From Ignavibacteriota bacterium (lineage in GTDB: Bacteria > Bacteroidota > Ignavibacteria > UBA10030): DNA of 33,490 bases. This document shows positions 1-33,490 of the stretch, piece by piece; positions within the stretch are counted from its first letter, which is position 1; every line of letters starts with the position of its first letter. The DNA is taken from NCBI GenBank assembly GCA_003162695.1, contig PMML01000127.1, forward strand, positions 1 to 33,490. The letters run 5' to 3'. The position numbers were made by a program, and so were the translations under genes. The notes under the pieces are model-generated. The model worked only from the letters and a program-made list of their open reading frames with translations, had not been told where the DNA came from and searched no databases.

Positions 1-651
<651 letters not shown>

Positions 652-787
652 ATTTATTTTTGTTGATCTACAGACGTCATCTCCATGAGATGAAGGTCAT
701 CAATAAATAAACGGAATAGAAAACATTATCAAGGTTGTTTTAGATCCGAGGATTGCTCTGCAATCTTCGGCACTTCTCAATGATTTT

Positions 788-903
<116 letters not shown>

Positions 904-911
904 TTTTTATT

Positions 912-947
912 AAACCCCGAGTAACGGAAGTTGCTGGGGGTTTTTTT
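912..947 (+). terminator. rRNA operon terminator
   Basis: Directly after 5S. AAACCCCGAGTAAC (912-925) pairs with GTTGCTGGGGGTTT (930-943) around a GGAA loop, with one mismatch, and is followed by a T run. It is placed as the intrinsic terminator of the rRNA operon. Confidence 0.9.
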
Positions 948-971
948 ATTTTAGGCTGTGAAGATAAATTA

Positions 972-1014
972 AAATCACGCTAACGCGTGCTATATTCTCA
1001 GGTCTCCGGCTCAG
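972..1014 (+). repeat. Intergenic hairpin repeat, copy 1 of 3
   Basis: About 43 bp matching the two tandem copies at 26029-26080 and 26108-26159. Each has a CAYGC-TAAC-GCRTG hairpin (one copy has TGAC in the loop) followed ~15 nt later by CAGGYCTCCGGCT. Here the stem is CACGC/GCGTG; in the other copies it is CATGC/GCATG, so both stem sides changed together. Confidence 0.75.
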
Positions 1015-1026
1015 TTTTTTTTAATG

Positions 1027-1063
1027 AAAGCCCGAATTGTTTCGACAGTCCGGGCTTTTTTTT
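1027..1063 (+). terminator. Intrinsic terminator-like hairpin with UUCG loop
   Basis: AAAGCCCG-A-ATTGT, loop TTCG, then ACAGT-C-CGGGCTTT, followed by a run of T to 1063. It is a strong hairpin with a stable UUCG tetraloop. It lies ~80 bp after the first rRNA terminator, so it is either a backup rRNA terminator or what remains of a lost gene. Confidence 0.8.
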
Positions 1064-1505
1064 GCCGATATATGGAATTGCATTTTCGCGCGATACAGTG
1101 GTGGCATTCGGTATCGGGATAAAAACCGGCCTTGCCTGAAGCATGCAGTTCCGAACTTGGTTGTTGGTGATTTTTTTTTAATGCTCAGGATAATGATGCC
1201 TGGCATATACACCTCCGGCGATGCGTCTTCGCGCACCGAATAGAATTTGCCGTAATCATTTTATCTCTTCGTTTATAACAGCATTTTACTATGATCTTCT
1301 TGCGTCCGAGATTATTCGCATATTTTATGTGAATGTAAGTGAGAAAACAAAGCAGCCGGAGGGAACATCCATTGGTGGAAGCATCAATGGAGATCGTATT
1401 CCTTGGACGCATCTGTAAAATATGTTGTGACATCTTTTGACCTGTCAAAAATAGTTCGTCTCTATCCCTTGCTCTGGGAGACATCTTTGTGTAATTTACA
1501 ATATA
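1064..1505. other. Gene-free stretch upstream of rlmN
   Basis: I see no convincing gene here. The short open frames on both strands lack Shine-Dalgarno sites and recognisable protein sequence. A small dyad TTTTGACCTGTCAAAA (1436-1451) lies ~55 bp before rlmN. TATAAT at 1502-1507 overlaps the rlmN start and therefore cannot act as its -10 element unless the start is elsewhere. Confidence 0.5.
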
Positions 1506-2582
1506 ATGAAGAAGAATCTTAAAGGTCTTAGCCTGGCCGAACTGCGGAATTTTGTCGAATCTCTGGGCGAAAAAAAATATCGCGCGGGACAACTTTTTTC
1601 CTGGCTCTATGCAAAAGGCGCACAATCCTTTGACGAGATGTCCGACATTTCAAAGGAATTCCGTGAAACCCTGAAACGCTCTGCATCGATTTTGAACCTG
1701 CAAACCGCAGCAAAGGACATTTCTCAGGATGGCACGATAAAATTCCTTTTTAAGCTCGAAGACGGTATGGCGGTTGAAAGCGTTCTCATTCCGCCCGATC
1801 AACAATCGCCCGGATTTGAAAAAAGGTTGACATTGTGCGTGTCCACCCAGGTGGGCTGTCCTCTCGATTGCAAATTTTGCGCTACCGGAGCCATGGGCTT
1901 TACAAGAAATCTTACAGCGGGCGAGATTGTCGATCAGGTCATTCAATCCCAGCGGCAAAGCGATCGAAGAATATCGAACGTCGTGTTCATGGGAATGGGT
2001 GAACCGATGCTGAATTATGAGAATGTTATCAAGTCCGTTGCGCTTTTGAACGATGACCGCGGGCTCAATATCGGCGCCCGCCATATCACGATATCGACGG
2101 CCGGATATGCCGATAAAATCCGACAGTTTGCAGATGAAAAAATTCCGGTCAAACTGGCGCTTTCGCTCCATTCTTTGGATCAGGCCAAGCGTGCATCCAT
2201 TATGCCGATCACTAAAAAATATTCCGTGGAAGAATTGATCGAATCGATGATCTTTTACTATCGAAAAACGAGGCGCAGGCCTACCTTTGAATATATAGTT
2301 TTCGACGGTTTTAACGATACACCGGATGATGCGAAGGCGCTGATCGCGTTAAGTAAAAGAATACCATGCAAGATCAATCTTATTCCGTTTCATTCCATTG
2401 ACTTTATGCACACCGCAGGCTTTGCTGCAGACTTGCATGCCGCGTCGCCGCAGCAGATGGAGGCCTTTGCACAGGTACTGCGCAGATCCGATATGACGGT
2501 TTTGGTGCGCAACAGCAGCGGAAAAGATATTCAAGCAGCATGCGGTCAGCTGGCGGTTACGCAAGGAGAAAAGGTCTTATGA
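1506..2582 (+). CDS. rlmN: 23S rRNA (adenine2503-C2)-methyltransferase RlmN
   Basis: A radical-SAM methyltransferase that makes 2-methyladenosine at 23S A2503 (and, in E. coli, tRNA A37). The 358 residues match the family length. The radical-SAM cysteines C118, C122 and C125 are in GCPLDCKFCATG. The two further family cysteines are C111 (CVSTQ) and C346 (AACGQL, the methyl-carrying Cys). Relative to the E. coli numbering known to me the cluster is shifted by 7, as is C111. The SAM-contact motif GMGEP is at 163-167. The N-terminal helical domain contains KYRAGQLFSWLY. I see no Shine-Dalgarno site, but no other start fits. Its stop overlaps the next ATG (ATGA). It lies ~600 bp downstream of the rRNA operon that carries its own target base. 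Confidence 0.97.
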   Translation: MKKNLKGLSLAELRNFVESLGEKKYRAGQLFSWLYAKGAQSFDEMSDISKEFRETLKRSASILNLQTAAKDISQDGTIKFLFKLEDGMAVESVLIPPDQQSPGFEKRLTLCVSTQVGCPLDCKFCATGAMGFTRNLTAGEIVDQVIQSQRQSDRRISNVVFMGMGEPMLNYENVIKSVALLNDDRGLNIGARHITISTAGYADKIRQFADEKIPVKLALSLHSLDQAKRASIMPITKKYSVEELIESMIFYYRKTRRRPTFEYIVFDGFNDTPDDAKALIALSKRIPCKINLIPFHSIDFMHTAGFAADLHAASPQQMEAFAQVLRRSDMTVLVRNSSGKDIQAACGQLAVTQGEKVL

Positions 2583-3253
2583 AAAATGGACACAGAAAAA
2601 CAATACGATCTCATATATGCATAGTGCTTGCAGCATTGTCCGTTTTGACGTTACATGAAAGCCGTGCTCAAAGTGAATTTGAACTACGAGGTGCAAGCGG
2701 ATTTCTGGGCAGCGCCGGTTTTGTCGCGGGTTCTGGAACAGCCGGAGGAATCATTGATCTTGGCTATTCTCCGAGCGGTATATGGGATGCCGGTTTTACA
2801 TGGGAAAAAGGAGGCAGCGGCCATACAGCCGGCGGAATATTTTCCCCTAACTTTACTTATTACGTCTTGAAACAGGAAGACGCTCCACGCATTCCATCTA
2901 TCGGAGTTTCGGTCGGTTATAGCCGTTACACCGTCGAAGAAACGACTTCGTTTATTGTTCCAGTCGGCGCCGCAGGCGTGAGAGACAGTTCGTTGACCAA
3001 CAACACGACATATAATTTTATAACACTTATGGGAATTGCTCATCGACGGGCCGGTTCGTGGCGTAATTTCGATTTTCAGCCGTTTTTCGGAGGCGGGTTC
3101 GCGCTGTCGAGTCAGGAATGGAACTTCGTCTGGCGCGGCGGTGTGTCGATTACGAAGCAGCTTCAGCCGAATATGACGCTGGTGATACGGCCGTTTCTTC
3201 AGCGGGATCCATTCGTGACGACATTTATTTTCTCGGCGGGTATTCTTCTGTAG
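2579..3253 (+). CDS. Exported outer-membrane beta-barrel-like protein, unknown function
   Basis: A 224-residue protein with a signal peptide (KNGHRK basic start, then a hydrophobic stretch ICIVLAALSVLTL, and cleavage probably near SRAQ). The mature part is rich in Gly and aromatic residues, alternates polar and hydrophobic residues as in amphipathic strands, and ends in a hydrophobic strand (FVTTFIFSAGILL). This is typical of small outer-membrane barrels, but I recognise no named family. The ATG start at 2579 overlaps the rlmN stop and has AAGGAG 10 nt upstream, so I prefer it to the longer in-frame start at 2540. It is probably translationally coupled to rlmN; a functional link is not evident. 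Confidence 0.75.
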   Translation: MKNGHRKTIRSHICIVLAALSVLTLHESRAQSEFELRGASGFLGSAGFVAGSGTAGGIIDLGYSPSGIWDAGFTWEKGGSGHTAGGIFSPNFTYYVLKQEDAPRIPSIGVSVGYSRYTVEETTSFIVPVGAAGVRDSSLTNNTTYNFITLMGIAHRRAGSWRNFDFQPFFGGGFALSSQEWNFVWRGGVSITKQLQPNMTLVIRPFLQRDPFVTTFIFSAGILL

Positions 3254-3330
3254 GTATCCGGAAAAGACAATGAAATACAATTCCAATGTAACTTCAATTC
3301 ACTGATTAATAACAAACTGAACTAAGGACT

Positions 3331-3987
3331 ATGAAAATAATTCTTTTTGGACCTCCGGGCGTTGGGAAAGGTACCCAAGCCAAATTACTTGTTGAAGAAT
3401 TTCACTGTGCGCATATATCCACGGGCGACCTGCTCCGGGCAGCAGTCAAGAATAAAACTTCACTCGGACTCAAGGCAAAATCGTTTATGGATGCCGGGGA
3501 TCTTGTTCCCGACGATGTGGTGATCGGCTTGATCGAAGAAGTGCTGCAGCCGGAAGAGTCGCGCAAAAATTTTATTCTCGATGGATTCCCGAGAACCCTT
3601 CCGCAGGCTTCCGCTCTGGACGGGCTTTTTAAAAAACTGAACCTTGCCCTGGATTGTGTGATAAGCATGGAAGTGAATAATGATGAAGTCGTGCGGCGGC
3701 TAAGCCAGCGCCTATTATGCCGGGGCTGCGGGCGTATTTATACTCTCGACCGTGTTCCGGAAGGAGATAGAATCTGCAAGAGCTGCGGCGGAGAAATTTA
3801 CCAGCGCGATGACGACAAACCGGATGCGGTACGCCGCCGCCTGGAAGTGTACCAGCAGCAGACAAAGCCTCTCGTGGAGTATTATCAAAAATCGGGGCGG
3901 TTAGTCACGGTTGACGGTATGTACGAAATCGGCTATGTTCATAAATTAATACTCGATCAGCTCTATAGGAATAAAACAAGCGCATAA
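3331..3987 (+). CDS. adk: Adenylate kinase (long form, zinc-type lid)
   Basis: Catalyses ATP + AMP = 2 ADP in the cytoplasm. The 218 residues match the long form. The P-loop is GPPGVGKGT (7-15), the AMP-binding region STGDLLR is near 30-36, and DGFPRT is at 84-89. The lid domain carries C130-x2-C133 and C149-x2-C152, the four-cysteine set that binds a structural zinc in many adenylate kinases and is absent from E. coli Adk. AAGGA lies just before the ATG with short spacing. The GDPD gene begins 1 nt after the stop, suggesting cotranscription. Confidence 0.97.
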   Translation: MKIILFGPPGVGKGTQAKLLVEEFHCAHISTGDLLRAAVKNKTSLGLKAKSFMDAGDLVPDDVVIGLIEEVLQPEESRKNFILDGFPRTLPQASALDGLFKKLNLALDCVISMEVNNDEVVRRLSQRLLCRGCGRIYTLDRVPEGDRICKSCGGEIYQRDDDKPDAVRRRLEVYQQQTKPLVEYYQKSGRLVTVDGMYEIGYVHKLILDQLYRNKTSA

Positions 3988-3988
3988 T

Positions 3989-4798
3989 ATGGAACGCCCC
4001 TATCGTCCGCAGCCTCCGCAGGGAGAGCCGCATATCATTGCCCATCGCGGTATTTCCGCAAAGGCTCCGGAAAATACTCTTGCTGCATTTTCCATGGCGG
4101 CAAGCACGGAAGGCATCGATATGATCGAGCTCGATGTTCGGCTGTCACTCGATGAAGAGGTTGTCGTTTTTCACGATCGTTCGCTGCAGCGCACTACGAC
4201 AGGGAACGGGATTGTCCGGCGATATACCCTGCAGGAAATAAAGCAATTCGATGCAGGATCGTGGTTCCACCCGTCGTTTTCACATGAACGCGTTCCGACG
4301 CTTGTAGAAGTTCTGAATCTTGTCCGCGGACGTCTTTTGGTAAACATTGAAATCAAATCCGACCTTTTCCATAGGGAACCGAAAGGCTTACTGGAGACGA
4401 AAGTGCTGCAGGTCGTTGAAGAATGCGGGATGCTCGATCAAGTACTCATTTCATCGTTCGATCACCAGTTAATAGCCAGGCTGAAACATATCTGTCCGCA
4501 CGTGCAGACTGGAACGCTCTACAACCTGTACCGCGATTTTACCAAAACACCGTCGGACATTGCTCTGAGGGCGGACGCGGCGGCATTTATTTGTGCCAAA
4601 CATGAAATAACGCGATCCATGGTCAACGATGCTCAGCGGCATCGCATTGCCGTCTACGTTTATACGCTGGATTCCATCCGGGATGCGGAAAAAATTCGAG
4701 CCCTCGGTGTCGACGGTATTATGTCCAATCGAGCCGACGATATTGTCCCGGTTCGTCGTTCAGCATCGTCTGCGGAGAGCCTTGAACACCAGAGATGA
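3989..4798 (+). CDS. Glycerophosphodiester phosphodiesterase
   Basis: A GDPD-family TIM-barrel enzyme (269 residues) that hydrolyses glycerophosphodiesters to glycerol-3-phosphate and an alcohol. Visible residues: H19-R20 in AHRG, E47 and D49 in IELDV (metal ligands in the family), and H62-D63 in VFHD. A second ligand region is NIEIK near residue 116. No signal peptide is visible, so it is probably cytoplasmic (UgpQ-like rather than periplasmic GlpQ-like). It starts 1 nt after adk; the nearest purine-rich site (AGGA, 3967-3970) is rather far, so coupling to adk translation is plausible. The last ~20 residues are Ser/Arg-rich and outside the core domain. Confidence 0.93.
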   Translation: MERPYRPQPPQGEPHIIAHRGISAKAPENTLAAFSMAASTEGIDMIELDVRLSLDEEVVVFHDRSLQRTTTGNGIVRRYTLQEIKQFDAGSWFHPSFSHERVPTLVEVLNLVRGRLLVNIEIKSDLFHREPKGLLETKVLQVVEECGMLDQVLISSFDHQLIARLKHICPHVQTGTLYNLYRDFTKTPSDIALRADAAAFICAKHEITRSMVNDAQRHRIAVYVYTLDSIRDAEKIRALGVDGIMSNRADDIVPVRRSASSAESLEHQR

Positions 4799-4866
4799 GT
4801 TTTGTATATTCATCAAATGACGCCGCAAGATGATCTCAAGATTTTAAAGAAAGGAATAATGCAATT

Positions 4867-7491
4867 GTGAAGCGGTTGTCGGTTATATGTGTCCTTCTTT
4901 TTCTCCTTCTGCAGGGATGCGATGTCGACAAAAGTCCTCTCTCGGATCCTGCCGATATCTACGATCAGGCACTTGCTGCTGTTCGGGAACAGAACTATGT
5001 CTATGCAAAACAATTGCTCGAACAGGTTCTTCCTCAATTACGTGAACAGGCAGTTTCCGTGCATCTTGACGATGCACTTTTTCTCCTTTCACGCGTAGAA
5101 GTCAAACTGGGCGAGTTTCGCGCATCTCTCAATCACCTTCAGGAGGCAAGCGTTGTTGCCCGCAAAGAAGGAAATACCGATGAGGAAATGCAGCTCAGTT
5201 TGTTTGAAGCCGACCTGTATGAGTCCCTGCATGAAGATCATGATGCCGTCGCTCATTATCAATCTACGCTTTTACTCGCCAGCGCCTTCGACCATGCATC
5301 GATTCTTATAGAAACAAAACTGCGTATCGCTTCCATGCTCTTGAAGGCCGGTGAAGATGAAACTGCCCTTGACGAGTATAAGAGCCTTCTGGATCAGACT
5401 CAATCGGCAGATGATCGCAGCCGTCTGGCTGAAGTATTGCAGGGCCTCGGTCGTCTCTACGGGCGGCAGCAGAAATATGCGGAAGCGCTCAATGCATTTG
5501 CTCAGGCGGAAAGTTCGGTGGGTGAGGTTCAGAATCCTCTTCTGGCTTCATCTATTGAATCGGACATAGGGTATTTGCATATGGAACGCGGCAGCATCAA
5601 TGAAGCGCTTCGGGCATATCGTGAAGCAGTCAATATTCTCCGCCAGTCGCGAACAGGAACGGAATATGAGCCGACTCTTCTTTTTCAAATCGCTCAAATC
5701 TATGAAAACAGCGGTCGGCTTGCCGAAGCAAAAAAATATTACGGCGATGCTCTGGAAACAGCGCGGAAAAAAGGGGACAGGCTGACGGAATATTATTGTT
5801 CGATATTCGTTGTTCGCTGCAATTTCACGCTGATGACACCGGAGCAGCGGATACAGAACGAAAATCTTCTGCGTCAATCGTACGAACAGCTTGCCAGAAA
5901 ATTCAATGAGATCGACCATCCTTCCGGAGAGGGTTATCTCTATAACGTCCTCGGATCTTTTTCCGAGCAGGCTGCGGATTTTGCGTCTGCCCGGGAGTAT
6001 TATCTAAAAGCGGTTGTTGCGGATCAAAACACTTTTGGCGAATACTATGACGATGCCATCCATGGCCCGTTCCGGGAAGCCTTGCATATCCGGGCAGGTC
6101 ATACCGCATGGTATTCCGATCTTGCCGCGCTTTTATTGAAAATGAACCAGTCCGGGGATGCATTGAAAATTCTCGAATTATCGAAAGCAAGAGAATATGC
6201 CGGGACTTTCCGTTCGCTCAATATTACAATCAGGCATCCCCAATTAAAACAGCAGACAATGGCTGTGCGGGAAGAACTTCGCAGATCTGCGCTGAGAGAA
6301 ATGGAACTGGGGGCGCGTTTAGCCAACAGGCGGGCGGATCCGGCGGGAACGGCTTCGCTGCGTGCGGAACTTGAAGCGTCGAAAAAAGCGATTCAGAAGG
6401 AGTCGTACGATATTGCCGGCCAGTATCCGAATTACGAAACGCTCGTTCTTCCGAAACCTGTGGAAATTGTCCAGGATAAGAAAAGTGTTCCGGCTGGAAC
6501 GATTGCAGTCCGCTATTTTCCGATGAATGATCGATTGTCGATTTTCGTTCTTACACGATCGGAACTTTTTGTAAGGACTTCTCCAATCGGCCGGGACAGC
6601 CTGATGCGCCTTCTGGATGAATATAAAAGTTTGATGCAGGACCCGGCGGTCTATTCGGGCGAAGGCGGCGCATCGAGTCTCGGACCTATGACTCGCTATG
6701 CTCTCCTGTCAACCCAGCTGTACGATCTGCTGTTTCGGCCGATTGAAGATCTCTATCAAAGGAGCATGATCATTGCCCCTTCGGACGGGATGGAAGGTTT
6801 TCCGTTCCATGCGCTCGAGCGGCAGGATGCTCATGGAGTCCATTATCTTGTGGAGCTGACGAGCGTGGATTATGTGCCGTCACTTTCCGCGCTGAGATAT
6901 ATTTCCGCATCTGCCAAACATTTGAACGATGTTGTAGCATTCGGGAATCCGACCGGTAAAAATTGGTCGGTCGATTACGAACTGCGCGATATACGGAGCT
7001 TTTTCAAAGGAGTCAAAATTCTCGTCGGCCTGGAAGCTTCGTGGGCTAATTTAAAATCAGTCAAGGCGGATGTTCTGCAGCTTTCGACGGACTTTGGTCC
7101 TTCCGGCATCGTCGATCCTCTGGGGACAATTTCCCTGTCCGACGGTCTTACGGTGGAACAATCGACGGCGGTCGCTTTTGAAAAATTATCGGAGTTGAAT
7201 GCACCGACGGTTTTTCTGCTCTCCAACCGTTCTACGCAGTCGGCTTTATCTGCACGGCAGGCAATGCTGCTTCGCATCAACGGGGTAACCGATGTTTTTT
7301 TAAATGCGTGGATTGCCGACCGTAAAGCGGCAAAATTCTTCAGTCAGTATTTCTTTACGCAGCTTGCCAATGGCTTGGCTCCGGGCGATGCATACCGTCA
7401 GGCGCTTCTCAATATGATCCGGGAACGGGATGTGAGGGAAGTAAGGCATCAGCGTTCGTGGGGGCAATTCTTCCACTACGGGATAGGATAA
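4867..7491 (+). CDS. TPR-CHAT lipoprotein with apparently inactive CHAT domain
   Basis: An 874-residue protein. The GTG start is chosen because GAAAGGAA lies ~10 nt upstream and it gives a full lipoprotein signal (MKRL, hydrophobic stretch, LLQGC with C18 as lipid-carrying Cys). Residues ~30-440 are tandem TPR-type helices (for example AEALNAFAQAE, NEALRAYREAV, AEAKKYYGDAL, ASAREYYLKAV). A charged linker follows to ~530. Residues ~540-874 follow the CHAT (caspase-like) fold: SMIIAPSDGMEGFPFHAL, SVDYVPSLSAL and a C-terminal FFTQLANGLAPGDAYRQALL. The usual catalytic ATHG His is D742 (QLSTDFG), and the usual SACET Cys is R788 (LLSNRST). I infer a non-proteolytic scaffold facing the periplasm. 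It ends 7 bp from the convergent toast-rack gene. Confidence 0.85.
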   Translation: MKRLSVICVLLFLLLQGCDVDKSPLSDPADIYDQALAAVREQNYVYAKQLLEQVLPQLREQAVSVHLDDALFLLSRVEVKLGEFRASLNHLQEASVVARKEGNTDEEMQLSLFEADLYESLHEDHDAVAHYQSTLLLASAFDHASILIETKLRIASMLLKAGEDETALDEYKSLLDQTQSADDRSRLAEVLQGLGRLYGRQQKYAEALNAFAQAESSVGEVQNPLLASSIESDIGYLHMERGSINEALRAYREAVNILRQSRTGTEYEPTLLFQIAQIYENSGRLAEAKKYYGDALETARKKGDRLTEYYCSIFVVRCNFTLMTPEQRIQNENLLRQSYEQLARKFNEIDHPSGEGYLYNVLGSFSEQAADFASAREYYLKAVVADQNTFGEYYDDAIHGPFREALHIRAGHTAWYSDLAALLLKMNQSGDALKILELSKAREYAGTFRSLNITIRHPQLKQQTMAVREELRRSALREMELGARLANRRADPAGTASLRAELEASKKAIQKESYDIAGQYPNYETLVLPKPVEIVQDKKSVPAGTIAVRYFPMNDRLSIFVLTRSELFVRTSPIGRDSLMRLLDEYKSLMQDPAVYSGEGGASSLGPMTRYALLSTQLYDLLFRPIEDLYQRSMIIAPSDGMEGFPFHALERQDAHGVHYLVELTSVDYVPSLSALRYISASAKHLNDVVAFGNPTGKNWSVDYELRDIRSFFKGVKILVGLEASWANLKSVKADVLQLSTDFGPSGIVDPLGTISLSDGLTVEQSTAVAFEKLSELNAPTVFLLSNRSTQSALSARQAMLLRINGVTDVFLNAWIADRKAAKFFSQYFFTQLANGLAPGDAYRQALLNMIRERDVREVRHQRSWGQFFHYGIG

Positions 7492-7498
7492 GAATGAT

Positions 7499-8368
7499 TT
7501 ATTTCCTTCGCACTTTTACGCTGCCCAATCCCGCCTCGATGTGAAACGTAATCCGTTCTTTCGTGTCGCCGAAAGAAGCCGTTTCATAGACTCCGTTTCC
7601 CTGCTTTTCAAAATCACTGTCCACATTGAAACTCGAAAGCCAGTTGTCGTCATAAAGCAGCCGTGCAGGGATAGATTTCGGTATATCCAGAGTGATCGAT
7701 CCTAATCCGACTTCAACGCTGACATCCGCTTCTTGATGAAGAGTGCCGCCGAAGTCGAGCTTATATGTTCCGACTCCGCCGCTGAACTTTAAAGAGCGGA
7801 AATTCAAATTGGAAAGCTGATGCGCTGTAAATTTGCTGACACCAGACTCGATGGAAATGTTCTGGGCTGTTATACTGTTGGGTTGAGAACATTCAAGGGA
7901 GACGCTGCTCGCGCCGGTGGAAACCCGCATTCCTTTTATCTTTAATCCCGTAACATCCAGTGTTGCTTTTCCCGCACCGTATTCGATGTCGAGAGAGACC
8001 GGAATGGCATCGGTTATTTGCAGAGAAAGGTGCCTGTCTTTATTTCGGTGATCGGAATCGTCATCCCATATTCCCATCGACTCTTTCAGTTTAATGCGGA
8101 GAGTGCCCTGGCCGTCGGAAACATCGTATGACATTTGGAGTTTATCCCTGATGTCGGACGATTCCTGGTAGTCGATCTCGGCGGCTTTATCTGAGGTGCC
8201 GCGCTCGAGCGTGAACGTTCCGAACGAGACCTCGACAATAACCCGAAGTTCTTTCTCATGAGTCCTTGGGTATTCGATATGCCGCGAATCCTGAGCATGA
8301 AGTGATGCCGCTGCAATGGCAGCCGCACCTATCAACGGCAAAAGTAATATGAATCGCTGCAGTTTCAT
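7499..8368 (-). CDS. Exported toast-rack / LiaF-like beta-solenoid protein
   Basis: A 289-residue protein with a signal peptide (MKLQRF, long hydrophobic Ala-rich stretch, cleavage near LHAQ). The body shows short repeated beta strands of the type found in toast-rack, DUF4097 and LiaF-like domains: VEVSFGTFTLERG, IEYGAGKATLDVTGL, VSTGASSVSLEC, IESGVSKFTA, FSGGVGTYKLDFGG, VEVGLGSITLDIP, ending in IEAGLGSVKVRRK. There is no membrane segment after the signal, so it should be periplasmic or surface-exposed. It lies 52 bp downstream of the ECF sigma gene on the same strand and is probably part of the same unit. No classical anti-sigma factor is adjacent. The function is unknown. Confidence 0.8.
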   Translation of the reverse strand: MKLQRFILLLPLIGAAAIAAASLHAQDSRHIEYPRTHEKELRVIVEVSFGTFTLERGTSDKAAEIDYQESSDIRDKLQMSYDVSDGQGTLRIKLKESMGIWDDDSDHRNKDRHLSLQITDAIPVSLDIEYGAGKATLDVTGLKIKGMRVSTGASSVSLECSQPNSITAQNISIESGVSKFTAHQLSNLNFRSLKFSGGVGTYKLDFGGTLHQEADVSVEVGLGSITLDIPKSIPARLLYDDNWLSSFNVDSDFEKQGNGVYETASFGDTKERITFHIEAGLGSVKVRRK

Positions 8369-8420
8369 TCGTTTGCTTCTCTCATGCTACTTCTTACGTT
8401 TTCGAGTGCAGAAAGTTGCA

Positions 8421-9137
8421 TTAATAGTGGCGCATTTTGTCTTTTAGCTGCTTGTAAAGAAGCTCACGTGCCCGGAAAATATGCGCTTTAACGGTCCCGA
8501 GCGGCAGCCGAAGGGTTTTGGCTATTTCGATGTATTCTTTTTCATCGACATGGCGCATGAGTATGACCTGGCGGTATTTAGGAGGGAGTGCCTGCATTGC
8601 TTCATCCAAAAGCAGCTTGCGCTGTTCTGCGATCATCGATTGGTCGGCGATCGGTTCGGCGTCTGCAATTTCGAACATGTAATCGTTCTCGTCCGATTCG
8701 ATGGGTGTATGAATAGAAAAAGTCTGCAGCTTCTTTTTTCTTAAATAATCGATGGCATTATTGCTTGCGATCTTGCACAGCCATGTGGAAAATGCAAATT
8801 CGTTGTTGAAGTTTTGAAGAGACGTAAAAGCCTTAATGAAAGCTTCCTGTGTCAGATCGTCGACCTCGTCGCTGCCGCGGACCAACCGTGAGACGAGAAG
8901 GCGCACCTGTTCATAGTATTTGGAACGGAGCTTCCGGAATGCTCCCTGATTGCCGTCAAGCGCACATTTGATAAGCCCGGTGTCTTCCTCACGCCATTCA
9001 CGGCGTTTTTTTTCCGCAAGTTCCTGCGCAGCGAGGCCGCGGCCAGTAGAACTGCGCACGGCGGCACTGCATGTGGAAGCGGAAACGCAGAATATATTTT
9101 TTGTTTTTCTCTTCGGCATCCGATGTTCGGCACACAT
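8421..9137 (-). CDS. ECF-type RNA polymerase sigma factor
   Basis: A sigma-70 family ECF factor that directs RNA polymerase to a specific promoter set. Region 2 spans ~65-135 (QGAFRKLRSKYYEQV, DEVDDLTQEAFIKAFTSL, FSTWLCKIASNNAIDYLRKKK). Region 4 spans ~180-232 (LPPKYRQVILMRHVDEKEYIEIAKTL, LPLGTVKAHIFRARELL). The ~50 N-terminal residues are low-complexity and unlike the family. A promoter-like GGACAA-N16-TATAGT on the minus strand (9168 to 9141) lies so close that the true start may be downstream, for example the ATG at 9119. The polymerase gene ends 71 bp upstream on the same strand with no visible terminator, so some read-through is possible. Confidence 0.9.
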   Translation of the reverse strand: MCAEHRMPKRKTKNIFCVSASTCSAAVRSSTGRGLAAQELAEKKRREWREEDTGLIKCALDGNQGAFRKLRSKYYEQVRLLVSRLVRGSDEVDDLTQEAFIKAFTSLQNFNNEFAFSTWLCKIASNNAIDYLRKKKLQTFSIHTPIESDENDYMFEIADAEPIADQSMIAEQRKLLLDEAMQALPPKYRQVILMRHVDEKEYIEIAKTLRLPLGTVKAHIFRARELLYKQLKDKMRHY

Positions 9138-9208
9138 TGTACTATAAAAATGGTAGCAAAAATTGTCCGCATGAGCAAGGATTGATTCGGCGGGAACAGA
9201 AATGTGGA

Positions 9209-11515
9209 TTAGATCTCGATACGGAAGAGCGGCAGTTCCTGCAGCGCCGGGAGCGGTCGTTTCGTTTTTTGGATTCCGAATTCCAGCTTCAGCCGCTGGA
9301 GATCGTAGCCGAAGGGAAGCAGGAGCGTCTCCATTGCGCGAAGGGCGAATTCGGTATACTGCTCGATGTCGTATCCGTCTTCGAAAGCGTAGAGCGCCAG
9401 CGGCTTTGCCTTCTCCGGTTTTTTTCTGCCGGACTGATCGAGTATGATGAATTCGATCGATTCGCCTGCCGAAAGATGTACGCCCATCGCCTCGATCATT
9501 TTCGCGACGACGGCGCTGACCGTGTTGGTGCTGTACTCGTCAGCTTCGCGTGTAATGTGCCTGCGCATGACGAGATCCATCGGATTGGCGCGTCCGCTGC
9601 GCAGAAGTGTTATAAACGGCCGTGCGGTATCGAGGACATCCGGCACGAGTGCGGAAAGTTCATCTTTCGTTTGTGCGTCTGCCATGGCTTTGAGCATGGC
9701 CGACTGCATATCTTTGACGAACTTCGGCGTGTCGCGGCGCCGTGCTTCGATGCCCCGCATTTTGCATTCGCCGCTGCGGTACCAACCCACATAATGATTT
9801 GCCGTGGTGATCTGCGGATCCGTTTTGGAGGAGGGGAAGAGAAGCCACCGGTAGATTCCCTCCAGCGAAATATCGATGCCGACGCGGCGGGATATTTCTT
9901 CTGCAAGTTCTTCGTAGTCCCGCTGCGCTGCCCCCTCTTTTTTGAGCCACACGCAATCCACGATGGCATGCAGCAGGCGGTAGCCGCGGCTCTCGGCAAT
10001 TTCTTTTGCGGTCAGAATCGCCTCACGCGAAAAAGCGTTGACCGATTCGTGCGCTTCGATACGTCCGAAGCGGGCGTTCTTATAGCCGAGATATCCGAAG
10101 CAGCTGACCAGCATCCATTTGAGCGCACTTTGCCTGTCGTCGTAGCGCTTGAAGAGCGTTTCGTCTTTTCCCTTGTAGAATTTTTTCATGCGCTTGTAAT
10201 ACGCGCGTTTCTTTACGACCGCACGAAGCGTTTCCGGCACGATGCCGGTCCGCTTTGCGCAGATCGAATAATCCAGCTCCGGAACGCGGCTGCGAATATC
10301 GTCCGGCGAACAGCAGCGGCAATTGATCGTTTCCGGCGAAACGTTGTGATTGACCATGATGCTCGGATACATGGAAACGAAATCTAGCTCGGCCACGTCT
10401 TCGTGATAGCCGACGGGAGGATTGAAAATAAGGCCGCCGCGGTCGGCCAGCAGCAGTATTTCTGCGGATTTGAAATCCTCCGCTTCCCGCTTCTTTGCCG
10501 GAATAAGAATGTTGTTCCGGTACGCCCAGGAAAGCTGCATGGAGGACATCGACGTGCCGATGCTTGCACGGCCCTGCCGCTGTCCGCACATCTGGGTTAA
10601 ACGGGTCATTTCAAGAAGTCCATCCAGATTGGCATTCGACATGGTAAAGGAGTTGTCCGCATCGACGTGCCAGCGGCCTGAGAGTGTAAACGCCCCGTCC
10701 TTATGCACGATCTTCCCGTACTGAAAAAAACTCGATTCTTTCGACGTGCGGTACTGTGCCGTGTCGTCCCGGTTCAGAAGGAGAGGAACCTCGAAATTTT
10801 GCGATGCGCCGGCGATCAACGGCAGCAGCTTCGAGTCGCCGTAATGTGTCAGAAGAATGTCCGGATCGCAGCGGTGCAGATGCCAGTTGAACGACTCCAG
10901 CATCTCGCGCGGGTCGTTCTGTTCCAGCAGGAACGAATGGTTTTCATAGCTGATTTCGAGGAGTATGTTCTTTTGATATTTCGGCGGGACGAAATCGTTC
11001 GCATTGCGCACGAGCATAATGGAAAGCGGCGGCAATTCGTACTCCAGCGCTTCCCGGTCGTCGTTCAGTCGCCACTCCGTCAATTCCCCGTTCTGATTTA
11101 TACTATAATCGCCGAGAGCCAGAGGGAAAAGCTGCGTTTCGTAGAAAAACAGTTGTTCGACGGGAATATCCGAATTGAAGAAAGCGAAATGCGGGAAAAA
11201 ATTTTCAAAATACCGCACGGCATCCTGGAACCGTCTCGTGTCGTGAACATGGACATAAAGGACATCGAGAGCATCGCCGGAATAAATCTCCGTGCGTGTC
11301 GTTTGCGTAAACGATACGCGCACCGGGCAGCGGGATGCCAGGACGGGGACACGTTTCGCATCGGAAGCGTTCAGGTGCAGAAAGAACGACGGCAGGAAGC
11401 GGCACCAGCACGGGATCCGCTCGCCGCTGCGCCCGATCAGCCACAGTGTCAGTCCCTGCTCGGACGGGTAAACGTCAAAGAGCCATCCGGAGACCAAGGA
11501 TTGTCGATTCATCAT
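9209..11515 (-). CDS. Family-B DNA polymerase, PolB2/Dpo2-like, with altered exonuclease and motif C
   Basis: 768 residues. Motif A is intact (D378-FVSMYPS). Motif B is changed from KxxxNSxYG to K466-WMLV-SCFGYLG (Asn to Val470). Motif C, normally DTDS, reads V519-D520-C-V-W, keeping the first Asp and losing the second. The exonuclease domain is recognisable (DPDILLTHYGDSKLLPL at 217-233) but the ExoII Asp is L230. ExoI DIE reads E187-I-S, and I cannot find ExoIII. The thumb ends in EYSTNTVSAVVAKMIEAMG and EFIILD. This pattern resembles the family of apparently inactivated archaeal B polymerases (PolB2; Sulfolobus Dpo2 is damage-inducible) and its few bacterial relatives. It is the third gene of the leftward operon from 12627. 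No Shine-Dalgarno site is visible; its start abuts 7-bp repeats. Confidence 0.9.
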   Translation of the reverse strand: MMNRQSLVSGWLFDVYPSEQGLTLWLIGRSGERIPCWCRFLPSFFLHLNASDAKRVPVLASRCPVRVSFTQTTRTEIYSGDALDVLYVHVHDTRRFQDAVRYFENFFPHFAFFNSDIPVEQLFFYETQLFPLALGDYSINQNGELTEWRLNDDREALEYELPPLSIMLVRNANDFVPPKYQKNILLEISYENHSFLLEQNDPREMLESFNWHLHRCDPDILLTHYGDSKLLPLIAGASQNFEVPLLLNRDDTAQYRTSKESSFFQYGKIVHKDGAFTLSGRWHVDADNSFTMSNANLDGLLEMTRLTQMCGQRQGRASIGTSMSSMQLSWAYRNNILIPAKKREAEDFKSAEILLLADRGGLIFNPPVGYHEDVAELDFVSMYPSIMVNHNVSPETINCRCCSPDDIRSRVPELDYSICAKRTGIVPETLRAVVKKRAYYKRMKKFYKGKDETLFKRYDDRQSALKWMLVSCFGYLGYKNARFGRIEAHESVNAFSREAILTAKEIAESRGYRLLHAIVDCVWLKKEGAAQRDYEELAEEISRRVGIDISLEGIYRWLLFPSSKTDPQITTANHYVGWYRSGECKMRGIEARRRDTPKFVKDMQSAMLKAMADAQTKDELSALVPDVLDTARPFITLLRSGRANPMDLVMRRHITREADEYSTNTVSAVVAKMIEAMGVHLSAGESIEFIILDQSGRKKPEKAKPLALYAFEDGYDIEQYTEFALRAMETLLLPFGYDLQRLKLEFGIQKTKRPLPALQELPLFRIEI

Positions 11516-11549
11516 TGTTCGTAGTTCTTGGTTCTTAGTTCTTAGTGGT
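11515..11549. repeat. Degenerate 7-bp tandem repeat at the polymerase start
   Basis: Five 7-bp units of the TAGTTCT type: TTGTTCG, TAGTTCT, TGGTTCT, TAGTTCT, TAGTGGT. The first unit touches the polymerase ATG. The 126-bp gap in the operon is bounded on both sides by such repeats. Confidence 0.75.
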
Positions 11550-11637
11550 TATGTGACAAATGAAACCAGTACACTTAAAGAGTCGTGCTGCCGTGCGGCG
11601 GTGCTGCAGTGCTGCCGTTGTTTAACAATTCGTTTTT

Positions 11638-11672
11638 CTGTTCACTGTTTACTGTTCGCTGTTAACCGTTTC
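11638..11672. repeat. Degenerate 7-bp tandem repeat overlapping the 3' end of the 81-residue gene
   Basis: Units CTGTTCA, CTGTTTA, CTGTTCG, CTGTTAA, CCGTTTC. They encode the stop and about the last nine residues (KRLTANSKQ) of the upstream small protein on the minus strand. Its tail may therefore be repeat-derived. Confidence 0.75.
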
Positions 11673-11887
11673 AACGCTTTCTGCTGTTCTACCAGAATCG
11701 AGATAATGACGCTTTCGAACGGAACCGGACGCATGGTATAAAAATTCTCGGCAAGATGTTTCCTCGCCGCCCGGAAGATTTCATCGAAAGCGTCCTGGTC
11801 CTCTTTGCGCAGTCCGCGCCGGAATTTAGACCAGCTTGCTATTTCCGCATCGATCAGGTTCGTAAATGTCGGTACTGTCCGTCCCAT
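11642..11887 (-). CDS. Small 81-residue protein of unknown function in the polymerase operon
   Basis: I do not recognise a family. The sequence begins MGRTVPTFTNLIDAEIASW and is mostly charged and helical (KFRRGLRKEDQDAFDEIFRAARKHL, then SVIISILVEQQKALKRL). No signal peptide, membrane segment or metal-binding cysteines are present. The start is well supported: GGAG lies 7 nt before the ATG and the gene begins 14 nt after the RecA-like gene, so the two are tightly coupled. The polymerase follows after a 126-nt repeat-bearing gap. By position it could be an adaptor between the RecA-like subunit and the polymerase; that is inference. Confidence 0.8.
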   Translation of the reverse strand: MGRTVPTFTNLIDAEIASWSKFRRGLRKEDQDAFDEIFRAARKHLAENFYTMRPVPFESVIISILVEQQKALKRLTANSKQ

Positions 11888-11901
11888 GGTGCTGCTCCTT
11901 T

Positions 11902-12588
11902 TTATGCCCGGCCTGTTTTAAGGCTAGAGGTCTTATTGGTTGGTTTTTCAGCTTCTAAGAACACTTGCGGCGATCCTGCGGCGTCGGCGTCGAGTTTATA
12001 GACCCGGTCGACGCTGGATTTGAGCCGCAGAAAAAGACGGTTGCGTTCCTTTGGCGCAACCGTGCGCTCCAGGCAGACGATCAGAATGGAAAGTCCTTTG
12101 GATTTCATTTGCTGGAGCCGCTCTGCAACCCGTCCTAGAATTTGCTGCACCTCGCGCAGCGGGGCCTGTTCGTCGTAAAATGTTTCGAGCAATCCGAAGA
12201 TCATTGCCGTGCGGGAGTCGATCTTTGCAAGAAAGGCGGGAAGCTTGTCGGTGATCGCCTGTTCCATTTGATAGCAGGTAAATCCGCGGGAAATATATAT
12301 GTGCCGGAGAAATTTATTCGGATCGATGCGCCGCTCGCGGGCAAAACGGGTCAGTGCATGCACATCGAACCGGTTGCAGCCGTCTACGACGGCAATGGAA
12401 GAACCGTGCGCCATTGCCTGAGCCGCCATCCGGAGGGACAGGTTAAATACGAACGGGTTGCCGTAGAGGAGGTAAATCTTTCCCGGCTCCTCGGCGAACG
12501 AGCGGATAATGTGCGCTGCCTGTATTGACTGTGCCGGTGCCGGCACATGGCGGTTCATCATATAAGCCTGCAGGATATGGTGCGGCAT
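11902..12588 (-). CDS. RecA/RadA-superfamily protein with degenerate P-loop (ImuA-like role inferred)
   Basis: 228 residues. The order of core segments follows RadA/Rad51: a strand plus P-loop position at ~37-51 (KIYLLYGNPFVFNLS, where the normal GxxxxGKT is lost); SIAVVDGCNRFDVHALTRFARERRI (64-88), matching the RadA segment after the first helix; HIYISRGFTCYQM (96-108), matching the IyvaRaf motif; AMIFGLLETFYDE (128-140) at the Walker B position without its usual Asp; then SILIVCLE (167-174). It probably cannot bind ATP in the usual way. It is the first gene of the leftward operon, ~30 nt after the predicted transcription start. ImuA of the imuA-imuB-dnaE2 cassette is also a RecA-like non-recombinase partner, so an accessory role to the polymerase is plausible. 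The start could instead be the ATG at 12558 or 12555. Confidence 0.75.
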   Translation of the reverse strand: MPHHILQAYMMNRHVPAPAQSIQAAHIIRSFAEEPGKIYLLYGNPFVFNLSLRMAAQAMAHGSSIAVVDGCNRFDVHALTRFARERRIDPNKFLRHIYISRGFTCYQMEQAITDKLPAFLAKIDSRTAMIFGLLETFYDEQAPLREVQQILGRVAERLQQMKSKGLSILIVCLERTVAPKERNRLFLRLKSSVDRVYKLDADAAGSPQVFLEAEKPTNKTSSLKTGRA

Positions 12589-12626
12589 GATTTCACATTC
12601 TTCATTTCATCTTTTTATCTGCTGAA

Positions 12627-12655
12627 AGCATACGACAAAAATGTCGTCTTGTCAA
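12627..12655 (-). promoter_or_regulatory. Promoter of the RecA-like/81-residue/polymerase operon
   Basis: On the minus strand, TTGACA (12655-12650), a 17-bp spacer, then TATGCT (12632-12627). The predicted start is near 12620, giving a ~30-nt leader. The spacer is almost entirely operator 1, so a bound repressor would exclude RNA polymerase. Confidence 0.75.
12632..12647. promoter_or_regulatory. Operator 1 (SOS-box-like dyad)
   Basis: The perfect inverted repeat ACGACA-AAAA-TGTCGT sits between the -35 and -10 elements of the leftward promoter. It shares its half-sites and 4-bp spacing with operator 2. It is the probable binding site of the adjacent HTH-S24 repressor. Confidence 0.75.
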
Positions 12656-12719
12656 GAACAAAATAACATTTTTATCATATCAAAAAAAACACTTGACAAT
12701 GTAAAAGAAAAGCCGCATT

Positions 12720-12748
12720 TTCGATGTATGACATAATTGTCGTATAAG
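12720..12748 (+). promoter_or_regulatory. Candidate promoter of the HTH-S24 repressor gene
   Basis: TTCGAT (12720-12725), 17 bp, TATAAG (12743-12748), with operator 2 filling the spacer. A TTGACA at 12693-12698 has only a weak -10 (CATTTT) at the right distance, so the assignment is less certain than for the leftward promoter. Confidence 0.5.
12727..12744. promoter_or_regulatory. Operator 2 (SOS-box-like dyad)
   Basis: TATGACA-TAAT-TGTCGTA is a 7+4+7 dyad with one mismatch and the same half-site as operator 1. Its centre is 96 bp from that of operator 1. It lies upstream of the repressor gene, consistent with autoregulation. Confidence 0.72.
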
Positions 12749-12750
12749 AT

Positions 12751-12768
12751 AATCGGCAACAGCCGATT
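12751..12768 (+). other. Perfect hairpin at the 5' end of the repressor transcript
   Basis: AATCGGC-AACA-GCCGATT, a perfect 7-bp stem with a 4-nt loop, close to the predicted transcription start. It could stabilise the mRNA or be another protein-binding dyad. Its half-site differs from the two operators. Confidence 0.5.
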
Positions 12769-12799
12769 GATTAACAATTTGCAATGCATTGTTTTTTTA

Positions 12800-12827
12800 A
12801 CTATTGACTGTTTACAATTCACAATTT
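12800..12827. repeat. Degenerate 7-bp tandem repeat before the repressor gene
   Basis: Units ACTATTG, ACTGTTT, ACAATTC, ACAATTT in the leader of the HTH-S24 gene, ending 12 bp before its ATG. Confidence 0.65.
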
Positions 12828-12839
12828 ACCGGTAACCCT

Positions 12840-13490
12840 ATGAAATCGACCATAGCCAGCCGTATCAAAGAAGCGCGTACGGCAAAGCAGATAGATCAAT
12901 CCTTGCTTGCAGCGAGAATCGATATTGCCGTGCGGACCGTGCAGCGGTGGGAAAAAGGGGAACAGGTGCCCGACAGTAATTATCTGATGCGCATTGCAAA
13001 AGCGACCGGTGTCGCTTCGCACTGGCTGCTGACAGGAGAGGGGGAGATGTTTTTGCCGGAAACGATAAAGGGAATCGTGCATCCGCTGCCGATGAGTCGG
13101 TACCGGAAACTGGGACTGATATCGCTGCCATTGTTATCGTCGGTTCCCGGCGGTGCGCTGCGGCAGACGTTCCATCCCGACCATGCCGAGCGGCATGTTA
13201 CCGTCGATGACATACGGGATCCGGGCGCCTTTGCGCTGGAAGTAAAGGGAAACAGTATGGCTTCGCGCATTGAGAACGGAGATGTGATTGTCGTGAGTCC
13301 CCGAATGGAAGTGCACAGCGGGGATATCTGCGTCGTGCGCGTGGACGAGGAAGATACTGTCAAGCGTATCAAGATCGACGAACAATTCGTACACCTGATT
13401 CCGCTCAATCCGGAATACGAACCGATGGTCGTGCGCAAGCGGGACGTGACCTTCATGTGGAAGGTCGTCAAGGTAATAAAGAGTTTGTAG
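12840..13490 (+). CDS. HTH (XRE) - S24 self-cleaving transcriptional repressor, LexA/CI-like
   Basis: 216 residues from the ATG at 12840, chosen because the HTH then starts as in relatives; an in-frame start at 12804 would place the 7-bp repeat in the coding region. The N-terminal XRE helix-turn-helix is at ~5-62 (SRIKEARTAKQIDQSLLAARIDIAVRTVQRWEKG). The C-terminal S24 domain is at ~95-216, with catalytic S139 in KGNSM and K175 in DTVKR. The probable self-cleavage site is G104-G105 in SSVPGGAL, where LexA and CI have Ala-Gly. In this family RecA filaments trigger self-cleavage and derepression. It is divergent from the polymerase operon with two matching dyads between, so it is the likely repressor of that operon and of itself. 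Confidence 0.92.
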   Translation: MKSTIASRIKEARTAKQIDQSLLAARIDIAVRTVQRWEKGEQVPDSNYLMRIAKATGVASHWLLTGEGEMFLPETIKGIVHPLPMSRYRKLGLISLPLLSSVPGGALRQTFHPDHAERHVTVDDIRDPGAFALEVKGNSMASRIENGDVIVVSPRMEVHSGDICVVRVDEEDTVKRIKIDEQFVHLIPLNPEYEPMVVRKRDVTFMWKVVKVIKSL

Positions 13491-13491
13491 A

Positions 13492-13625
13492 CATTCTCGA
13501 GGTTGTCCAAAAAGAAAAATCACGGTAGGACAAACATTCCTGTTTGTCGTTTTTTATTAATATTGGACAGGCAAGAATGCCTATCCTACCAACAAATGAA
13601 CATTTTGGACAGCCTCAGAGGACAT
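13492..13625. repeat. Nested palindromic element (~130 bp)
   Basis: The outer arms CTC-GAGGTTGTCCAAAA (from 13496) and TTTTGGACAGCCTCAGAG (to 13620) are inverted copies. Inside are inverted copies of a second unit: GGTAGGACAAACATTCCTG... (from 13524) and its complement, ending at ATCCTACC (13590). Each inner unit is itself partly palindromic. It begins a few bp after the repressor stop and may end that transcript. No transposase is present, so a REP/BIME-like or MITE-like element is likely. Confidence 0.75.
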
Positions 13626-13693
13626 TTTTCCCTTGCATCTTTTCCACAATTCGGCTATTCTATTTTCACATTCCCTATTAAAAGAAGTCGACA

Positions 13694-15433
13694 ATGAGCT
13701 GGATTCTAGGAACAATCGGTACATTCACCGAAGCGGAGAAGGAGCGTATCTCAGCCCTTCATCCCCGGCCGCTTGCGATCATGAAAACAGACAGCATCTC
13801 GATTGCAGCCGGCGGCATCCCGTCCACTTGTTTAATGGGAAAGTTTACTCCGTCGCAAACCACCGATTGGCATACCTGGCTTGTAGCAGGACTCGGCATG
13901 CGGTGGGAGAAAGACCGCAGTTCATTTTATTCTGCGTCGCAATGGAATTCGGTTCTTATCGTACCGCAGCCGGATTTTTCCCGGATCGACGGCCATTTCG
14001 TCGCTCTTCGTGTCAGCGACAGTGAAATTCAAATTTTTACAGATCGGCTTGGAATGCGAAGCTTCTATGCGGCAAAAACCGCTCGCGGTGTCGTCTTCTC
14101 AACAAGATTGGATTGGGTTGCCCGGGCTTCGGATAATAACGAAATCGATTTTGAATCGTTCGGACCGCAATGGCTGGCATTCAATCAGATTTCATGCTGG
14201 AGTCCGGTTCGCAGCATCTATCGCCTTGGTCCGGGAAGCAGAGCGCGCTATACGGCAGCTTCGTTCGAGCATAAGGAATCGTTATGGTACCCGGATTCCG
14301 ATTCCAATGGGAAAAATGGATTCGAAGAAACACTCAAACCATTTCTCGTGCCGCGGGATGTTTCCGCGGAATCGATTTCATTCGGTCTGTCTGGAGGATT
14401 GGATTCGAGATTACTGCTTGCCATGTACTCAGCCATGGGAGAGAAAAATCTGAAACTTCATGTGTTCGGCGATTCGCTCGATCCTGATGTCATCATATCG
14501 AAGCGGATTGCACACCGGTTGAAGTTATCGCACATCCACGAGCAATATATTCCTCAAAGTTCGGAAGAGCTTCTTTCCCGTCTGCGGGAGTATCTGGCAC
14601 AAATTTACATGACGAGTCCGGCTTCAGCCGTACTCAACGCCGGAGCTGTTGAGCAAGTCGCCGGACATTCATCTCTCATCCTGGACGGCTCCTTCGGTGA
14701 GGTTGCGCGGCGCCAATGTTTCAATCGTTTGCTGATCAAGGGATCGAAAGCGCTTCGGCAGCGGGCCGCGGATCGAATGACGCAATACATGACCATCCGC
14801 CGGGCTTCAATTTTTAATCGGGAGACCGTTGGAACAATGGAGCGAGGCTTTGTCAGGCAGATGCAATGGTATTTGGATGAGACATCTTCACACTGTCCGA
14901 TCGGCGATGAAGATTTTGCCGATCTGATGACTATTCATACAAGGTTTCCAAACTATTCCGGCGTGGAGCAAGCGCGGACGGATGCATTCATGATCAGTTA
15001 TATGCCTTTCCTGCAGCCTTCGGTCCTCGCGAGTGTTTTTTGCATTCCCATGTATCTGAAGAGGAAGGGCAGGCTCTTCCGAAAAATGATTATGCAGCAA
15101 TGCCCTGAACTTGCGTCGTTTCCATTAGTCAAAGGCGGAACAACGTATCCGTTCCGTTTCTCAACCGTACCGGCTCATATCTGGACAGTGATGAAAAAGA
15201 AGATCGGGAAGCCTTATACGGATATGCGGATATATTCAATGCTCGATATGCTGAAAGAATACACGCTCGATCTCGTTCATTCGCAAGACTTCCAAAATTA
15301 TTCAGGATACGATGTACCGAAGATCCGATCTATAGTCGACCGCTATTATGCCGGTGAACAACATTTGGCGCATGAAATCGATTGGTGGTTATCGTTTGAA
15401 TTATGGCGTCAATCGCTGAAAAAGAACATTTGA
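13694..15433 (+). CDS. Asparagine-synthase-related protein lacking the N-terminal catalytic Cys
   Basis: 579 residues. The N-terminal ~200 residues resemble a glutamine amidotransferase class II domain (for example IFTDRLGMRSFYAA, VVFSTRLDWVA), but position 2 is Ser (MSW) rather than the catalytic Cys of AsnB-type enzymes. The synthetase domain has the PP-loop SGGLDSR (233-239) and the later LILDGSFGEVARR (328-340), a variant of the usual SGxGxDE segment. It should activate a carboxylate with ATP, but glutamine hydrolysis is doubtful. Such proteins include lasso-peptide cyclases and sugar- or peptide-modifying enzymes; no leader peptidase, RRE protein or precursor peptide is visible nearby. 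It stands alone after the nested palindrome. The substrate is unknown. Confidence 0.82.
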   Translation: MSWILGTIGTFTEAEKERISALHPRPLAIMKTDSISIAAGGIPSTCLMGKFTPSQTTDWHTWLVAGLGMRWEKDRSSFYSASQWNSVLIVPQPDFSRIDGHFVALRVSDSEIQIFTDRLGMRSFYAAKTARGVVFSTRLDWVARASDNNEIDFESFGPQWLAFNQISCWSPVRSIYRLGPGSRARYTAASFEHKESLWYPDSDSNGKNGFEETLKPFLVPRDVSAESISFGLSGGLDSRLLLAMYSAMGEKNLKLHVFGDSLDPDVIISKRIAHRLKLSHIHEQYIPQSSEELLSRLREYLAQIYMTSPASAVLNAGAVEQVAGHSSLILDGSFGEVARRQCFNRLLIKGSKALRQRAADRMTQYMTIRRASIFNRETVGTMERGFVRQMQWYLDETSSHCPIGDEDFADLMTIHTRFPNYSGVEQARTDAFMISYMPFLQPSVLASVFCIPMYLKRKGRLFRKMIMQQCPELASFPLVKGGTTYPFRFSTVPAHIWTVMKKKIGKPYTDMRIYSMLDMLKEYTLDLVHSQDFQNYSGYDVPKIRSIVDRYYAGEQHLAHEIDWWLSFELWRQSLKKNI

Positions 15434-15714
15434 GTAATTACCGGTTCATTTTGCGGATCTTTTGAGATATAATAATCCTGTAAAGTAAGATTGCGTGGAT
15501 AAATAGAGCGAATGGCGTTATTTAAGCGCCCGAATTTTTGAAGGTAAAGAGGGGTTAAAGTATAGAAGAGCAAATATCGAAGCGGAGCTTCCCGATGTTG
15601 TCTCCCAAGCTCTGCTTGCGAACAGAGGATTTCTGCCTGGGACTCAGATTATGAGGCATTCTACGAAGGTCTGAAGATGGACCAAATGCATGTGATGCTG
15701 ATTGCAGTTTATAA
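15434..15714. other. Gene-free stretch with a palindromic repeat
   Basis: It contains the AGCGGAGCTTCC repeat (15579-15625). In the plus frame ending at the TGA at 15764, a short open stretch reads like a protein tail (SDYEAFYEGLKMDQMHVMLI) but has no start or upstream domain. It may be the end of a lost gene, but support is thin. Confidence 0.4.
15579..15625. repeat. GAAGC-R-GAGCTTCC repeat, copy 1
   Basis: GAAGCGGAGCTTCC, followed ~16 nt later by CAAGCTCTGCTTG. Similar in sequence and spacing to 18957-19006. Both halves are palindromic. Confidence 0.7.
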
Positions 15715-15754
15715 AAGAAAAGCCGCACGATCGATTGACCGGGCGGCTTTTCTT
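15715..15754. terminator. Bidirectional terminator between the asparagine-synthase-like and helicase genes
   Basis: AAGAAAAGCCGC (15715-15726) and GCGGCTTTTCTT (15743-15754) form a perfect 12-bp stem around a 16-nt loop. The T/A-rich ends of the stem suit both strands. It lies 15 bp from the helicase stop. Confidence 0.85.
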
Positions 15755-15769
15755 GTAAAGATGTGAGAG

Positions 15770-17410
15770 TTAGTCCTTCTTAAACCAGCGTCTTAACTTC
15801 TTCGTTAATCCGCCGTGCTGATCGATTTCCTGAACAACTTTTTGCCAGTCTTTTTCCGAAGTCGGAAATTCAGTCTGCGGAACGGCGCTTTCGCGTTTAT
15901 TCCGGTTGTCGCTGCGTCGATCGTTTCTGCGATCGCTGCCGCGTTCGTTCCGGCGGTTATCGGAGCGCGAAGAGTTTCGCTGCGGCCGCGTTTCGTTCCG
16001 GTCTCTCGGTGTCGAATGCCCTGATTGCGCTGAATGATGCGATGCAGGCTGTGCCGCATGCGGTGTCGCAGGCTTCACTGAAGGCTGTGCAGCAGGCTGT
16101 ACCTGTTGATCGGGCCTTGCAGATCGATCTGAACCCTGGAATGGTCTGCGCTGCTGCGGTTTCTCATTCCGGGAGTGTCGCCGATCGTCTCTCGGACGCT
16201 CGTTCCGCGGGTATTCACCCCGTGAGTGTGACGGCCGTTCTGACTGTCTTGACTGTGCAGGAGGAGCAGTCTGCTGCGTATAATCGAATCCTTTGTATTC
16301 CTTTACTTCGAAATGTTTTCCTACATATCGTTCGATTCCTCTGAGATTCTTTTTCTCTTCACCGGAAACGAATGTATAAGCATCGCCGAGCGCCGAGGCG
16401 CGGCCGGTTCTTCCGATCCGATGCACATAATCTTCCGCAAAAGCCGGCGTATCGAAATTAATGACGTGAGAAATGCCTTCCACATCGATACCGCGTGCCG
16501 CGATGTCGGTGGCGACGAGGACTTGATACTGTCCCTGCTTGAAACCTGCGAGCGCGCGCTGGCGCTGCGCCTGTGTGCGGTCCGAATGCAGTGCTATGGA
16601 TTTAATACCGCTGCGTTCGAGACGGTGTGAAATTCTATCTGCTCCGTGCTTGGTCCGTGAGAACACAAGAACGCAGTCGAGTTGTTCTTTCTGAAGAATG
16701 TGGTGCAGTAGGTCCAGTTTCTTCGTCTGCGGCACTGAAAAGAAATGCTGTTTCACCGAAGCTACAGGCTGCTGCTGTTCGCCGATTTCGACGGTCTTCG
16801 GATTCTTTTGAATGGACGCAACAAGTCCCTTGACTTCTTTCGACATTGTTGCCGAAAAAAGCATGGTTTGACGCTGCGCTGGAATGAAGCTGATAATCTT
16901 TCGAACATCGTTGATAAATCCCATATCGAACATGCGGTCTGCTTCATCGATGACAAGAATTTCCACAAGCGAAAGATTTGCAGTTCTCTGCTGTAAGTGA
17001 TCGAGCAGACGTCCGGGTGTTGCAGCGACAATGTCGACGCCGTTGCGCAAGTGTCTTTTTTGATTTTCAATACTGACGCCGCCATAGAGAGGGGTACTCT
17101 GAATGGTACTGAAACGGCCGTACATTTTGACGAATTCGTCCACTTGCTGGGCGAGTTCGCGCGTGGGCACGAGGATGAGCGAGCGAATCGGTCTTCCCTT
17201 ATGCTGACCCTTATTCAGCGCAAGATGCTGCAGAATGGGAAGCACAAACGCGGCGGTCTTCCCGGTGCCGGTTTGGGCACAACCGATAATGTCGTGTCCC
17301 GCAAGAGCCAGAGGTATCACTTGCGATTGAATGAGTGTGGGTGTAGTGTAACCTGTGGCAAGAATTCCCTGCACAAGCTGGTCTGTGAGACCAAGTGTGG
17401 TAAAAGGCAT
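15770..17410 (-). CDS. DEAD-box ATP-dependent RNA helicase (RhlE-like)
   Basis: 546 residues from the ATG at 17410, which has AAGGAG 4 nt upstream; the 60 residues readable before it are leader sequence. Motifs: I AQTGTGKT (45-52), Ia PTRELAQQ (82-89), Ib TPGRLLDH (131-138), II DEAD (155-158), III SATMS, ARGIDVEG (IV-V region) and VI HRIGRTGRA. The last ~150 residues are a basic, disordered tail rich in Arg, Asn, Ser, Gln and Pro, usual for RhlE/DbpA-type helicases that bind RNA non-specifically, closing with KKLRRWFKKD. Probable roles are ribosome assembly or RNA decay in the cytoplasm. A long structured leader precedes it. Confidence 0.95.
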   Translation of the reverse strand: MPFTTLGLTDQLVQGILATGYTTPTLIQSQVIPLALAGHDIIGCAQTGTGKTAAFVLPILQHLALNKGQHKGRPIRSLILVPTRELAQQVDEFVKMYGRFSTIQSTPLYGGVSIENQKRHLRNGVDIVAATPGRLLDHLQQRTANLSLVEILVIDEADRMFDMGFINDVRKIISFIPAQRQTMLFSATMSKEVKGLVASIQKNPKTVEIGEQQQPVASVKQHFFSVPQTKKLDLLHHILQKEQLDCVLVFSRTKHGADRISHRLERSGIKSIALHSDRTQAQRQRALAGFKQGQYQVLVATDIAARGIDVEGISHVINFDTPAFAEDYVHRIGRTGRASALGDAYTFVSGEEKKNLRGIERYVGKHFEVKEYKGFDYTQQTAPPAQSRQSERPSHSRGEYPRNERPRDDRRHSRNEKPQQRRPFQGSDRSARPDQQVQPAAQPSVKPATPHAAQPASHHSAQSGHSTPRDRNETRPQRNSSRSDNRRNERGSDRRNDRRSDNRNKRESAVPQTEFPTSEKDWQKVVQEIDQHGGLTKKLRRWFKKD

Positions 17411-17732
17411 ATTACTCCTTAGTAAAAAATAACGAAACGCGCTGTAACAATGGAAATAGGCAGAAGGATGTTGTGGAGAAGAATGCCCGAAGGCTGAATC
17501 TATCCAAAAAGTCTTAAGCTTTTCATCGGAGAGCGAGTCTCTCAAATTCCGCTTCCGATGCTGAAGCCGTAGGAACGGCATTAAAAGCATAGATGCGGCA
17601 ACTGCAACCTGCAGCTGTTTATAAGATACGAAGAATTTTAATGGAATCCTACATCATTATTAAATATAATCGAGCCGGCCGCAAGCATTGATGCACGGCT
17701 GAATTTAGGCGATATTGCTCTAAGAAATATAT
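17411..17732 (-). promoter_or_regulatory. Long structured leader / intergenic region upstream of the helicase
   Basis: About 320 bp without a gene. On the helicase strand a weak promoter TTGCGG (17684-17679), 17 bp, AATAAT (17661-17656) would give a ~240-nt leader. It contains a perfect 7-bp stem CATCGGA/TCCGATG (17524-17560) and a GCCGT-AGGA-ACGGC hairpin (17566-17579). Long structured leaders that control DEAD-box helicase genes are known; no established riboswitch is recognised. The divergent flavoprotein gene must also have its promoter here. Confidence 0.4.
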
Positions 17733-18899
17733 ATGACATACGATGTAATAATATTCGGCGCCGGCGCTGCCGGACTCATGTGTGCGTGCGAAGCAGGAAA
17801 ACGCGGACGGTCCGTTCTTGTCCTTGAACACAATGTGAGTGTCGGGGAAAAAATACGCATTTCCGGCGGCGGACGATGTAACTTTACAAATATCTCGGTT
17901 GGGCCCGAAAATTTTATTTCGCAGAACGAACACTTCTGTACATCAGCGCTTGCACGATACACGCCGGAAGATTTTATCCGGCTTGTCGAACACCACGGTA
18001 TTATGTACAATGAGAGGAAGCTGGGACAGTTGTTTTGCGATGGAAGTTCGGCTCAAATTGTATCAATGCTGCTGGAGGAATGCCGTTCGGCGCATGTTGA
18101 AATACGAACCGGTATTGAAGCAGATACAATAAAAAAGAAAGAGAACTTTTTTGTGACAACCGGTGGTCAGATCTTAACATCGAAATTCCTCGTCCTTGCG
18201 AGCGGCGGCTTATCGATACCAAAGATCGGCGCTACCAATTTCGGACATCGAATCGCACGCCAGTTCGGCTTGTCCATCGTCGAACCAAGACCGGGACTCG
18301 TTCCTTTATGTTTTTCCGGAACGCTCGGATCGTTGTGCAGCGAACTTAGCGGAATTTCGATAGAAGCGGAAGTGCGGTGCGGCAAAATGAAATTCAGGGA
18401 AAACCTGCTCTTCACACATCGCGGAATGAGCGGCCCGGCGATTTTACAGATTTCGTCGTGTCGGAAAGAGGGAGAAGAAATCCATATCAATCTTAGACCG
18501 GATATCGATTGGATGGATGTTTTGACCATTAACCGGACCGAGAAAAAACTTCTCTCGACGGTGCTGGAGCAATATCTACCGGGGCGGTTTGTCGAACTGT
18601 GGATTCAAAATCTTGGAGAAACGAAACCCATGAACCGCTATTCTCTTCCGGAACTTCAGCATATTGCCGGAGCTTTGGCTAATTGGACAGTTATTCCAAT
18701 TGGTACAGAAGGCTTCGGCAAAGCGGAGGTCACGGTAGGCGGCATTGACACGAATGAGTTGTCTTCAAAAACGATGGAAGCAAAAAAAATATCGGGGTTA
18801 TATTGCATCGGCGAGGTGGTCGATGTAACCGGCTGGCTTGGAGGCTATAATTTCCAGTGGGCATGGTCTTCGGGCTGGGTGGCAGGACAATTTGTATGA
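17733..18899 (+). CDS. HI0933-family FAD/NAD(P)-dependent oxidoreductase
   Basis: 388 residues, close to the family length. N-terminal dinucleotide-binding motif GAGAAGLMCACEAGKRG (9-25), then the family signature EKIRISGGGRCNFTN (~42-56). A second signature is near the C-terminus: GLYCIGEVVDVTGWLGGYNFQWAW followed by SSGWVAG. Members bind FAD and include BaiN-type proteins; the substrate of most is unknown. No membrane segment or signal is visible, so it is cytoplasmic. No clear Shine-Dalgarno site. It is a single gene with helicase and M16 peptidase genes on the other strand to either side. Confidence 0.92.
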   Translation: MTYDVIIFGAGAAGLMCACEAGKRGRSVLVLEHNVSVGEKIRISGGGRCNFTNISVGPENFISQNEHFCTSALARYTPEDFIRLVEHHGIMYNERKLGQLFCDGSSAQIVSMLLEECRSAHVEIRTGIEADTIKKKENFFVTTGGQILTSKFLVLASGGLSIPKIGATNFGHRIARQFGLSIVEPRPGLVPLCFSGTLGSLCSELSGISIEAEVRCGKMKFRENLLFTHRGMSGPAILQISSCRKEGEEIHINLRPDIDWMDVLTINRTEKKLLSTVLEQYLPGRFVELWIQNLGETKPMNRYSLPELQHIAGALANWTVIPIGTEGFGKAEVTVGGIDTNELSSKTMEAKKISGLYCIGEVVDVTGWLGGYNFQWAWSSGWVAGQFV

Positions 18900-18904
18900 A
18901 TGAA

Positions 18905-18932
18905 GAATTCAGAATTAAGAATGCAGAATGGA
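18905..18932. repeat. 7-bp tandem repeat, four units
   Basis: GAATTCA, GAATTAA, GAATGCA, GAATGGA: four consecutive units of the pattern GAATNNA, 6 bp after the flavoprotein stop. Confidence 0.75.
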
Positions 18933-18956
18933 TGGAGGCCTAAATTTAAATAGGAA

Positions 18957-19006
18957 TGGAAGCAGAGCTTCCACGATTGGTTTCTAAGCTGGAGCTTGGC
19001 AATGAG
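18957..19006. repeat. GAAGC-R-GAGCTTCC repeat, copy 2
   Basis: GGAAGCAGAGCTTCC, then ~14 nt later AAGCTGGAGCTTGG; the same arrangement as 15579-15625. Confidence 0.7.
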
Positions 19007-19019
19007 TCTATGCATATAA

Positions 19020-19061
19020 AATAAGGGAAAAGAGGTCTGAAAAATCCTCTTTTCCCTTATT
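19020..19061. terminator. Bidirectional terminator between flavoprotein and M16 peptidase
   Basis: AATAAGGGAAAAGAGG (19020-19035) and CCTCTTTTCCCTTATT (19046-19061) form a perfect 16-bp stem with a 10-nt loop. It lies 20 bp from the M16 stop. Confidence 0.9.
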
Positions 19062-19081
19062 GGAAAAAAACATAAAAAACG

Positions 19082-21847
19082 TTACTGTATCACATTCCCG
19101 TTCGAATCCAGGAATCTCATCTCGCCGAAATTCAATTCTTTTATTCCGGCTTCGATTTTTTGCCTGTCTCCAACGACTACCCAGATAAGTTTGTCCGGCT
19201 GGATTACATGTTTTGCAACGTTCGAGATGTCTCCAAGATTGAGATTTCGGATCTTCCCCGCAAACGTATTAAAATAATCGTCCGGAAGATTATAATTTAC
19301 CATGGCCGAAATGGACCCGCTGACCGCACCCATGGTTTCCCATTCACCGGGAAGCTGGAGAGTCAAATTGTTTTGAGTTTTAGTTAATTCGTCCTGCGTT
19401 GCCGGACGCTGGCCGATAATATCCATCAATTCCCTCTTGACTTCTATCATAGATTCCTTTGTCTTATCCGTCTGAACCGGCGCATAGGCGAAAAAAGGAC
19501 GCTGGCCGCGCGTATCGACGATAATAGTCCAAGCTCCGTACGACCAGTGTTTGTCCTCACGGATATTCATATTAATGCGGGATGTAAATGCTCCGCCGAG
19601 TATCGTGTTCATGGCATCGAGTGCGATATCGTCCGGTGAACTCTTCAACGGTGCAAGCTGTGCCGCAAAAATGATGGATTGTATCGATCCCGGTTTATCC
19701 ATGATGTACACGATCGGCTTAGTCGGCTGCTCGACCGCCGCGATATTCTTTTTCGGTATATCGCCCGGTTTCCATGCAGCAAACAATTTCTCGATCTTCG
19801 GCTGCAATTCCGCAAGCGTGATATCCCCGACAACTATGATAGTCGCATTGTTCGGTTTGATCCAGGTATCGTGGAATTTAACCATATCCGCAACCGTCAG
19901 TTTCGCAACTGATTCTTCAGTTCCCGTTCCGGTAAACGGCGATGCATACGCATGCCCCTTACCATAGAGGAATTGCGGCAGAACGCGGAGTCCCATTTGA
20001 ACCGGCTGCGCCTTTTCGCGCTGTATGCCGGCGATGGTCTGTTTTTGGAGCCGGTCGAAGTCCGCTTTCGGGAAAGACGGATTGAGTATAATATCGGCCA
20101 AAAGGACAAGCGAAGGATCGAGATTCGCCTTCAATGCGGACATTGTAACGGAGGAACCATCCAGCGACGAACCGGTGCCGAGATTGGCGCCGAGCTGTGC
20201 AAGTTCTTCGCTCAATTGGAGGGAAGTTCGCGTCTTCGTTCCTTCATCCATCATATTCATAGCAAGGTTCGCTGTGCCCATCACTGCAAACTGATCCGAT
20301 GCATATCCGGCATCGAAAAGGATATTGAAGTTTACAATGGGAATCGATGATCGTTCCGCCAAAATTATTTTGACGCCGTTGGAAAGCGTTGCTTTCTGAA
20401 GCTCGGGGAATTTCGCAGCAGGAGCGGGTCCGGGTGTCGGAAGCGATTTGCGGATATTCGTATCCGGCGGCGCTGCGGAATATTCCGGGAATGGAGTAAT
20501 TGTCAGAGTATAAACGCCGTCGCTCAGCCAGTCTGCAGCGGCTTTTTTCAGGTCGTTGATTGAAGCCGAAACGGTGTATCGGTAGTTTGTTTTCCACGCG
20601 TCGGGGCTGCCGCCGTATACCTGGCTCATCGCGAGTATATCGGACTTGCCGCCGAATCCTCCGATACGCTCGATGCCGCGTATGAATTCGGCTTTATATC
20701 CGGTCTTTACCCGCTTCAATTCCTGTTCGGTCGGTCCGGTTTTAATGAGTTTTGCAAGTTCCTCATTGAGAGCCTGTTCAACTTTTTTCGCATCGCCTCC
20801 CGGCTTTACGGTCGCTTCGATATACAACTGACTTGCAATTTCACGCAGATCGAGGAATGCCGACACCCGTGTGGCGCTCTGGTCGTCGTAGACTAACCGT
20901 TTATAAAGACGCGATGTTTTTCCGGATGAGAGCACATCCGTGATAAGGTCCAGGTAGGCAGCCTCTGCAGTACCGCGCTGCGGAATGTTCCATACCTTAA
21001 AAATTCGCGTCTGCGGCACGCGGTCCTGCGCTTCCTGACGCTGTTCGCCCGTACGTTTGACGACCCATGAATTAAAATGTGCAACGGGGGGACCGGAAGG
21101 AATATCGCCGAAATATTTTTTTACTTTTTCGAGCGCCGTCTGAGGATCGATATCCCCTGCGACAACGAGCGTCGCATTGGATGGACCATAGTATGTCTTG
21201 AACCATTCCTGAACATCTTTCAGGGCGGCTGCATCCAGGTCTGCCATCGATCCGATGACCGTATGCGAATACGGATGCTGCGCCGGCCACATGGCGTTGG
21301 TGATCAATTCATCTGCAATAGCATACGGCTGATTTTCATCCTGTCGTTTTTCATTCTGAACGACGCCGCGCTGTTCATCTAATTTCTTTTGATCGATGGC
21401 GCCAAGCAAATGTCCCATTCGGTCCGATTCCATCCAGAGTGCGATGTCCACGGCAGAGGTAGGCACATTTTGAAAATAATTAGTCCGGTCTTCCGCCGTT
21501 GTGCCGTTCAGGTCGGTCGCTCCGACGCGTTCCATTGCCTGAAAATAATCGTCGTTAAAATTCTCGCTTCCGTTGAACATCAAGTGTTCGAAGAGATGCG
21601 CAAAACCTGTTTTTCCGGGTTTTTCATTTTTCGAACCGACATGGTACCAAACATTGACGGAAACAATCGGCGCTTTATGATCCTCATGCACGATCAAGGT
21701 TAGGCCGTTGTCGAGAACGAATTTGGTGTATGGAATATCGATATCGACGATGTCGCTCTTTGCCGATTGTTTTTGAGCGAACAATATCAGGGGAAAAACA
21801 GCTATGACAACAAGCAGAAGAATGATGAAAATAGTCATGTTTCGCAT
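19082..21847 (-). CDS. M16-family zinc metallopeptidase, two-half (pitrilysin-type) exported protein
   Basis: 921 residues with an N-terminal signal (hydrophobic IFIILLLVVIAVFPLILFAQ, cleavage near FAQ). The first M16 half has the inverted zinc motif H84-LFE87-H88 and the downstream Glu region NEKRQDENQPYA. The second half (from ~490) has the same fold but GTANLAMNMMDEG in place of HxxEH, so it is the usual non-catalytic half. Both halves in one chain form the clamshell that degrades peptides. Periplasmic or membrane-attached location is likely. The start is supported by GGAGG 5 nt upstream. It is downstream of the alpha/beta hydrolase on the same strand but separated by 360 bp of repeats. 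Confidence 0.95.
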   Translation of the reverse strand: MRNMTIFIILLLVVIAVFPLILFAQKQSAKSDIVDIDIPYTKFVLDNGLTLIVHEDHKAPIVSVNVWYHVGSKNEKPGKTGFAHLFEHLMFNGSENFNDDYFQAMERVGATDLNGTTAEDRTNYFQNVPTSAVDIALWMESDRMGHLLGAIDQKKLDEQRGVVQNEKRQDENQPYAIADELITNAMWPAQHPYSHTVIGSMADLDAAALKDVQEWFKTYYGPSNATLVVAGDIDPQTALEKVKKYFGDIPSGPPVAHFNSWVVKRTGEQRQEAQDRVPQTRIFKVWNIPQRGTAEAAYLDLITDVLSSGKTSRLYKRLVYDDQSATRVSAFLDLREIASQLYIEATVKPGGDAKKVEQALNEELAKLIKTGPTEQELKRVKTGYKAEFIRGIERIGGFGGKSDILAMSQVYGGSPDAWKTNYRYTVSASINDLKKAAADWLSDGVYTLTITPFPEYSAAPPDTNIRKSLPTPGPAPAAKFPELQKATLSNGVKIILAERSSIPIVNFNILFDAGYASDQFAVMGTANLAMNMMDEGTKTRTSLQLSEELAQLGANLGTGSSLDGSSVTMSALKANLDPSLVLLADIILNPSFPKADFDRLQKQTIAGIQREKAQPVQMGLRVLPQFLYGKGHAYASPFTGTGTEESVAKLTVADMVKFHDTWIKPNNATIIVVGDITLAELQPKIEKLFAAWKPGDIPKKNIAAVEQPTKPIVYIMDKPGSIQSIIFAAQLAPLKSSPDDIALDAMNTILGGAFTSRINMNIREDKHWSYGAWTIIVDTRGQRPFFAYAPVQTDKTKESMIEVKRELMDIIGQRPATQDELTKTQNNLTLQLPGEWETMGAVSGSISAMVNYNLPDDYFNTFAGKIRNLNLGDISNVAKHVIQPDKLIWVVVGDRQKIEAGIKELNFGEMRFLDSNGNVIQ

Positions 21848-22030
21848 AACTCCTCCGTTATGAGAGAAATGTTGATAATCGATTGAGGATCCAAATGAAA
21901 TGACTGCATATCACTATATTAACGATTTTTGTTGCACATTTGTTATCAGTAAAGGTACGAAGATATTTGCAAAAATGTAATTTCGTTGGTTGTGGTTTAC
22001 AGAGAGCTCATTCCCTGTCATTTTCTGTAG

Positions 22031-22084
22031 CCGCGACAGCTTGTCCCGATAATATTTTTAAATATTGTCGGGAGTTCGTCGCGG
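22031..22084. repeat. Long imperfect hairpin repeat
   Basis: Outer stem CCGCGAC/GTCGCGG (7 bp), inner stem CCCGATAATATTT/AAATATTGTCGGG (13 bp, one G-T), 2-nt loop. There is no T tract after it, so a REP-like element is more likely than a terminator. Confidence 0.65.
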
Positions 22085-22101
22085 GAATTTAATCCGACAC
22101 C

Positions 22102-22163
22102 ACCCGCCTGAATGACTGTGCTATCAGTCGGCGTCGCCGCAATGCGGGCAGGTCGGTATCGGC
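22102..22163. repeat. CCCGCCT-N4-GACTG palindromic repeat, copy 1
   Basis: CCCGCCTGAATGACTG...CAGTCGG with GGGCAGG at the right end. The same landmarks in the same order occur at 25902-25935. Confidence 0.55.
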
Positions 22164-22209
22164 TGCAGAGTAGGTTGTGGAAATTCCAGCTATCGGCTGC
22201 AGAAAAATT

Positions 22210-22995
22210 TCAAGAAAGAAATTCCTCAACGATTTCTGTAAATTTATCGGGTTTGTCTGCGTGAACCGTATGACCCGCACCCTGTATGGTCACGAGTTCT
22301 GCTGCGGGGAATAATCCGGATATTTCATTCAGGTCGTCCATGCCGATATATTCTGATAATTCTCCTCGAATGAAAAGGACGGGTCTCGTGTATAATCGGC
22401 CTCCCGGTATGCCCGCCAATATATTTGCATAGTTTGCGCGAATTCCGTTAAAATTCATTTTCCAGGAAAATGTATCACCGGCATTACGCAGAAGATTTTT
22501 CAGGAGAAATTTCCGGAGACCTTCTTCCGGAACTTTTAATCGGAGAGCTTCGTCAATCTGTTTCCGGCTCGTAAAATCGACAAGATCCAAAGAAGCCAGT
22601 GCGCTGAAGATTGCATCATGATGACCTGGATAGGCTTTGGGAGCAATATCGACAACAATCAGTTTATCGACATATTCCGGATAAAGGAGAGCGGTCTCCA
22701 TTGCGGTTTTTCCGCCCATTGAATGTCCCAGTACCGAAGTTGAGACGATATCATTCTGCCGCAGCAGTTCTACGGTATCTTCAGCCATCGTCGAGTAATC
22801 GGAATGGTCGGTCCATGGAGAAAGTCCGTGATTGCGTGCGTCCGGCACGAGGACAAAATGAGTTTGAGCAAAACGACTTGCCAAGGAATGCCAGTTATCC
22901 GATGACCCGAACAGTCCGTGCAGGATCACCAGAGGCGGAGATTTTTTATCGCCGTATAATCGAACATGAAGGTTCAAAAGTCCGGCTCCTTTCAT
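22210..22995 (-). CDS. Alpha/beta-hydrolase (YbfF-like esterase)
   Basis: A ~255-261-residue alpha/beta-hydrolase. Oxyanion region HGLFGSSDNW (26-35), nucleophile S92 in GHSMGG (90-95), catalytic His H242 in GAGHTVHADKP, with the acid probably in DIAPKAY or near RGELSEYI. HGLFGSSDNW and DARNHGLSP are hallmarks of the YbfF-type esterase group; the natural substrate is unknown. No signal peptide. The ATG at 22995 has no Shine-Dalgarno site, but AAAGGAG lies inside the frame 7 nt before a TTG at 22977, so translation may start there, giving LNLHVRLYG. Confidence 0.92.
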   Translation of the reverse strand: MKGAGLLNLHVRLYGDKKSPPLVILHGLFGSSDNWHSLASRFAQTHFVLVPDARNHGLSPWTDHSDYSTMAEDTVELLRQNDIVSTSVLGHSMGGKTAMETALLYPEYVDKLIVVDIAPKAYPGHHDAIFSALASLDLVDFTSRKQIDEALRLKVPEEGLRKFLLKNLLRNAGDTFSWKMNFNGIRANYANILAGIPGGRLYTRPVLFIRGELSEYIGMDDLNEISGLFPAAELVTIQGAGHTVHADKPDKFTEIVEEFLS

Positions 22996-23216
22996 GCGGT
23001 TCCATGGTCAAGAATGGATTTTCTTTTCTTCGTTCGCCTATCTGTTCGGGCCGCTGTAAAAAAAACCGCATGTCAATAAAAATATTATTCATTTGATTGC
23101 TTACTTTCTTTACCATAGTATTAAAAACCATCATATGAAAAGCAATAGTTCCACAACCTTTTATGTGAAACTAAAGTCATACAGACAACGTAACATTGGG
23201 AAAAATAGGAAGGTTC

Positions 23217-25880
23217 ATGAATCAACTTGGTTCGGTTCTTGTTGGAATATGTATCAGCTCGTCGGTCGGTCTATGTCTCACTCCTGAGTTTGTTAAAACA
23301 GTTCATGCGGTCCGGCTGCACGAACAGGTTTGTGTAGACGGTGTTCTTTCCGAATCCGTATGGCAGCAGCCCGGGATGACGGAATTTTTTCAGCAGGAAC
23401 CGAATCAGGGTATGCCGGCTTCGGAATCAACGGAAGTATGGGTGGCGTACGACGATGAAGCGATTTATATCGCCGCGCGCTTAAAAGATTCCCGGCCGGA
23501 TTCCATCATCGCGCGTCTTTCACGGCGGGACAACGATATCGGAGCCGATCAGTTCGGCGTTGCGATCGATCCGTCTCGCAGCAAAAGAGACGGGTTCTTT
23601 TTTATTATTACGGCCGGCGGTACGCTGCTCGACGGAATTTGTTATAACGATGATTGGACGGACAATTCCTGGGATGGAGTATGGGAGGCGAAACGGCAGA
23701 TAACGGCCGACGGGTGGACGCTCGAAATGCGAATTCCGTTTTCGCAGCTCCGGCTCGAAAAACAGGACCATTATGTCTTGGGAATAGATTTCCAGCGGAC
23801 GATCGGCAGAAAAAAGGAACAATCGTTTTTAGCCTATACACCGCGCAGCCAGAGCGGTTTCGTTTCCCGCTTTCCGGAGCTGACCGGCATCGAAAATATC
23901 GACCCTCCGTCTCGAATCGAAGTGCTTCCTTATATCAACGAAAAAGCCGAATATTTAACCCCGGCAGCGGGAGATCCGCTCAATAGCCCTTCTAAGTACA
24001 CCACGAATGTCGGTGCGGATTTTAAAGTAGGGCTGGGCCATAACCTGATGCTGGAAGGTTCTGTTAATCCGGATTTCGGACAGGTGGAAGTGGATCCCGC
24101 CGTCGTCAATTTAAGCGATGTCGAAACAATCTACAGCGAAAAGCGCCCTTTCTTTTTGGAAGGCATTAATATTTTTTCTTACGGGCAGGGAGGCGTGAGC
24201 AGCTTTTGGGGTTTCAACTGGTCCTCGCCGAGTCTTTTTTACAGCCGCCGGATTGGACGCGCACCGGAACGCGATATTGCCGATATGACGTACAATTATG
24301 CGGACATTCCGCTTGCAACGCATATTATAGGGGCGGGAAAACTGACCGGAAAAATTCTGGACGGATGGAATGTCGGCGTAATTGAAGCGGTGACCGGACG
24401 GGAATATGCGCGGTTAGATACCGGGTCCACAATCTGGAACGTCGAGGCCGAACCGCTTACATCCTACAGCGTGGGCCGCATACAGAAGGATTTTAATAAC
24501 GGAGGCCAGGGAATAGGCGCTCTGGTGACCTATACGCAAAGATCGTTCGACGATCCGTTTATGAGGAACGATGTCAATGACAACGCCTTTGTCGGCGGTC
24601 TGGACGGATGGACGGCATTCGATACTACAAAAGAATATATGATCTCCGGATGGACGGCATTTTCCCGTGTTGCCGGATCGACGGAGCGTATGATTGCTTT
24701 GCAGCAAAGTTCGGCGCATTATTTTCAGCGTCCTGATGCCGATTATGTCCACGTAGACAGCAGCGCCACTTCGATGGAAGGATATGCGGGGCGGTTTACG
24801 CTGAATAAACAAAGCGGCAGAGTCATGCTCAATTCAGCTTTTGGATTTATCAGTCCCGGTTTTGAATCGGGCGATCTCGGATATATCTCCCGCGCCGATT
24901 ATATTAATTATCATTTTGCCGGAGGATATCAATGGAATGATCCCACGCTGTATTACCGGTTTATCAATATCTACGGTTCATATTTTGATACGCGGAATTA
25001 CGGCGGTGATGATCTTACAAAAGGCGTGTGGGGGCAGGTTTTCTACCAGACTCCGGGTTTTCAAACGTTTAACGTATCGTACGATCATATCTTTGACGGT
25101 CTGAACCGTTCGCTTACACGCGGCGGTCCCCTGACCTTGAATCCGTGTTTTGAAGAAGCCAACGTCGGATTTTGGACCGACGGCAGGAACGATCATATCG
25201 AAGAAGCGTATTGGTACGGCAATAAGAGCGGCGATGGTTTTTATCAAAACCTGCAATTAGTGCTGACCGTCCGGCCGGTGGCAAACTTTTCTTTTATTCT
25301 CAATCCGTCATATACAACATCTTTCAATCGCACTCAATGGATCGGGAATTACGCCGATACGTATGCGGTCCAAACGTACGGGAACCGGTATGTTTTTGCA
25401 GACCTTAATTATCATGAATTATCTATGACGATGCGTGTCAATTGGACGCTGACGCCGGCACTCAGTTTTCAGCTCTATGTTCAGCCCTTTATTTCTTCCG
25501 GGAGTTATTCGCAGTTCAAGCAATTGGCGCAGCCGAGGACGCATAGTTTTACAGTCTTCGGTCAGAACGGCACCACGATATCGAAGGAACTGAATTCAGA
25601 CGGATCCATCGGATCGTACGATCTCGATCCTGACGGCAGCGGACCAGCATCGCCGATCCCTATTTCGAATCCGAATTTTTCCATTGCGTCGCTGCGCGGG
25701 AACGCCGTATTGCGCTGGGAATATTTACCCGGATCGACTCTCTATCTTGTCTGGACTCAAAACCGTTATGACGATATCGATACAGATTCTTTTCAATTTG
25801 CCCGTTCTTTCGACAGGCTTTCTATCGCCAATCCGGACAATGTTTTTATGCTGAAAATTGCCTATTGGCTGGGGAGGTAA
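23217..25880 (+). CDS. CBM9-like / DUF5916 exported protein, predicted outer-membrane barrel
   Basis: 887 residues from the ATG at 23217 (AGGA 6 nt upstream); a TTG at 23196 is the alternative. A signal peptide spans ~1-20. Residues ~25-215 form a carbohydrate-binding-module family 9-like beta sandwich (VDGVLSESVWQQ, VWVAYDDEAIYIAARLKD, WEAKRQITADGWTLEMRIPF). From ~230 follows DUF5916, with the family signature SEKRPFFLEGINIF (~305-320) and then long alternating aromatic strands to the C-terminus, as in an outer-membrane barrel. The function is unproven; CBM9-DUF5916 proteins are common in Bacteroidetes and relatives. It is a single gene, divergent from the hydrolase. Confidence 0.88.
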   Translation: MNQLGSVLVGICISSSVGLCLTPEFVKTVHAVRLHEQVCVDGVLSESVWQQPGMTEFFQQEPNQGMPASESTEVWVAYDDEAIYIAARLKDSRPDSIIARLSRRDNDIGADQFGVAIDPSRSKRDGFFFIITAGGTLLDGICYNDDWTDNSWDGVWEAKRQITADGWTLEMRIPFSQLRLEKQDHYVLGIDFQRTIGRKKEQSFLAYTPRSQSGFVSRFPELTGIENIDPPSRIEVLPYINEKAEYLTPAAGDPLNSPSKYTTNVGADFKVGLGHNLMLEGSVNPDFGQVEVDPAVVNLSDVETIYSEKRPFFLEGINIFSYGQGGVSSFWGFNWSSPSLFYSRRIGRAPERDIADMTYNYADIPLATHIIGAGKLTGKILDGWNVGVIEAVTGREYARLDTGSTIWNVEAEPLTSYSVGRIQKDFNNGGQGIGALVTYTQRSFDDPFMRNDVNDNAFVGGLDGWTAFDTTKEYMISGWTAFSRVAGSTERMIALQQSSAHYFQRPDADYVHVDSSATSMEGYAGRFTLNKQSGRVMLNSAFGFISPGFESGDLGYISRADYINYHFAGGYQWNDPTLYYRFINIYGSYFDTRNYGGDDLTKGVWGQVFYQTPGFQTFNVSYDHIFDGLNRSLTRGGPLTLNPCFEEANVGFWTDGRNDHIEEAYWYGNKSGDGFYQNLQLVLTVRPVANFSFILNPSYTTSFNRTQWIGNYADTYAVQTYGNRYVFADLNYHELSMTMRVNWTLTPALSFQLYVQPFISSGSYSQFKQLAQPRTHSFTVFGQNGTTISKELNSDGSIGSYDLDPDGSGPASPIPISNPNFSIASLRGNAVLRWEYLPGSTLYLVWTQNRYDDIDTDSFQFARSFDRLSIANPDNVFMLKIAYWLGR

Positions 25881-25901
25881 AAACGTTCGACATTCAATGT
25901 G

Positions 25902-25935
25902 CCCGCCTACGTGACTGCGTCAGCAGTCGGGCAGG
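25902..25935. repeat. CCCGCCT-N4-GACTG palindromic repeat, copy 2
   Basis: CCCGCCTACGTGACTGC-GTCA-GCAGTCGGGCAGG: inner stem GACTGC/GCAGTC. Related to 22102-22163. Placed just after the DUF5916 stop, it may also help end that transcript. Confidence 0.6.
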
Positions 25936-25955
25936 CTGCAGTTCAACGCTGTATT

Positions 25956-26012
25956 AGTTCGTAGTTGTCAGTTTGTCAGTTGTCAGTTCTCAGTTTACTA
26001 TTTTTAGTTCAT
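25956..26012. repeat. 7-bp tandem repeat block, about eight units
   Basis: AGTTCGT, AGTTGTC, AGTTTGTC (8), AGTTGTC, AGTTCTC, AGTTTAC, TATTTTT, AGTTCAT. It shares the AGTTNNN unit with the block at the polymerase start (11515-11549). Confidence 0.8.
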
Positions 26013-26028
26013 ATTTACTGATATCTCC

Positions 26029-26159
26029 CGATTAGAATCATGCTGACGCATGATAACATTTACAGGCCTCCGGCTGTAGTTCGTAGTGCTTAGTTACAGA
26101 AATCCTCCGATTAGAATCATGCTAACGCATGATAATAGTTACAGGCCTCCGGCTGTAGT
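26029..26159. repeat. Two tandem copies of the intergenic hairpin repeat (period 79)
   Basis: The 52-bp cores at 26029-26080 and 26108-26159 differ at three positions. Each has CGATTAGAAT, the hairpin CATGC-TRAC-GCATG and TTACAGGCCTCCGGCTGTAGT. A divergent third copy is at 972-1014. Confidence 0.85.
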
Positions 26160-26195
26160 GCTTAGTTGCAATTGACTCTTTACCATTCACTGCCC

Positions 26196-26921
26196 CTACT
26201 GCACAATTTCCAAAAACTTAAAAATCCAGCCGATCTTTTGCTGATCCGCGCTTGCAGCGTAATACCACATATCTCCTTTGCCGTATGTAAATTTTCCGAG
26301 TATAAAAACCTCCTCGTCCTTATAGATTGTTGCGATCTGTTTGGATTTTGTGGAGGGACTCTGACGCATGCGGACGGACGGTTCGTACGTGCAGCGAGCT
26401 TTGACAAAGAGATTCGGGTCCTGTTTGATATATTGTGCGAGCGTTTTGGAAAGTACCTGATAATAATTCAGCATCAGAATTTCTTTTTCGGTCAGATTTT
26501 CCTCGCCTCCGTTTCTTTCACGCGATGTTTGAAGCTCGTCCTGTATCTGCTGCATGTTCCTCAAAGTTTCGATAAGGAATCTCCGGCTCTGGATGTTCTT
26601 TTCTACCTGTGCTTGCGTTGCAGTCACATACAGCGAATAGACGGACATCGATACCGCGGCGACCGATGCAATAATCGTGATAATATTAGCAAGATTGAAT
26701 TTTACGCTGACGAATTGATGACAGTGATGACAAACATGCGCTCCGGCCGGAATGTCTAACTTGCAATGCGGACAAATATTCCGCTGTACCGGCAGGGGAT
26801 GGTTGGTCTGATTGTAATGCGCACCATGCTGGGGTGTATTCACTGCGACGTTTGAGCGGAATCCTTTGGAGAGGAGCTGCATCAATCTATTTATATTGCG
26901 CAAGATGTCTGTCGGAATCAT
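26196..26921 (-). CDS. Zinc-ribbon, single-span membrane protein with C-terminal SH3-like domain
   Basis: 241 residues. The zinc ribbon has C50-PH-C53 and C64-HH-C67. It is followed by a membrane segment at ~78-99 (ANIITIIASVAAVSMSVYSLYV), a helical stretch rich in Gln and Glu (~105-165), and a bacterial SH3-type domain at ~172-241 (ARCTYEPSVRMRQSPSTKSKQIATI, EEVFILGKF, WYYAASADQQKIGWIF). The topology is probably zinc ribbon in the cytoplasm and SH3 outside, with possible binding to cell-wall material. I do not recognise a named protein. The Shine-Dalgarno site is weak; an internal ATG at 26882 is possible. Confidence 0.8.
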   Translation of the reverse strand: MIPTDILRNINRLMQLLSKGFRSNVAVNTPQHGAHYNQTNHPLPVQRNICPHCKLDIPAGAHVCHHCHQFVSVKFNLANIITIIASVAAVSMSVYSLYVTATQAQVEKNIQSRRFLIETLRNMQQIQDELQTSRERNGGEENLTEKEILMLNYYQVLSKTLAQYIKQDPNLFVKARCTYEPSVRMRQSPSTKSKQIATIYKDEEVFILGKFTYGKGDMWYYAASADQQKIGWIFKFLEIVQ

Positions 26922-27115
26922 ATTTTTTCTTTCGCACGGAAATACGATATTTCAATGAAATTATTTATTTCGCGCGCTGAATCGATGAAATGATACCACT
27001 AAAATAGTTATTTATCCTTATTTTACAAGCAGGATTATATTTTATTTAACGGGCTTTCGGCGTAAAATGCCGGAACAATCGATATTCAGGTACAGAGTTT
27101 TTGAAAGGCTGGAAA

Positions 27116-27820
27116 ATGAAAAGTTCAGTAGAGGAAATACGCGAGCATTTTGACACTGTCGTCGATCGATTTTCAAATGAGGAAACCGGACAGGCAACGG
27201 CGGTCGATTCCGCGCTTGTTCTGCAGATTATTGCGGATTCCATTGCAGCACGGCATCCCGATGCAGCGATGCTTTGCGATGTCGGATGCGGCGCCGGAAA
27301 TTTTACGGTCAGGATATTGCGTCGTCTTCCGCACATGCAGTGCACGCTGATAGATTTAAGCCGCCCTATGCTGGACCGTGCACAGGAACGCATTCGGTCG
27401 CTGGGCGGCACAATCATCGAAGCACGGCAGGAGGATATAAGGACCTCGCCTCTGGGAAGCGGCAAGTATGATATTATTACGGCTGCTGCCGTACTGCATC
27501 ATTTGCGAAGCCGGGAAGAATGGTCGGCTGTGCTCCGCAAAATTTATAGCGCGCTTACTCCGGGAGGATCGTTTTGGTACTGGGATCTGGTTCGGCACGA
27601 AGATGCAGCGCTGGAAAAAATACAATGGGCGCGTTACCGGCAGTATCTTATCGGCCTTAAAGACGAGTCGTATCAGCAGGGTGTCTTCGGTCAGATTGAA
27701 AAAGAAGACACGCCGGAGAGCACCACTTTTATTTTAAAAACTTTGTTCGAAACAGGATTCCGGAATGTCGATATCGTTCACAAGAACGGGCCTTTTGCGG
27801 CGCTTCTGGGAATCAAATAG
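27116..27820 (+). CDS. Class I SAM-dependent methyltransferase
   Basis: 234 residues from the ATG at 27116, which has AAAGG 7 nt upstream; a TTG at 27101 would add five residues. SAM-binding motif I is LCDVGCGAGNFT (~53-64), then the acidic end of strand 2 in TLIDLSRPMLDRAQERI, motif II/post-I ARQEDI, and YDIITAAAVLHHL with the LTPGGSFWYWD motif III. The C-terminal half (QYLIGLKDESYQQGVFGQIEKEDTPES) resembles small-molecule methyltransferases; the substrate is unknown. It is convergent with queC, 53 bp apart. Confidence 0.9.
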   Translation: MKSSVEEIREHFDTVVDRFSNEETGQATAVDSALVLQIIADSIAARHPDAAMLCDVGCGAGNFTVRILRRLPHMQCTLIDLSRPMLDRAQERIRSLGGTIIEARQEDIRTSPLGSGKYDIITAAAVLHHLRSREEWSAVLRKIYSALTPGGSFWYWDLVRHEDAALEKIQWARYRQYLIGLKDESYQQGVFGQIEKEDTPESTTFILKTLFETGFRNVDIVHKNGPFAALLGIK

Positions 27821-27873
27821 AAGCCATCCGGAATTCAGGGTCATCCCAGCGCTATCCGAAGATGTTTTTTGGA

Positions 27874-28581
27874 TTACAAAGAATAATCGGGGCGCTGTGC
27901 ATACTGTATCGGATCCTCAAGACCGGCGATCTGGAATGCACGGAGCCGCAGCGCGCAACTGTCGCAGATACCGCAGGCACGATCTTCGCTCTTATAGCAC
28001 GACCACGTCAGCTCAAAAGGAGCTTTCAATTCCATGCCGCGTTTTACGATCTCCGATTTTTTAAGATGTATGACCGGAGTGACGATGGAAATATGGGTCT
28101 CCGGTTTTGTCCCGAGGCCGATCATCTTCTCGAATGCTTCGTAAAATTCCTTGCGGCAGTCCGGATAGCCGGAACTGTCTTCTTCAACAGCGCCGATGTA
28201 CAAATACTGCGCGCCGATAACCTCTGCCCAGCTGGTGGCGGCTGAAAGAATATTGGCATTCCGGAAGGGGACGTAGGATGTCGGGATGTCTCCTTTTACC
28301 GTGTGAAATAACTTTTTCGGATCTGCATCGGCCACCTCTATGTTCGTATCGGTCAGGCTCGAACCGCCTATCTTGCTCAGGTGTGTCAGATCCGCAATCA
28401 GCCTTTGCCGAATGCCGTAATGATCCGCCAGAGCATGAAAAGATTTCAGTTCCTTCTGTTCGGTACGCTGACCGTAATTGATGTGCAGGAACGCCAGTTC
28501 ATGTTCCAGGTTTGCTATTGCAGCAGTAACACAGCTGTCCATGCCGCCGCTGACCAGAACGACGGCCCGTGATTTAATCAT
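27874..28581 (-). CDS. queC: 7-cyano-7-deazaguanine synthase QueC
   Basis: 235 residues. It converts 7-carboxy-7-deazaguanine to preQ0 using ATP and ammonia. PP-loop SGGMDS (11-16). Structural zinc cysteines C195, C203, C206 and C209 ([17 protein letters not shown]). Conserved [10 protein letters not shown] and [11 protein letters not shown] are present. It is the last gene of the leftward que operon: its ATG overlaps the end of queF by 8 nt and its ribosome site GGAAAG lies within queF. Confidence 0.96.
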
Positions 28582-28942
28582 GCCGCTTCTTTCCTTTTTC
28601 TGCGTGCACCGCTTTGACCGTCGTAGTGATGCCGCCCCTGGCAGTGAACTGACCGGTGACTTCTATCCATTTCGGGTGAAGGACGGATGCCAGATCGTCG
28701 AGAATTTTATTCGTCACCGTCTCGTAGAAAATTCCCTTGTTCCGGTATTCCAGAAAATAATACTTCAAAGATTTCAGTTCGACGCATTTCTTCTTCGGGA
28801 TATAATTGATCGTGATGGTTCCGAAATCAGGCAGTCCGGTTTTCGGACAGACTGAGGTAAATTCCGGGTTGACGATAGTTACGGTATAGTCCCGCGACGG
28901 ATATTTATTGTCGAAAGTTTCCAGTTTATCGATCGGATTCAT
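28574..28942 (-). CDS. queF: NADPH-dependent preQ0 reductase QueF (short type)
   Basis: 122 residues. It reduces preQ0 to preQ1 with NADPH, the first step unique to tRNA queuosine. Nucleophile C32 in [13 protein letters not shown] with D39, and the QueF substrate motif ELKSLKYY (55-62). The length fits the unimodular (FolE-like) type. The ATG at 28942 is preferred to the longer frame because GAGGAG lies 6 nt upstream and homologues begin near here. The queE stop lies 1 nt upstream. Confidence 0.96.
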
Positions 28943-28943
28943 A

Positions 28944-29603
28944 TCAAACTCCTCTTGCTGTGGGATCCCAAATATATTTATGCATTTGCAGTTGAAAAAG
29001 GACGGGCAGCCGGTCCCGAAGTATCCATCCTGCCAATGCGCGATTTTCAATTATTCCGAATACCGGTGAAAACAATATCGTACAACGTGTCGGCAATGCA
29101 TACCGCAAGACGATGTCTTTGGCCCATCGGTAATCGGTCTCATCGGCGATGACGAATTTTACTTCATCGCCGGGAGTCAGAAGGTCGATGTTTTCCCAGC
29201 GGTTTCGTTTTTCCATCTTGCTTCCGGGGCATTTGATATCCATAATGCGCTTTACGCGCGGATCAATCCGGGCGATATCGCGGTGCCCGCCGGTCTCAAT
29301 CATCACTTTGCAGCCTTCGTCGCATAGCCGCTGTATCAATGCATGGACATTTTCCTGCATCAGCGGTTCGCCGCCCGTAATTTCTACTAATGTGCATCCG
29401 TACTCTTTGACTTTTCCGGCAATGGCGTCGTAAGACATTTCCGTACCTTCGGTAAAAGCATAAGCCGTATCGCACCAGGCGCATCGGAGATCGCATGCAG
29501 TCAGGCGAACGAACACGCACGGATGCCCGGCGAGCGTGGATTCACCCTGGATGCTGAAAAATATCTCGTTGATAACGAGCGATTTTTTCGATGCTGAAGT
29601 CAT
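28944..29603 (-). CDS. queE: 7-carboxy-7-deazaguanine synthase QueE (radical SAM)
   Basis: 219 residues from the ATG at 29603. It rearranges 6-carboxytetrahydropterin to 7-carboxy-7-deazaguanine. Start of domain INEIFFSIQGEST; 4Fe-4S cysteines C37, C41 and C44 (ACDLRCAWCDT); SAM-binding ITGGEPLMQ; QueE hallmark DIKCPGSKM. No Shine-Dalgarno site is visible at 29603. A GTG at 29663 inside queD would add 20 residues and is a less likely alternative. It lies between queD and queF on the same strand. Confidence 0.95.
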   Translation of the reverse strand: MTSASKKSLVINEIFFSIQGESTLAGHPCVFVRLTACDLRCAWCDTAYAFTEGTEMSYDAIAGKVKEYGCTLVEITGGEPLMQENVHALIQRLCDEGCKVMIETGGHRDIARIDPRVKRIMDIKCPGSKMEKRNRWENIDLLTPGDEVKFVIADETDYRWAKDIVLRYALPTRCTILFSPVFGIIENRALAGWILRDRLPVLFQLQMHKYIWDPTARGV

Positions 29604-29622
29604 GATGGGGAAAAGGATTTTC

Positions 29623-29994
29623 TTATTCTTCCGAATATTTTGCCGTATATTGACCGGTTTCACCGATGGCGACGAATGAAAGCCTTGCGCCCGGAGGCAT
29701 TTGTCCCTTAAGCTCTTGAAAGATGATGCGTGCTATGTTTTCTGATGTCGGATTCAATTCCTTATCGAACGGCGGAATGGCGTTCAGGTCGTGATGATCG
29801 AATTTTGCAACTACAGCTTCCGTCTTTTTCTGCAGGATATAAAAATCGATGCCCATTCCGAGCCGGTCAAGCGATTCGGTTTTTGCCTCGACGGTCACTT
29901 TCCAATTGTGTCCGTGCAGGTGTGAACATGGTCCGTCGTAGCCGCGAAGAATATGAGCGGCGGAAAAGTTCGTTTCAATAGTCAGCGTATACAT
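29623..29994 (-). CDS. queD: 6-carboxytetrahydropterin synthase QueD
   Basis: 123 residues. It makes 6-carboxytetrahydropterin from dihydroneopterin triphosphate. Zinc ligands H14, H27 and H29 (AAH, HLHGH) and catalytic C23 are present; a later FDHHDLN and the Glu in IGETGQY fit the pterin site. It is the first gene of the operon queD-queE-queF-queC. No queuosine riboswitch is recognised in its leader, and no Shine-Dalgarno site before its ATG. FolE, Tgt and QueA are not in this window. Confidence 0.95.
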   Translation of the reverse strand: MYTLTIETNFSAAHILRGYDGPCSHLHGHNWKVTVEAKTESLDRLGMGIDFYILQKKTEAVVAKFDHHDLNAIPPFDKELNPTSENIARIIFQELKGQMPPGARLSFVAIGETGQYTAKYSEE

Positions 29995-30165
29995 GAAAAT
30001 ATTATAAAATTAAATAGAAAGTGTGAGAAAGAATTCATATATCATTATTGTAAAGTACGGAAATAATGACCTGTTCACAAACGGAAAACTTGCAATCAGT
30101 ATGTGATTTGTTTAAATTTATTCAATCTTCATTGAGTCGCAGACTTATAAAAAAGGGGGAGAAGT

Positions 30166-30753
30166 ATGCGTTATTTAGGATTATTAATTTTACTGCCGTA
30201 TATCATGGGATTCACGCTTGCGGATTCGACTTACTCTGAATCTGAATTCGGCGTCGGCGGCGGCCAGTATACGTATTCCGATTGCAGCGGCGCCCACAAA
30301 AGAAACTTTATAGACGGCGGAGTTCGTGCAACGCATAAATTCGCAGCTCCATTTCGTATCGGCGTCACTGCCGGTGTTTTTCCTTCGGGTGATAGGACGG
30401 GTATTCTGTTTTATCCCGATCTTGCGATGGACAATGGATCGCTTTCTCTCGGTACGACAGGCGTTCGGATCGGTTCATTAAGCTCTACTTTTTTTGAGAT
30501 CAAAGGTTTGGATGAAGTTCCGTTTTCTACCGGGCGTGGAGCGTTTCGTATCGGAATGGGATTGCCGTTCAAAGAAACCGGTTCACATGTGTGGCTGGGC
30601 GCCAATACGGTTCCCTATCAAAATTGGGGACCTGCCATCGGCTTCGAATGCAAACTTGATGACGGGGAATTTCTTTTTCTCAATGGCAGGTACTCCGAAC
30701 ATAATAGTGTACCGGAATACGGGCTTTCGATAGGACTGCGCTTGAGACATTAA
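30166..30753 (+). CDS. Exported beta-barrel-like protein, unknown function
   Basis: 195 residues with a signal peptide (MRYLGLLILLPYIMGFTLA, cleavage near LADS). The rest alternates Gly, polar and hydrophobic residues, as in a small outer-membrane barrel or a surface beta protein (VGGGQYTYSDCSGAHKRNF, FRIGVTAGVFPSG, ending GLSIGLRLRH). No named family is recognised. A strong AGGGGGAG precedes the ATG. The metallo-beta-lactamase gene begins 23 nt after its stop, so the two are probably cotranscribed. Confidence 0.75.
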   Translation: MRYLGLLILLPYIMGFTLADSTYSESEFGVGGGQYTYSDCSGAHKRNFIDGGVRATHKFAAPFRIGVTAGVFPSGDRTGILFYPDLAMDNGSLSLGTTGVRIGSLSSTFFEIKGLDEVPFSTGRGAFRIGMGLPFKETGSHVWLGANTVPYQNWGPAIGFECKLDDGEFLFLNGRYSEHNSVPEYGLSIGLRLRH

Positions 30754-30776
30754 AAAATGTCGTATGAGGAGAATTC

Positions 30777-31523
30777 ATGAAAACTTCTTTGATTATTATA
30801 TTCCTCAGCGTCTGTTTGACCGTATTTGCTTATGCGCGCGATTCATACTTGCATATCAAGGTTTCAGACGACATTGAAATTATAAAAATATCCGATCATG
30901 TATTCGCCCATGTTTCTTATGCTCTCATGGGAAATTACGGCAGAGTTCCTTCCAACGGTATGATCTTTGTCGTCGGCCGTGAGGCGCTTCTGTTCGATAC
31001 ACCGGTTACAGATTCGCTTACAAAAGACCTGGTAAACTGGATAAGTGATTCTTTAAAAGTGCGAATCGTGGGATTTGTTCCGAACCACTGGCATGACGAC
31101 TGTATGGGAGGCTTGAATTATATCCATAAAATCGGAATCCCATCGTATGCCAACGAACTGACCAGAGAGATTGCCAAATCAAAAAATTTGCCTGTTCCCG
31201 ATCATGGCTTTACCGATTCGTTGGTATTGCATCTCGGCGGCCGGATTGCCGTCTGCAGGTATTACGGACGTGCACATACTGCCGATAATATCGTCACATG
31301 GCTTCCCTCCGAACAGGTCTTGTTCGGAGGGTGCATGGTGAAGGAAATGAAATCGACTTCTTTAGGAAATATTGCAGATGCCGATCTTGCTGCATGGCCT
31401 GGGACCATCAGACGGGTGATTGCGGCGTATCCATCCGCTCGTGTTGTCATACCCGGACATGGAGCTGTGGGCGGAACGGAACTTTTAAACCACACATTGG
31501 AGTTGATGACGAAAACAAAGTAG
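30777..31523 (+). CDS. Subclass B1-type metallo-beta-lactamase
   Basis: 248 residues with a signal peptide (~1-20), hence periplasmic. The full B1 ligand set is visible: H104 and H106 in NHWHDD with D108, H167 in RAHTADN, C186 in LFGGCMVK and H228 in IPGHGAVGG. K189, three residues after the Cys, corresponds to the Lys that binds the antibiotic carboxylate in B1 enzymes. The extended segment VSYALMGNYGRVPSNGM (47-62) sits where B1 enzymes have the flexible L3 loop. Generic MBL-fold hydrolases lack this Cys/Lys pair, so beta-lactam hydrolysis is likely, though untested. GAGGAG lies 5 nt before the ATG. Confidence 0.9.
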   Translation: MKTSLIIIFLSVCLTVFAYARDSYLHIKVSDDIEIIKISDHVFAHVSYALMGNYGRVPSNGMIFVVGREALLFDTPVTDSLTKDLVNWISDSLKVRIVGFVPNHWHDDCMGGLNYIHKIGIPSYANELTREIAKSKNLPVPDHGFTDSLVLHLGGRIAVCRYYGRAHTADNIVTWLPSEQVLFGGCMVKEMKSTSLGNIADADLAAWPGTIRRVIAAYPSARVVIPGHGAVGGTELLNHTLELMTKTK

Positions 31524-31558
31524 TATTCTTGTATAGTCAAAACCTATCAGGAACAACA

Positions 31559-31681
31559 ATGACGGAAAAAGTGCTTGGAATCAGCGGCTTGTTTTTTAGG
31601 TCGCGAAATCCCAAAAAACTCGGCGAGTGGGACCGGGATCATTTCGGCATTTCACTCACACCCGCGAACCATAAGCATCTT
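31559..31681 (+). pseudogene. N-terminal remnant of a VOC/glyoxalase-superfamily gene
   Basis: The ATG at 31559 has AGGA 6 nt upstream. The first ~34 residues read GISGLFFRSRNPKKLGEWD and then RDHFGISLTP, the start pattern of small glyoxalase/dioxygenase proteins (G-x-FF-x2-xDP-x2-L-x-WY-x3-LG). After ~41 codons the frame runs into DNA that is the 3' end of valS on the other strand, and the rest of the VOC domain is absent. I read this as a gene truncated by deletion or rearrangement next to valS. It lies 35 nt after the metallo-beta-lactamase gene. Confidence 0.7.
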
Positions 31682-33490
31682 TCAACTCCACGCCGCCAGA
31701 CCCGCTTTGAGTTTCTCTACATTTTGCGTCATGTTCCTCTGTTTTTCCCGCTCTTTCTCAACGACGTCTTTCGGAGCTTTTTCTATAAAGCTCGCATTCT
31801 CAAGTTTTCGGCCGATGCCGTCGATCAATCCCTGCAGGCGGGCGATTTCTTTTTCCAGACGCTTTCGTTCCGCATCCAGATCGATGATGCCTTCGAGCGG
31901 TATGAAAATTTCCGTGCCGTCTACGACCGCACTGGCGGAATTTTTATGCTGCTCCGGTTTCTGACCATCCTGCAGCCAGCTTGGAATCGCTTTTGCCTTG
32001 CAGAGCCGTTCGATGTAGCCGAGTAATCCCTTGATGTATTCCGCGTTTACCGCAATTCTTTCGCCTATCTCGCCGTGCAGATAAAAATAGATTTCTATCT
32101 GCTTTCCGGGCGGTACGTTCAGTTCTCCCCGGATGTTGCGCACGGCATCGATCAGCTTCATCATAAATCCGACCTCTTCCTCGATTCTCGGATTGATATA
32201 GTGCGCATCGGCAGAAGGGAAAGATGCACGCATGAGCGAAAGTCCCTTGCGGTCGGCCAGATGCTGCCAGAGCTCTTCTGAAATAAACGGCATCACCGGA
32301 TGCAGAAGCCGGAGAGCCTGATCGAAAATCCAGAGCGCGCGTGTGATGGACGCCTGTTTCACTTCCTGCGGTTCGTCTCCGTAGAATCGCGTCTTGGCCA
32401 GTTCCACATACCAATCGCAGAAATCATGCCAGATAAAATCGTACAGCAGCTTTGTCGCTTCGTTGACATTGAATTCTGTCAAATAATAGTTCGCTGTTTT
32501 TATCGCTTGATTAAGACGCGAAAGAATCCACCGGTCGGCAAGATCGAGATACTCGATCGGAAGTTTTTCCAGCGATATTTCCTTATCGCCTAAAATTTCC
32601 TGCTTGTTCATCAAGAGGAATCTGCCGGCGTTCCAGATCTTGTTGGCAAAGTTCCGGCCGATCTCACATTTCTCCGTCGAGAAGAGTACATCCTGACCGA
32701 GTGGAGCCAGATATGCCGTCGTAAAGCGCAGTGCATCGGCGCCGTATTGTTCGATCACGTCCAGCGGGTCGGGAGAATTGCCGAGGGATTTGCTCATTTT
32801 GCGTCCCTGTTCGTCCCGGATAATGCTGGTAAAATAAACATCCCGGAACGGAACAAGGTCTTCATCTTTTTTTCGCGGCTTTCCGTCTTTGCCCGGAGTG
32901 CCTTTCATGAATTCCATGTTCGCCATGACCATGCGTGCGACCCAGAAGAAAATAATATCCGGCGCAGTGACGAGCGTATCGGTCGGGTTGAAATAATGCA
33001 GGTCTGCGTTGTCCTCCGGCCAGCCGAGCGTGGAGAACGGCCAGAGCCATGAGGAGAACCATGTATCCAGCACATCTTCGTCCTGCACAATGGAAATGTC
33101 TGCGGCCACACCGAGTTTTTTGCGAGCTTCTTCTTCGCTGCGGGCTGCTGTATAAGCGCCGTCCGGCGTATAGTATACCGGTATGCGATGCCCCCACCAG
33201 ATCTGACGGGAGATGCACCAGTCCCGGATGTTGTTCATCCAGTGTTCGTACACTTTTGTCCAGCGGTCCGGATGGAACCGGATGATACCTCCGTTTACAA
33301 CACGCAGCGCCGGGCCGGCGAGAGGCTTCATTTTTACGAACCACTGGTCGGAAAGCCACGGTTCGATGATTGTATGACAGCGGTAGCATTTGCCGACATT
33401 ATGAACATACGGTTCTACCTTCACCAGGAATCCCTGTGCTTCGAGGTCCTTGACGAGTTGTTTTCTGCATTCGAAGCGGTCCATTCCTTC
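31682..33490 (-). CDS. valS: Valyl-tRNA synthetase, C-terminal part (5' end outside window)
   Basis: Attaches valine to tRNA-Val. The visible ~602 residues run off the right edge; the HIGH motif and start are outside. Visible: part of the editing and connective region (GKCYRCHTIIEPWLSDQWF), the catalytic-core segment with IWWGHRIPVYY, DVLDTWFSSWLWPFSTLGWP, the KMSKS motif (32800-32786) followed by LGNSPDPLDVIEQYGADALR, and the anticodon-binding helical domain (NVNEATKLLYDFIWHDFCDWYVE). It ends with the C-terminal coiled-coil arm (AERKRLEKEIARLQGLI) that is diagnostic for ValS. The reading frame is intact throughout. Confidence 0.97.
   Translation of the reverse strand, partial: EGMDRFECRKQLVKDLEAQGFLVKVEPYVHNVGKCYRCHTIIEPWLSDQWFVKMKPLAGPALRVVNGGIIRFHPDRWTKVYEHWMNNIRDWCISRQIWWGHRIPVYYTPDGAYTAARSEEEARKKLGVAADISIVQDEDVLDTWFSSWLWPFSTLGWPEDNADLHYFNPTDTLVTAPDIIFFWVARMVMANMEFMKGTPGKDGKPRKKDEDLVPFRDVYFTSIIRDEQGRKMSKSLGNSPDPLDVIEQYGADALRFTTAYLAPLGQDVLFSTEKCEIGRNFANKIWNAGRFLLMNKQEILGDKEISLEKLPIEYLDLADRWILSRLNQAIKTANYYLTEFNVNEATKLLYDFIWHDFCDWYVELAKTRFYGDEPQEVKQASITRALWIFDQALRLLHPVMPFISEELWQHLADRKGLSLMRASFPSADAHYINPRIEEEVGFMMKLIDAVRNIRGELNVPPGKQIEIYFYLHGEIGERIAVNAEYIKGLLGYIERLCKAKAIPSWLQDGQKPEQHKNSASAVVDGTEIFIPLEGIIDLDAERKRLEKEIARLQGLIDGIGRKLENASFIEKAPKDVVEKEREKQRNMTQNVEKLKAGLAAWS

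Follow-up and report, generated by a model that had tools for sequence, protein, structure and literature searches.

Gene content of the locus

The window analyzed here is the whole 33,490-nucleotide stretch of an Ignavibacteriota contig. Within it, four open reading frames were identified (Table 1), with the three leftward genes iRadA, ppb2, and polB2 lying adjacent, in that order and on one strand, from 12588 to 9209, and facing an S24-type repressor gene. Relatives have the same order. The plus-strand frame (12804-13490) is open from a TTG at 12804, and orthologue alignment places the start at the ATG at 12840. A preliminary description of this DNA had given the same coordinates, together with a cassette of a dedicated S24 repressor, a RecA-family protein, a small protein, and a PolB2/Dpo2-type polymerase; Pfam and NCBIfam models and the RadA profile and fold agree with this composition. 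The span it proposed (8421-13490) was too wide: the gene at 8421-9137 encodes an unrelated ECF sigma factor with no detectable copy at the relatives' PolB2 loci examined, and we rejected it as a cassette member.

Table 1. Coordinates of the genes and predicted regulatory features of the locus
Feature	Position	Strand	Basis or remark
polB2, family-B polymerase, PolB2/Dpo2 group, 768 aa	9209..11515	-	Pfam/NCBIfam, PDB search, motif alignment in 22 PolB2s
ppb2, 81-aa helical Partner of PolB2, N-terminal MGRT	11642..11887	-	12 homologues, three-helix model, match to PPB2 in PMC11791011
iRadA, 228 aa, RadA/Rad51-like core without Walker A GKT	11902..12588	-	RadA profile, AlphaFold and Foldseek
Predicted promoter of iRadA-PPB2-PolB2, TTGACA-17-TATGCT, O1 in spacer	12627..12655	-	Promoter-architecture scoring
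Predicted operator O1, ACGACAAAAATGTCGT, perfect dyad	12632..12647		Within iRadA promoter spacer; conserved at relatives' operons
Predicted operator O2, ATGACATAATTGTCGT, one mismatch	12728..12743		About 97 bp upstream of repressor ATG
HTH_3 (CI-type) and Peptidase_S24 repressor, 216 aa	12840..13490	+	Pfam; 22 orthologues
Predicted cleavage bond, Gly-Gly codons	13149-13154	+	Orthologue alignment
Repressor Ser codon	13254-13256	+	Orthologue alignment
Repressor Lys codon	13362-13364	+	Orthologue alignment

The leftward genes form a known PolB2 operon

On sequence grounds, the three leftward genes are the known PolB2 translesion operon iRadA-PPB2-PolB2, and the cassette itself is not new. This is the sole gene order of PolB2 operons in bacteria, and such operons were described by Makarova 2014 (PMC4104785) and Timinskas 2025 (PMC11791011). 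The locus shares with them the three families, the gene order, the MGRT arm, the inactive RadA, the missing first Asp of DxD, and the PolB2 clamp motif, and its relatives also share the DUF72 and SRAP neighbours. Co-location elsewhere, on which the preliminary description had made its proposal depend, was found: 19 of the 22 PolB2-bearing relatives have the three genes side by side, and the operator is conserved.

The locus had also been read as a variant of the lexA-imuA-imuB-dnaE2 cassette. The two layouts do have in common a self-cleaving repressor, a RecA-family accessory protein, and an error-prone polymerase, but here the accessory protein is of RadA type, the polymerase is of family B, and there is no ImuB/Y-family subunit or C-family polymerase. 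As the operon holds neither an ImuB-like inactive Y-family protein nor DnaE2, we rejected imuA-imuB-dnaE2 as the family assignment; the likeness of layout stands, while the supposed new variant is the published operon (PMC4104785, PMC11791011).

iRadA matches the RadA profile (E 1.2e-8), and its AlphaFold model (pLDDT 88.5) retrieved RadA, DMC1, and RAD51 in Foldseek (E about 1e-10 to 1e-9). The Walker A position reads YGNPFVFNLS, with GKT absent. A search of this protein against phages found nothing. Membership in the RecA family, as first described, thus holds, but profile and fold make the protein an archaeal-type RadA paralogue and not an ImuA-like accessory. The MGRT arm of the 81-residue protein and its match to PMC11791011 identify it as PPB2, the partner already described; it had initially been taken for an unknown in the place of a Y-family subunit. 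Among 12 homologues, Nitrospirota included, MGR is invariant and MGRT is present in most. Its predicted structure consists of three helices, at moderate confidence (pLDDT 74), and a fold search with this only moderately confident model, of a protein proposed to form a trimer, gave no significant PDB match.

PolB2 matches Pfam DNA_pol_B (E 9e-37), with archaeal type-B models nearest. In the alignment of 22 PolB2s, motifs A and B show strong conservation, and motif C reads I-V-D, the first Asp of DxD being lost; the exonuclease domain is decayed and falls below the Pfam cut-off. The I-[IV]-D and NRD motifs are conserved across the relatives' operons, and the QELPLF at the C-terminus looks like a motif for binding the beta clamp. 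Given the lost Asp and the decayed exonuclease domain, the polymerase could be effectively inactive and its complex a damage-linked replication-restart or structural factor, not a bypass enzyme; indeed, inactivation and a regulatory role were considered by Makarova 2014 (PMC4104785). We hold this to be unlikely, since motifs A and B are kept and Dpo2 of S. islandicus, which is without the same Asp, is nevertheless active, extends mismatched termini, and is needed for targeted mutagenesis (PMC11791011). Archaeal PolB2 is damage-induced and has a role in mutagenesis (PMC11791011, PMC7390963).

A divergent CI-type repressor found only in one order

The N-terminus of the repressor is HTH_3/Phage_CI_repr and not the winged-helix LexA_DNA_bind (PF01726), and the protein scores 64.9 against a lexA model cut-off of 110.95. 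On both counts we rejected it as the canonical LexA, which the host encodes elsewhere (G000:C11). Orthologues are present in 22 of 31 relatives and in 19 of 149 genomes of the class. They are found only within this order of Ignavibacteria-like Bacteroidota: across 392 genomes of the phylum, all matches of at least 55% identity fall in the order, and those outside reach at most 40%. PolB2 is present in 17 of the 19 class genomes with the repressor versus 12 of the 130 without it, counts that come largely from one clade, so that the genomes are not independent. Canonical LexA occurs in 2/19 of the repressor-bearing genomes. The repressor was undetected in three of 23 PolB2-bearing genomes (G006, G022, and G027), and the MAG fen_1300 carries HTH-S24-type and LexA-type PolB2 cassettes together.

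All 22 orthologues aligned keep the Ser, the Lys, and VP[G/A]G. Cleavage is predicted to fall at Gly-Gly in this repressor and in most orthologues, and at Ala-Gly in seven. LexA is cleaved at Ala-Gly and UmuD at Cys-Gly; the Gly-Gly predicted at the expected bond is a caveat on self-cleavage. The repressor might thus control the operon without RecA cleavage, in answer to a signal other than DNA damage, and IrvR of S. mutans is reported to depart from the RecA control usual in LexA-like proteins (PMC7101444). This reading appears improbable to us, considering the invariant catalytic residues, the Ala-Gly at the equivalent place in seven orthologues, and the DNA-damage-associated genes among the targets in relatives.

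Operator and promoter architecture

The two matching dyads noted earlier are not expected by chance: 0.01 matches are expected in the window, and no shuffle held two. The consensus among relatives is ACGACA-W4-TGTCGT, usually placed within the 17-bp spacer of a TTGACA/TATnnT promoter. When scored for this architecture, 40 of 56 operator sites reach 9/12 or more, a score attained by about 0.1% of random positions. Exact operators number 20 across the 60 named PolB2 loci that have no LexA beside them (0.0 expected), and none occurs in the 20 PolB2 loci that do. The regulon searches were done by sequence pattern; with one mismatch allowed, the reversed pattern used as control gave 29 sites and the operator 50 in 31 genomes. 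Since the control also matches at one mismatch, we relied on exact sites, on where sites lie with respect to genes, and on their placement in promoters.

In relatives, the operator also lies upstream of the repressor gene, including unlinked copies, and of DUF72, DinB-like polymerase, radical-SAM, DUF5131, and TcmP genes, which the same repressor probably controls as a small SOS-like regulon. As sites precede unlinked repressor genes, O2 is probably the autoregulatory site of the repressor. The whole host genome has only two operator sites (0-1 mismatch), both at this locus, which suggests a one-locus switch in the host and not a global SOS regulon.

The operator sits between two genes, so its assignment is indirect, and it could belong to another regulator, e.g., the canonical LexA that the host also encodes, with the divergent HTH-S24 gene incidental; G006, moreover, has the operator and no detected repressor. 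Ownership by LexA seems very unlikely, because the box upstream of LexA is TACTGT-N8-ACAGTA, exact only at its own locus, and there is no ACGACA site in the LexA region. Furthermore, the operator is absent where LexA adjoins the PolB2 locus, and many genomes that have HTH-S24 but no LexA keep it, including ahead of unlinked HTH-S24 genes. In G022 and G027, which carry LexA, we found no LexA-type box common to the sequences preceding the PolB2 operon. A prophage remnant lying there by chance is a scarcely credible account of the repressor: among phage proteins it best matches CI/LexA-like prophage repressors, at ~30% identity, but the neighbouring genes that were searched belong to chromosomal, non-phage types, and orthologues retain 53-77% identity and the same operator across four families of the order.

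Proposed mechanism and relation to known LexA substitutes

The operon, the families, the operator and promoter placement, conservation, and co-occurrence were read from the sequence, and from them we infer induction, operator binding, and cleavage. We consider it likely that the PolB2 mutasome operon is under a dedicated divergent CI-type HTH-S24 repressor acting as a LexA substitute, for damage-induced bypass. A repressor dimer would bind ACGACA-W4-TGTCGT, at O1 blocking the operon promoter between its -35 and -10 elements and at O2 regulating its own gene. Upon DNA damage, RecA-ssDNA would stimulate the repressor to cut itself at VPG|G through its Ser-Lys dyad, which would relieve repression of the operon. 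PolB2, iRadA, and a PPB2 trimer, in a complex as predicted for homologues (PMC11791011), would then dock on the beta clamp via the QELPLF of PolB2 and carry primer extension across lesions, mutations arising as a side effect.

Sanchez-Osuna 2021 (PMC8565304) describes a non-canonical LexA of Bacteroidetes that likewise combines a CI-type HTH and an S24 domain, is autoregulated, and replaces canonical LexA. The repressor studied here has the same PF01381-type HTH and S24 domain with a Ser-Lys dyad, and the targets in relatives resemble the dinB, splB, and SRAP-type genes reported there. Conversely, the motifs given there are GGA-N5-TCC, CTAA-N5-TTAG, and TTAC-N5-GTAA, versus ACGACA-N4-TGTCGT here, PolB2 is not among the targets reported in the sections consulted, and the text makes no mention of Ignavibacteria or Chlorobi. 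The Ala-Gly (or Cys-Gly) bond expected of non-canonical LexA is Gly-Gly in our repressor and Ala-Gly in seven orthologues. Owing to the different operator motif, we liken the repressor in its working to the Bacteroidetes protein and do not assign it to that clade. HdiR of Lactococcus and Streptococcus has Y-family genes as targets. Likened here by description only, it too is a phage-type repressor taken over for SOS genes (PMC8565304).

In the sources consulted (PMC4104785, PMC11791011), bacterial PolB2 mutasomes have been treated computationally, with regulation given only as an association with lexA. The published operon adjoins lexA, whereas the present one, like most in this order, adjoins an HTH_3-S24 repressor with a distinct operator. 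We found no description in the literature of a phage-like self-cleaving repressor with its own operator for a PolB2 operon, and this regulation in this order looks new. The preliminary description had the cassette genes right and missed this more novel point, the order-specific non-LexA repressor with its own operator.

We lean toward an order-wide takeover from LexA by the phage-type HTH-S24 repressor, with a new spacer operator, the PolB2 mutasome (not Y-family/DnaE2) as the core damage-inducible output, and each PolB2 cassette type with its own regulator. The Streptococcaceae and Bacteroidetes cases in PMC8565304 would be joined by a further apparent replacement of LexA by a phage-type repressor. 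With a predicted operator at a precise promoter position and its cognate repressor, it becomes possible to test directly whether damage controls a bacterial PolB2 operon, and the lineage lets both regulator states, LexA and HTH-S24, be compared.

Identity and conservation of the operon

The four genes announced in the preliminary description are all present at this locus at the coordinates reported there. The polymerase belongs to family B, with archaeal type-B models nearest (Pfam/NCBIfam, PDB search); its motif A is DFVSMYPS, motif C reads IVD where DTD is expected, and the exonuclease region scores under the Pfam cut-off. I-[IV]-D is retained in all 22 PolB2s compared in the motif alignment. 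The 81-residue protein starts with MGRT, and among its homologues MGR is invariant and MGRT almost so, as far as those of Nitrospirota (37-46% identity). The 228-residue protein has a profile match to archaeal RadA (E 1.2e-8), its model (pLDDT 88.5) matches RadA/DMC1/RAD51 cores in fold, and Walker A is lost. Since these polymerase motifs, MGRT and a RadA-like core lacking Walker A are the defining traits of iRadA-PPB2-PolB2, the three leftward genes are assigned to this system, known from archaea and bacteria (Makarova et al. 2014, PMC4104785; Timinskas et al. 2025, PMC11791011). The former study noted lexA within the same bacterial operon; the latter found iRadA-PPB2-PolB2 as the sole gene order in bacteria, and its modelling assembled a PPB2 trimer with PolB2 and iRadA. 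The PolB2 C-terminus, QELPLF, resembles the beta-clamp motif reported for either PolB2 or iRadA (PMC11791011). The mutasome itself is already known, and the host operon adds a member.

Within the family and order sampled, 23 of 31 genomes, host counted, carry PolB2. Co-location elsewhere was confirmed: iRadA, PPB2 and PolB2 are contiguous in 19/22 PolB2-bearing relatives, and in the remaining three the genes are divided among contigs or loci, or truncated. Named relatives at 48-76% identity come from Ignavibacteria-like or Bacteroidota MAGs; the next, at ~40%, from Nitrospirota, Chloroflexi and one Terriglobia MAG. The adjacent ECF/LiaF-like unit is separate from the cassette.

Features of the locus and operator targets in relatives
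Feature	Position	Strand	Remarks
TPR + CHAT-domain protein	4867-7491		874 aa; adjoins ECF unit
ECF sigma factor, then protein with weak LiaF-like C-terminal match	7499-9137		
PolB2	9209-11515	minus	
PPB2 (Partner of PolB2)	11642-11887	minus	
iRadA (inactive RadA paralogue)	11902-12588	minus	
Predicted operon promoter	TTGACA 12655-12650, TATGCT 12632-12627	minus	spacing exactly 17 bp
Operator O1, ACGACAAAAATGTCGT	12632-12647		perfect copy, between TTGACA and TATGCT of minus strand
Operator O2	12728-12743		one mismatch; ~97 bp upstream of repressor ATG (12840)
HTH-S24 repressor	12840-13490	plus	
Extra operator targets in relatives (PA0069 radical-SAM, DinB-like, TcmP, DUF5131, DUF72)	loci L118, L119, L120 (genome G009); L114, L113 (genome G005); L115, L117		

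The operator and its placement

The two matching dyads described earlier do agree with each other (two found vs 0.01 expected in the window), and they are the only sites at 0-1 mismatch in the host genome. Among named PolB2 loci, ACGACA-W4-TGTCGT occurs with 0-2 mismatches in 30/80, and in none of the 20 with adjacent LexA; counting exact matches alone, the 60 loci that lack an adjacent LexA carry 20 copies, against 0.0 expected, and the other 20 loci carry none. In relatives, the operator lies upstream of iRadA or PolB2, of unlinked HTH-S24 genes and of DUF72 genes and, in one or two genomes each, before genes for a DinB-like polymerase, a PA0069-family radical-SAM protein, TcmP and DUF5131. 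Forty of the 56 distinct sites sit inside a TTGACA-17-TATnnT promoter (≥9/12 matches, a score reached by ~0.1% of random positions); where the surroundings are annotated, most of these face iRadA/PolB2, HTH-S24, DUF72 and the other genes listed. Because this placement recurs across diverged genera, it provides independent evidence that the sites are functional and work by promoter blockage. An unexpected target is a cupin-domain (ChrR-like) protein, with an exact operator in a good promoter upstream (L124:2831, on G028:C9).

HTH-S24 and LexA as candidate regulators

The repressor combines HTH_3 and S24 domains (Pfam) and scores below the lexA model cut-off. Orthologues occur in 22 of the 31 genomes, the host among them, adjoining the operon in eight (in G005, beside iRadA) and unlinked in the others. 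In the class survey, 19/149 genomes carry an orthologue, every one within this order; outside it, the phylum sample gave no match above 40% identity, and the weaker matches there mostly cover part of the protein. PolB2 is present in 17 of these 19 genomes and canonical LexA in two (host and G150), vs LexA in ~109/130 others; PolB2-bearing genomes without the HTH-S24 gene all have LexA (12/12). These counts are non-independent owing to clade structure, and therefore indicate a replacement of LexA by HTH-S24, probably a single event, rather than many independent ones.

Two relatives (G009, G011) keep the repressor, and PolB2 was not found there. In another, which retains PolB2, the orthologue contains two in-frame TGA codons (G140:C98:9910-10470) and is a pseudogene unless the assembly is at fault.

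LexA is unusual in the host's family. At its locus (~41.9-43.0 kb on G000:C11, L044), an E. coli-like box, TACTGT-N8-ACAGTA, is followed by a small Cys-rich reading frame and then LexA. The box has no further exact copy in the host genome and none at PolB2; the host operon is thus assigned to the putative HTH-S24 regulator in preference to LexA. The MAG fen_1300 (PLMK01; L186, L222) contains two PolB2 cassettes: one has the HTH-S24 repressor together with the ACGACA operator, and the second has a canonical LexA as its neighbour and lacks that operator. This could be true coexistence or mis-binning.

Proposed mechanism and comparison with known systems

The operon, families, operator, promoter placement, conservation and catalytic residues are read from sequence. 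In the proposed mechanism, the repressor would bind the operator and autoregulate, RecA would stimulate its cleavage, DNA damage would induce the operon, and the PolB2 complex would carry out translesion extension. The catalytic Ser and Lys are invariant in the 22 orthologues. The proposal is weakest at the cleavage bond, which reads VPGG in the host and most orthologues and VPAG in seven.

Such control resembles that by the non-canonical LexA proteins of Bacteroidetes (PMC8565304), both being CI-type repressors, but the motifs of the latter differ from ACGACA-W4-TGTCGT; their targets include dinB, splB and SRAP-type genes. Its text makes no mention of Ignavibacteria or Chlorobi, and no description of this operator or of an HTH-S24 regulator of PolB2 was found in the open-licence literature. 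The cassette is genuine, its conservation is good and most of it can be explained; the novelty lies in the indicated exchange of regulator, HTH-S24 for LexA, together with its operator.
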